Part shown: one piece after another, positions 1 through 47,341 of the stretch
Position numbering within the stretch: position 1 is the stretch's first letter
How the letters are laid out: the number at the start of each line of letters is the position of its first letter
Source of the DNA: Deltaproteobacteria bacterium
GTDB lineage: Bacteria > Desulfobacterota > Deferrimicrobia > Deferrimicrobiales > Deferrimicrobiaceae
Direction: 5' to 3'
DNA: 47,341 nucleotides
Assembly (NCBI GenBank): GCA_016218975.1
Contig: JACRCO010000086.1
Span: 1 to 47,341 of the forward strand
Program-made: the position numbers and the translations under genes
The notes under the pieces: model-generated
Seen by the model: only the letters and a program-made list of their open reading frames with translations
Told to the model about the DNA's origin: nothing
Database searches by the model: none

Positions 1-9
1 CGGTAGTTT

Positions 10-38
10 TTATCATAATGAGCAATATTTAGTATAAA
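10..38 (+). promoter_or_regulatory. Possible sigma-70 promoter before the LysM gene
   Basis: The first 60 bases are strikingly AT-rich compared with the rest of the window. TTATCA (10-15) and TATAAA (33-38) are separated by 17 bases and resemble -35 and -10 boxes. A second TATAAT lies at 44-49 without a clear -35 partner. The neighbour upstream is outside the window, so the gene could also be read from an earlier promoter. Confidence 0.35.
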
Positions 39-84
39 TTAGATATAATTAACTCACCTTAATCCGGTGAATGCGAGGTGGATC

Positions 85-1176
85 ATGAAATCACGGCCGG
101 CGGCGTTCCTGGCGGTAGTCATGCTTGCTGCATTTCTTTCGATCCCCGGCCCGGCGCCTGCCGAAGAGGGCGCCACCCCTGCCGCGGGAGCGGCGGCATA
201 TCCCGACGGGCTGGTCTACACCGTCGCCGAAGGGGATACCTTGTGGGATCTTTCCGCGAAGTATCTCGGGTCCCCATGGAAATGGCCGGAGCTCTGGGAG
301 AAAAACCGTTTCCTTACGAATCCGCACTATATTTATCCCGGAATCAGGCTTGTAATCTTCCTGCCTCCGGGAAAGGAAATCGCCCTGCCGATGACGGGAG
401 CCCCTGAAGAGGGGGCCGCAGGCGCCGACGTCGCCGGGAAGCCGCAGGCGACCGCCGCCGGGCGGGGCGCCGCCGTAAAGCCGCCGACGCTTGCCATTTC
501 CCCGTCGGAATATGTGCGCGCAGGTGAATTCGTTAAAGAGGCGCAGGCCGGCATAGGGCGCATACGGGGAGGGGATGAGCCGAAAGTGGCGTATTCCGAC
601 GGAGACACCGTGTATATGAAGCTCGGCAAGGATATTCCGTCCGGGCAGCTCCTCGGCGTGTATCGCGTTCGCGGTCCGATTGACGCACCGGGCGACCGTC
701 CCGTTTCCGGATACGCCGTGTATCTTGTGGGACTCATTCAGTCGTTGGGAAAGAAGGACGGCGAATCGGCCGGGATCGTGCGGAAATCCTTCGAAGACCT
801 TTTGCGCGAGGATATCCTCCGCGAGGAGATTCCCTCCTACGTTCCGGTAGTGTTGTCCCGCGTGAAGGGTGACAAGCTCGAAGCGAACATCATATCGGGG
901 CAATGGGAAAACGAGGAATTGGCGGACGGTAATTTCATCTTCCTGGACCGGGGAGCAGCCGCCGGAGTCGCCGTGGGGGACGTTTTCCTGGTTCTGGATG
1001 AATGGGGCAGGTCGCTCGAGGGCAGCGCGGGGGCGGGGACCAGTGTCCCCGTCGAAGTGGCCGAGGCCGTCATCGTCCGCGTGTCGCGAGATTTTTCCAC
1101 GGGATATATCTTGAAGAGCCGGCAATCCTTTTCCGCCGGCGCCAGGGCTGTTCGGGGGGGACCGGGGCTGCGGTAG
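85..1176 (+). CDS. LysM-domain exported protein
   Basis: A 363-residue protein with an N-terminal signal peptide (basic MKSR, hydrophobic core, Ala-rich end near residue 26) and one LysM motif at about residues 44-92 (begins VYTVAEGDTLWDLS). LysM binds peptidoglycan glycans, so a periplasmic, wall-associated role is expected. An Ala/Gly/Pro-rich linker (about 100-145) leads to a C-terminal region without a motif I recognise. A GTG at 67 would give six more residues, but the GAGGTG at 74-79 is correctly spaced for the ATG at 85, which also starts directly at the signal peptide. It lies 62 bases upstream of dprA, as LysM proteins often do in Geobacter-like genomes. The exact function is unknown. 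Confidence 0.8.
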   Translation: MKSRPAAFLAVVMLAAFLSIPGPAPAEEGATPAAGAAAYPDGLVYTVAEGDTLWDLSAKYLGSPWKWPELWEKNRFLTNPHYIYPGIRLVIFLPPGKEIALPMTGAPEEGAAGADVAGKPQATAAGRGAAVKPPTLAISPSEYVRAGEFVKEAQAGIGRIRGGDEPKVAYSDGDTVYMKLGKDIPSGQLLGVYRVRGPIDAPGDRPVSGYAVYLVGLIQSLGKKDGESAGIVRKSFEDLLREDILREEIPSYVPVVLSRVKGDKLEANIISGQWENEELADGNFIFLDRGAAAGVAVGDVFLVLDEWGRSLEGSAGAGTSVPVEVAEAVIVRVSRDFSTGYILKSRQSFSAGARAVRGGPGLR

Positions 1177-1238
1177 GAGAGCCGGCCGAAGGTGGCGGGC
1201 TCGTCTCCGGCACGCCTTTTGATCGGACGGAAGACGAT

Positions 1239-2339
1239 ATGGAAGCGTCCGATCCGATGCCGTTCGAATCAGCCTCTCTCGATATCCTCCTCAGGCTCTG
1301 CCAGGTGGAGGGCTTTACGGTACGGCATCTCCGCTCGCTGCGGCAGGAGAGCCGATATCCGTGCCTTCCCGAAATGGAGGGGGGAGACCTCCAGGGTATA
1401 CTCCGTAAAGGGATCGATGCGCTCACTTCTACCCGGGCGGGGGAAAAAGCGCTGGGTATCCGCGAAGCATGTTGCAGGGGCGGCATCCGGATCGTTCCCT
1501 TCGGTTCCGGGGATTACCCTCCCTTGTTGCGCGGCATTCCCGACGCTCCGCCGGTGCTTTTCCTTGTGGGGGGGAACATCGCGCTCGAAAATTCCGTGGC
1601 GATCGTCGGGAGCCGCTCCCCCACCGATGCTGCAGTCGAGTTCGCGGGCCTGCTCGCCTCGGACCTGGCCTGCGCCGGATGGACTATAGTGAGCGGAATG
1701 GCGCGGGGAATCGACGCGGCTGCTCACGAGGGCGCCCTTCGAGGAGGCGGAACGACGCTTGCGGTACTCGGTTGCGGCGTCGACATCGTCTATCCTCCGC
1801 AGGCTGCGGGACTGCGAACGCGGATCCTGCGCCGGGGCGGACTCCTTTCGGAATATCCTCCCGGGACCAAGCCGTTGCCTTACCGTTTCCCGGCGAGGAA
1901 CCGGATCATAAGCGGCGTCTCGCGGGGCGTCGTCGTCGTCGAAGCCGCTGCCCGCAGCGGCGCCCTGATTACCGCCCGCATCGCCCTCGAACAGGGGAGA
2001 GAGGTCATGGCGGTGCCGGGAAACCCGATCCACGCCCATACGGCGGGCAGCAACCGGCTGATCCGGGACGGCGCAATCCCGGTGACCGGGGCTGAAGACG
2101 TTGTCGCCGCGCTCGGCTGGATCCAACCGGTCCCGCCGAGTGGAAGCAGGGAGCGCCGTATAATGGATTTCCTCGACAAGGCGCGGCGAGTAGACGATAT
2201 CGCGGAGGCCCTTGACATCCCACCGCAAGAGCTGCTTCCCTGCCTGCTGGAAATGGAGATGGCGAAATTGCTTGAAAGAGGAGCGGGGGATTATTATAAA
2301 AAAGCGTCGGAATCACCGGGAGGGATCTCCCGTTATTGA
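1239..2339 (+). CDS. dprA: DNA-processing protein DprA/Smf
   Basis: A 366-residue DprA. In naturally competent bacteria it binds incoming single-stranded DNA and loads RecA; in many other bacteria its role is unclear. Visible parts are an N-terminal helical region (about 10-60), the Rossmann-like DprA core (VAIVGSRSPT, SGMARGIDAAAH, GCGVDIVYPP, FPARNRIISG, AVPGNP) and a C-terminal winged-helix domain (about 305-360). The reading frame stays open upstream to 1002, but that part overlaps the LysM gene. The ATG at 1239 was chosen because it precedes the domain cleanly; the ATG at 1257 is an alternative. It ends 12 bases before topA, a common dprA-topA pairing. Confidence 0.92.
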   Translation: MEASDPMPFESASLDILLRLCQVEGFTVRHLRSLRQESRYPCLPEMEGGDLQGILRKGIDALTSTRAGEKALGIREACCRGGIRIVPFGSGDYPPLLRGIPDAPPVLFLVGGNIALENSVAIVGSRSPTDAAVEFAGLLASDLACAGWTIVSGMARGIDAAAHEGALRGGGTTLAVLGCGVDIVYPPQAAGLRTRILRRGGLLSEYPPGTKPLPYRFPARNRIISGVSRGVVVVEAAARSGALITARIALEQGREVMAVPGNPIHAHTAGSNRLIRDGAIPVTGAEDVVAALGWIQPVPPSGSRERRIMDFLDKARRVDDIAEALDIPPQELLPCLLEMEMAKLLERGAGDYYKKASESPGGISRY

Positions 2340-2351
2340 TATGGAGGAAGA

Positions 2352-4745
2352 ATGGCCAGGTCGCTAGTCGTCGTCGAATCGCCCGCAAAGGCCAAGACGA
2401 TACAGAAGATATTGGGCAAGGGATACCAGGTTCTTTCATCGATGGGGCACGTCATGGACCTGCCGAAGAGCCGGCTCGGGGTGGATGTCGAGAACGGTTT
2501 TACGCCCAGGTACATAGTCATAAAGGACCGCAAGAAGGTTTTGGGGGAAATCCTGGAAGCTTCACGCTCCGTGAAAACCGTCTACCTTGCGCCCGACCCC
2601 GACCGGGAAGGTGAGGCGATCGCGTGGCACATCGCCGATGCCATCCGGTCCGACAACGGCAAGAAGAAGAAGAAAGGAAAGGCGGCGCCTAAACCGGCTG
2701 CCGAGATCATGCGGGTGCTGTTCCATGAAATCACGAAGAAGGGAATCACGCTGGGGATGGCGGCCCCGCGCTCTCTCGACCGGAACAAGTACGATTCCCA
2801 GCAGGCGCGACGTATCCTCGACCGGCTCGTCGGGTATACCCTTAGCCCGCTCCTCTGGTCCAAGGTCAGGCGGGGCCTTTCGGCGGGCCGGGTGCAGTCG
2901 GTGGCGGTGAAGATCGTCTGCAGCCGCGAAGGGGATATCGCCGCCTTCGTTCCCGAGGAATACTGGTCCCTGTCGGCGCGCCTCGCGGGAGAGTCGCCCC
3001 CGCCCTTCCTCTCCCGCCTTGTGGAAGCGGGCGGCGAGAAGGTGCGGCCGAGGAGCGAGGGGGAAACCCTGGAACTTAGGAAGGCCGTGGAGAACGGCCC
3101 CTTCGTCGTCCGGGAGATCAGGAAAAAATTGCGCCGGCGCTCCGCCCCCCCGCCGTTTACGACATCGAAGATCCAGCAGGAGGCGGCCAGGGTGTTGAGG
3201 ATGCCTCCGTACAAAACGATGATGGTCGCCCAGTCCCTCTACGAAGGGGTGGACATCCCAGGGGAGGGACTCGTCGGCCTGATCACCTATATGCGGACCG
3301 ACTCCGTAAGGGTCGCGGAAGAAGCGGTGAGCGCGGCCAGGGAATATGTCCTGGCGGCGCACGGGGAAGCGTACCTTCCCCAGGCGCCGAACGTTTTCCG
3401 TAACCGGAAAACCGCGCAGGACGCCCACGAAGCGATCCGGCCCACCTCGATGGAGCACTTTCCGGAGAAGCTCAAGTCGATACTTTCCCGCGATCAACTC
3501 CGGCTTTACCGGTTGATCTGGAACCGCTTCGTGGCGTCGCAGATGGCGCCGGCCGAATTCGAGCAGACCGCGATCGACATCCTCTGCGACCCCGAGGGGG
3601 GAATCGCCGGCGGCTACCTCTTCCGGGCGACTGGGTCGGTGCCGAAATTCATGGGATACCTCGAAGTGTACCAGGACGGCGGCAACGGCAACGGACGGCA
3701 GGCGGGGCAGGGCGCCTCTGAAGGAGACGCTTCGGGCGGCAACGGCGGGGAGAACGGGGAGACTGACGGGGAAAAGGCGGAAGGGAACCTGTTGCCGGTT
3801 CTCTCCGAAGGAGATCGCCTTGACCTGAAGGAACTGATCGGGGCGCAGCATTTCACCCAGCCGCCTCCGCGTTTCTCCGAAAGCTCGCTTATCAAGGAAC
3901 TGGAGGATCAGGGGATCGGCCGCCCCTCGACGTACGCGTCCATCGTGAAGACGATAAAGGACCGCGGCTATGCCCGGCTCGAAGAGGGCAGGTTCCATCC
4001 GACGGAGCTTGGCCGGGTCGTCACGGGATTGCTGGAGGAAAGCTTTCCCAAGGTCATGGACGTCGCATTCACGGCCCGGATGGAGGAAGAGCTGGACCAG
4101 ATAGAGGAGGGAGAGCGGGAATTCACCCAGGCGCTTACGGACTTTTACGGGCCGTTTTCCGAGGAACTGGAGCGGGCGAAGCTCTCGATGCCGATGGTGA
4201 AGGACGAGCTGATCGCGACGGGAATCTCCTGCAGCGCATGCGGCGGGGAAATGGTGATCCGATTCGGGCGCGCAGGGAAATTTCTCGCTTGCCGGAATTA
4301 CCCCGAGTGCCGCAATACCGCCAATTTCCGCGAGACCGCGGAGGGAAAGATAGAGATACTTCCCGACGAAGAAGCCGGAGTCGCGTGCGACAAGTGCGGC
4401 AAGCCGATGGTGATACGTAGATGGAAGGGTGCCAGGTACATCGCCTGTTCCGGTTACCCCGATTGCCGGAACAGCCGTCCGTTCCCGATCGGCGTCGCCT
4501 GCCCCGAGTGCGAAGAAGGGGACATCGTCGAGAGGACTTCCCGCATGGGAAAGGTCTTCTACAGCTGCTCGCGTTTTCCCGAATGCCGCTTCGCATCATG
4601 GAGCCGCCTCGTTCCGGGGCAATGCCCCGTTTGCGGCTATAAAGCTATGGCGGAGAGGGTCCGGAAAGGCGGCCTGACCGAGATCGTCTGCGCCCGGAAG
4701 GGGTGCGGTTCGAACAAGGCGAAAAAAACCGCGGCGGGGGAGTGA
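2352..4745 (+). CDS. topA: DNA topoisomerase I (type IA)
   Basis: A 797-residue topoisomerase I that relaxes negative supercoils by cutting one strand through a 5'-phosphotyrosine. The TOPRIM domain is at the N-terminus (VVVESPAKAKTI, then DPDREGEAIAW). The catalytic Tyr is residue 313 in GLITYMRTDS. The C-terminus carries four tetracysteine zinc ribbons, starting CSACGG, CDKCGK, CPECEE and CPVCGY, from about residue 627 on. Two low-complexity stretches interrupt the core: a Lys-rich run near 102-110 and a Gly/Asn/Glu-rich run at about 442-478. GGAGGAA at 2342-2348 sets the ATG. It is followed four bases later by the sigma-54 regulator. Confidence 0.97.
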   Translation: MARSLVVVESPAKAKTIQKILGKGYQVLSSMGHVMDLPKSRLGVDVENGFTPRYIVIKDRKKVLGEILEASRSVKTVYLAPDPDREGEAIAWHIADAIRSDNGKKKKKGKAAPKPAAEIMRVLFHEITKKGITLGMAAPRSLDRNKYDSQQARRILDRLVGYTLSPLLWSKVRRGLSAGRVQSVAVKIVCSREGDIAAFVPEEYWSLSARLAGESPPPFLSRLVEAGGEKVRPRSEGETLELRKAVENGPFVVREIRKKLRRRSAPPPFTTSKIQQEAARVLRMPPYKTMMVAQSLYEGVDIPGEGLVGLITYMRTDSVRVAEEAVSAAREYVLAAHGEAYLPQAPNVFRNRKTAQDAHEAIRPTSMEHFPEKLKSILSRDQLRLYRLIWNRFVASQMAPAEFEQTAIDILCDPEGGIAGGYLFRATGSVPKFMGYLEVYQDGGNGNGRQAGQGASEGDASGGNGGENGETDGEKAEGNLLPVLSEGDRLDLKELIGAQHFTQPPPRFSESSLIKELEDQGIGRPSTYASIVKTIKDRGYARLEEGRFHPTELGRVVTGLLEESFPKVMDVAFTARMEEELDQIEEGEREFTQALTDFYGPFSEELERAKLSMPMVKDELIATGISCSACGGEMVIRFGRAGKFLACRNYPECRNTANFRETAEGKIEILPDEEAGVACDKCGKPMVIRRWKGARYIACSGYPDCRNSRPFPIGVACPECEEGDIVERTSRMGKVFYSCSRFPECRFASWSRLVPGQCPVCGYKAMAERVRKGGLTEIVCARKGCGSNKAKKTAAGE

Positions 4746-4749
4746 CCGT

Positions 4750-6138
4750 TTGAAACATCGCCTCCTGGTGGTGGACGACGAGCAAAGCCTGCGGCAGTTC
4801 CTTACGCTTTTCCTCCAGAAGGAAGGATACGAGGTGGACGTCGCCGCCTCACGCATCGAGGCGGAGAAAACGATTCGGGAAAACGTATACGACCTCGTAA
4901 TCACCGACATGCGCATGGCCGCCGAGGACGACGGGTTAAGGATCCTGCGCGCGGCGATCGAGATGTCTCCATCCACCCAGGTGATCGTGCTTACGGCTTT
5001 CGGCACGATCGAAGGCGCCGTCGAAGCCATGAAGCTCGGGGCCTATAATTACATCGTCAAGCCGTTCAACAACCAGGATCTGCGCGACCTTATCCGCGGT
5101 GCGCTGGCCAGCAGGGAAACCGCCGTCGAGCGGCGCCGGGCGCTCCGCCAGGAAATACAGGGGAAATCCTCCTTCGAAGGGATCGTCGGGCGCAGCGAAG
5201 CGATGCTCATGGTCTACGAGCTCATAGATCGGGTCGCCCCTACTAACGCCAACGTGATGATCCTGGGAGAAAGCGGCACGGGGAAGGAGCTTATCGCCTC
5301 CGCCCTGCACGCCCGGAGCGAACGAAAGGACGCCCCCTTCATAGCGATCAATTGCGCCGCTATACCGGAAACGCTTATGGAGAGCGAGCTTTTCGGCCAC
5401 ATGCGGGGTGCGTTCACTGGCGCCGTTCAAACCAAGCGCGGGCTCTTCGAGGCAGCACACAAGGGTACGTTGTTCCTCGACGAAGTGGGAGAAATCCCGG
5501 CGAACATGCAGAGCAAGCTGCTTCGGGCGATCCAGGAGCGGGTTTTCAGGCGCATCGGCGGCAACGAGGACATTTCGATCGACGTCCGGATCGTGTGCGC
5601 TTCGAAGCGTAAGCTCGAAGAGGAGATGAAGGCGGGGCGTTTCCGCGACGACCTGTATTTCCGCCTGAACGTCATCCAGATCGTCGTGCCCTCCCTGCGT
5701 GAGCGAAGGGAGGACATACCCGTTCTTGCGCAGCATTTTCTAGATAAATATGCGAAACTGATGGGCAAGCCGATAGCCCGGATGGACGGGGGAACTATGC
5801 GGTCCCTGCTTGCCTACGATTACCCGGGGAACGTGCGGGAACTGGAAAATATCATGGAAAGGGCGACGATCATAGAGACAAAAGATGTCATATCGATTGC
5901 TTCCCTCCCTCAAAATGTGACAAAAATTGACAGTTCCGCCGGTGAAGCTGCGGTGTTCATACCGGAAGCGTTCGACGTCGAGGGAAGTTCCCTCGATACC
6001 GTGGTCGACCGCCTCGAAAAAGAACTTTTATTGAAGGCACTTGAACGGTCGGGAGGGAACCGCACGGAAGCCGCGAAATTATTGAATATCTCCTTCCGCT
6101 CCATGCGATATCGGCTCGACAAGCACGGGATCGAGTAG
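4750..6138 (+). CDS. pilR: PilR-like sigma-54-dependent response regulator
   Basis: A 462-residue NtrC-family activator: receiver domain (acidic D9/D10, phosphoacceptor D53, conserved Lys in YIVKPF), AAA+ domain with Walker A GESGTGKE, the sigma-54 contact loop GAFTGA, and a Fis-type helix-turn-helix at the end ([18 protein letters not shown]). Such proteins hydrolyse ATP to open promoters bound by sigma-54 RNA polymerase. The pilR assignment rests on position: two pilin genes follow, each behind a -24/-12 promoter, the first of which starts two bases after this stop codon. The start is TTG at 4750, in the GTTTG after the topA stop. No partner kinase (PilS) lies next to it; the kinase at 16618 has its own regulator. 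Confidence 0.85.
5916..5932. promoter_or_regulatory. Candidate upstream activator site for the pilin promoters
   Basis: Two TGACA units (5918-5922 and 5928-5932) lie one helical turn apart in an AT-rich patch inside the end of the PilR-like gene. On the other strand this reads as TGTC units separated by a T-rich tract, which resembles the spaced TGTC sites described for PilR of Pseudomonas aeruginosa. It lies about 210 bases upstream of the first sigma-54 promoter, a usual distance for an NtrC-type enhancer. The patch codes for the linker before the HTH domain, so its composition may also reflect the protein. Confidence 0.35.
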
Positions 6139-6139
6139 A

Positions 6140-6154
6140 TGGCATGGTTTATGC
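6140..6154 (+). promoter_or_regulatory. Sigma-54 promoter of the first pilin gene
   Basis: TGGCATG-GTTT-ATGC matches the sigma-54 pattern TGGCACG-N4-TTGC with exact GG-to-GC spacing. It starts two bases after the stop codon of the PilR-like activator and sits 46 bases upstream of the pilin ATG at 6201. Transcription would begin near 6166. Confidence 0.75.
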
Positions 6155-6165
6155 GTTATAAAATA

Positions 6166-6183
6166 TCCCGGAATATTCCGGGA
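6166..6183. promoter_or_regulatory. Perfect 18-bp palindrome at the predicted transcript start
   Basis: TCCCGGAATATTCCGGGA is a perfect inverted repeat with no mismatch. It begins at the position where the sigma-54 promoter at 6140-6154 should start transcription. As RNA it could form a hairpin at the extreme 5' end; as DNA it could be an operator for a dimeric protein. The Shine-Dalgarno sequence (GAGGGG, 6190-6195) lies just downstream of it. Confidence 0.6.
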
Positions 6184-6200
6184 AACAGCGAGGGGCTAAA

Positions 6201-6659
6201 ATGACCGGGAATAAAAGGGGTTTTAGCCTGGTTGAGCTTATGATAATCGTCGCGATTATCGGGATTATCGTGACATTGGCGATTACCACCTATATGAATT
6301 TCATCGTGAAAAGCAGGAGATCCGAGGTCAGGTACAACCTGGAAGGGATCTATAAAGCCGAATTATCCTGGTACGGTGAATATAATTATTTTTCAGACAG
6401 TTTTTCGACAATTCGCTGGCAACCCGAGGGAGTATGCCAATACACGTATTTTTTAGGTGGAGCAGAATATAAGGGCAAGGACATACTTGCGAATCCTGAA
6501 CCGACCGCTCCTTCTCCGCCGATAGTGCCTGCCACGGTTGCCGGCAGCTCTTTCACTGCAAAAGCATGGGGAAATATCGACAACGATCCAACTTTTGACG
6601 TATGGCACATAAATGATGTAAAAGATATGCAGAATACGGTTGATGACCTTTCGTCTTGA
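6201..6659 (+). CDS. Type IV pilin-like protein (first of two)
   Basis: A 152-residue type IV pilin with a 7-residue leader ending in Gly, cleavage before Phe8 (KRG/FSLVELM), Glu at mature position 5 and the usual hydrophobic N-terminal helix. The C-terminal part ends with a WHINDVKD-type motif shared with the next gene, so the two are paralogs. The single Cys in GVCQYTYF cannot form an intramolecular disulfide. It is preceded by GAGGGG and a sigma-54 promoter. The gene is visibly richer in A and T than its neighbours. It may be a second major pilin, a minor pilin or a partner subunit. Confidence 0.88.
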   Translation: MTGNKRGFSLVELMIIVAIIGIIVTLAITTYMNFIVKSRRSEVRYNLEGIYKAELSWYGEYNYFSDSFSTIRWQPEGVCQYTYFLGGAEYKGKDILANPEPTAPSPPIVPATVAGSSFTAKAWGNIDNDPTFDVWHINDVKDMQNTVDDLSS

Positions 6660-6661
6660 AT

Positions 6662-6677
6662 TGGCACCGCGGTTGCA
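6662..6677 (+). promoter_or_regulatory. Sigma-54 promoter of pilA
   Basis: TGGCACC-GCGG-TTGCA is close to the sigma-54 consensus with exact spacing. It starts three bases after the stop codon of the first pilin gene and lies about 55 bases upstream of the pilA ATG. The predicted transcript start is near 6688. It would let pilA be expressed separately from the upstream pilin while answering to the same activator. Confidence 0.85.
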
Positions 6678-6732
6678 AGATTTTTTGACGGATTCGATGA
6701 AAGGCAATCAACCCGCGGGAAAGGAGAAAACC

Positions 6733-7203
6733 ATGCGGATCGGAAAAAAGGGATTCACACTGATCGAGTTGATGATCGTCGTGGCGATCATCGGCATCCT
6801 GGCGGCAATCGCGATACCTAACTTCCTCAAGTTCCAGGCGAAATCAAAACAGTCCGAGGCGAAAACGAACCTGAAGGGGATCTACACGGCGGAGACATCG
6901 TACTTTGGTGAACAGAATACTTACGGCAACTTGACCGCTGTGAGTTGGGTTCCTGTAGGCAGGACACGTATTTATGGGTATACGATCCAGACCACTCCGA
7001 TAACCGGTGGCGCTGCCGATACCGACCTCATGAAGCCGGCGACCACTGCCCTTACCGGCACACAGACCCTTGTTGTAACGCCGGGTTTTGCCTCGAACGC
7101 CTTCACCGCATCTGCGGCGGGCAACATCAGCACCGGCGGCACACAGGACACCTGGTCCATAAACGACGTAAACTCGCTGGTCAACAACACGACTGGGCTC
7201 TAG
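6733..7203 (+). CDS. pilA: Type IV pilin PilA
   Basis: A 156-residue prepilin with leader MRIGKKG, cleavage before Phe8 (G/FTLIELM), Glu at mature position 5 and a canonical long N-terminal helix. The C-terminal domain is rich in Thr, Ser and Gly and ends near WSINDVNSLV, as in delta-type full-length pilins. It has no Cys. It is not the very short pilin of Geobacter sulfurreducens. The ATG at 6733 follows AAGGAGA at 6721-6727; an open frame reaching back to 6640 has no ribosome site and would place residues before the leader. An intrinsic terminator follows at 7226. Confidence 0.94.
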   Translation: MRIGKKGFTLIELMIVVAIIGILAAIAIPNFLKFQAKSKQSEAKTNLKGIYTAETSYFGEQNTYGNLTAVSWVPVGRTRIYGYTIQTTPITGGAADTDLMKPATTALTGTQTLVVTPGFASNAFTASAAGNISTGGTQDTWSINDVNSLVNNTTGL

Positions 7204-7225
7204 TAGCACGCAAGGATTTCTCAAG

Positions 7226-7264
7226 AGGATCGGGGGCGTCTCGTCCCTGATCCTTTTCATTTTG
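7226..7264 (+). terminator. Rho-independent terminator after pilA
   Basis: AGGATCGGGGG (7226-7236) pairs with TCCCTGATCCT (7244-7254), an 11-bp stem with two G-U pairs, around a 7-base loop. The T-rich tail TTTTCATTTTG follows. It would end the pilA transcript. Its tail overlaps the TTG start of the next gene. Confidence 0.7.
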
Positions 7265-9166
7265 TTCTTCTCGGCCGTTGCGCACGGCGGCGAGACCCCC
7301 GTCTCTCTATTCGTCATCCGGCTGGCGGCGTTTTCCCTGGCTGGGGTCGCGCTTTGGCGTTCCCGAAAGGAATATCCCCTGTGGCTGCCGGTCGACATCT
7401 CCGTAACTGTTTTCCTGTTTTATGTCACGCTCTCGACAACCTGGGCGGTTTATCCGTGGTCGGCGCTCCAGTATGCGATGAATGTGCTGGCGGCGGCGTC
7501 GGTTTACGTTTTGCTTCGGGTGCAATGGATGGAGGGCGACACGGGGAAGCATGCGGAGCGCCTGCTTCTTGTCATGGTGGTTGCGGGAATCGTGCAGTCG
7601 GCCTGGGCGTCATATCAGTATCTCTACGGACAGCCCGGGCGTGCGAGCGGATCGTTCGCCAATCCCAATCACCTGGCCGGCTTTCTCCTTTTCGGGGTAG
7701 CGGCGGCCGTACACTTCCTGAAAAGAGAGGTCGACAGGCGCAATGCCGCAGGAATATTCGTATTCGGTGCCTTCGCTTTTCTGATGGCGTGCAGCGTGGT
7801 TCTTACGAAGTCGCGGGCGATGATTCCGGTGATTGCCGGGGCCTTCCTGTTCCTGTTGTTGGCCTTGCGGGGGAGGAATGCATACCGATTCCTGGCGGGA
7901 GCGACGGCGAGCGCGGCAATCCTTGCGGCCGTGGCAGCGCCGCGATTTTCCGCCCTGGTCGATCCGTACGCGTACAGCCGCTGGAAAATATGGAAGGCGG
8001 CGGTGCGGACGGCGCTTGACCATCCGCTTGGCGCAGGCCTCGGCGGGTTCAAGTTCTTCTGGCTTCATTACCGGGATCCGATCGAAGGGGCGGTATTCCG
8101 GTACTGGAAAACCGCGGATACGGCACACAGCCAGTTCTTCGGGTTTCTTTCGGAGCTTGGGTTCCCGGGTGTTTTCCTTGCGGCGACGGCGGCCGTGTCT
8201 GTCCTTGCTCTTGTTCTGCGGGAAAGCCGGAGGGAAGACCGCATTCTTCCATTGTCCCTGATTCCGCTGGCCGCAATGATCCACGCGTTTTTCGACGTGA
8301 ACCTGGATATTCCGGGCATAACCCTGCCCGTGGCTGCCTGTACCGCCCTGCTGGCGAACCGGAATATGGGAAGCCCCCGGAGAGGCATCTCCGTTTCCCC
8401 GGTCATCAAGTCGGGCATTTCGCTTATTCTGCTCCCGTGTCTTGCGTATTCCGTAGCGACGTTTGCGGGGCATCGCCGGTATGCGGATGGCGTGGAATTT
8501 CTCCGGAAAGGCGACACGGAAAGGGCAATGGAGGGTTTTTCGGAAGCGAGCCGCATTGATCCTCTCAACTCCGGCTACCCCGACGCTGTGGCGTCGGTGC
8601 ATTACCGGAGATTCCTTGCAAGCCGGCATCCGCAACACCTGGCGGCATCGGTCGATGCCGAGCGGAGAGCGATTTCCGCGAGCCCATGGAATCCATACCA
8701 TTTGTCCCAGGCGGGATTTCTGATGGGAGAGTTGTCGAAAACGTTTCCGGACGGGGAGTCCCGGCGGCGATTGCTGTCATTATCGATATCCACGCTTGAG
8801 GAAAGCCTGCAGAGGAATCCCAACGACATCGTTGCGCAAATGAGAATGGCCGACGTTCTTCGAATTTCGGGCATGGAGATGGGCGCGCGCGATATATTGG
8901 AAAAGCTGATTGCCGTCGAGCCCAACGCCGTTCGAGCCTACGTAATGCTCGCCGACGTTGAGGCATCGGCATATCCCGGGAAAGCCGCGGAGCTTTACCG
9001 AAAAGCAATTGCCTTGTCCATGGAACTTGAGGGAAAATCGCTCGAGCCTTCGCTTCGGGAATTCGTGGAACTGGACCGGGACGCAATCCGGCAACGCGTC
9101 GAAATCCTCGAAAGCGACATTTCAGGCCGCATCTCGCGGGAGAATGATAAAATCCGAACGCGATAG
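7262..9166 (+). CDS. O-antigen-ligase-like membrane protein with TPR tail
   Basis: A 634-residue protein. About residues 1-390 hold many hydrophobic segments with features of the Wzy/O-antigen ligase family, such as GSFANPNHLAGF near 130 and a loop with TAHSQFFGFLSELGFPG near 285. Residues 395-600 form TPR-like helical repeats. Family members polymerise or transfer lipid-linked glycans in the periplasm; some modify pilins (TfpO, PglL). Next to pilA, a pilin oligosaccharyltransferase is attractive but unproven. The start is uncertain: TTG at 7262 is the only usual start codon, has no Shine-Dalgarno sequence and lies in the tail of the pilA terminator. The frame is open upstream, and hydrophobic residues continue before the TTG. 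Confidence 0.75.
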   Translation: MFFSAVAHGGETPVSLFVIRLAAFSLAGVALWRSRKEYPLWLPVDISVTVFLFYVTLSTTWAVYPWSALQYAMNVLAAASVYVLLRVQWMEGDTGKHAERLLLVMVVAGIVQSAWASYQYLYGQPGRASGSFANPNHLAGFLLFGVAAAVHFLKREVDRRNAAGIFVFGAFAFLMACSVVLTKSRAMIPVIAGAFLFLLLALRGRNAYRFLAGATASAAILAAVAAPRFSALVDPYAYSRWKIWKAAVRTALDHPLGAGLGGFKFFWLHYRDPIEGAVFRYWKTADTAHSQFFGFLSELGFPGVFLAATAAVSVLALVLRESRREDRILPLSLIPLAAMIHAFFDVNLDIPGITLPVAACTALLANRNMGSPRRGISVSPVIKSGISLILLPCLAYSVATFAGHRRYADGVEFLRKGDTERAMEGFSEASRIDPLNSGYPDAVASVHYRRFLASRHPQHLAASVDAERRAISASPWNPYHLSQAGFLMGELSKTFPDGESRRRLLSLSISTLEESLQRNPNDIVAQMRMADVLRISGMEMGARDILEKLIAVEPNAVRAYVMLADVEASAYPGKAAELYRKAIALSMELEGKSLEPSLREFVELDRDAIRQRVEILESDISGRISRENDKIRTR

Positions 9167-9184
9167 CAGGTTCGGAGGAAGGGT

Positions 9185-10078
9185 TTGGCGGAAGAACGTT
9201 CGATTTCGTATTCGAGGGGAGCGGCAGGGTGGATTGCGTCACTCATCCTCTTCGCGGGATCCGTCCATTTCTCCTCCCATATCGCCCTGGAACGGAAATC
9301 CGCCGTACCGAGTGCGGGTCCGCACGCCGAATCCGGTCTTCTGGAGGAGCTCAGCCGCCGGCCTTCGCTCGCGTTCGGATTCGGGAATTTCCTGGGAGAC
9401 GTGGTCTGGCTGAAGGCGGTGCAGGTATCGGGGGCCCTGAGTATGTCCCGTGCCGACTACGATCGGCTTTATGTTCTTCTAGACACCGCCATAAATTTCG
9501 ATCCCAGGTTCACGGTCCCCTACCTTCTCGGCGGGATGATCCTCGGGGATTCGCCGAACCATACCGGCGCTGCGCTCCAGGTGCTTGCCCGGGGTCGTAA
9601 AAACCACCCTTCGGAATGGAGGATTCCGTTCTACATCGGTTACATTCGATATTTTTCCCTTGGCGACCCCGTCCGTGGCGGCGAGGCGTTGTTCGAAGCG
9701 TCGCGTATTCCGGGAAGCGCCCCATACTTGCCGTTGCTGGCGTCGCGGATGCTTTCCGAGGGAAGGGCGCCCGCGACTGCGCTTGCGTTTCTGGAAAGGA
9801 TGATGGACCAGGAGACGAATCCCGCCCGCAGGGAAACGCTTGATCGTCGAATGCGCGAAGTGATTGTGGAGCGTGACGTGCAGATGCTGGAAAGAGCTGC
9901 GGAGGAGTACAGGCGGCGGGAAGGAAGGGCTCCGGAGCGTCTTTCGGATCTCGTGTCGACAGGCATGATATCGTCGGTTCCGAGAGAGCCGAACGGAGGA
10001 AGGTATATCATAACGTCCGAAGGCAAGGTTAGGTCGAACAGGGTAAGTACGCGATTGAAGGTGTTCAGGGGGAAATGA
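9185..10078 (+). CDS. Membrane-anchored TPR-like protein in the PilG position
   Basis: A 297-residue protein with one N-terminal membrane segment (about 12-30), then helical repeats of TPR character (about 70-220). The tail contains a pattern of the form GRAPxxLxDLV...PxEPxGGxYxI (about 246-280), similar to the C-terminal segment of GspG-type pseudopilins. TTG at 9185 is supported by GGAGGAAG at 9174-9181. The stop overlaps the ABC ATPase by four bases, so the two are probably translated together. In Myxococcus xanthus, pilG occupies this place before pilH and pilI. I do not recognise it by sequence, so a role in pilus assembly is inferred from context. Confidence 0.65.
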   Translation: MAEERSISYSRGAAGWIASLILFAGSVHFSSHIALERKSAVPSAGPHAESGLLEELSRRPSLAFGFGNFLGDVVWLKAVQVSGALSMSRADYDRLYVLLDTAINFDPRFTVPYLLGGMILGDSPNHTGAALQVLARGRKNHPSEWRIPFYIGYIRYFSLGDPVRGGEALFEASRIPGSAPYLPLLASRMLSEGRAPATALAFLERMMDQETNPARRETLDRRMREVIVERDVQMLERAAEEYRRREGRAPERLSDLVSTGMISSVPREPNGGRYIITSEGKVRSNRVSTRLKVFRGK

Positions 10079-11022
10079 CCACGGTCCGTCCGATATTGAG
10101 CATCGACGGGATTTCCAAGTCGTACCCGGTCGGCTTCACGAGGAAGCGCCACAGGGTGCTTTACGACCTCTCCTTCGCGGTCTGCGAAAACGAAATCGTG
10201 GGGTTCCTGGGTCCCAACGGAGCGGGGAAGACGACCACCATCAAGATCGTCAACCGCCTTTCGTTCCCCGATGAGGGCGAGGTTACCGTCTTCGGGGAAC
10301 GGATCGGGCGGAGGCCGGAGTTTCACCGGCGAATCGGTTTCATGCCCGAGCAGCCCTACTTCTATGAATATCTTACCGGTGTGGAGTTCCTTGGGCTTTG
10401 CGGGAGCCTGAGCGGCATGAGGAAGACGGCTATCGCCGTGCGCTCCCGGTCGATGCTGGCGCGCGTGGGACTGGAGGGGGCCGGAAAGACGGCGATCCGG
10501 AAGTACTCCAAGGGGATGATGCAGCGGCTGGGTCTTGCACAGGCGCTTCTTCACGATCCCGAGCTTGTCATCCTCGACGAGCCGATGTCGGGTCTCGACC
10601 CCATGGGGAGGCTGGATGTAAGGAACCTGATCCTTGAACTGAAAGCGGCGGGGAAGACGGTGTTTTTCAGCACGCATATCATCTCCGACGTCGAGGCGCT
10701 GTGCGACCGCGTGATCATGATCGACAAGGGACGCAAGGTGGCGGAAGGCTCGGTAGAGGAGTTGATGGGCGGGGAAGGCGTTCAGTACGTCGAGATCGTG
10801 ATTTCCCCTGTTCCCTCCTCCGGGTGGATTTCCGCGGCCGGATTGCCTCCCGCCGCAGGCGCCGTTCGCGGCAACACCTTCGTCCTGAAGGCGGGAAGCG
10901 TGGAGGAAGCGAACCGGTGGATCGACGGGTTCCGGCGGGCGGGGTCCATGGTGGTATCGTGCGTTCCCGTCAAGAAGCACCTGGAAGAGATCTACGTGGA
11001 ACGGGTGGGGGGGCGTGGTTAA
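10075..11022 (+). CDS. ABC transporter ATP-binding protein (PilH-like)
   Basis: A 315-residue ABC ATPase with Walker A GPNGAGKTT (about 46-54), signature SKGMMQRL (about 145), Walker B LVILDEP (about 164-170), and the D-loop and switch His in FFSTHIISD. The last 80 residues form the extra domain usual in ABC-2 export ATPases. The gene overlaps the TPR gene before it (four bases) and the permease after it (eight bases). Position and type match PilH of Myxococcus, the ATPase of an ABC transporter needed for pilus formation. Its substrate is unknown; export of a glycan or of a pilus component is possible. Confidence 0.9.
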   Translation: MTTVRPILSIDGISKSYPVGFTRKRHRVLYDLSFAVCENEIVGFLGPNGAGKTTTIKIVNRLSFPDEGEVTVFGERIGRRPEFHRRIGFMPEQPYFYEYLTGVEFLGLCGSLSGMRKTAIAVRSRSMLARVGLEGAGKTAIRKYSKGMMQRLGLAQALLHDPELVILDEPMSGLDPMGRLDVRNLILELKAAGKTVFFSTHIISDVEALCDRVIMIDKGRKVAEGSVEELMGGEGVQYVEIVISPVPSSGWISAAGLPPAAGAVRGNTFVLKAGSVEEANRWIDGFRRAGSMVVSCVPVKKHLEEIYVERVGGRG

Positions 11023-11785
11023 CAGGATACTGTCCATAGCCGCGAACACGTTCCGCGAGACGGTCCGGAACAAAATTCTTTACGCGATTCTCGCGTTTGC
11101 TCTTCTGGTAATAATGCTTACCTACTTCCTTGCAGACTTGTCAGTCGGGGAACTGACCCGCATTATAGCCGACGTCGGGCTTGCCTCGATCCACATCTTC
11201 GGCGTGATCATGGCCGTCTTCATCGGAATTACCTTGGTCAGCCAGGAAGTAGACCGGAAAACGGTCTACCTGATTCTCTCGAGACCCGTTCCCAGGTGGG
11301 AGTTTATCATCGGAAAGGCTTTCGGACTGTCCCTGACGCTTGCGCTCACGACTCTCGTCATGTCAGTGACGTTGTTCCTGGTGCACGCCGCGTACGGCAG
11401 GGCGCCGGAAACCGGTATCTTCATCGCTTCAACAGGGATCTACATGGAGCTCGTTGCGCTCATCTGCCTTGCCTCTCTCTTTTCTACGTTCACTACGCCG
11501 GTGCTCAGCGCCATTTTCACGCTCTCCATGTTCCTCATTGGACATGTCACCGGGGAGTTGCTCGTTTTCAGCGAACGCGCCTCGTCGGGAATCGCGCGCT
11601 CCATATCCAGGATTCTCTTTTACGTCCTTCCCAACCTCGAGAACTTCAACTGGAAGAACGAAGTGGTTTATGAAAAGGTCCGTTCGGCAGGCGTTCTATG
11701 GGCGGCGTCCGGTTATCTTTTTTGCTATTTCGCGGGTGTGCTCTGCGTCGCCTGTCTCCTGTTCTCACGGAAAGACCTCAAATGA
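11015..11785 (+). CDS. ABC-2 type permease (PilI-like)
   Basis: A 256-residue integral membrane protein with about six hydrophobic segments and the ABC-2 permease style: an amphipathic start (ANTFRETVRNKILY), then TM1, then a long loop with a conserved QEVDRKTVYLILSRPV region. It starts with GTG inside the end of the ATPase gene and ends overlapping the next ATG, which implies coupled translation. It would form the membrane channel for the ATPase upstream. By order it corresponds to PilI of Myxococcus. Confidence 0.85.
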   Translation: MVNRILSIAANTFRETVRNKILYAILAFALLVIMLTYFLADLSVGELTRIIADVGLASIHIFGVIMAVFIGITLVSQEVDRKTVYLILSRPVPRWEFIIGKAFGLSLTLALTTLVMSVTLFLVHAAYGRAPETGIFIASTGIYMELVALICLASLFSTFTTPVLSAIFTLSMFLIGHVTGELLVFSERASSGIARSISRILFYVLPNLENFNWKNEVVYEKVRSAGVLWAASGYLFCYFAGVLCVACLLFSRKDLK

Positions 11786-12804
11786 CCGGAGGCGCGGTGT
11801 TGGCCGTCGCAGCCTCGTGCGCAGCCTCGCTCACCGCTTCCCTTCTTCTGTCTCTCTACCTGACTCCCATATTCCGGGATTCGGCGCGGAAGTTCGGCGT
11901 GCTCGACCGGCCCGACGGGGAGCTGAAGACGCAGAAGGAGCCCGTTCCCTATTTCGGCGGCCTCGCCGTTTACAGCGCCGTCCTGATTCCCGTGGCTATA
12001 TTCCTTCGGTTCAGCGACCAGTTGATGGGGCTGCTCCTCGCATCCACCCTCGTCGTTCTCATGGGACTCATCGACGACCTCGGCGGTCTTTCTCCCCGGA
12101 TCAAGCTCATGGTTCAAGTCGTCGCGGTGTTCCTCATGATCAAGTCCGGAATACGGATTCGAATCGATTTCATGCCTCCGCTTGCGTGCATCGCCCTGAC
12201 GTTCCTGTGGATGATCGTGATGACGAACGGCTTCAATCTCATCGACGTGATGGACGGGCTTGCGGGAGGGGTCGCCTGCGTTTCCTCAGCTGCGATGGCC
12301 GTTATATTTTTACTGCAGGGGGAATCGATCGGCGCGATCGTTTGCGTATCGCTGGTGGGGGCGCTCATCGGATTCCTCCGTTACAACCGGCCGCCGGCCC
12401 AAATCTACCTGGGCGACGCCGGATCGCTTCTCCTCGGATTCCTGCTGGGCGGCCTTGCCGTCAAATGCGACTACACTTTGCGGAATCCCATGGGATGGCT
12501 GACAGCGCTGGCCGTTTTCGCGGTCCCGCTGTTCGAAATCGCTTTCGTGTCCTGGCTCCGCGTACGAAGGGGCGCCTCCATCTTCGCGGGCAGCCGGGAC
12601 CATTTCAGCCTGCGGCTCAGAAAATGGAGGCTGTCCACGTCGCAGACGGTGGTCTGGAGCTGCTTCGCGGCGGCGTTGTCGTCGGCAATAGGGATCGCGG
12701 CGATGCATCTTCGCCCCGCCGTGTCCCTTGCATACTACGCATCCATCGCGGGACTCTTTTTCGCGGTCGCGGCCTGGCTGAAGAAGATCGACATGAGTTT
12801 GTAA
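11782..12804 (+). CDS. WecA/MraY-family polyprenyl-phosphate sugar-1-phosphate transferase
   Basis: A 340-residue membrane enzyme of the family that moves a sugar-1-phosphate from a UDP-sugar to undecaprenyl phosphate, the first step of lipid-linked glycan synthesis. Signature segments are GLIDDLGGLSPRIKL (acidic pair near 98), NGFNLIDVMDGLAGG (about 150-165) and YLGDAGSLLLGF (about 211-222). It resembles WecA rather than MraY because the context is a glycan cluster, not cell-wall genes. The ATG at 11782 overlaps the TGA of the permease; the frame is open to 11698 but that lies in the permease gene. It probably supplies the carrier-bound sugar used by the nearby transferases. Confidence 0.88.
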   Translation: MTGGAVLAVAASCAASLTASLLLSLYLTPIFRDSARKFGVLDRPDGELKTQKEPVPYFGGLAVYSAVLIPVAIFLRFSDQLMGLLLASTLVVLMGLIDDLGGLSPRIKLMVQVVAVFLMIKSGIRIRIDFMPPLACIALTFLWMIVMTNGFNLIDVMDGLAGGVACVSSAAMAVIFLLQGESIGAIVCVSLVGALIGFLRYNRPPAQIYLGDAGSLLLGFLLGGLAVKCDYTLRNPMGWLTALAVFAVPLFEIAFVSWLRVRRGASIFAGSRDHFSLRLRKWRLSTSQTVVWSCFAAALSSAIGIAAMHLRPAVSLAYYASIAGLFFAVAAWLKKIDMSL

Positions 12805-12819
12805 GAGCGGGCGGAAGGT

Positions 12820-14133
12820 ATGATCCTGGTATTGGGCGGAGGGGTGACGGGACTGGCCGCCGGGACGGCCCTCCAGGCGGCAGGAGCGGAGTTTCTCGTC
12901 CTCGAGAAGGAGGCCGAGCCGGGAGGGTGGTGCAGGTCGTTTTCCTCCGGAGGGTACGCTTTCGACCTGAGCGGACACTTCCTCCACCTTTCCGATCCTG
13001 CCGCGAAAAGTTTCATTCTCGATGTCCCCGGCGTTCCCTGGCAAAAGGTGGAGAGGGATGCGAGGGTCTGGCTCCGGGAAGTGCTGACGCCGTATCCCTT
13101 CCAGGTTCATCTCAAGGGGCACGACCCCGCATTCGTCCGCCGCTGCCTCGCCGATTTCGCCTCCGAGAGGATAAGGGACGCGATTTCCGGGGAAGGGACG
13201 CCCGGGAACCTTGCGGAGTGGCTCATAAGGAGATTCGGAAAGGCGATGTGCGAGGCTTTCTTTTATCCCTATAACAGGAAAATGTGGCGGGCACCGCTTT
13301 CGAAGCTGGGTCACGAGTGGACTGGATGGTCGGTGCCTGTTCCAAGGTTCGAAGACCTGCTGGAAGGGGCCTCGGGCGGAATTCATAAAGGAATGGGGTA
13401 CAACGCGGAGTTTTACTATCCCCGCCGCGGGGGGATCGGGAGCCTTGCCAGGGCGTTGGGACGCGGCATTGGAAGCCGGTTGCGCACCGGGGTCGAAATC
13501 GAGCGGATCGACCTCAGGCGCAAGGTTGCGTATGCTTCCGGCGGCGAGTCGTTTCCGTTTCGATCGGCGGTCTCCACCGTCCCGCTTCCCCGAATGGCGG
13601 CCTTCTCCGGCGGCATTCCTTCTCGGGCGCGCAGGGCCGCGAATTCCCTTTCCTGGGTGAAAGTGCTCGCGATCAATATCGGCGTCAGGAATCCGGGCAT
13701 GGCGCCGGGGCACTGGGTGTACGTCCCCGAGCGGAGCTATCCGTTCTTCCGGGTCGGATTCCTATCGAACGTTTCCCGTTCGGCTGCCCCCCCGGGCCGC
13801 GTTTCGATGTTCGTCGAAAAGAGCTTCCCGTCCTCCGCTCGCGTGAACGTGACGCTTGAAGTCGAGGCGGCCCTTCGCGGGCTCAGGAAAATGGGAGTGC
13901 TCAGTGAGGGAAGCAGGATAGAGGAACTCCATCCCGTGATGCTCGATCCGGCTTATGTCCGCTTCGACGGAGCAAGAAAGGGGGCCGTATCCCTCCTTGC
14001 GCGTGAGTTCGGGCGGCACGGGGTTTTTCCTGCCGGCCGGTACGGCGCATGGGACTATTACGGAATGGAAAAATCCATGGCGGACGGCATTCGCGCCGCC
14101 CGCGAAGCGGTTCGTGCCGCGCGGATGAGATAA
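12820..14133 (+). CDS. FAD-dependent oxidoreductase (amine oxidase/UDP-galactopyranose mutase-like)
   Basis: A 437-residue flavoprotein. An N-terminal dinucleotide-binding fold is clear (VLGGGVTGLAAGTAL, then the acidic end of strand 2, LEKEAEPGG). The segments SGHFLHLSD and FFYPYNRKMWRAPLSKL are typical of the protoporphyrinogen-oxidase/UDP-galactopyranose-mutase branch. In a glycan cluster, a sugar-ring mutase or a sugar- or lipid-modifying oxidoreductase is plausible, but the substrate cannot be read from sequence. It lies 15 bases after the WecA-like gene and seven before the glycosyltransferase. Confidence 0.75.
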   Translation: MILVLGGGVTGLAAGTALQAAGAEFLVLEKEAEPGGWCRSFSSGGYAFDLSGHFLHLSDPAAKSFILDVPGVPWQKVERDARVWLREVLTPYPFQVHLKGHDPAFVRRCLADFASERIRDAISGEGTPGNLAEWLIRRFGKAMCEAFFYPYNRKMWRAPLSKLGHEWTGWSVPVPRFEDLLEGASGGIHKGMGYNAEFYYPRRGGIGSLARALGRGIGSRLRTGVEIERIDLRRKVAYASGGESFPFRSAVSTVPLPRMAAFSGGIPSRARRAANSLSWVKVLAINIGVRNPGMAPGHWVYVPERSYPFFRVGFLSNVSRSAAPPGRVSMFVEKSFPSSARVNVTLEVEAALRGLRKMGVLSEGSRIEELHPVMLDPAYVRFDGARKGAVSLLAREFGRHGVFPAGRYGAWDYYGMEKSMADGIRAAREAVRAARMR

Positions 14134-14140
14134 GCAGCCG

Positions 14141-15331
14141 GTGGAAGGCCGGTCCCTTCATGGGAAGCGCGCGTGCGTTGCGCACGTCATTACGCTCCTC
14201 GAGTGGGGGGGCGCGCAGGAGAACACGCTCTTCACCGTCGCCAACCTCGATCCGGAACGATTCGACAGGGTCCTTGTCGCCGGCAAGGGGGGGATGCTAG
14301 ATTCGAGGGCTGCGAGGATCCCGGGCATAAGGTTCCGGCAGGTCGATTCCCTCGTGCGTGAAATCCGTCCCGCGTGCGATGCGCGAGCCTTCATTTCGCT
14401 CAGGCGGATTCTGCGTGAGGAGAAACGACGGATGGAAGGAATCCCCCTCATCGTGCACACGCACAGTTCCAAGGCGGGTATCCTCGGGCGGGCCGCCGCG
14501 AGGGCGGCAGGCGCCGATGTCGTCCTTCATTCCGTTCACGGCTTCGGTTTCCATGACGGCCAGCGAAAAAGCCTGCGGAGCTTGCTGGTGGGTCTGGAAC
14601 GCGCCGCATCGCACTGGACGGACGCATTCGTCGCGGTTTCCGAGGAAAACATCCGGACTGGAGTGCGGGAGGGGATCTTTCCGTCAGGCAAGGCGCGGTT
14701 GATCAGGAGCGGATTCGAAACCGGCAGGTTTCTTGAAGGATCGCGCGAAAGGGGGCGGCGCCTCCTTGGTCTTCCCGGCGATGTTCCCGTCGTGGGGACG
14801 GTAGCGGTATTCAAGCCGCAAAAAGCCCCGCTGGATTTCATCGAGGTCGCGCGCCGTGTGCGGGAACGGATCCCGGCCGCCCGGTTCGTCATGGTGGGAG
14901 ACGGTGAACTTCGCCGGGAGGTGGAGCGGGCGGCGGAAAAGGCATCGCTCGCGGATAGTCTCGTCCTCGCGGGTTGGCGGGATGAAATTCCGGACCTGCT
15001 GCGCGCGTTCGACGTCTTTCTCCTTACGTCGCGTTGGGAGGGTTTGCCGAAGGTGGTTCCCCAATCGCTTCTCTCCGGCGTTCCCGTCGTCGCCACTGCG
15101 GTCGATGGAACGCGGGAAATAATCGACGACGGCGTCGACGGCTTCCTGGTTCAGGCGGGGGACGTCGCCGGACTCGCGAACCGCGTTTCGGGGCTGCTGG
15201 CGGGGGAACTCAAGGTAAATCCCCTGTCCAGGCGGGCGCGGCTGCTCCGGGAGTTCGACCAGGGGGAAATGGTCCGCGCCCAGGAGCGTTTATACGAAGA
15301 ACTGTTGATGAAGAAGGGGATCGCGGTTTGA
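14141..15331 (+). CDS. GT4-type glycosyltransferase
   Basis: A 396-residue GT-B glycosyltransferase. The N-terminal acceptor domain begins AHVITLLEWGGAQENTL. The C-terminal donor domain has GDGELRREVERAA and the segment EGLPKVVPQSLLSGVPVVAT, with a Q where the second Glu of the EX7E motif is usually found, a variant I have seen in other family members. It has no membrane segment, so it should act at the inner face of the membrane on a lipid-linked acceptor. GTG at 14141 is the only reasonable start; its ribosome site is weak. The stop overlaps the TTG of pilD. Confidence 0.88.
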   Translation: MEGRSLHGKRACVAHVITLLEWGGAQENTLFTVANLDPERFDRVLVAGKGGMLDSRAARIPGIRFRQVDSLVREIRPACDARAFISLRRILREEKRRMEGIPLIVHTHSSKAGILGRAAARAAGADVVLHSVHGFGFHDGQRKSLRSLLVGLERAASHWTDAFVAVSEENIRTGVREGIFPSGKARLIRSGFETGRFLEGSRERGRRLLGLPGDVPVVGTVAVFKPQKAPLDFIEVARRVRERIPAARFVMVGDGELRREVERAAEKASLADSLVLAGWRDEIPDLLRAFDVFLLTSRWEGLPKVVPQSLLSGVPVVATAVDGTREIIDDGVDGFLVQAGDVAGLANRVSGLLAGELKVNPLSRRARLLREFDQGEMVRAQERLYEELLMKKGIAV

Positions 15332-16086
15332 CGGCCCTCACTATCCTGGCATTCGTCGCGGGCGCCTGCATCGGCAGCTTCCTTAACGTGCTTATCCATC
15401 GGCTTCCCCGCGAAGAGTCTATCGTCAGTCCGGGCTCCCGCTGTCCCGCCTGCGGCCGCGGCATACGGCCGTGGGAAAATATCCCCCTTGCGAGTTTCGT
15501 TTTTCTCGGCGGCAGGTGCAAGGGATGCGGGATCAGGATCTCCCTGCGGTATCCGTTCGTCGAGGCGATAACCGCCGCCGGTTACGCGCTCCTTCTCCAT
15601 TTCGACGGCATGGGATTCACTCTCCTCCGCGATCTTGTCTTCTTTTCCCTCCTGGTGCCGATTACCTTCATCGATATCGATCACCGGATCATCCCCGACG
15701 AGCTTTCCCTCGGCGGGCTCGCCGCAGGCGTTCTCCTCTCCTTCCTCCCCGGTGGCGACTGGCAGGGGAGCCTGCTGGGAGGCGTGGTCGGCGGCGGGAT
15801 CCTGTATGCGACGGCGGTCGCATACGAAAAGGCGACCGGCAGGGAAGGAATGGGAGGAGGCGACATCAAGCTCATAGCCATGATTGGCGCGTTCCTCGGA
15901 TGGAAAGGGGCGCTGCTGGCCATTTTTTCCGGTTCATTGCTGGGAACGGCGGGTGGTTTGATCGCCATGAGGAAAGGCAAGGATGGGTTGAAGACCGCTA
16001 TCCCGTTCGGCCCTTATCTCTGCGCTGCGGCCGTGATCGCCCGGTTCCTTGGCGGGACTTTCTGGGGTTTCCTCATGGGTTATTGA
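15328..16086 (+). CDS. pilD: Prepilin peptidase/N-methyltransferase PilD
   Basis: A 252-residue membrane aspartic protease that removes the leader of prepilins and methylates the new N-terminal Phe. It has the N-terminal cytoplasmic loop with paired CXXC motifs (CPACG and CKGCG), the first catalytic Asp region FIDIDHRIIPDE and the second in GGGDIKL. The TTG at 15328 overlaps the glycosyltransferase stop and is preceded by GAAGGGGA; a longer open frame to 15034 lies in that gene and is not used. Its substrates include the two pilins upstream. Its last seven bases overlap the convergent minus-strand gene. Confidence 0.94.
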   Translation: MTALTILAFVAGACIGSFLNVLIHRLPREESIVSPGSRCPACGRGIRPWENIPLASFVFLGGRCKGCGIRISLRYPFVEAITAAGYALLLHFDGMGFTLLRDLVFFSLLVPITFIDIDHRIIPDELSLGGLAAGVLLSFLPGGDWQGSLLGGVVGGGILYATAVAYEKATGREGMGGGDIKLIAMIGAFLGWKGALLAIFSGSLLGTAGGLIAMRKGKDGLKTAIPFGPYLCAAAVIARFLGGTFWGFLMGY

Positions 16087-16538
16087 TCCTGAGAGTTTCG
16101 GGTCTCCTTGTCGCGTTTTTCCGCCAGTCTCCTTGAAAGGTCCTGCAGGAGTTCCGCCGTTTCGTGGAAGAAATCGCCGTGGCGGAGCGAGATCTTTTCC
16201 GGATATTCTCCGGAAGCGAGCTGCTTCAGGATGTTGTTGATACGGTATATCGGACCGGCGACCCGATGGCTGATATAAAGCGTATAAACGAACACTCCCG
16301 CAAGGGTGGCGAGGACCGCCGGCCAAATCCTGTCATGGAGGACGAGAAATTCACGGGCTGCGGGAACCAGCTCATCGGTCTTCGTTCCCGTCGCCAGGCG
16401 GAGGACCGACGGCGCGAACATGAGGGCGACGCCGATGAATAGAAAAAACAGATATGCGATCATCATTCGCCAGGCCAGCCCGATCTGGAATTCCCTGTCG
16501 ATCATTCTGAACCGCTGGCGTTTCACGGGATGAGTCAC
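16080..16538 (-). CDS. Stand-alone HAMP-domain membrane protein
   Basis: A 152-residue protein with two membrane segments (about 23-45 and 73-93) followed by a HAMP-like region beginning HRVAGPIYRINNILK and a short helical tail. No kinase, methyl-accepting or cyclase domain follows, so it is a signalling stub or a partner of a separate output protein. It starts with GTG (16536-16538) six bases after GGGAGG and has a convincing promoter. It is convergent with pilD and divergent from the histidine kinase at 16618. Its function is unknown. Confidence 0.75.
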   Translation of the reverse strand: MTHPVKRQRFRMIDREFQIGLAWRMMIAYLFFLFIGVALMFAPSVLRLATGTKTDELVPAAREFLVLHDRIWPAVLATLAGVFVYTLYISHRVAGPIYRINNILKQLASGEYPEKISLRHGDFFHETAELLQDLSRRLAEKRDKETRNSQDQ

Positions 16539-16564
16539 GTCACCCTCCCAGAGCCGTTTTTGTT

Positions 16565-16592
16565 ATTCTAATATTCGTGCGCCGCGTGTCAA
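16565..16592 (-). promoter_or_regulatory. Sigma-70 promoter of the HAMP gene
   Basis: On the minus strand, a perfect TTGACA (16587-16592) and TAGAAT (16565-16570) are separated by 16 bases. Transcription would start near 16558 and give a leader of about 20 bases containing the GGGAGG site. Confidence 0.7.
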
Positions 16593-16617
16593 ACCACTTC
16601 CTTCCCGGGCGGTCCGG

Positions 16618-18138
16618 TTGAAACGGGACGTTTCGGTGCGGACGGGCGTCGTCATCCAGTTGACGCTTATCGCCGTCGGCTCCCTTTCCCTGCTGGCCCT
16701 TTTTTCCCTGAAAGCCATCGAACTCAGCATGGAACGCCGTCATGCCGAGGCGGCGCTTTCGGTCGCATACGCCGTCAGAAGCTCCGTTGAAGCGGCGGGA
16801 GAAGGCGGGGTCGCCGGCATGGCAAGAATCCCGGGGGCGGTTTCCGGTCAATCGCCCTATGTGCAGGGGGTGGATCTGCTTCCCGAAGGCCCTCCGGCGG
16901 ACGGCGTCATCGTCGAACCGGCAGGCGAAACCGCCGGCGGAATACTTTCCGTCCATCCGGCGGTAGATGTGACTCTTCCGCTTGCCGCGGGGACGGATCG
17001 CGCCAGGGGAATTCGTGTCCGGTTCTATTCGCCCGGGGTCGTAAAGGAGGCGCGGCACCTCGTCAGGATCGCGGGCCTGCTGGTGGGAGCGGATATAATC
17101 GTCATGGTCCTGTTCGGGACGTTCCTCATGGATCGTTCGGTCGTGCGCCCCTTGCGGCGCCTTGCATCAGTAGCCGAAAAGATTGCAGCGGGTGATTACG
17201 GCCTGCGGGCGGACGAATACCCGGGGAATGAGGTGGGGCAGCTGGGCGCCTCGTTCAACCGGATGGTCGAAGCGATGCTTTCGGCGAGGGAAAAGGCCCG
17301 ACGTGCCGAATTCGACGCGTACCGTTCCGAAAAGCTGGCGACGGTCGGACGGCTGGCCGCCGGTGTCGCGCACGAAGTGGGAAGCCCTCTGATGGCGGTG
17401 AGAGGGTACGCGGAGTACCTCGGGAAGACTTCCGTGGACAGGGCGGAGCGTGAGGAATGTCTTGGCAAGATCGTCGAGGAGACGCGGAAAATAGAGAATA
17501 TAGTCCGCGGACTACTGTCGGTGGCTTCCCCGGGGGGGATCGAGGGCGAGGCGCAGGCGGACATTAATGCCGCCGTGCGCGAAACATTGGATGTTCTCTC
17601 GTTCAGGAAGATGTTCCGTAATATCGAAATCGATGTCGAATACGGGGAGGTCGGCCGTGCGTGCATTTCCGCAGGGCGGCTTCAGCAGGTCCTTCTGAAT
17701 CTGGTTCTGAACGCGGTGGACGCGATGGGAGATAGTGGAACGCTCCGGATCCGCACCTTCGAAGTCGTGCCGTGGATTCCGCGGTCTGCCCGCGACGTAA
17801 GAAGGCGCGCCACCGATCCATCGAATGTGGATGTCATTACGCTGCGCGGGGGGCGGGAAAAGGCCCAGTCCGAAGGGGTGGCCGTGTCGATCTCGGATAC
17901 CGGGGGCGGGATAAGCCCCGAAAACCTGGAGATCGTATTCGATCCGTTTTTCACGACAAAGGAACCGGGTAAAGGGACGGGCCTCGGCTTGTCTGTATCA
18001 CGCGCCATCGTGGAAGGGGCGGGGGGTGAAATTCGCGCCGGGAGCGAGAAGGGCAAGGGCTCGACCTTTACCGTCGTCCTTCCCGTCAGTCCGGCTGCAA
18101 GTGCGGCGGCGGCCGCCGGAAGGGAATCGGATGTCTGA
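16618..18138 (+). CDS. Membrane sensor histidine kinase
   Basis: A 506-residue kinase: membrane segments at about 12-32 and 142-166 enclosing a periplasmic sensor region, HAMP (about 167-220), dimerisation/phosphoacceptor domain with H252 in GVAHEVGSPL, and an ATPase domain with LLNLVLNAVDAMGDSG, SDTGGGI and GKGTGLGLSVS. An extra stretch of about 35 residues, rich in Arg and Asp, sits between the N box and the G1 box. The TTG at 16618 is a weak start; GTG at 16636 is an alternative. It overlaps the next gene by eight bases and surely phosphorylates that regulator. It resembles NtrB/PilS-type kinases. Confidence 0.9.
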   Translation: MKRDVSVRTGVVIQLTLIAVGSLSLLALFSLKAIELSMERRHAEAALSVAYAVRSSVEAAGEGGVAGMARIPGAVSGQSPYVQGVDLLPEGPPADGVIVEPAGETAGGILSVHPAVDVTLPLAAGTDRARGIRVRFYSPGVVKEARHLVRIAGLLVGADIIVMVLFGTFLMDRSVVRPLRRLASVAEKIAAGDYGLRADEYPGNEVGQLGASFNRMVEAMLSAREKARRAEFDAYRSEKLATVGRLAAGVAHEVGSPLMAVRGYAEYLGKTSVDRAEREECLGKIVEETRKIENIVRGLLSVASPGGIEGEAQADINAAVRETLDVLSFRKMFRNIEIDVEYGEVGRACISAGRLQQVLLNLVLNAVDAMGDSGTLRIRTFEVVPWIPRSARDVRRRATDPSNVDVITLRGGREKAQSEGVAVSISDTGGGISPENLEIVFDPFFTTKEPGKGTGLGLSVSRAIVEGAGGEIRAGSEKGKGSTFTVVLPVSPAASAAAAAGRESDV

Positions 18139-19519
18139 CCGGGTATTGGTGGTCGACGACGAAGCGGGGATGCGCGATGTGCTCGGTAAAATCCTTTCCT
18201 CCGAGGGATACGCGGTTGCGCAAGCCGGAAACGGAAAGGAGGCGCTCCATGCTCTCGAGAGGGAGGCGTTCGATTTCGTCCTCTGCGACATCAGGATGCC
18301 GGAAATGGGCGGACTGGAGCTGCTCCGGGAGATCGTCGCACGCAGGATCCGCGGCACCGTGATCATGATGTCAGCGTTCGGAACGTTCGAAACCGCCGTT
18401 GAAGCGATGAAATCGGGCGCTTACGACTACGTTTCCAAGCCGTTCATGAGCGATGAGATCCTTTTGACGCTCAGGAAGGCCCGGGAGAGGGAGGCCCTTC
18501 GAAGGGAGAACGAGTACCTGAGGAGCGAAGTCGTAAAGGCGCCGCGGCCCGACGACCTGCTGTACGCGAGCCCGGCCATGGCGGAAGTCGTCCGGATGGT
18601 GGAAAAGGTAAAGGATTACGATGCCACGGTTCTCGTCACGGGAGAAAGCGGAACGGGAAAGGAACTCGTGGCCCGGATGCTTCATTTTGCCGGACGCCGG
18701 GGAAAGGGGCCGTTCGTGGCGATCAGCTGCGGAGCGATCCCGGAAAATCTCCTGGAGAGCGAACTGTTCGGGCACCGCAAAGGCGCGTTCACGGATGCGA
18801 AATCGGACCGGGAAGGCCTCATTGAAAAGGCGGGCGACGGGACGCTGTTCCTGGACGAAATCGGCGAGCTTTCCCTTCCGCTGCAGGCCAAATTGCTCCG
18901 CGTGCTTCAGGAAGGGGAACTTCGCCGGCTTGGAGACACCGAAATCAGGAAAGTCGACATCAGGCTTGTCGCCGCAACCGCCAGGGACCTGGAGCAGGAG
19001 GTGGCGGACGGAAGGTTCCGTGAAGACCTGTTCTACCGGCTGAATGTGATACGGATCCACATTCCTCCATTAAGGGACCGCAGGGAGGATATCCCGCTGC
19101 TTGCGCAGCATTTCCTCGGCCGTTTCTCGCAGAAATTCGGGAAGCCCTCAATGTCCCTCATGCCGGAAAGCCTTGAGACCCTGAGGGAATACGATTGGAG
19201 GGGGAATGTGCGGGAACTGGAGAACCTGATCGAGCGTTGCGTCCTTCTTTCGGGGGGTAGAGATGTCAGCCGCGAGGAACTGCTTTCCATTTGGAAACGC
19301 GGGACCCCGGTGGATCGGAGGGAATCCCCCTCTTACCTCGTACAGGTTCCCGTACCATTGGATCGACCCGATCTCAAGGAGGCGATCCGGGAAGTCGAAA
19401 AGCAGCTTATACGGCTTGCACTCGAGCGCACCGGGGGGAACCGGCCGAAAGCGGCGGAGCTTTTGGGTATCAGCCACCCGGCATTGATATACAAGGCGAA
19501 GGCTTACGGTTTGAACTGA
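18131..19519 (+). CDS. NtrC-family sigma-54-dependent response regulator
   Basis: A 462-residue activator: receiver with D53, AAA+ domain with Walker A GESGTGKE, and a C-terminal Fis-type HTH ([18 protein letters not shown]). The sigma-54 contact loop reads GAFTDA instead of GAFTGA, a variant I recall from other family members. The ATG at 18131 lies within the end of the kinase gene; the open frame to 18026 belongs to that gene. With the kinase it forms a complete two-component system between pilD and pilM, so pilus or surface genes are likely targets, but no -24/-12 promoter was seen directly beside it. Confidence 0.92.
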
Positions 19520-19540
19520 TCATCGGTTTGAATTGATCAT
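19507..19540. repeat. Tandem 17-bp duplication at the end of the regulator gene
   Basis: CGGTTTGAACTGATCAT (19507-19523) is followed immediately by CGGTTTGAATTGATCAT (19524-19540), one mismatch in 17. The first copy contains the last codons and stop of the regulator gene, and the second lies outside it. Each carries the palindrome TGATCA. A recent slip-type duplication is the simplest explanation. Confidence 0.8.
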
Positions 19541-19584
19541 AATTTAGTATAATTATGCTAATTTAATATTCAGTTAAAAATCGC

Positions 19585-19612
19585 TTGACTTAAACTTACA
19601 GGGAGGTATGAT
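19585..19612 (+). promoter_or_regulatory. Sigma-70 promoter before the xre-pilMNOPQ genes
   Basis: TTGACT (19585-19590) and TATGAT (19607-19612) with a 16-base spacer, at the end of an AT-rich stretch that begins after the duplicated repeat. It would serve the small Xre gene and the pilMNOPQ operon. The GGGAGG of the following short ORF lies within the spacer, so if this promoter is used that ORF would be at most leaderless; the two readings compete. Confidence 0.5.
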
Positions 19613-19679
19613 TTTGCCCAGGGCCCGCACGGGTGCGATTCAAACGCCTTTTCCGATCGGGGGGTTGGTGTCCCAATGA
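19608..19679 (+). CDS. Possible 23-residue leader ORF before xre
   Basis: A short open frame starting ATG at 19608, or TTG at 19614 with GGGAGG (19601-19606) seven bases upstream. Its TGA at 19677 overlaps the ATG of the xre gene as ATGA, the arrangement of translationally coupled genes. The peptide (MILPRARTGAIQTPFPIGG and four more residues) has no features I recognise. It may be a leader peptide, a real small protein or chance. Confidence 0.3.
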   Translation: MILPRARTGAIQTPFPIGGLVSQ

Positions 19680-19909
19680 TGAAAACGACGAAAGAGAGGA
19701 CTAAACTGGAAGCCAATAATGTCCGAAAAATCAGGGAAGGGCTGCTGATGAGCAAGGCTGAGCTGGCCCGGCGCGCCGGCGTGTCGGTCTTGACCATCGA
19801 CCGGGTGGAAAAGGGAATGGCGTGCCGCATGGATACGAAACGCAAGATCATACTGTCCCTGGGGCTCCAGTTGTCCGACAGGGACAAAGTCTTCAAGAAG
19901 GAAGACTGA
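19676..19909 (+). CDS. Small Xre-family helix-turn-helix regulator
   Basis: A 77-residue protein that is essentially a single Cro/C1-type HTH: VRKIREGLLMSKAELARRAG, then VSVLTIDRVEKG as recognition helix, then a short third part. It has no ligand or oligomerisation domain. It lies eight bases upstream of pilM and is probably co-transcribed with pilMNOPQ, so autoregulation or control of the pilus operon is likely. Two adjacent ATGs (19676 and 19679) are possible starts. Confidence 0.8.
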   Translation: MMKTTKERTKLEANNVRKIREGLLMSKAELARRAGVSVLTIDRVEKGMACRMDTKRKIILSLGLQLSDRDKVFKKED

Positions 19910-19917
19910 TCGCGGGG

Positions 19918-20985
19918 ATGGCGATGGCGATATTCGGATCGAAAGACCTGATCGGCCTGGACATAGGCTCAAGCTCGATCAAGCTTGCACATATCAAGGC
20001 TGCCGGGAACGAATACGGCGTGAAGAAATTCGGGGTGTTCCACCTTCCGCCGGATGCAATCGTAGACGGGGCCATAATGGATCATGCCTCCGTGATCGAA
20101 GGAATAAAAACTGCCTTGCGCGAGCTGAAAGTGAGGGAAAAGGAGGTGGCCACCTCCCTTTCCGGGCATTCGGTCATAATCAAAAAGGTCGTCCTGCCCA
20201 CCACGACTCCGGAAAAGCTGGAAGAGTCCATCCAGTGGGAAGTGGAGCAGTACATCCCCTTCGACATCAAGGACGTCAAGATAGACTTCCAGGTGATCGG
20301 GCCTCTCAAGGACGATCCTTCCAGGATGGACGTTCTCCTCGTGGCCGTGAAAACGGACCTGGTCAACGATTATATCTCCGTGGTAAAGGATGCCGGTCTG
20401 TCCCCGTCGATAGTGGACATCGACTCCATCGCCGCGGGGAACGCGTTCGAGTTCTGCCATCCGGTCTCCGACGAGCAGGTCCCGATGGTGATAAACGTCG
20501 GAGCTTCCTTCATGAACGTCAACATCCTCCATTCGGGTGTCCCCCTGTTTACGAGGGACGTGCCGATGGGAGGGGGGATGTACACCTCCGAGATCCAGAA
20601 ACAGCTTGCCGTGAGCTTCGAGACGGCGGAAGCGCTGAAGGTCGGGGCCAAGGATGCCGCAGACCGCGCCGAGAAGCTGACGGAAGTCATGAAAACCGTT
20701 TCCAGCGTCCTCGCCACGGAAGCGCAGCGCTCCTACAACTTCTTTTCGGCCACTTACCCGGACCGGCTTGTCACGAAGGTGTTCCTGACCGGCGGGGCGG
20801 CGAAATCCCGGTTCCTGAAGGAAATGATGGCCGAGAAGATCGGCGTCGAAGTCGAGATCTTCAACGCCTTCGAAGGGCTGACGGTGGATGAGCGCCTGGT
20901 GGATCCTGCGGTGGTGTCCCGGAATACGACGGCCGCGACGGTAGCGATAGGACTTGCGCTCCGTAACCTGGAGGATCGCCGATGA
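19918..20985 (+). CDS. pilM: Pilus assembly protein PilM
   Basis: A 355-residue actin-like ATPase of the type IV pilus alignment complex. It begins at the FtsA-like first phosphate loop (IGLDIGSSSIKLAHI) and has the adenosine-side region LTGGAAKSRFLKEMM near the end. It sits at the cytoplasmic face of the inner membrane and binds the N-terminal tail of PilN. Two in-frame ATGs (19918 and 19924) are close; neither has a clear ribosome site. It overlaps pilN by four bases. Confidence 0.95.
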   Translation: MAMAIFGSKDLIGLDIGSSSIKLAHIKAAGNEYGVKKFGVFHLPPDAIVDGAIMDHASVIEGIKTALRELKVREKEVATSLSGHSVIIKKVVLPTTTPEKLEESIQWEVEQYIPFDIKDVKIDFQVIGPLKDDPSRMDVLLVAVKTDLVNDYISVVKDAGLSPSIVDIDSIAAGNAFEFCHPVSDEQVPMVINVGASFMNVNILHSGVPLFTRDVPMGGGMYTSEIQKQLAVSFETAEALKVGAKDAADRAEKLTEVMKTVSSVLATEAQRSYNFFSATYPDRLVTKVFLTGGAAKSRFLKEMMAEKIGVEVEIFNAFEGLTVDERLVDPAVVSRNTTAATVAIGLALRNLEDRR

Positions 20986-21518
20986 TCCGCATAAACCTGA
21001 TCCGCGGGAGACGGAAGAAACGCAAGGAGCTGGACATAAATGCCGCCTATCTCGTCCTGCCGCTGCTCATCCTTGCGGGGCTGTTCATGTTCCACAGGAT
21101 GGAGACCAACCGGATCAAGGAACTGGAGACCGATATAGTCCGCAAGAACGCCGAGATCGAGCGTTTGAAAAAGGAGATAGGAGAGGTCGAGAAGTTCAAG
21201 CTCCGGAAGGCGGAACTTCTGCGGAAGGTGGACATCATTTCCAACCTTCAGAGGGGGAGGACGCTCCCGATGAGGGTGTTCGAAACGGTTTCCGCTTCCA
21301 TACCCGAGAAATGCTGGATCGACAGGATGGAAATGAAGGGCACACAGGTTTCCCTTTCGGGCGTCGCCCTGAACAACCATACGATCGCCAACTTCATGAC
21401 GGCGCTCGGTCAAAGCGGGCGTTTTCAGAACGTGGCATTGGGATCGGCGGACCAGACGACGGTCATGGGCGTCAAGTTGATGAAATTCAATTTGACGTTC
21501 GAGATGATGCCCGGCTGA
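20982..21518 (+). CDS. pilN: Pilus assembly protein PilN
   Basis: A 178-residue inner-membrane protein. The short cytoplasmic tail MIRINLIRGRRKKR has the INL motif that docks into PilM. It is followed by one membrane helix (about 22-38), a coiled coil (about 40-85) and a ferredoxin-like periplasmic domain. It pairs with PilO to form the ring under the secretin. The ATG overlaps the pilM stop (ATGA). Confidence 0.94.
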   Translation: MIRINLIRGRRKKRKELDINAAYLVLPLLILAGLFMFHRMETNRIKELETDIVRKNAEIERLKKEIGEVEKFKLRKAELLRKVDIISNLQRGRTLPMRVFETVSASIPEKCWIDRMEMKGTQVSLSGVALNNHTIANFMTALGQSGRFQNVALGSADQTTVMGVKLMKFNLTFEMMPG

Positions 21519-21543
21519 CCGGGGAACGGGAAGAGGTGTCGGG

Positions 21544-22158
21544 ATGGCGTTGAAACTGGGTGATCTCTCTAAAGTCCCGCCGAAGCAGAAAGTGTTCCTT
21601 GCCGTGCTTGTCTGCATGCTGATGGTGACGGGATATTACTATCTCTACCACCGTGAACTGGCGGTTCAAAAAGCCGATAAACAGAAGAAGCTGAACGAAC
21701 TGGACGCCGTAATCAAAATGCAGGCCGACATCGCGAAAAACCTGCCTTCCTTCAAGGCGGAGGTCAGCAGGCTCGAAGAGCAGCTTGGCCTTCTGCTGGA
21801 GCAGCTTCCCAACTCCGCGGAGATCCCCAGCCTTCTGAAGAACGTATCGGACCTGGGCAAGGAGTCCGGGCTGGAATTCATCAAGTTCGCTCCCGCCAAG
21901 GAGGGGGCGAAGGATTTCTACGCCGAGATCCCGGTCTCCATCGCAGTGAGCGGCGACTTCCACAGCTATCTCCTTTTCGCCGACAAGGTGAGCCACCTGC
22001 CCCGCATCGTGAATCTTTCGGAAATTGTCTTCAGCAATCCTAAACCGGCCGGGGAAAACCATATGTCGGTCAGCGTGTCCTTCACCGCCACCACGTACCG
22101 GTTCCTCGAGCAGAAGCCCCAGGAAGCTTCCGAAGCCGGAAAAGGAAAAGCGAAATGA
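21544..22158 (+). CDS. pilO: Pilus assembly protein PilO
   Basis: A 204-residue inner-membrane protein with a single helix at about 19-36, a periplasmic coiled coil (about 38-85) and a ferredoxin-like domain (about 100-190). It forms a heterodimer with PilN and contacts PilP. The ATG at 21544 lies after GGAAGAGGTG. It lies 25 bases after pilN and overlaps pilP by four bases. Confidence 0.94.
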   Translation: MALKLGDLSKVPPKQKVFLAVLVCMLMVTGYYYLYHRELAVQKADKQKKLNELDAVIKMQADIAKNLPSFKAEVSRLEEQLGLLLEQLPNSAEIPSLLKNVSDLGKESGLEFIKFAPAKEGAKDFYAEIPVSIAVSGDFHSYLLFADKVSHLPRIVNLSEIVFSNPKPAGENHMSVSVSFTATTYRFLEQKPQEASEAGKGKAK

Positions 22159-22697
22159 CCTGGATGACCGCGCGGTCTATTCTTGCAATAGCGGCGGTGT
22201 TCGGCCTGTGCGCGGTAGGCACGGCCGGATGCGCGAAGGAGGAGCAGGCGCCGCAGCAAGTCGTGAAAAAGATGGTTCCCAAGGAACAGCCCAAGCCGGC
22301 GGAGGGGGCGAAGCCGCTCGATAACCAGGCCGTAAAACCGGCGGCGGCCCTTTACAGCCCCGCGGGGAAGAGGGATCCGTTCGTGCCGTTCGTGAAGGTG
22401 GAGCCGAAAGATGTGCGGGCGAGGATGGAGGGCGTTCCCCCGCTGCAGCGGTACGACCTTGGCGAACTCAAGTTCGTCGGGGTCATATGGGGTCCCAAGG
22501 CGGCATACGCGCTCGTGGAGGACGCCGAAGGGAAAGGATACACGGTTACCGTGGGGACGAAGATCGGGCGGGGAGGCGGCACCGTTCAGAAGATTTCCGA
22601 CGGTGAGATGGTGGTGAAGGAAGAACACCGGGACAATACGGGTGCGGTGGTCGTTCGGCGTATTTCACTGAAGTTACAGAGCGCAGGAGGAAATTGA
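22155..22697 (+). CDS. pilP: Pilus assembly lipoprotein PilP
   Basis: A 180-residue lipoprotein. The signal peptide ends with a lipobox-like TAGC (Cys26). A disordered, Lys/Pro-rich stretch (about 28-68) precedes the small beta-domain (about 85-175, starts RYDLGELKFVGVIWG) that binds PilQ. It links the PilNO ring to the outer-membrane secretin. A second ATG at 22164 is an alternative start. It is located directly before pilQ, as usual. Confidence 0.93.
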   Translation: MTWMTARSILAIAAVFGLCAVGTAGCAKEEQAPQQVVKKMVPKEQPKPAEGAKPLDNQAVKPAAALYSPAGKRDPFVPFVKVEPKDVRARMEGVPPLQRYDLGELKFVGVIWGPKAAYALVEDAEGKGYTVTVGTKIGRGGGTVQKISDGEMVVKEEHRDNTGAVVVRRISLKLQSAGGN

Positions 22698-22699
22698 AA

Positions 22700-24955
22700 A
22701 TGGACGTTATCCCGGGCACGCGGGCAAGGAAACGCATACCGGCATGGCCGGTCGCCCTTGTTTTGCTGGCGATCATCGCGGCAGTCCCTTCCGTGCCTGG
22801 TGCTGCCGAAAAGGAAGCGCCGGCCGGTCCCGGAGGAGCCGTAAAGGATGTCACGGTCTCCCGCACGCCGTACTACACCAATATAGAGGCCCGGTTCGAG
22901 GGAAAGATAGAGAACTACAATTCCTTCAAGCTGAATGACCCGTTCCGGATAGTCGTTGACATTTGGGGGGTAAACAAGGGAACCGCCGCATCCGAGATCG
23001 CAGTCGGCACGCCGCAGGTCAAATCCGTGAAACTGTCCCAGCAGGAAAAGAAGCTCCGCCTGTTGGTGGAAACGCCGGAGGATCGCCCGCTTCCTTTCCT
23101 TGTGACTTCGGAAGATGGAAAGATCGTCGTATCCGTGGGAGGGGGGCAGGAAGAGAAAGTTACCAGCATGGATCGTGTCGAGGAAGGGAAACCGCCGGCC
23201 AAAGGCCCTGCCGTCGTCGGGATCGACATCGAGGACCTTCCTGACGCCTCCAACGTCGTGGTCACCGTCGCGGGCGGAGCGAGCCACCAGGTACGTAAAA
23301 AAACCGGGAGCGTTATATTGTCCTTCCCGGGCGCAAAGGCGGAGAAGGGGCTGCTGCGGCTGATCGATGCGCGCAAGCTCGGTATTCCCGTGACCCGCGT
23401 TGAGCCCGTTGCGGGAAAGGCGGGGGTAGACGTGACAGTGGCCTTCGCTTCCGATGCCGAATATACGGTGGAGAAGCGCGGCGACGCCGTGGTCGTCTCT
23501 TTCCCCAGGAAGGGCCCCGGCGCCGCGGAAGGCGTCATGGTCGCCCGGGTGGAGCCCAGGGCTGAGGCTGCCGCGGCTCCTCAAGCGGGAGCCGATAAGG
23601 GCAACGGGACGGCCGCGGGGGCGCCTCGCCTGGGGTTCGTTTACGGCGGGGATTCCGGCAGTCAGCGAAAATACACCGGGCAGCGGATATCCATGGACTT
23701 CAAGGACGCGGACCTGCAGAACGTCTTCAGGATCATCGCTGAAGTCAGCAACCTCAACATAATCACGTCCGACGATGTCCGCGGAAAAGTGACTCTTCGC
23801 CTCGTCAACGTCCCCTGGGACCAGGCGCTGGATCTTGTCCTTCAGGCGAAGTCCCTCGGCTTGAAGCAGGAAGGAAACGTTGTCAGGATCGCTCCTCTGG
23901 CGACCTTGCGCGCGGAGGAAAAGAACCGCCTGGATACCCAGAAGGAAGTGGAGAGGCTGAAAGCCACTTTTGAGGCCATTACGGAAACCATTCCCATTAG
24001 TTATACGAAAGCCGGCGACCTGCAGGTTCAGATCAAGGATCTGCTTTCGGAGGGCGGGAAGCTTCAGGTGGATGAGCGGACCAACACGATAGTGATCCGG
24101 GACCTGGCCAAGAATATAGCGGAAGCGAAGTCGCTGATCGCACGCCTCGACACCGCGACGCCGCAAGTGCTGATCGAGGCGAGGATCGTGGAAGTCGACA
24201 CCAACGCCACGAAGGAGCTCGGAGTGCGTTGGGGGGGCATTTATCAGGGAACAACGGGAAAAGCAGGGGTGGGCGTGAGCGGAATCCAGGGAGCGGACGG
24301 GACGTTCCTGTCCGGTCTGCCGATCTCCAATACACCGAATCCGTTCGAAACGGCCAATTATGCGGTAAACCTCCCCGCCGCGGTCGGGCAGGGCGCCGGA
24401 GGCGGGATCGGTTTCGGAATATTCACGAACAATTTCCGCCTGGATGTATCCCTGTCTGCACTGGAAGCCGCCGGAAAGGGGAAGGTGATCTCGTCTCCCA
24501 AGGTCATTACGATCGACAACAAGGAGGCGGTTATCGAACAGGGGACCCAGATCCCCTATTCCACGGTTTCCGCTTCCGGCACGAACACCCAGTTCGTGGA
24601 CGCGACACTGAGCCTGAAGGTGACGCCGCATATCACCCCCGACGGCAGCGTGATCATGAAGATCGAGGCGAAGAACGACTCGCAAGGTGAAGTGGGAGCG
24701 ACCGGCCAGCCGGCGATCAACAAGAAGAAGGCCACCACCAACGTGCTGGTTCGCGACGGGGAGACGGCAGTGATCGGAGGAATTCTCCAGATCACCCGTA
24801 ACGAATCCCGGGCAGCGGTTCCCTGGCTGTCGAAGATACCGATCTTCGGTTATCTTTTCAGGAAAGACGCGAACGTGGCGACAAACCGGGAGCTTCTGAT
24901 TTTCATAACGCCGAAGATCATGAAGCAGGAGCCGGCGCAGGCCAAGACTTCCTGA
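22700..24955 (+). CDS. pilQ: Type IV pilus secretin PilQ
   Basis: A 751-residue outer-membrane secretin through which the pilus leaves the cell. In order: signal peptide, one or two AMIN domains that bind peptidoglycan (about 40-140 and 170-270), an Ala/Gly linker, the N0/STN domain (about 328-398, SMDFKDADLQNVF), an N1 domain (about 420-480), and the secretin core (VLIEARIVEVD to LLIFITPKI). AGGAGG at 22685-22690 is nine bases before the ATG at 22700. The TTG at 22694, which overlaps the pilP stop, is too close. A strong terminator follows. Confidence 0.96.
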   Translation: MDVIPGTRARKRIPAWPVALVLLAIIAAVPSVPGAAEKEAPAGPGGAVKDVTVSRTPYYTNIEARFEGKIENYNSFKLNDPFRIVVDIWGVNKGTAASEIAVGTPQVKSVKLSQQEKKLRLLVETPEDRPLPFLVTSEDGKIVVSVGGGQEEKVTSMDRVEEGKPPAKGPAVVGIDIEDLPDASNVVVTVAGGASHQVRKKTGSVILSFPGAKAEKGLLRLIDARKLGIPVTRVEPVAGKAGVDVTVAFASDAEYTVEKRGDAVVVSFPRKGPGAAEGVMVARVEPRAEAAAAPQAGADKGNGTAAGAPRLGFVYGGDSGSQRKYTGQRISMDFKDADLQNVFRIIAEVSNLNIITSDDVRGKVTLRLVNVPWDQALDLVLQAKSLGLKQEGNVVRIAPLATLRAEEKNRLDTQKEVERLKATFEAITETIPISYTKAGDLQVQIKDLLSEGGKLQVDERTNTIVIRDLAKNIAEAKSLIARLDTATPQVLIEARIVEVDTNATKELGVRWGGIYQGTTGKAGVGVSGIQGADGTFLSGLPISNTPNPFETANYAVNLPAAVGQGAGGGIGFGIFTNNFRLDVSLSALEAAGKGKVISSPKVITIDNKEAVIEQGTQIPYSTVSASGTNTQFVDATLSLKVTPHITPDGSVIMKIEAKNDSQGEVGATGQPAINKKKATTNVLVRDGETAVIGGILQITRNESRAAVPWLSKIPIFGYLFRKDANVATNRELLIFITPKIMKQEPAQAKTS

Positions 24956-24983
24956 TCGGTCATCGGCAGATTTCGCATTGACC

Positions 24984-25025
24984 GGAGCACCTGGTCGCGG
25001 GGGACCGGGTGCTCCATTTAATTTT
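24984..25025 (+). terminator. Rho-independent terminator after pilQ
   Basis: GGAGCACCTGGTC (24984-24996) pairs with GACCGGGTGCTCC (25003-25015), a 13-bp stem with one G-U pair, around a GCGGGG loop. ATTTAATTTT follows. It separates the pilus operon from the aroC operon. The 93-base gap holds no other signal apart from this. Confidence 0.88.
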
Positions 25026-25048
25026 GATCGGAGTGTGCCATCGGCAGG

Positions 25049-26233
25049 TTGACGTTCCATACCGCGGGAGAAACACACGGCCCGGCGCTCGTCGTCATCG
25101 TCGAGGGGCTGCCGGCCGGTCTTCCTGTAAGCGCGCAGAGAATCGGGCGCGAGCTTGCGCGGCGTCAGGCCGGGTACGGACGCGGGGACCGGATGAAGAT
25201 CGAGCGGGACGAGGCGGAAATCCTGTCGGGCGTCCGCTTCGGGCGCACGCTCGGAAGCCCGGTGGCGCTTCTCATCAGGAACCGTGATTGGGAAAACTGG
25301 CGCGACAAGATGTCGCAGGAGGGAGAAGGCAAGGGGATTCCCCCCCTGCTGACCGCAAGACCCGGGCATGCCGATCTTTCGGGAGTCCTAAAATACGGAC
25401 ACAAGGACGTCCGCAATGTGCTCGAGCGCGCCAGCGCGAGGGAGACCGCGGCTCGCGTCGCCGCCGCAGCCATTGCGGGAATGTTCCTTCGTGAATTGGG
25501 CGTCGGCATCGCCGGCCACGTGCTTTCCATCGGGAACGTCCGCGTGCCGGGAGAAGCGTCCGGGAACTGGGACAGCACGGTATGCGCGGAACAAAGCGTT
25601 TTGCGTATGGCCGATCCCGGCGCGGAGGCCCGCGCGATACGCCTGATAAACAGGGCGCGGAAAAAAGGCACGTCCGCGGGCGGAACGGTGGAGACGATCG
25701 CAAAGGGTGTCCCGCCGGGCCTTGGGTCGTTTGCGTCGTGGGACAGAAGACTGGACGCCCGCCTGGCGGCGGCGGTGATGAGCATTCCGGCGATCAAGGG
25801 TGTCGAGATCGGCGGCGGTTTCGCGCTTTCCGTTCTTCCCGGGAGCAGGGTGCACGACGAAATATTCCCCGGGAAAAGCGAAGGGAATCCGCTACGTGGC
25901 AGGGCAACTCTGCCGTTCCACAGGAAGACGAACCGGGGAGGCGGGGTGGAGGGCGGCATGAGCAACGGGGAACCGATCCTGGTACGAGCGGCCATGAAGC
26001 CCATTCCGACCCAATCCCGTCCGCTTCGCACCATAGAGATCGGGACCTGGGCGCAGGATTCCGCCCACCGCGAACGGAGCGACGTCTGCGCGGTCCCGGC
26101 GTGCTCCGTAGTGGTCGAGGCAATGGTGGCCCTGGTTCTTGCCGACGCTTTCCTTGAGAAATTCGGGGGCGATTCGATGAAGGAAATCCAATATAATTAT
26201 GCGGGTTACTTGAAGAATATCGGGGCGGGATGA
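25049..26233 (+). CDS. aroC: Chorismate synthase
   Basis: A 394-residue enzyme that converts EPSP to chorismate, the last shikimate-pathway step, using reduced FMN. It has the N-terminal TAGETHGPALVVIVEGLPAG, then GRGDRMKIE, ARPGHADLSG and the late GGMSNGEPI. The TTG at 25049 gives a protein about one residue shorter than usual at its N-terminus; no ATG or GTG is in frame and the ribosome site is weak, so the true start is uncertain. It is the first gene of the aro operon and overlaps aroK by four bases. Confidence 0.95.
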   Translation: MTFHTAGETHGPALVVIVEGLPAGLPVSAQRIGRELARRQAGYGRGDRMKIERDEAEILSGVRFGRTLGSPVALLIRNRDWENWRDKMSQEGEGKGIPPLLTARPGHADLSGVLKYGHKDVRNVLERASARETAARVAAAAIAGMFLRELGVGIAGHVLSIGNVRVPGEASGNWDSTVCAEQSVLRMADPGAEARAIRLINRARKKGTSAGGTVETIAKGVPPGLGSFASWDRRLDARLAAAVMSIPAIKGVEIGGGFALSVLPGSRVHDEIFPGKSEGNPLRGRATLPFHRKTNRGGGVEGGMSNGEPILVRAAMKPIPTQSRPLRTIEIGTWAQDSAHRERSDVCAVPACSVVVEAMVALVLADAFLEKFGGDSMKEIQYNYAGYLKNIGAG

Positions 26234-26781
26234 GCCGCGGGGAAAAGGGTCCGCGCGAAGCGGTTCTAGTCGGGTTCATGGGCGCGGGGAAAACCACCGT
26301 CGGGAAGATGCTCGCGAAGCGACTGGACGCCGAATTCGTGGACGTCGACGATCTGATAGAGAAGGCGGAAGGGCGAAGCATCCGGGAAATTTTCGCTTCC
26401 CCGGGGGAGGGTGCGTTCCGCAAGATGGAAAAGGCGGCGATACGCAACGTGGTTTCCGTTCCGGGACGGGTGATCGCAGCAGGGGGCGGCGCTTTCCTGG
26501 ATGAAGGGAACCGGCTTATGTTGTCGGCCTACGGTCCGGTTTTCTTCCTCGATGTCTCCTGCGAATCCGTCCTTGCGCGGCTGTCCGGCGACAGGTCCCG
26601 CCCGTTGCTCCCGGGAGAGGAGAAGGGATTGCGGGAATTGTTGGAGGCACGGCGCCCCTTTTACCTGCTGGCCGATTTCACCGTGCCCACGGGAAGCCGC
26701 CCGGCGCGGGAAGTGGCCGAGGACATCCTTGCGCTTCTGTCAGGCGGCCGCCACGCGGGCCGGGAGGAGGGAGGCGCATGA
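26230..26781 (+). CDS. aroK: Shikimate kinase
   Basis: A 183-residue P-loop kinase that phosphorylates shikimate at the 3-hydroxyl. It has Walker A GFMGAGKTTVGK (about 14-25), the shikimate-binding DVDDLIEKAEG with FRKME after it, the GGG of the acid-binding loop (AAGGGAFLD) and the lid region near DRSRPLL. Its length is standard. It overlaps aroC and aroB by four bases each, so the three are translated as a block. Confidence 0.95.
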   Translation: MSRGEKGPREAVLVGFMGAGKTTVGKMLAKRLDAEFVDVDDLIEKAEGRSIREIFASPGEGAFRKMEKAAIRNVVSVPGRVIAAGGGAFLDEGNRLMLSAYGPVFFLDVSCESVLARLSGDRSRPLLPGEEKGLRELLEARRPFYLLADFTVPTGSRPAREVAEDILALLSGGRHAGREEGGA

Positions 26782-28496
26782 CCTCCGACATGCTGACTGT
26801 CGCATTGGGCGAGCGGACGTACGACATATTTTTCGGGGAGGATGTCTATCCGCTCCTCCAGGAGTGGATCTGCCGGTTCTTTCCGGGCAGATCGGTGTTC
26901 GTCGTGACGGACCGGACCGTGGCTGCCATCTACGGCGACGATATACGCGCCGGCCTGGGCGGCATCTCCCACCGCATCCATGCCGTCGAGCCGGGAGAAG
27001 AGACGAAGAACTGGCAGACGGTGCTTGGGATTTACGCATTCCTCTCGGAAGGTAACGCGGACCGGGATTCGCTGGTCATCGCCTTCGGCGGAGGAGTTGT
27101 CGGGGACCTCGCAGGTTTCGCCGCCGCCACGTGGCTTCGCGGCGTCCCGTACATACAGGTGCCGACCACGCTGCTTTCCCAGGTGGACAGCAGCGTCGGG
27201 GGGAAAACGGGGTTCAATCTGCCTGAAGGGAAAAATCTCGTCGGGGCATTCCACCAGCCGCGGGCGGTCTTCATCGGCGACGGATTCCTACGGACGCTCG
27301 ACGACCGGCAGTTACTGTCCGGCATGGGGGAAGTGGTCAAGTGCGCCCTTGCGGGGGACGCGGCGCTCTGGGAAACGCTTTGCTCCATCGGAAGCCGATG
27401 GCGGTCCATGTCCGGGCGGGAATGGCGCGATGTCGTGAGGCGGACCGTCGCCTTCAAGGCCTCCATCGTGGAAAAGGACGAGCTGGAATCTTCAGTGCGG
27501 AGAGTCCTCAACCTCGGGCACACCGTGGGGCACGCCATGGAGCAGGCGGGCGGATACGGAAACCTCCTTCACGGAGAGGCGGTTGCGATGGGGCTCGCCT
27601 GGGAAGCGGTCCTTGCGCGACGTCTCGGAGTCACCCCCCGGGAGGTCGAGGAACGGCTCTGCTCGCTTTTGAAGGAATTCGGATTCGCCCTCGACGAACC
27701 GGGCATAGCGTCCGAGGCGATCGCTTCCGCGATCGGGGCGGACAAGAAGCGGGTCGTATCGGACGTGGATCTTCCGATGGTGACCGCACCCGGAGCTTTC
27801 GTGCTGAAACGGATCCCCCTGTCACTGATCAGGAAGGAACTTCCGGCCGTCCGTGAGGAGGTAAGGAGGAGGGATCGCGGGACGTCCGTCGATTCCGCCG
27901 AGGAAAAGGCGTTGCGCGCGCGGATGGAAGGGGGCGACCTGGAGGGGGCGATACGATCGCTGGAACGCCTGGTCGCGGAAAACCCGCGCGATCTGCGGGC
28001 CATGTCGCTGCTGTCCGAAGCCTACCTCGCCGCCGGGAAATATTCCGCGGCCTGGGAAACGATCAAGGAGGCGCTTCACCAGTATCCAGCCGATCCCGGA
28101 GCGCAGAGGCTGGCCCGGGAGATCGAAAGGGAACTCATCGGCTCGGTTTCCACGGAAGGAGATGCGGCTCCGCCGCCTCTGGAGGACGTTATTCTCCTCG
28201 ACGAGGGGATCTTCGAAATCCGTCCGGCCGAGCTTCCGGAGGAATCCGCAGAGGAATCCGCGGAGGAACCTGCTCCCTCCGTACTTACCGTTACCATGGC
28301 CGATGTCTGCTGGGACCAGGGCGAGAGGGAGATTGCACGCCGGATCATCGACGAGATCCTCCGGCGGGATCCGGGCGACATACGCGCGCTGGAATGGAAA
28401 AAGACGCGAGAGGAACGGGCGGTCGAAACCGCGCTGGCCTTCTTCCTCGGAACGATCGCGAAGGAGTACGGCTATGAGCTTTCGGGACCTCATTGA
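26778..28496 (+). CDS. aroB: 3-Dehydroquinate synthase fused to a TPR-like tail
   Basis: A 572-residue protein. Residues 1 to about 360 are a normal AroB, which closes DAHP to 3-dehydroquinate with NAD and a metal ion: FGGGVVGDLAGFAA, QVPTTLLSQVDSSVGGKTG, the Lys of GKNLVGAFHQP, LNLGHTVGHAME and HGEAVAMG. Residues about 375-570 have two helical segments of TPR type (near 380-455 and 510-550) joined by an acidic Glu/Ser/Pro-rich linker. AroB alone is usually 350-370 residues, so the tail is an addition of about 200. The DNA is one uninterrupted frame. A strong Shine-Dalgarno sequence (TAAGGAGG, 27862-27869) lies at the junction without a start codon. Confidence 0.93.
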   Translation: MTSDMLTVALGERTYDIFFGEDVYPLLQEWICRFFPGRSVFVVTDRTVAAIYGDDIRAGLGGISHRIHAVEPGEETKNWQTVLGIYAFLSEGNADRDSLVIAFGGGVVGDLAGFAAATWLRGVPYIQVPTTLLSQVDSSVGGKTGFNLPEGKNLVGAFHQPRAVFIGDGFLRTLDDRQLLSGMGEVVKCALAGDAALWETLCSIGSRWRSMSGREWRDVVRRTVAFKASIVEKDELESSVRRVLNLGHTVGHAMEQAGGYGNLLHGEAVAMGLAWEAVLARRLGVTPREVEERLCSLLKEFGFALDEPGIASEAIASAIGADKKRVVSDVDLPMVTAPGAFVLKRIPLSLIRKELPAVREEVRRRDRGTSVDSAEEKALRARMEGGDLEGAIRSLERLVAENPRDLRAMSLLSEAYLAAGKYSAAWETIKEALHQYPADPGAQRLAREIERELIGSVSTEGDAAPPPLEDVILLDEGIFEIRPAELPEESAEESAEEPAPSVLTVTMADVCWDQGEREIARRIIDEILRRDPGDIRALEWKKTREERAVETALAFFLGTIAKEYGYELSGPH

Positions 28497-28833
28497 AGGG
28501 ATGCACAGGAAGAATCCCGGCATCCGGGGGGGAGCCCTGGCGGGCGGAGACGGTCTGCCGGTAGAGGAGTGGCAGGTTTCGCCGCAGACTCTGGATATTT
28601 CGGCGCTTTGCGCCGAGATGGCGCAGTTCTTCAAGGAATCCGGCCGCATCGCGTGCGAAAACGGCCTGGGAAGCGCAAGGGAGGTGTGCGTCGCCGGAGA
28701 CGAGGGGTCGATACTTGCGGCGCGCGTGAACGAGGATTACATAATCCTGCTGGTCGCCGATCCTTCCGCCGTTCCGGGCAAGTGCCGATTCCAGCTCCTC
28801 CAGGCGGCGCGGCGGGCGAAGGAGATGCTATGA
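28474..28833 (+). CDS. Roadblock/LC7-like small protein
   Basis: A 119-residue protein whose second half has the alternating alpha/beta pattern of Roadblock/LC7 or MglB-type proteins: helix before SARE, strand EVCVAGDEGSILAARV, strand DYIILLVADPS, then a final helix FQLLQAARRAKEML. Such proteins dimerise and regulate small GTPases, for example MglB with MglA in gliding and pilus polarity. No GTPase gene is in the window. AAGGAG at 28461-28466 precedes the ATG, and the gene overlaps aroB by 23 bases and aroQ by four. Why it is in an aro operon is unknown. Confidence 0.65.
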   Translation: MSFRDLIEGMHRKNPGIRGGALAGGDGLPVEEWQVSPQTLDISALCAEMAQFFKESGRIACENGLGSAREVCVAGDEGSILAARVNEDYIILLVADPSAVPGKCRFQLLQAARRAKEML

Positions 28834-29291
28834 ACCGGCCGGGCCGACGTCCCAGGATCCTGTTCATCGACGGCCCGAACCTGAACGTGCTCGGCCTCCG
28901 CGAGCCTGAAGTGTACGGGAAGACGACCCTTGCGGAAATACGCCGCTCGGTCAAGAAAGCGGCGCTTTCGGAAGGCGCCGTCGTGCAATTTTTCCAGTCA
29001 AACCACGAGGGAGAGATCGTCGGCAGGCTCCAGGAAGCCCGCGGGAAGGCTGACGGCCTCGTCATCAATCCGGGCGGTTACACGCATACAAGCGTCGCCA
29101 TCCGTGACGCGCTGATATACGCCGGCATGCCCGCCGTGGAGCTGCACCTGAGCAATCCCGCCAGCCGGGAGCCGTTCCGGCGTACCTCCACGGTGGAGGA
29201 CGTGGTGGCGGGCCGCATCGCCGGTTTCGGAGGCTACGGTTACGTTCTCGCCCTGAAAGCCATACTTCATCTCCTGCGGGAAGCGGACTGA
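28830..29291 (+). CDS. aroQ: 3-Dehydroquinate dehydratase, type II
   Basis: A 153-residue type II dehydroquinase, which removes water from 3-dehydroquinate. It has FIDGPNLNVLGLREPEVYG (with the catalytic Tyr in VYG), FFQSNHEGEIV, INPGGYTHTS and the catalytic His in ELHLSNP. The extra 11 residues before the first strand come from the chosen start; the ATG at 28830 overlaps the stop of the preceding gene. An open frame back to 28569 is not used. Confidence 0.95.
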   Translation: MNRPGRRPRILFIDGPNLNVLGLREPEVYGKTTLAEIRRSVKKAALSEGAVVQFFQSNHEGEIVGRLQEARGKADGLVINPGGYTHTSVAIRDALIYAGMPAVELHLSNPASREPFRRTSTVEDVVAGRIAGFGGYGYVLALKAILHLLREAD

Positions 29292-29292
29292 T

Positions 29293-30366
29293 TTGCCGGC
29301 AGGCGGTTTCCGCATCGACAGGCTCGTTTCGATCCTGCAGAGACGCAGGATCGACATGTTCCTCTGCGTCCGGCTCACGAACATCCGCTATCTTTGCGGT
29401 TTCAGCGGAAGCGACGGCATACTCCTCGTGTCCCCCGGCGGGGCCACGTTCCTCACGGACGGCAGGTACGAAGAGCAGTCCCGGGCTGAAGTCGCGGGTG
29501 CCGAAGTCGTCGTTTCCGACCGTAAATGGAAAGAGGCGTCCCGGCGTATCCGTCGCGCCCGCCCCGCCCGGATTGGATACGAATCCCGGCACCTGACCGT
29601 CGAACAATTCAGGCTCCTCTCGCGAAAAGACGAAAATAAATGGGTGCCGCTGCCGGATCCCGTCGAAGAGCTGCGCATGCGGAAGGATCGGGAGGAGATA
29701 CTGGCGATCGAGAACTCCGCCGTCGTCGCCTCGGGCGCCCTTCTTTCAGTGTTATCCGGCGGGTTCCGGGGGCGCTCCGAATCGGAGGTGGCGGCCGACA
29801 TCGAGAGGAAGATGAAGGCGCTCGGCGCGGAGGAGACATCCTTCCGTCCGATCGTCGCATCCGGCCCACGCGCCGCGATGCCTCATGCCGTGCCCATATC
29901 GCGCCGCATCGGAGCGGGGGAGGCGGTCATCGTCGATTTCGGAGCAAGGAAAGCGGGATACTGCTCGGATGAGACCGTCACCCTGCTTCCCGAACGACCC
30001 TCCTCCGCGATCCGTCGGGCATACGACGCCGTTCGGCGCGCACAGGACGCGGGAATCCGGGCTCTCCGCCCGGGAACGCCCTGCCGCGAAGTGGACGGGC
30101 GCGTGCGGGAATCTCTGGACCGCTCGGGATATTTGAAGTATTTTGTTCATTCCACCGGTCATGGCGTCGGCCTCGATATCCACGAGCGCCCTTCGCTTTC
30201 CGTCCGGTCCGGGGACCGGCTTGCCGAGGGAATGGTGGTCACCGTGGAGCCGGGGGTGTACCTTCCGGGGGAGGGAGGGATAAGGCTGGAAGACATGCTG
30301 AGGATCGCCGGGACGCGGGGGGAGCGGATAACCTATCTTCCCAAAACGGGTTCGCGTCTGGTCTGA
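29293..30366 (+). CDS. M24 aminopeptidase (Xaa-Pro type)
   Basis: A 357-residue metallopeptidase that removes N-terminal residues, probably before Pro. N-terminal creatinase-like domain (about 1-125), then the pita-bread catalytic domain with all five metal ligands visible: Asp in IVDFGARKAG, Asp in YCSDETV, His in HSTGHGVGLD, Glu in VTVEPGVY and Glu in IRLEDML. The TTG at 29293 starts right after the aroQ stop. In many genomes this gene precedes efp, as here. Confidence 0.9.
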   Translation: MPAGGFRIDRLVSILQRRRIDMFLCVRLTNIRYLCGFSGSDGILLVSPGGATFLTDGRYEEQSRAEVAGAEVVVSDRKWKEASRRIRRARPARIGYESRHLTVEQFRLLSRKDENKWVPLPDPVEELRMRKDREEILAIENSAVVASGALLSVLSGGFRGRSESEVAADIERKMKALGAEETSFRPIVASGPRAAMPHAVPISRRIGAGEAVIVDFGARKAGYCSDETVTLLPERPSSAIRRAYDAVRRAQDAGIRALRPGTPCREVDGRVRESLDRSGYLKYFVHSTGHGVGLDIHERPSLSVRSGDRLAEGMVVTVEPGVYLPGEGGIRLEDMLRIAGTRGERITYLPKTGSRLV

Positions 30367-30383
30367 CAGGGGAGGAAGGGTTC

Positions 30384-30941
30384 ATGTTTACGACATCGGA
30401 TTTCCGCAACGGCCTCAAGATCGAGTTCGAGGGCGATCCGTACGTCATCGTCTATTTCCAGCACGTGAAACCCGGAAAGGGAGGAGCTTTCGTCCGGACG
30501 AAACTGAAGAACCTCAAGACGGGCGCCGTGCTCGAGCACACATTCCGGAGCGGCGACAAGGTCGACAAGCCGGACCTGGAAGACCGCGAAATGCAGTTCA
30601 TGTATCGCATGGAGAACGTCTGCCACTTCATGGATACGTCGACCTACGAGCAGATCTACCTTGACGACGATCATATAGGAGATGCGGGCAACTACCTGAT
30701 CGAGAACCTGCCGGTCCGGATCCTCTTCTACCGGGGAGAACCGATCGGGATCGAGCTCCCCATATTCATCGAGCTGAAGATAGTCGAGACGGAGCCGGGC
30801 GTCAGGGGCGATACCGTCAGCGGGGCCAGCAAGCCCGCGAAGCTGGAATCGGGAGCGGTCGTCCAGGTGCCGTTGTTCCTGAACGAAGGGGACAGGATCA
30901 AGGTGGATACACGCACCGGATCATATATCGAACGAGCATAG
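30384..30941 (+). CDS. efp: Translation elongation factor P
   Basis: A 185-residue EF-P, which rescues ribosomes stalled at polyproline stretches. It has three beta-barrel domains in order. The loop KPGKGGAF places Lys32 at the tip that is modified in many bacteria; the modifying enzymes are not in this window. GGAGGAAGG precedes the ATG. Its length is standard. Confidence 0.97.
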
Positions 30942-30960
30942 CAAAGGCGAAGGGGGCGTC

Positions 30961-31389
30961 ATGAATCTCAAGGAGATAAAGGAAATCCTGGAGCTCCTTA
31001 AAGGATCCGACGTTACGGAACTGGAAGTGGCCAGGGGAGATAACAGGCTGAAGGTGCGCCGCGGAAGCGTGGCCGAGGTCCGCCCTGCGGCCGCCGCGCC
31101 GCCACCGCCTCCTCCCGCGCCTGCGAAGGAGGCGGCCCCCAAGCCCAACGTGAAGGAGATCGTTTCCCCCATCGTTGGGACGTTTTACCGGGCTCCGGCC
31201 CCCGACGCCGCGCCGTTCGTGGAAGTCGGCGCGCGGGTGACGAAGGGGCAGGTGCTCTGCATCGTGGAAGCCATGAAGATCATGAACCAGATCGAATCCG
31301 ATGCAAGCGGCACGGTAGCTGCGATCCTCGTGGAAAACGCACAACCCGTGGCCTACGGGCAGCCGCTGTTCCACATCGCGCTGGATTAG
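30961..31389 (+). CDS. accB: Biotin carboxyl carrier protein of acetyl-CoA carboxylase
   Basis: A 142-residue carrier protein. N-terminal helices (1-35), a Pro/Ala-rich linker (about 42-62) and a biotinyl domain with the EAMKIMN motif; Lys106 is the biotin attachment site. The protein shuttles CO2 between the biotin carboxylase (next gene) and carboxyltransferase. It is followed eight bases later by accC. Confidence 0.96.
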
Positions 31390-31397
31390 GCGGCCGC

Positions 31398-32735
31398 ATG
31401 ATCCATAAAGTTCTCATAGCCAACCGCGGGGAGATCGCGGTACGCATCATACGCAGCTGCCGCGAGATGGGCATCAAGACCGTTGCGATCTATTCCACCG
31501 CCGACCGGAACGCCATGCACGTGCACATGGCCGACCAGTCGGTCTGCGTCGGTCCTCCCGAGAGCGCGGAGAGCTACCTCAACGTCCCCTCCATACTGAG
31601 CGCGATCGAGATCACTGATGCCGACTCGGTCCATCCCGGATACGGTTTCCTCGCGGAGAACCCGGCGTTCGCCGAAATCTGCGAGAACTACGGCGTCAAA
31701 TTCATAGGCCCCTCCTCCGAAGCGATCCGGCTGATGGGGGACAAGATCGAGGCCCGCCGTGCCGTGCAGAAGGTGAAGGTCCCCGTGGTCCCCGGGAGCG
31801 ACACCTCCGTCACGGAGGAAGACGAAGGGCTGAAAATATCCAAGGAAATAGGGTTCCCCGTCATCATCAAGGCGGCCGCAGGCGGAGGCGGGCGCGGGAT
31901 GAAGATCGTGCACAGCCCGGCATCCTTCATCAACGCTTTCCTCACCGCCCAGTCGGAGGCGCTGTCGGCATTCGGCGTTGCTGACGTCTACATCGAAAAG
32001 TATTTCGAGCAGTCCCGGCACGTCGAGGTACAGGTCATGGGCGACCGTTTCGGCAACGTCGTCCACCTTGGCGACCGCGACTGCTCGGTGCAGCGCCGGC
32101 ACCAGAAGCTGATCGAGGAAGCTCCTGCACCCTTCATCCCGGCCCGGACACGCAATCGGCTGTGGAAATCGGCGGTGGATGCCGCCGCCGCGGTAAACTA
32201 CAACAATGTGGGGACCGTCGAATTCCTGTACGCGCCGGACGGGGAGTTCTATTTTCTCGAGATGAACACGCGAATCCAGGTGGAGCACCCGGTGACCGAG
32301 GCGGTCACCGGGGTCGACATAGTCCGGGAGCAGTTCCGCATCGCGGACGGGAAAAAGCTGCGTTTCGAGCAGAAGGACATCCACTTCCGCGGGCACGCCA
32401 TCGAATGCCGCATCAACGCGGAGGACCCGGAAAGCTTCGTACCATCGCCGGGAACGATCCGATCGTGCCTCTTTCCGGGGGGATTCGGGGTTCGCGTCGA
32501 TACGGCCATTTATCCCGGCTACGTCGTCCCGCCCACTTACGATTCCCTTTTGGGGAAGCTGATCGTCCACGGGGAAGACCGGAACGAGGCGATAATGCGT
32601 ATGCGGAGGGCGCTGGACGAACTCCGGATCGAGGGCGTGAAGACGACGACGGACCTGCACAAGAAAATGATGAGCAACACCGATTTCACCGAGGGGCGGC
32701 TATGGACGAACTTCCTCGCGAAGGGAAGGACATGA
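31398..32735 (+). CDS. accC: Biotin carboxylase of acetyl-CoA carboxylase
   Basis: A 445-residue ATP-grasp enzyme that carboxylates biotin on AccB. It has IANRGEIAVRIIRSC at the start, the Gly-rich ATP loop KAAAGGGGRGMKIV, HLGDRDCSVQRRHQKLIEEAP and EMNTRIQVEHPVTE with the catalytic residues. Its length is standard for the free enzyme, not the fused pyruvate carboxylase form. accD and accA are not in this window. Confidence 0.97.
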   Translation: MIHKVLIANRGEIAVRIIRSCREMGIKTVAIYSTADRNAMHVHMADQSVCVGPPESAESYLNVPSILSAIEITDADSVHPGYGFLAENPAFAEICENYGVKFIGPSSEAIRLMGDKIEARRAVQKVKVPVVPGSDTSVTEEDEGLKISKEIGFPVIIKAAAGGGGRGMKIVHSPASFINAFLTAQSEALSAFGVADVYIEKYFEQSRHVEVQVMGDRFGNVVHLGDRDCSVQRRHQKLIEEAPAPFIPARTRNRLWKSAVDAAAAVNYNNVGTVEFLYAPDGEFYFLEMNTRIQVEHPVTEAVTGVDIVREQFRIADGKKLRFEQKDIHFRGHAIECRINAEDPESFVPSPGTIRSCLFPGGFGVRVDTAIYPGYVVPPTYDSLLGKLIVHGEDRNEAIMRMRRALDELRIEGVKTTTDLHKKMMSNTDFTEGRLWTNFLAKGRT

Positions 32736-32788
32736 CCGCTTCCGCTCCGGACGCGAGCAGGCCGCAGCGAAGCTAAAGGAAAAACGCC

Positions 32789-34108
32789 GTGGGTTTCCTC
32801 GATTCTTTCAAGAAACTGTTCCCTCCGAAGGAAGGGGAGACCCGGACATCCCTTTCGAAGAGAGTCCAGTCCGCACCGCAGGATCCGCAGGCACGGCAGA
32901 AACTGGGCATCTTCCTTCTACGGCAGGGGGAGGTGGTCGAAGGGCTGGATCAGCTTGCCCGCGCCGCCGTTATGTACGAAAAGGACGGATTCGCAGGCAA
33001 GGCCGTGGCGGTGCTTCGGCATATCATAAAGCACGATCCGGGAAACCTCGAATTCCTGCGTTGGCTGATCCGTCTCCTCGCCCAGGAGGGGCTTGCGGCG
33101 GATGCCGAGCGGGAACTGGAGAACGTTATCGGGCGGCAGGGCCTTTTCCCGTCCGACGATCAGAAGGTGGAATTCCTGAGGCAGGCGGGAGAAAGCCTGT
33201 CGAAATCGCCGTTTCCCTCCCTGTTCATCGCGGACATCCTTCGATCACAGAGGAAATTGCACGAAGCGATCAACGAATTGAAGAAGGCGGCGGGGCTGGT
33301 CGTCTCCTCGCGGATGATTTCCGGGTTCCCGGAGCGCCTGGCGGCGGTGATCGCGGCGGCTGGAGACGATCCGGAGATCCTGGAGCCGTGCGGATTCCTG
33401 TGGCTGAAGATCGGAAAGCCGGCCGAAGGCGAATCACTCCTTGCGAAGATCGTCGAGAAGACGCTGGAGCGGGGGAACCTCAAGGAAGCGCGGGAGATGG
33501 AGCGGGTTCTCGATGCCGTGCGCGGAGGCTGGGACACCACTACCCTCGAAGTGCTTTCCTTCGCCGATGCGTCTGCGGCGCTTGACTGGAAGGACGCTCC
33601 TCCGGCGGAAAAACCGGCTTCGCCCGTCGCCGGAAAAGCGGAGAAGCCTCCATCCGCGGAGGAGACTGCGTACCGCGAAGAGGAAAGCATCGTCAAGGAT
33701 GCCCTGTCGAAGCTCCAGGCGAAGGTGGAAGAGGAAATCGGGGAGACTGATCCCGCCGCGCGATACAATCTCGGCATCGCTTACAAGGAGATGGGGCTTC
33801 TGGACGAAGCCGCCGGTGAATTTCAGCACGCGCGGCTGAAACCCGAATTCTTCATCGGCGCCTCCTCCCTTCTGGCGGACACGTATGCGGAGAAGGGCGA
33901 TTTCCCGGCGGCGCTTACCGTGCTTGACGAAGCCCTTCTCTCTGGTCCTCTCGCCGAGGACGAGATGCGGAACCTCAGGTACCACAAGGCCGTTCTGCTG
34001 TCGAAAATCGGGAGGGAGAACGAGGCGAAGGAGATCTTCCTGTCGATACACGAAGAGGCGCCGGATTACATGGATGTGGCGGCGCGCGTTGAAAAGTACC
34101 GCCGCTAA
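32789..34108 (+). CDS. Cytoplasmic TPR protein
   Basis: A 439-residue protein with no signal peptide. N-terminal motif GFLDSFKKLFPPKEGE, TPR-like repeats at about 30-100 and again at about 310-430, with a Pro/Ala/Lys-rich stretch (about 265-300) between. GTG at 32789 follows AAAGGAAAAA. It ends the aro-acc operon. I recall similar proteins after accC in related genomes, but no function is known to me. Confidence 0.75.
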   Translation: MGFLDSFKKLFPPKEGETRTSLSKRVQSAPQDPQARQKLGIFLLRQGEVVEGLDQLARAAVMYEKDGFAGKAVAVLRHIIKHDPGNLEFLRWLIRLLAQEGLAADAERELENVIGRQGLFPSDDQKVEFLRQAGESLSKSPFPSLFIADILRSQRKLHEAINELKKAAGLVVSSRMISGFPERLAAVIAAAGDDPEILEPCGFLWLKIGKPAEGESLLAKIVEKTLERGNLKEAREMERVLDAVRGGWDTTTLEVLSFADASAALDWKDAPPAEKPASPVAGKAEKPPSAEETAYREEESIVKDALSKLQAKVEEEIGETDPAARYNLGIAYKEMGLLDEAAGEFQHARLKPEFFIGASSLLADTYAEKGDFPAALTVLDEALLSGPLAEDEMRNLRYHKAVLLSKIGRENEAKEIFLSIHEEAPDYMDVAARVEKYRR

Positions 34109-34413
34109 ATATACGGTTTCAAAATTACGGCAACCTGCTGACTGCGCACGACGAGGCCGGGTCCCTGCCGTCGTTGGATGCTCTCCCCGCGGCTACGGCT
34201 CGTCGCCCCTCCATGGGCTCCTCGCCTGCGACTCAGCTTGCTCTCGCCCTCCATGGCTTCGCTGCGCTTCGTACGCCGCCGCGTGGAGACATCCAAACTC
34301 CGGCTGCCCGCCCCTCATGTCCGCAGCTCGAATGTTCCATTCCGGCGTATGCCCAACGGCCTGTTCAGTGTTGTTGCTTTTCAACGCGCACCTGTGGTAA
34401 ATAACGGGGTCAA
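34109..34413. other. Gene-free GC-rich element before tRNA-Gly
   Basis: This 305-base stretch has no credible gene: the open frames in it have no ribosome site or recognisable protein. It contains two near-identical units beginning TCGCCCCTCCATGG (34203-34216) and TCGCCCTCCATGG (34244-34256), about 41 bases apart, each followed by a CTCC/CTTC-GCTGCG-like stretch. This looks like a structured RNA or a dispersed repeat rather than ordinary spacer. I cannot name it. Confidence 0.45.
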
Positions 34414-34488
34414 GCGGGCGTAATTCAGGGGTAGAATGCAAGCTTCCCAAGCTTGACGTCGCCGGTTCGAATCCGGTCGCCCGCTCCA
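34414..34488 (+). tRNA. tRNA-Gly (anticodon CCC)
   Basis: A complete cloverleaf: acceptor GCGGGCG/CGCCCGC (7 bp), D stem ATTC/GAAT, anticodon stem CAAGC/GCTTG with loop TTCCCAA giving anticodon CCC, five-base variable loop, T stem GCCGG/CCGGT with TTCGAAT, discriminator T and encoded CCA. It reads GGG codons. A U discriminator fits Gly. Confidence 0.97.
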
Positions 34489-34514
34489 TTCTCCTCCTTT
34501 AATTGGAATTCCTT

Positions 34515-34520
34515 TATAAT
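34515..34520 (+). promoter_or_regulatory. Possible -10 element directly before tamB
   Basis: TATAAT ends nine bases before the tamB ATG. Transcription would begin about 34527, leaving essentially no leader. No -35 box of consensus type is visible, and there is no purine-rich ribosome site before the ATG. Confidence 0.35.
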
Positions 34521-34528
34521 TAACCATC

Positions 34529-37500
34529 ATGGCGAGGCGATGGGCGTGGTGGACAGCGGGCGGTCTCCTCCTCGTCGTCCTCCTGGCTTTCGGTGCATGG
34601 CGGCTCACCCTTGAGATCCCCGACCGCCTGCGCGAGGCGGAAGAGGCGATCCGGCGGGAGGCCGCAAGATACGGTCTTCGGGTTTCCTTCAGGAACCTCC
34701 GGTTCCATTTCCTATACCCGCATGTCTCGCTGGAGGACCTCGAGGTTATCGACCTCAAGGCCGGGACGCCCTTGCTGCGCGCCGGGAACGTCGACGTTTC
34801 CCTTTCCCCCGGCCGCCTTCTGGCCGGAGATTCTCCGGTTTCCCGGATACGCATCCGTAAATTTTCCCTTATAGCCGGCGAGGCGAACCGGCCGGTGTTC
34901 GATCGCCTTCGTGAAGGAGAGCGCAAGGGGTCTATACCGGAAATCCTCTTCCTCGAAGGCGAAGCGCGGCTGGGGCCGTTCGGGCCGCTCACGCGATGGG
35001 AATCGAAAATCAGGGAAATCCGCATCCGCGATGTCAAGTTCCTGGGTACCAGAATTTTCCTGAAGGCCGAGGAAGGCAGTGGAGCGATCGCGGTTTCGGG
35101 CGCGGAATCCGCGAACTGGCCGTTGGATTCGCTGGAAACGGAACTGTTCCACCAGGAAGGAGCGCTTCGCGTGCGCAGGATGCGTGCGTCGGGGCCTTCG
35201 ATTTCCCTCAAGGCCTCCGGCAATATGGATCTCAACCGGAATACCGGCGACGTGAAGCTGTCCGGGGCATTGGATCTTGCAAGATGGTTATCGACCGGCG
35301 GCCCGGGCTCGCCGTGGATCAGGCGGTTCGCGGAGAAAGGAATTCTCGACCTTTCCGTCGACTTGTCGGGGAGACTGGAAGACCCGTCGGGTACTGGAAA
35401 ACTGGTGTTGCGGGATGGCCGGTTTTCCGGGGATGTCGCGGTGGAATTGGATCTTGCGGCTTCCGTGGCGAACCGGAAAATGCGGGTGGACTCGCTCAAG
35501 GGGAAGGTATCGGGCGGGACGCTTGCGGGGAACGGCGTCTACGACCTGGACGCCCGAACGGGGGAAGCGAAGCTTTCCCTCGCGCGGATTTCTCTTGGGA
35601 CGATCCGGGGAAATGAGCGGGGCATTGCATGGCGCCCTTCGGGGACGGGGGATGCGGAAATTGCGCTTTCCGCTGACCGGCGGAAAGTGAATGGGACGCT
35701 TGCCGTTCGATTTCCGGGCGGATTGGATCGCATCGAGGAAGGAAAGAGGGCCGGCGGGATCCGACTGCCCGTTTCCGCTGCGGCGACTGCGGAATACAGG
35801 TACGGAGGAGACTTGCGGATCGCCGCGGCGCGTGTCGTTGCAGGGGAAGCCGTTCTCTCCGGGAGCGGCGAGATCGACCCAGCGGAGCGGACTATCCGAT
35901 TTGACGGGAAATTGGCCCTGCCGCGAGGAAGGTCGGCGGAATACGGATGGGACGATCCGGTCTCATGGGCGAGCATTGCGGGCGAGTGGAAGGCTGCCGG
36001 GCCATTGACGAGGCCCCGTGTCTCCATGCGGCTGGAAGCACGTGAACTCCAGGCCCGGTCGTTTCCTCCGGTTCCCCTGGTCGTAAAGCTCGATGGAGAT
36101 CCTGCCGAAATCGTCAGTTTCGTGGCGGACATCCCCGCGCCGGCGGCGAAGGTGACGGCGACAGGTTCGATCGCGTCCCCCCTTTCCTCTACGCACAGGG
36201 CACTGGAAGCGGCGGTGGCGGTGCGGGACATCGATTTTTCGGAAGGAAATCGATGGATAGCGGGCGTGCTTTCCTCGCTCGGCAGGGATCCGTCCATTGT
36301 TGCGCGGCACCTGCCGGGATTGTCCGGCTCCGGCAGCGCAGATATTGAAGTGTCCGCCGGCGGGAATGCGGTTGCGATCAACGGCTCGTTTCGTGCGGCG
36401 GAACTTCGGGGCCGGGGGGCGGTCCTTCGGGATGTTTCGATCAGCGGGAACTGGAGCGACTCGGAAGGGCGGGTAGCATGGAAGGCGGCAGGCGGCGGAA
36501 AGTTGGGTGACGGCAAGATTCGCATGGAGGGAGGAGGAAAGAACGGGTCGGCGGAATTGGCCGGCTCGATGGAAGGTCTCGATCTTCGCCTGGCGGCTTC
36601 CATTGCAGCGCATGGAAAGGCGCCGGCCATGGAAGGGACCGCCTCCGTCCGGTTTGCCGCCCGGCGTTCAGCCGGTGATTGGTTGCTGGACCGGATCTCC
36701 GCGGCCGTTCCAAGGTTGTCGGTCGACAATTCGGTGCTGGAGCGGGTGTCGGCGGAAGGAGCCATGGGAACCGATTCGGGCAGGTTCTCGATCTCGGTGC
36801 AGACACCTCCGATCCAAATCGCCGCGGACGTACGCAGGGGAGGAGAATGGCCGGCCAGCGTCACCCTCACCGCCAGCGGCGTGGATACGCAATTCCTCCT
36901 TGCCGCCGCGGGAAGGCCGGGACAGGCGTCCGGGGGCAAGTGGGACATCGGCGCGGAAGGGACCGTGCATGCGGCGAGCCTCGTATCCGACAGGTTTTCC
37001 CTGCCGGAGGCGGTTTCCGCATTGCGGTTTTCGCTTGCCGCTTCGTCCCCTTCGGTTGCCGGTGTGTCCTTCGACAAGTTGCTTGCGAGCGGGAAAAATG
37101 AGGGAGATGCCGTTACGGGAGAATTCCGTTCCGCAGGTCCCGACTCCAGGCTCGCATTCACCGTGAGCCTGAAGGAACCGCATGCCTTCCGCATGGAGGG
37201 CCCTTTTTCCTTCGCGACGGCGGTTGAAGGCAAGGAAAGGGGGAACGGAAAGACCCGCTATGCGGTTTCCGGCGAAGCGAATATCGCCGGGGCGCTCACG
37301 GCGATCGGGAAGACCACCGGATCGCTCACCGTACGTCGTTTCGACTACAGGAACGGAGGGCTTGATTTTTCCGGGAGAGATGTCTCGGCGCAGCTTTCTT
37401 CGGATGGAGTCCGCTGGGCGGGGGGGACGGTGCTGGCTGCGGGCAACCCCGTGAAGATTTCCGGGAAGGTATCGTGGAAGGGGGACATGGATGCCCGTAT

Positions 37501-38809
37501 CGAGGGAAAGCTCCCGGCTGCCGCCATCCGTCTCGCCACGGATGTCTTCGACCGGCTGGACGGGGTGATGCGGCTGGACCTGCGGTTGTCCGGGAAGTGG
37601 AACGATCCCTCGTTCGTCGGTTCAGGACGCCTCGATGGCGGGGTTTTCTCCTTCCGCGGGTACGGCCAGCTCTTCGAAGAGATGCAGGTCGATGCGGTCT
37701 TGAGCCGGGAGAAGATCGTTTTCGAGCATTTCGAGGGGCGGAGCGGAGGCGGTTACATAGACGGAAGGGGAGAACTTCCGTTACGCTTCGACGCGCATCA
37801 GCGGCTTTTCTTCTCGGCGGACTTCTTCGACATGCGCTTCCCCTACCCGGACGATTTCCGCCCCGTGTTGCAGGGACACGTGGAGCTTTTGGGCCCGTAC
37901 GACGATTTCCTTGTGACGGGGGAAGCGGAAGTCCAGTCCGCGCGGTACACGAAGACGATCCGGCCCGAAAAGGCCCTCGTGGATTTCCGTAAACGGCTTG
38001 CGGACGTGACCGCCCGCCGGGATAAATCCGATTTCCGCGTCCGGCTTGACATCAGTGCGATCGCGGACGGGACGATCAAGATCAAGAACAATATCGCCGA
38101 TGCGGACGTGAAAGGGGAGTTCAAGGTCGTGGGGGACGCATCGCGTGTCATCATCCTCGGGGCGTTCGATGTGATCGAGGGCCACGTCGATTACCAGGGA
38201 AACCGGTACGAGCTCAAGCGGGTAAGCGTCGAGTTCCAGGACCCGAGGCGCAACAATCCCAGGCTGGATGCGCGCGCCGAAACGAAAAAGGGAAACGTCA
38301 CCGCGATCGTCAGCGTGACAGGTACGTTGGAAAAATACGAGGTGGACCTGTCTTCCGATCCGCCTCTAAGCAAGAACGATATCGTGAGTCTCCTTTCCCT
38401 GGGAGTGACGTCGCAGGCACTCGCGGGATCGGAAGGAACGGTGGGCGCTGCCGCGGCGTCCTCGGTCGTGCTCGGCCCATACAAGGGGAAGGTGGAGGAG
38501 GGGATCCGCGGTATCGTGAAGCTCGACAAGTTCGCGATCGAACCTGCGTTTTCATCCTCGACCAAGACCTTCGAGCCGAAGTTCATCGTCGGCAAGTCGT
38601 TCGGGGACCGGATGTCCGTGTCGGTGTCCACGAACGTCGGGACGACCGCCGAGAGCAGCGCCACGGCGGAGTACAAGCTCCTGGAGAACGTTTATCTCCA
38701 GGGCGCATGGGAAAGCGCAACTTCTACGCAGCAGGGCGACATCGGCGCCGACATCAAGTTCCGTTACCGCTACAGGCAGTTCAAGGATTTCCTTCGTGGC
38801 CGGGATTAG
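34529..38809 (+). CDS. tamB: TamB-like envelope transport protein
   Basis: A 1426-residue AsmA/TamB-family protein. One N-terminal membrane segment (about 6-25) anchors it to the inner membrane; the rest is a long run of beta-strand repeats that form a periplasm-spanning groove. The C-terminal part (about 1080-1426) is the conserved TamB domain, with segments such as YQGNRYELKRVSVEFQDP and a late YRYRQFKDF end. Family members move phospholipids or help outer-membrane protein insertion. It overlaps the Omp85 gene by 14 bases, the usual partner arrangement. The ATG at 34529 lacks a Shine-Dalgarno sequence. Confidence 0.9.
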   Translation: MARRWAWWTAGGLLLVVLLAFGAWRLTLEIPDRLREAEEAIRREAARYGLRVSFRNLRFHFLYPHVSLEDLEVIDLKAGTPLLRAGNVDVSLSPGRLLAGDSPVSRIRIRKFSLIAGEANRPVFDRLREGERKGSIPEILFLEGEARLGPFGPLTRWESKIREIRIRDVKFLGTRIFLKAEEGSGAIAVSGAESANWPLDSLETELFHQEGALRVRRMRASGPSISLKASGNMDLNRNTGDVKLSGALDLARWLSTGGPGSPWIRRFAEKGILDLSVDLSGRLEDPSGTGKLVLRDGRFSGDVAVELDLAASVANRKMRVDSLKGKVSGGTLAGNGVYDLDARTGEAKLSLARISLGTIRGNERGIAWRPSGTGDAEIALSADRRKVNGTLAVRFPGGLDRIEEGKRAGGIRLPVSAAATAEYRYGGDLRIAAARVVAGEAVLSGSGEIDPAERTIRFDGKLALPRGRSAEYGWDDPVSWASIAGEWKAAGPLTRPRVSMRLEARELQARSFPPVPLVVKLDGDPAEIVSFVADIPAPAAKVTATGSIASPLSSTHRALEAAVAVRDIDFSEGNRWIAGVLSSLGRDPSIVARHLPGLSGSGSADIEVSAGGNAVAINGSFRAAELRGRGAVLRDVSISGNWSDSEGRVAWKAAGGGKLGDGKIRMEGGGKNGSAELAGSMEGLDLRLAASIAAHGKAPAMEGTASVRFAARRSAGDWLLDRISAAVPRLSVDNSVLERVSAEGAMGTDSGRFSISVQTPPIQIAADVRRGGEWPASVTLTASGVDTQFLLAAAGRPGQASGGKWDIGAEGTVHAASLVSDRFSLPEAVSALRFSLAASSPSVAGVSFDKLLASGKNEGDAVTGEFRSAGPDSRLAFTVSLKEPHAFRMEGPFSFATAVEGKERGNGKTRYAVSGEANIAGALTAIGKTTGSLTVRRFDYRNGGLDFSGRDVSAQLSSDGVRWAGGTVLAAGNPVKISGKVSWKGDMDARIEGKLPAAAIRLATDVFDRLDGVMRLDLRLSGKWNDPSFVGSGRLDGGVFSFRGYGQLFEEMQVDAVLSREKIVFEHFEGRSGGGYIDGRGELPLRFDAHQRLFFSADFFDMRFPYPDDFRPVLQGHVELLGPYDDFLVTGEAEVQSARYTKTIRPEKALVDFRKRLADVTARRDKSDFRVRLDISAIADGTIKIKNNIADADVKGEFKVVGDASRVIILGAFDVIEGHVDYQGNRYELKRVSVEFQDPRRNNPRLDARAETKKGNVTAIVSVTGTLEKYEVDLSSDPPLSKNDIVSLLSLGVTSQALAGSEGTVGAAAASSVVLGPYKGKVEEGIRGIVKLDKFAIEPAFSSSTKTFEPKFIVGKSFGDRMSVSVSTNVGTTAESSATAEYKLLENVYLQGAWESATSTQQGDIGADIKFRYRYRQFKDFLRGRD

Positions 38810-41561
38810 GCGGCTGCTGGCTGCGGCCGCGTCGGTCCTCCTGCTGCTGGTTCCCCGTTTCGGGGAAGCGGCGGACGCGGTGCGAGGAAATACCGCGCCC
38901 GTCATCGGCTCGGTCCGCTTCCAGGTGGCATCGCCCTACCTCATCTCCTATGAGGAGTTGTCGCGTCTTGTCGCCATCCGGCCGGGCGATACCTTGACCG
39001 AAGAAAAGGTGCGGAACTCCATCCGGGGGCTTTACGAAAAGCCGATCTTCAAGGAGATCGCAGCCTATGTGCGGGAAGAGGGAGGGAAGGCGGACCTCCT
39101 TTTCTACCTTCGCCCCTCCCCGTCGATCAACGAGATCGAAATCGCCGGCAACAGGAAAGTGCCTTCCGCGCAGATCCTCTCCGCTTCGCGCATAAGGAGG
39201 GGCGCACCGTTGGAGGATCGTGACTTCCGGGAGGCGGAAGCCGCCGTGAAAAAAGCCCTGCGGATGAGAGGGTTCACCGCCGCTTCGGTCTCGATCTCCG
39301 CCGTTTGCAGCCTGGACAGCGGCGCAGGAAAGGCGAAGATAGACGTGGGGGAGGGAGACCCCGCCACGGTGTCGGCGCTCAATCTTCCCGGGGCGGCGTC
39401 TTTTCCCCGGGAACGCCTGCTGGAACTGCTCGGGACGTCTCCGGGCGACCCCTTCGATTTCCGGAAATGGGAAGAGGGCATCAAGAAATTGCGGGTCGCC
39501 TACAAGAAAGCAGGCTTTCTTACGGTTCGCATTTCCGGGGAGGACTTTTCCTGCGAAGGGGGTGAGGGGCTCTGTCCTTCGGTCCGGATCGAGGAAGGGC
39601 GCCGGTACGAGGTTTCGTGGATTACGTCCGGAAAGATTTCGATAGCGAAACTGGAGGATGCGTCCGGAATATACGGGGATGAGGAAACGAGCGAGGGAGG
39701 GCTGATCCACGACGTCCGCGAGCGCCTGCTCGCTTTCTACCGGGAAAAGGATTTTCTGAAGGCCGATGTAAATATCCTCGTCACGGAAAAGGCGGACGGC
39801 GCCCGTTTGCTCAAGGTCGAGACGCGGGAGGGCGTCGCCGGCTGGCTGAAGAAGGTACGGTTCGAGGGCAACCGGAATTTCCCGGAGAAAAAGCTGCGGA
39901 AGCAGATGACGACCGAGGAACGGGGATTCTTCGCCCCGATCACCGGTTCCGGAAAGTACCGCGAGGAGGAGTGGAACGAAGACCTCGAGGCGTTGATCGG
40001 CCTGTACCAGAAGGAGGGGTTCGTTCGAGCCCGGATCACCGCCGTAGACAACGAATGGGACGGACGCGGCGGCATAACCCAGACCATACGTATCGAGGAA
40101 GGGGTCCGCTACCGCCTCCGGGAGATCCGATTCCGGGGGAACGACCATTTCCTTCGCCAGGAGCTTTTGGCGCGCATCGGAAACAGGGAAGGAAAATTCG
40201 TCGATTACGTGGGACTCGACCGCGACCAGGGAGCCGTCGAGGGGCATTACAGGGATTCCGGATACCTTGACGTCCGGGTGGAGACCCGGCTTCTGTTCGA
40301 CGAAGGGAAGGACACGGCGGCGGTGCAGATCGATATCGAGGAGGGTCCCCGCTACCGCCTCGGAAAGGTCGTGATCCACGGGAACCTGTTGACGGATCCC
40401 GTGGTCGTGTTGCGGGAGGTGCGCATAGTCGAGGGGGCGCCGGCCGGCGAGAAAGACCTGCTCAAGTTCCAGCAGGCGGTGTTCGGAACGGGGCTCTACA
40501 AAAGCGTCCGGGTCCAGAAGGTAAAACGGCCGTCGGAGGGGATCGTAGACCTGGTCGTCGAGTTGGAGGAGACGCTGTTCTTCGAAGTCGAATTCGGTGG
40601 GGGGTACGGAAGCGATTCAGGCGCTCGCGGGTTCGTCGGGGCCAAGCAGAAGAACCTCGACGGGAAAGGTCGCATGTTCTCCACCAACGTTACCGTCAGC
40701 CGGAAGGAGCAGAAGTATCTGTGGGACGTACGCGAGCCGTATATTCTCGGAAACCGCTGGAAGTGGACGGGGGGACTAACCGGCTATCACCAGGAAGCGA
40801 TAAAACGAAGCTTCAGTCTTCGGAAGACGAGCCTCACGGCGAGCATAAACCAGACGTTTTTCGAACGGTCCTCCGTGTCGCTCCAGTACGAGGTGTCGAG
40901 AGACCATGTCTTCGACGTGGCTCCCGGGGCCATCCTGTCGCCGGAAGACCAGGGGAGCGTAAACATAGCGGCGGTCCGCGGTCTCTTCGTCCTCGACCTG
41001 CGGGACGACCCGTTCAATCCGCGGCGCGGATCGTTCCATTCCGGCTCGGCGGAGTTCGCGTCGGTATTTCTCGGATCCGAAGTCGACTATTACAAGCTTG
41101 CGGGGCAGACCAGCTGGTATTTCCCGGTATTCCGTAAAAACAGCTTCGTTCTATCCGGGCGTGCGGGGTACGTCCGTCCCTTGCGCGAGACCCTGCAGGT
41201 CCCGATCCAGAAACGGTTTTTCCTCGGGGGCCGGACGACGGTGCGGGGCTTCAAGGAAGATTCCCTCGGCGCGCGCGCGACGGACGGCACGCCGACCGGC
41301 GGAGATTACATGCTGAACCTGAACTCCGAGTTCCGCGTTCCGTTGCAGTACGGTTTCAACCTGGCGTTCTTCGTCGACGCCGGAAGCGTATGGTTCAGCG
41401 GGATTCCGGACGCCGGGTTCGACCTTCGGGAAAGTGCGGGAACGGGCCTGCGATACATAACGCCGATCGGCCCTATAAGTCTCGATTACGGGTGGAAGCT
41501 GGACCGCCGCGAGGGTGAATCCCGCTCCGAGTGGCACTTCACGATCGGAGCCGTGTTCTGA
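38796..41561 (+). CDS. BamA/TamA-type Omp85 outer-membrane protein
   Basis: A 921-residue protein with signal peptide (to about residue 27), several POTRA domains (about 40-580; repeated motifs such as GNRKVPSAQIL, FEGNRNFPEKKLRKQM and RGNDHFLRQELLARI), and a C-terminal beta-barrel of about 330 residues ending in Phe (HFTIGAVF), the signal for barrel assembly. The RGF motif in TTVRGFKEDSLG is present. GTG at 38796 lies within the tamB end. Together they would form a TamAB-like module; a general BamA role is less likely because no bamBCDE, skp, lpx or fab genes accompany it. Confidence 0.9.
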   Translation: MAGIRRLLAAAASVLLLLVPRFGEAADAVRGNTAPVIGSVRFQVASPYLISYEELSRLVAIRPGDTLTEEKVRNSIRGLYEKPIFKEIAAYVREEGGKADLLFYLRPSPSINEIEIAGNRKVPSAQILSASRIRRGAPLEDRDFREAEAAVKKALRMRGFTAASVSISAVCSLDSGAGKAKIDVGEGDPATVSALNLPGAASFPRERLLELLGTSPGDPFDFRKWEEGIKKLRVAYKKAGFLTVRISGEDFSCEGGEGLCPSVRIEEGRRYEVSWITSGKISIAKLEDASGIYGDEETSEGGLIHDVRERLLAFYREKDFLKADVNILVTEKADGARLLKVETREGVAGWLKKVRFEGNRNFPEKKLRKQMTTEERGFFAPITGSGKYREEEWNEDLEALIGLYQKEGFVRARITAVDNEWDGRGGITQTIRIEEGVRYRLREIRFRGNDHFLRQELLARIGNREGKFVDYVGLDRDQGAVEGHYRDSGYLDVRVETRLLFDEGKDTAAVQIDIEEGPRYRLGKVVIHGNLLTDPVVVLREVRIVEGAPAGEKDLLKFQQAVFGTGLYKSVRVQKVKRPSEGIVDLVVELEETLFFEVEFGGGYGSDSGARGFVGAKQKNLDGKGRMFSTNVTVSRKEQKYLWDVREPYILGNRWKWTGGLTGYHQEAIKRSFSLRKTSLTASINQTFFERSSVSLQYEVSRDHVFDVAPGAILSPEDQGSVNIAAVRGLFVLDLRDDPFNPRRGSFHSGSAEFASVFLGSEVDYYKLAGQTSWYFPVFRKNSFVLSGRAGYVRPLRETLQVPIQKRFFLGGRTTVRGFKEDSLGARATDGTPTGGDYMLNLNSEFRVPLQYGFNLAFFVDAGSVWFSGIPDAGFDLRESAGTGLRYITPIGPISLDYGWKLDRREGESRSEWHFTIGAVF

Positions 41562-41603
41562 TCGGCGCTCTCGGTGCGTTACCGTATTTTTTTAACTGGA
41601 ACA

Positions 41604-42005
41604 CTAAGCCAGCGCAGGCACCGCTTCCTTGCGGATGACGCGTGTCTTCGCGATCCTGTCACCGAGGCGCAGCCGGTCAGGGGAGCGGAACATCGCGGCG
41701 GTTTCGACGACAAGCGCCAGCGGGAGCGCGTAGGGGATGAGAAACAGGACGTTCCGGAACGACGAATCCACGAAGGAAATGGACCGCCCGTCCATGTGGA
41801 CGACGCGTATTCCCATGACTTTTTTCCCGATGCTCTGGCCGGAAAATATGCCGTCCCGGAAAACGATGTAGATCATCGAAAGGAAAACTCCCCAAAAATG
41901 GTAAGTGGCGCCGAGACCGTAGAATAAAGTGATGAAAAGGATCAAGTTGATCAGGAGCGCCAGGGACCGGGTCTGCCAATCCGCCGGAACGGATGCTTCC
42001 GTCAT
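41604..42005 (-). CDS. RDD-family membrane protein
   Basis: A 133-residue protein with the RDD pattern: an Arg in the first membrane helix region (WQTRSLALLINLILF), the GQSIGKKVMGIRVV loop between helices, and a closing RLRLGDRIAKTRVI with Asp. There are about three membrane segments. The function of the family is not settled; ion or solute transport has been suggested. GAGGTGAA precedes the ATG. It is convergent with the Omp85 gene and divergent from the GGDEF gene. Confidence 0.88.
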   Translation of the reverse strand: MTEASVPADWQTRSLALLINLILFITLFYGLGATYHFWGVFLSMIYIVFRDGIFSGQSIGKKVMGIRVVHMDGRSISFVDSSFRNVLFLIPYALPLALVVETAAMFRSPDRLRLGDRIAKTRVIRKEAVPALA

Positions 42006-42064
42006 GGGTTCACCTCATAAGGAAATATAATCATATTAACCGGTTTCCTCCTTTCTCGTCATGC

Positions 42065-42111
42065 GGAAATCATGGTAATTTCTCATGATGCAGTCGTCGG
42101 GAAATCATGGT
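42065..42111. repeat. Direct repeat of GGAAATCATGGT around a start codon
   Basis: GGAAATCATGGT occurs at 42065-42076 and 42100-42111, 35 bases apart, flanking the ATG start of the GGDEF gene. The second copy is in codons 6-9. It could be chance or a binding site pair. Confidence 0.35.
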
Positions 42112-43521
42112 TCCGGCGTGAGGATACGCTGGAAAGCTCCGTTCGCAGGCGTGGTGCTCGGCATCGTAGCCTGCACCGCGGCGGCCTTGGGTATTTACTC
42201 CGGTTGGGGGGCGGCGTGGGGGTCCTTCGCCTTGCCCGCCGTCGCGGGGGAACTGCTGGCGGCCGCCGGTCTGTTCTTATTTCTCGATCGGCGGATTTTC
42301 CGGCCCGCGGAGCGTTGGGGCAAGCAAGCGTCCGCCCCGGAGGGGACTTCCTTTTCTTCCGATGCAGGCCTGCTCGCGCCTCTGGCCGCCGCCGTCGCCG
42401 TAAGGGGCGAACGGACCAAGGCGGAACTCGAAGTGGAAATCCGGAAGCGTGAAGAGAAACTGCGCCAGATCGAGTCGCTGAGGCGCGATCTGGAGGAAAC
42501 GAAAGTCCATCTCCAGGCGAAAATCCAGGACCTCCGCACCATTTACGAGGTTTCCACCGCCATCGCCGGGACGCTGGACCCGGACGAGATTTTCCGCATT
42601 CTCCCGGAGCGGGTCATGGGGACCCTCGGGCTGAACGATTTCGCCATCCTCATGTACGACCCGGACCAGCGCATGTTGATATGTCGAGCCGGCGCGGAAA
42701 TGTCGGCCGGCCTCGCGGGGGAGTTCAGGATCCCCCCCGGCGAAGGCGTGTCGGGCAGGGTGTTCGAGACGGGGGAGCCTGTCTATATCCCCGATGTGCG
42801 GTCCTCACCCGAATTCCGTTATTACAACGGGGCGCGGATGGACGTGCGCTCGTTCATGTGCGTGCCTCTCATGTCCCGGGGGAAGGCGATCGGAGTGCTG
42901 AACGTCAACCATTCCGAGCCGAACGCGTTCGACGCGGAATCGCTCGCAACCATGCGTGTGCTGGCTTCCTATATCGCAATTGCCATAGAAAACGCGAACC
43001 TGTTCAGATTCGTCAAGGCCCTTGCGGAGAAGGATTCACTGACGCTGCTTTACAACCACGGCGCGTTCCACGAGAAGCTCGGCATAGAACTGGAGAGAGC
43101 GGCCCGGTACGGGCGCCCTCTCTCGGTCCTCATGCTGGATCTGGACGATTTCAAGGGAGTCAACGACACTTATGGGCATATTCTGGGGGACCGCATCCTC
43201 CTTATGACCGCGGGTGTGCTTTGCGCGCACCTGCGAAAAAGCGATATCCCCTCGCGGTACGGCGGGGACGAGTTCGCCATTATCCTGCCCGAAACCGATC
43301 TCGGGGCGGCCTCTTCCATCGCGGCGCGCATCGCCGCGGGGATCTCGGAGGTCCGCATGGACACGGGGAAGGACGAGGAAATCTCCTTCACCGCCAGCAT
43401 AGGTTACGCATCCTGCCTTCCGGACTCGCGGGACAGGGAAAACATCTTGAATGTCGCAGACCGGTTGATGTACGAATCGAAACGCAGGGGACGCGGAGGT
43501 GTGCTGGGCGAGCTGCTGTAA
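42085..43521 (+). CDS. GAF-GGDEF diguanylate cyclase
   Basis: A 478-residue protein: two N-terminal membrane segments (about 15-35 and 48-66), a coiled coil (about 105-155), a GAF domain (about 165-310, starts IYEVSTAIAGTL) and a GGDEF domain (about 315-475) with the active-site loop GGDEF at 393-397 and the inhibitory RKSD site at normal spacing before it. This should make c-di-GMP and be product-inhibited; the GAF senses an unknown ligand. A second ATG lies at 42088. Confidence 0.93.
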   Translation: MMQSSGNHGSGVRIRWKAPFAGVVLGIVACTAAALGIYSGWGAAWGSFALPAVAGELLAAAGLFLFLDRRIFRPAERWGKQASAPEGTSFSSDAGLLAPLAAAVAVRGERTKAELEVEIRKREEKLRQIESLRRDLEETKVHLQAKIQDLRTIYEVSTAIAGTLDPDEIFRILPERVMGTLGLNDFAILMYDPDQRMLICRAGAEMSAGLAGEFRIPPGEGVSGRVFETGEPVYIPDVRSSPEFRYYNGARMDVRSFMCVPLMSRGKAIGVLNVNHSEPNAFDAESLATMRVLASYIAIAIENANLFRFVKALAEKDSLTLLYNHGAFHEKLGIELERAARYGRPLSVLMLDLDDFKGVNDTYGHILGDRILLMTAGVLCAHLRKSDIPSRYGGDEFAIILPETDLGAASSIAARIAAGISEVRMDTGKDEEISFTASIGYASCLPDSRDRENILNVADRLMYESKRRGRGGVLGELL

Positions 43522-43633
43522 CGGATCAATTCCGCAAACCGTTTGAAGGATTGGACAGGCAAGGCCGACTCTGCTATCAAGATGGGGAGGCAGCGTGGGG
43601 GTTTCGGCAGGGGGGTGGGTCGGGAGGTTCTTG

Positions 43634-44881
43634 ATGAGCCGGTTGAAAAAGTTCAGCATCGTCTCCAGCGACGTTCCCACCACCGAAGAGCTGGAACTGC
43701 TGAAGGAGGCGCGGGAGCGGGCCGGACTGGTCATCCGGGCTCGTTGGGTCATACTCGCAACTCTCGCCCTGTACGGCCTCGTGGTTTTCATTTTCTTCCA
43801 TCACGCATCGGCCGACGTGGCGAAGGTCACGCCGCTCCACCGCGCCGTCGCAATCGTCGCCTTCCTGGCAGCGGTCGCGTACAACGCCTGGTACCACTAT
43901 TCGTATGGCTGGTTCGCCGGGATCCGATCGCTCAACTCCATCCAGCTCCTCTTCGACCTGCTCTTCATAACCGTCGTCGTCCATTTCAGCGGGGGCGCCG
44001 TGTCCTGGTTCTGGACGATGTACATGATCCTCACGCTGGAATCGGCAATCATCATGGAAAAGCGTTCGGACACGTACGCCATCGCCATGGCCGGGTCCCT
44101 CGCCTTCGGCGGGCTCCTCACCTTCGAGTATTACCGTTTGATTCCCCCCGTGCCGATGCCGTTCGAGAACAACGCTCTCCAGTCCGTCTACTCATACGAG
44201 ATGATCAAATGGGCATGGGTCACCATCACTAACTTCTGCGTCGCCTTCGTCGGCGTCTACATGATGGACACGATCCGGAGACGGGAAGCCCGGCTTCGCG
44301 ACCTCGCCGTCAGGGACACGCTCACGATGCTCTATAACCGGCGGTATTTCTTCTACCGTCTCAATTCGGAGATCCAGCGGTCCCGGCGGTACGGCAGGAC
44401 GCTTTCCCTTCTCATCCTCGACGTCGACAATTTCAAGAAGTTCAACGACCGCTACGGCCACCTGGCGGGGGACAAGCTGCTCCGAAACCTTGCGGAGACG
44501 ATGATGGGCAACATCCGCCGGAGCGACGTGAAGCCGACGTACGAAGTCGACATAGCATGCCGTTACGGCGGGGAGGAATTCGCCGTTATCCTTCCGGAAG
44601 CGGCATCGGTGCAGGGAGCCGCCACGGCCGAGAGGATCAGGGCCAGCGTGGAAACAAAGGGAGCGGTGGCGGTCGCGGAACGGATCCGGCAGCAGGTCGA
44701 GAGTTCCCGGTTCGAGGGAGCGGCAGGAGTGACGATCAGCATCGGCGTATCTTCCTATCCCGAACACGCAGTTGACGCGGAAGCGTTGATCAAGGCGGCC
44801 GACGATGCACTTTACGCGGCGAAGCGCACCGGCAAGAACCGGGTGGTCGTGGCCGGGTCGCCGCCCTCGGAGGGAGAATAG
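43634..44881 (+). CDS. Membrane GGDEF protein with GGEEF active site
   Basis: A 415-residue protein with about five to six hydrophobic segments in the N-terminal half (36-205), then a GGDEF domain with GGEEF at 312-316. The RxxD-like RRSD (295-298) lies 13 residues before GGEEF instead of five; the normal position carries YEVD, without the Arg. After the active site, AERIRxxVE occurs twice 16 residues apart, an internal duplication. ATG at 43634 follows GGGAGG at 43622-43627. The frame is open to 43595, but that start has no ribosome site. The enzyme is probably active but less product-inhibited than its neighbour. Confidence 0.9.
   Translation: MSRLKKFSIVSSDVPTTEELELLKEARERAGLVIRARWVILATLALYGLVVFIFFHHASADVAKVTPLHRAVAIVAFLAAVAYNAWYHYSYGWFAGIRSLNSIQLLFDLLFITVVVHFSGGAVSWFWTMYMILTLESAIIMEKRSDTYAIAMAGSLAFGGLLTFEYYRLIPPVPMPFENNALQSVYSYEMIKWAWVTITNFCVAFVGVYMMDTIRRREARLRDLAVRDTLTMLYNRRYFFYRLNSEIQRSRRYGRTLSLLILDVDNFKKFNDRYGHLAGDKLLRNLAETMMGNIRRSDVKPTYEVDIACRYGGEEFAVILPEAASVQGAATAERIRASVETKGAVAVAERIRQQVESSRFEGAAGVTISIGVSSYPEHAVDAEALIKAADDALYAAKRTGKNRVVVAGSPPSEGE
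44627..44701 (+). repeat. Internal duplication in the GGEEF domain
   Basis: The segment coding AERIRASVE (44627-44653) recurs as AERIRQQVE (44675-44701), offset by 48 bases (16 codons). The DNA copies differ at many third positions, so the duplication is old or the similarity is constrained by the protein. Confidence 0.6.
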
Positions 44882-44886
44882 GAAAA

Positions 44887-45576
44887 ATGGACAGGAAAAC
44901 CGTGGAGCAGCACCGGCTCGCCCTTTTCGGGCGGATGGTGATGGGCGTCGCCCACGAAGTGGACAACTACCTGAGCGTCATTTTGGGCTTCGCCGAGCTG
45001 ATACAGATTTCCGGCGGGGGGGAGAGGAAGACGCTGGACGGCATAGCGAAGATTTTCAACGCCGGCGAGAAGATCAACGTTATCATCAAGCATTTTTCCC
45101 AGTACGTGCGGCCCCACGAACCCGCGCGCGACCTCTTCGCACCTTACGAGGTCGTGGGGGAGTGCCTGGTGTTCGCGCGTTACGACCTGGGGCGTAGCAA
45201 CGTGGTCCTCAAACTGCCCGAAAGCCCGCCGTCCGGCATGCTGGCCGTCGACCGGAAAGATTTCGCCCTGATCCTTCTCGCCCTTTTGTTCAACGCGGCG
45301 GAATCCATGGAGCAGGCGGGAGGGACACTCCAGCTGGAAATCTCCCGGAGCGGCGGCGGCTGGGAGTTTACCGTTATGGACGAAGGCCCCGGCATTCCGC
45401 CGGACATTGCGCCAAAGGTTTTCGACGAGGGGTTCACGACGAAGGGGGGGGTGCTTCACACCGGGATGGGCCTCCCCGTTGCCGGAAGCCTCGCGTCGGG
45501 CATGGGGGGATCGCTGTCCCTCACCAACCTTCCGGAGCGCGGATGCAAGGCCGTTCTCAGGATCCCGGGAAACTGA
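44887..45576 (+). CDS. Soluble histidine kinase without a sensor domain
   Basis: A 229-residue kinase core: H23 in GVAHEVDNYLSVI, N box LLALLFNAAESM, G1 DEGPGIP, and a G2 region TGMGLPVAG in place of the usual GTGLGL. It has no membrane segment or N-terminal input, so it must be recruited by another protein. It starts six bases after the stop of the GGEEF gene and probably belongs with it; no response regulator is adjacent. Confidence 0.88.
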   Translation: MDRKTVEQHRLALFGRMVMGVAHEVDNYLSVILGFAELIQISGGGERKTLDGIAKIFNAGEKINVIIKHFSQYVRPHEPARDLFAPYEVVGECLVFARYDLGRSNVVLKLPESPPSGMLAVDRKDFALILLALLFNAAESMEQAGGTLQLEISRSGGGWEFTVMDEGPGIPPDIAPKVFDEGFTTKGGVLHTGMGLPVAGSLASGMGGSLSLTNLPERGCKAVLRIPGN

Positions 45577-45602
45577 CCCATTAACCTTCGCTGCCCTGGA
45601 TA

Positions 45603-46559
45603 TTATTCGAGGCGCACGGAATCGACGTACATGGAGCGCGGCGCCGGCAGTTTCATGGCGAAGAGCCCCACTGCCCGAATGTTTTCGAGATCCATCGCTC
45701 TATCCTTCGGCGCATTCGCGACGTCGTCCAGGTCGATCCGTATTTCGTTCCATCCAGGCGGAAGACGGTAAAACCTGTTGAATCGGTCCTGGGTTTGTCG
45801 TTCCCCTTCCTCGTGGCGCTTGTCGTGGATCCGGCAGCGGATATCCAGCGGATCGGGAGACGGGTTCAATACATCGATGACCAGGGCACGGTATCCGGTC
45901 CATTTCCTGGGGAAATAGACCAGAGATACGCCCGAGTACAGCGAAGTGTCCATATCCACCCGCAGGGACGACTTGCCGCGGCGGGCGATTGTCGTGTCGA
46001 CGGAGTAGCGCGCACCCCCCTCCCACCTGCTTTTCTCGAAGGGTGTTTCGAAATCGGACAGCACGGGGAACCGGGAGCGGGAGGCGGCTTCGTCGAACAG
46101 GGCTGTCGCGAGCGGCAGGCATGCAACCACGAGGAAGAATACCGCCAACGCCCCCGTGGCCCGCCGGGCATGCCGGGAAAACGATTTCGCCGAGGGGGCG
46201 AAGAAGGAAAGCGTGAGCCATCCTCCCGCCACGTCCCGAAGAACATCGCCGAGCGAAGCATCTCTTCCGATCCACGACTGGATCCACTCCGACCCCGCTC
46301 CCGCGACCATGCAGAAGGCGATGCCGAGCGCCCTCTGCCGCAGAGGGGAATATTCTTCCACGCGGCTCCAGGTGACCAGCAGGTAGGTCCAAAGGGAGAA
46401 AGCCACGATATGTCCGAGGTTCCATAACGCTTGGACCGATCGAAGGGAATGGTATCCCGGCCCGCCTGCGAAAAGGAGAACCGCCAGAACTACGGCCGGA
46501 GGCCACAGGATCCACCGGTGGTTGAACTTGCCCGGCCATAACCGCTGCCCGTCGCTCAT
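45603..46559 (-). CDS. VanZ-like membrane protein with beta-rich C-terminal domain
   Basis: A 318-residue protein. Residues 1 to about 155 have four to five membrane segments with a VanZ-like core (NLGHIVAFSLWTYLL, then EWIQSWIGRDASLGDVLRDVAGG). Residues about 165-318 read like a jelly-roll, carbohydrate-binding-type beta-sandwich (FETPFEKSRWEGG, GKSSLRVDM, YRALVIDVLNPS, PPGWNEIRIDLDDV, YVDSVRLE). The tail should be outside the membrane and may bind a glycan. VanZ homologs are linked to glycopeptide or teicoplanin resistance, but the function of most is unknown. The ribosome site is weak. Confidence 0.8.
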   Translation of the reverse strand: MSDGQRLWPGKFNHRWILWPPAVVLAVLLFAGGPGYHSLRSVQALWNLGHIVAFSLWTYLLVTWSRVEEYSPLRQRALGIAFCMVAGAGSEWIQSWIGRDASLGDVLRDVAGGWLTLSFFAPSAKSFSRHARRATGALAVFFLVVACLPLATALFDEAASRSRFPVLSDFETPFEKSRWEGGARYSVDTTIARRGKSSLRVDMDTSLYSGVSLVYFPRKWTGYRALVIDVLNPSPDPLDIRCRIHDKRHEEGERQTQDRFNRFYRLPPGWNEIRIDLDDVANAPKDRAMDLENIRAVGLFAMKLPAPRSMYVDSVRLE

Positions 46560-46579
46560 TCCGCTATTTTCGCTTTAAC

Positions 46580-46643
46580 CCGCATTTTTCACCAGGGTTC
46601 GTAGCGAGGGTTCGCCGCAGTGGAAGTTTGGTGAAAAATGCGG
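46580..46643. repeat. 15-bp perfect inverted repeat (hairpin element)
   Basis: CCGCATTTTTCACCA (46580-46594) is matched exactly by TGGTGAAAAATGCGG (46629-46643), with 34 bases between them containing two GGGTTCG units. It lies between two divergent genes, so it is not an ordinary terminator of either. It looks like a REP/MITE-type unit. Confidence 0.7.
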
Positions 46644-46690
46644 CCCGCGCTCCCATATCAGACTTGAAAGATGCCTTGTCATGGTGTTAT

Positions 46691-46712
46691 GTGCATATTG
46701 TACAATTTGCAC
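46691..46712. promoter_or_regulatory. Operator palindrome before the toxin-antitoxin genes
   Basis: A 22-bp inverted repeat with half sites GTGCATATTGT and ACAATTTGCAC, one mismatch in 11 pairs, around a TTGTACAA centre. It contains TACAAT (46701-46706), usable as a -10 box with TTGTCA (46676-46681) as a -35 at a long 19-base spacing. Phd/YefM antitoxins bind such palindromes to repress their own operon. Confidence 0.6.
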
Positions 46713-46727
46713 AGAAGGGGGGCGGCC

Positions 46728-46976
46728 ATGCCCAGAATGACGATGACAGCAGCCCGCCGGGATCTCCCGGAGGCGGTTAACAAGCTGGTGTACGGAAACG
46801 GGGAACCGATCGTTCTGTCCCGTCGCGGGAAAGATCTTGCGGCGATCGTCCGGATCGAGGATCTGAAGCTCATCGAAGAGCTCGAGGACCGGATGCTATC
46901 GGAAAAGGCGAAGAGATCCCTCAAGGAGAAGGGGAGAATCCCCTGGGGGAAGATCAAGAAGGATCTTGGGCTCTAA
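46728..46976 (+). CDS. Phd/YefM-family antitoxin
   Basis: An 82-residue antitoxin. The N-terminal DNA-binding and dimer domain is typical: TAARRDLPEAVNKLVYGNGEPIVLSRRGKDLAAIV, with EDLKLIEELEDR beginning the toxin-binding helix. ATG at 46728 follows AAGGGGGG at 46716-46721; the frame is open back to 46671, but that overlaps the operator. It is separated by three bases from the toxin gene. Confidence 0.9.
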   Translation: MPRMTMTAARRDLPEAVNKLVYGNGEPIVLSRRGKDLAAIVRIEDLKLIEELEDRMLSEKAKRSLKEKGRIPWGKIKKDLGL

Positions 46977-46979
46977 TTA

Positions 46980-47228
46980 ATGCACTACAAGATCGAATTC
47001 ACCCCGTCGGCCGAAAAGGCGTTCCGAAAACTCCCGAAGAACGTCCAGAGGATCGCCCGGGATCGGATCGACGCGCTGGCGGAGGATCCCCGGTCGTCTT
47101 TTGCGACACCGCTTCGATGGGGGCTCAAAGGGCTCTGGAAGATCCGCATCGTGGATTATCGCATTGCCTACACCATAGAGGACAAGAAGCTTATTGTGCT
47201 GGTCGTTTGCGTCGGTGATCGCAAGTAA
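46980..47228 (+). CDS. RelE/ParE-family toxin, probably truncated
   Basis: An 82-residue protein of the RelE/ParE fold: YKIEFTPSAEKAFRKLPKNVQ, WKIRIVDYRIAYTIEDKKLIVLVV, VGDRK. It stops at TAA (47226-47228) just where family members continue with an acidic residue, a hydrophobic residue and Tyr. The same frame goes on after the stop with IYPILERMKNR to 47264, which looks like the missing tail. In RelE, a C-terminal Tyr is part of the active site. The truncated protein may be weak or inactive. There is no ribosome site; translation is likely coupled to the antitoxin. Confidence 0.8.
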   Translation: MHYKIEFTPSAEKAFRKLPKNVQRIARDRIDALAEDPRSSFATPLRWGLKGLWKIRIVDYRIAYTIEDKKLIVLVVCVGDRK

Positions 47229-47341
47229 ATCTATCCGATCCTGGAACGAATGAAGAATCGGTGATGATCAGGGCAAGCGGCTCTTCCTCGCTATTCGCTC
47301 GGCGGCCCCTTGGAGTTCGACTCCCTGCAGGGCACCATGAA

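Follow-up and report, generated by a model that had tools for sequence, protein, structure and literature searches.

Adjacent pilin genes with separate sigma-54 elements, and candidate enhancer dyads inside pilR

Introduction

Single sigma-54 promoters located before pilA and controlled by PilR are established (PMC3224663, PMC3262810, PMC2725144): the -24/-12 promoter of Geobacter sulfurreducens pilA was mapped by 5'-RACE (PMC2725144), and that of a Xylella fastidiosa pilin by primer extension (PMC3224663). Pairs of pilins are also known. Azoarcus BH72 carries two adjacent pili genes, pilAB, downstream of PilSR and with a sigma-54 promoter (PMC3262810), and both Xylella fastidiosa and Legionella pneumophila possess two paralogous major-type pilins, pilA1 and pilA2, whose deletion in Xylella gives opposing motility phenotypes (PMC9956873).

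The locus analysed here resembles the PilS/PilR-RpoN systems of G. sulfurreducens, Pseudomonas aeruginosa and X. fastidiosa in that a PilR-type activator adjoins pilA and a -24/-12 promoter precedes the pilin; unlike those systems it has two pilins and two promoters, candidate dyads inside pilR, and a pilR that is located at topA, apart from pilS. The pilAB genes of Azoarcus differ in having one promoter and one co-transcript, and their pilA encodes a short prepilin. Only pilA1 of Xylella has been described as directly sigma-54 dependent (PMC3224663), and loss of pilR in Legionella caused no significant drop of pilA2 mRNA (PMC13170364); in the parts of the Xylella and Legionella literature at hand no shared-enhancer, two-promoter arrangement is described.

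Three other lineages – those of G045 and G050, and the sister family f2 (G024, G025) – also combine a PilR-like gene with two pilins and a sigma-54-like site before each, the sites being strongest at the second pilin; each has one dyad cluster (up to one mismatch), as in the window's family. The pilins of G045 and G050 differ in that they are not PilA1 orthologs, and the dyads of f2 and G050 are found not in pilR but between the pilins. Searches of open-licence papers turned up no paired sigma-54 promoters that share an enhancer located in pilR, and we regard the candidate enhancer dyads as the new feature.

The pilin locus

The window – the whole stretch of 47,341 nucleotides that was analysed – is contig C86 of a 2.95-Mb genome (100 contigs, 97.6% complete). 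The gene order is dprA-like, topA, pilR, pilA1, pilA2, an O-antigen-ligase-like gene, an ORF that matches no family, an ABC ATPase and a permease. The features discussed below are as follows.

4750..6138, plus strand: pilR, NtrC-family enhancer-binding response regulator of the PilR type (Pfam Response_reg, Sigma54_activat, HTH_8)
5876..5890, no strand: enhancer dyad I, AGACA-AAAGA-TGTCA, in the pilR coding sequence, candidate PilR site (dyad with up to one mismatch, position, synonymous-codon null)
5918..5932, no strand: enhancer dyad II, TGACA-AAAAT-TGACA, 42 bp from dyad I (dyad with up to one mismatch, synonymous-codon null)
6140..6154, plus strand: P1, -24/-12 element TGGCAT-GGTTT-ATGC (read directly; kept in 9/9 two-pilin family loci)
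6201..6659, plus strand: pilA1, type IV prepilin, class-specific paralog (N_methyl, TIGR02532; clade 100/99)
6662..6676, plus strand: P2, -24/-12 element TGGCAC-CGCGG-TTGC (exact consensus; kept in 8/8 two-pilin family loci)
6733..7203, plus strand: pilA2, type IV prepilin (N_methyl, Pilin_PilA over cut-off; tree)
7223..7257, plus strand: strong intrinsic terminator 3' of pilA2 (16-pair stem, T tract)

The O-antigen-ligase-like (Wzy_C) gene, which includes TPRs, occupies 7262-9166 directly 3' of the pilins and is found in the same place in several relatives; by analogy with ligase genes adjoining pilA elsewhere, a role for its product in pilin glycosylation is possible. A further TPR region is fused to the C-terminus of a 3-dehydroquinate synthase encoded at 26778-28496.

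Two sigma-54 elements

Read directly, the pilR stop codon (TAG, 6136-6138) is followed by a single A and then by P1, and the pilA1 stop codon (TGA, 6657-6659) by AT and then by P2, with the start codon of pilA2 (ATG) at 6733. The GG/GC register is the same in both elements, with the C 12 nt after the second G. The preliminary description had termed both promoters near-consensus, which holds for P2 – an exact copy of TGGCACN5TTGC and the sole match in the window with zero or one mismatch – but is generous for P1, which departs at two positions. Matches with up to two mismatches occur 18 times in the window versus 31 expected by chance (shuffles), and by these counts alone P1 is unremarkable. 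Transcription is predicted to start at about 6166 from P1 and at about 6688 from P2.

The genome encodes RpoN, and other exact sigma-54 sites in it precede genes reading as nifH and amtB; the consensus thus appears to be in use in this genome. Genome-wide match counts proved uninformative as a significance test: sequences with up to one mismatch are not commoner than matches to a reversed control pattern, which is the more frequent of the two. No forward-strand sigma-70-like site was found in 5800-7500 of the window.

P1 is credible because the element is conserved in relatives. Of 26 genomes of the class, 20 yielded a PilR ortholog, and the surroundings of these orthologs were compared; nine loci of the window's family have two pilins, one of which (G015) is partly masked so that P2 is unreadable there and P2 counts are out of eight. 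At 9/9 loci a GG-N10-GC site starts 1-2 nt past the pilR stop and at 8/8 readable loci P2 starts within 7 nt of the pilA1 stop (5/8 exact), counts that come from related genomes – 17 in the family – and are non-independent trials; by chance such a site would be expected at about 7e-4 per position with up to three mismatches and at 1.4e-4 with up to two. The major-base frequency over the ten core positions is 0.90 for P1 and 0.94 for P2, compared to 0.54 in the 30 nt downstream: the core letters are kept, while only about half identity is left in the DNA around them and the PilR proteins of the compared loci are down to 69% identical. The -12 of P1 reads ATGC, CTGC or GTGC in all nine family loci and that of P2 reads TTGC in all eight; P2 of the sister family f2 reads TTGA, without the C at -12. 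Family members with one pilin (n=8) have one element 28-50 nt past the pilR stop, mostly TGGCCCG-N4-TTGC.

Together the direct reading and this conservation bear out the earlier claim of two adjacent pilins, each with its own gene-abutting sigma-54 element. The search of related genomes for both promoters, proposed at the same time, recovered P1 and P2 at every readable two-pilin locus of the family, and no family relative departs from the exact GG/GC spacing. The reading as one sigma-54 promoter for each pilin, both behind a PilR-type activator, is well supported by these comparisons, by the identification of the activator as PilR and by a conserved candidate PilR enhancer (both below).

A perfect palindrome, TCCCGGAATATTCCGGGA, is present at 6166-6183. 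Its first letter coincides with the predicted start of the P1 transcript, so that the P1 mRNA would begin with a hairpin; the palindrome is not conserved in relatives.

Candidate enhancer dyads inside pilR

In the 3' end of pilR, third codon positions vary unusually little over two short segments, each of which is a dyad of the form TGACA-N5-TGTCA. Dyads I and II are the only ones with up to one mismatch in the 47 kb window (0.2 expected). The pair is present in 17/17 family genomes, 42 bp – four helical turns – apart, at -262 and -220 from the pilR stop in most of them and shifted yet still 42 bp apart in three (G017, G004, G018); in several relatives dyad II has the perfect form GTGACA-N5-TGTCAC. 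The null model was based on synonymous codons resampled from each gene's own usage and was repeated 20,000 times: summed dyad mismatches over the 17 genomes are 42, compared to an expectation of 117.5 +/- 5.0 and a lowest simulated value of 98. Moreover, G004 and G018 keep the dyads though the linker peptide is unrelated, showing that it is the DNA, not the protein, that is conserved; amino-acid conservation as the source of the dyads is ruled out by the null model and these two genomes together. Measured from the -24 of P1, the dyads are centred about 215 and 257 nt upstream; from the -24 of P2 the corresponding distances are about 737 and 779 nt.

Similar dyads occur beyond the family. Those of the sister family are spaced by 32 bp and fall between the two pilin genes, at 113-114 nt before P2. 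Five other families (represented by G042, G026, G057, G050 and G045) have, downstream of a PilR-like gene, a sigma-54-like site that is preceded at 104-217 nt by a dyad with up to one mismatch, the dyads being paired at 21-22 bp in three of the five. No dyad was found with the pilin and exact sigma-54 site of G038, with the sigma-54-like site of G030, or at 12 loci of the phylum that lack both a sigma-54-like site and a pilin. Published hallmarks of PilR sites include TGT and GTCT elements (PMC6058289). Given their position, their co-occurrence with such sites and their TGT/TGTC resemblance to these hallmarks, the dyads are likely to be the PilR operator. If so, they provide a sequence-level operator candidate for the phylum – paired TGACA-N5-TGTCA dyads spaced by whole turns (about 21-22, 32 and 42 bp) – with which the DNA of Geobacter-type organisms could be scanned; in these, the control of pili by PilR bears on extracellular electron transfer.

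Each two-pilin locus examined (nine from the family, two from the sister family, G050 and G045) contains one dyad cluster, at up to one or two mismatches, which adjoins either P1 or P2 and never both. The presence of one cluster per locus suggests that a single enhancer probably serves both promoters. G045 has a further two-mismatch candidate before its second pilin.

Elsewhere in the genome a dyad, TGTCAAGAATTGTCA, is found at the end of another enhancer-binding protein (EBP) gene, 121 nt before a sigma-54-like site (L222, G000:C53, 2322-2457). We do not count it as a third PilR target: the dyad overlaps the stop region of the EBP gene and the site precedes a sigma-28-type gene.

Identity of PilR and its separation from pilS

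The activator has receiver, sigma-54 AAA+ and Fis-type HTH domains (Pfam). Its best named relative is that of L052 (52%), a Geobacteraceae locus with the order pilB-pilT-pilC-pilS-pilR-pilA-ABC-ABC2, and it is on account of synteny with and similarity to this locus that we identify the activator as PilR. A second sensor kinase (HAMP, HisKA) and NtrC-family regulator are encoded at 16618-19519, 11 kb downstream, beside the pilM-pilQ genes and directly upstream of pilM and a secretin gene; the pair is kept nearby in G012, G011 and G010. By the same measures of synteny and similarity to L052 this second regulator (18131-19519) is less likely to be the true PilR.

The pilR gene adjoins pilA1 and is located directly 3' of topA, without pilS, whose presence beside pilR is a usual, not a defining, feature of PilR. 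The pilS-pilR adjacency is absent from 20/20 class loci inspected: pilS is found after pilB-pilT-pilC and before trmFO, in this genome on another contig. The class thus has the orders dprA-topA-pilR (window 2352-6138) and pilB-pilT-pilC-pilS-trmFO (L154, G000:C13, 4750-11793), compared to pilC-pilS-pilR in other families of the phylum. Both junctions would follow from a reciprocal exchange involving a pil operon and one that joined topA to trmFO; for the topA-trmFO half we draw on a gene order known from other bacteria, an adjacency seen here in one outgroup locus only (L219). With pilS and pilR split throughout the class, one may ask how the two products are kept at matching levels.

Transcripts, model and alternatives

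The coding strand between pilA1 and pilA2 showed no hairpin of the terminator type (fold z = +0.25), whereas the terminator after pilA2 gives a fold z of -3.4. Since nothing would stop transcription between the genes, P1 is expected to yield a pilA1-pilA2 message and P2 a message for pilA2 alone, predicting an excess of PilA2; GC3 is lower in pilA1 than in pilA2 in 6/7 genomes, which agrees weakly. A TTGC -12 binds sigma-54 holoenzyme better, and for this reason P2 is predicted to be stronger than P1.

In the model we favour – and which, taken as a whole, we judge to be probable, with moderate confidence – phosphorylated PilR would bind the two dyads, 42 bp apart, inside the 3' part of its own gene, and DNA looping would activate sigma-54 polymerase at both P1 and P2. 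P1, with its consistently weak -12, would give a modest bicistronic pilA1-pilA2 message, and P2, with its consensus -12, an extra pilA2 message ending at the terminator 3' of pilA2. The pilins would be co-induced, with PilA2 in excess as the main subunit and PilA1 a co-regulated variant or minor-abundance subunit. Sigma-54 systems allow looping from one enhancer to two promoters; that P2 is activated from about 740 nt away is our assumption, because there is no dyad near P2 in the window's family. The suggestion in the preliminary description that one activator drives both pilins, in different ratios, is still an inference, now based on the single enhancer cluster, the differing -12s and the uninterrupted interval between the genes. 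If true, the locus would offer a small, natural example of one enhancer shared by two sigma-54 promoters, which perhaps compete for it, with pilin ratio as the readout. More tentatively, and with slightly less than even confidence, we propose a general form: an enhancer in the coding sequence of the activator drives two sigma-54 promoters (at about 0.2 and 0.7 kb), distance and promoter strength set the ratio of co-assembled pilins, and the logic recurs in several deltaproteobacterial-type lineages, where the enhancer sits either in pilR or in the interval separating the pilins.

Three alternatives were considered. The first, which we think unlikely, reserves the pilR dyads for P1 and places P2 under another EBP (for example 18131-19519), or under PilR at a weak local site, the two pilins answering to different signals. 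The second sensor/regulator pair beside pilM-pilQ, retained in three relatives, would suit such an arrangement, as does the lack in the window's family of any conserved dyad with up to two mismatches near P2. However, shared k-mer and dyad scans gave no other conserved motif before P2, and the same type of dyad adjoins P2 in the sister family and G050, which makes P2 a probable target of the same regulator. K-mers common to the regions before P1 and P2 included nothing convincing.

Slightly less probable still is that a single promoter (P1 or P2) works, the other being a vestige of gene-plus-promoter duplication, and that the pilins form an ordinary operon like Azoarcus pilAB, which is co-transcribed from one mapped sigma-54 promoter (PMC3262810). 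P1 is indeed a weak match in the window, and tandem pilins with one site before the first occur elsewhere (e.g. L108), but a vestige would decay, and both cores are kept where their flanks, and PilR itself, have diverged to the extent given above. Finally, a chance origin of the elements, as random hits in GC-rich DNA, with the pilins transcribed from ordinary sigma-70 promoters, is very unlikely: two-mismatch matches are common in the window, where chance alone is not rejectable for P1, and genome-wide matches do not exceed the reversed control, but position-specific conservation (9/9 and 8/8) rules out chance for P1, RpoN is encoded and no forward-strand sigma-70-like site is at hand in 5800-7500.

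The two pilins

Both pilins have the prepilin motif G|FxxxE and a hydrophobic N-terminal helix, with N_methyl and TIGR02532 over cut-off, and mature parts of 145 aa (PilA1) and 149 aa (PilA2). The profile of each protein finds 8tj2 ('Type IV major pilin protein PilA'), at positions 1-117 (E 2.9e-32) for PilA1 and 1-124 (E 7.4e-42) for PilA2; since the resemblance extends past the helix, PilA1 is taken to be major-type. With the first 30 residues set aside, PilA1 and PilA2 within one genome are 36% identical, and conservation between genomes is 55% for PilA1 versus 47% for PilA2.

In a maximum-likelihood tree every one of the ten PilA1 sequences, which come from the two families making up the class, falls in one clade (100/99), whereas PilA2 and most single pilins intermingle (the short pilin of G022 falls elsewhere); one-pilin relatives mostly keep the PilA2 kind. 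A recent local duplication as the origin of PilA1 is ruled out by a clade that spans two families. This topology indicates that the pilin pair is ancestral to the class and that one-pilin members probably lost pilA1. The duplicated arrangement, thought unusual when first described, is therefore not unique to this genome: by the tree it goes back to the ancestor of the class, and two-pilin loci with a sigma-54-like site before each pilin are also found in the G045 and G050 families. A search of 395 phylum genomes returned PilA1-level scores (>220 bits) only within the class, the best others being about 157.

Near the C-terminus PilA1 and its relatives share an invariant GN(I/L)DxDxxxDxW, suggestive of a metal-binding loop; the motif is less strict in PilA2. 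At a contig edge in G007 (C8:2-1150) a second pilR 3' fragment, 72% identical over the last 250 residues, is followed by another pilin, and is possibly a second copy of the locus.
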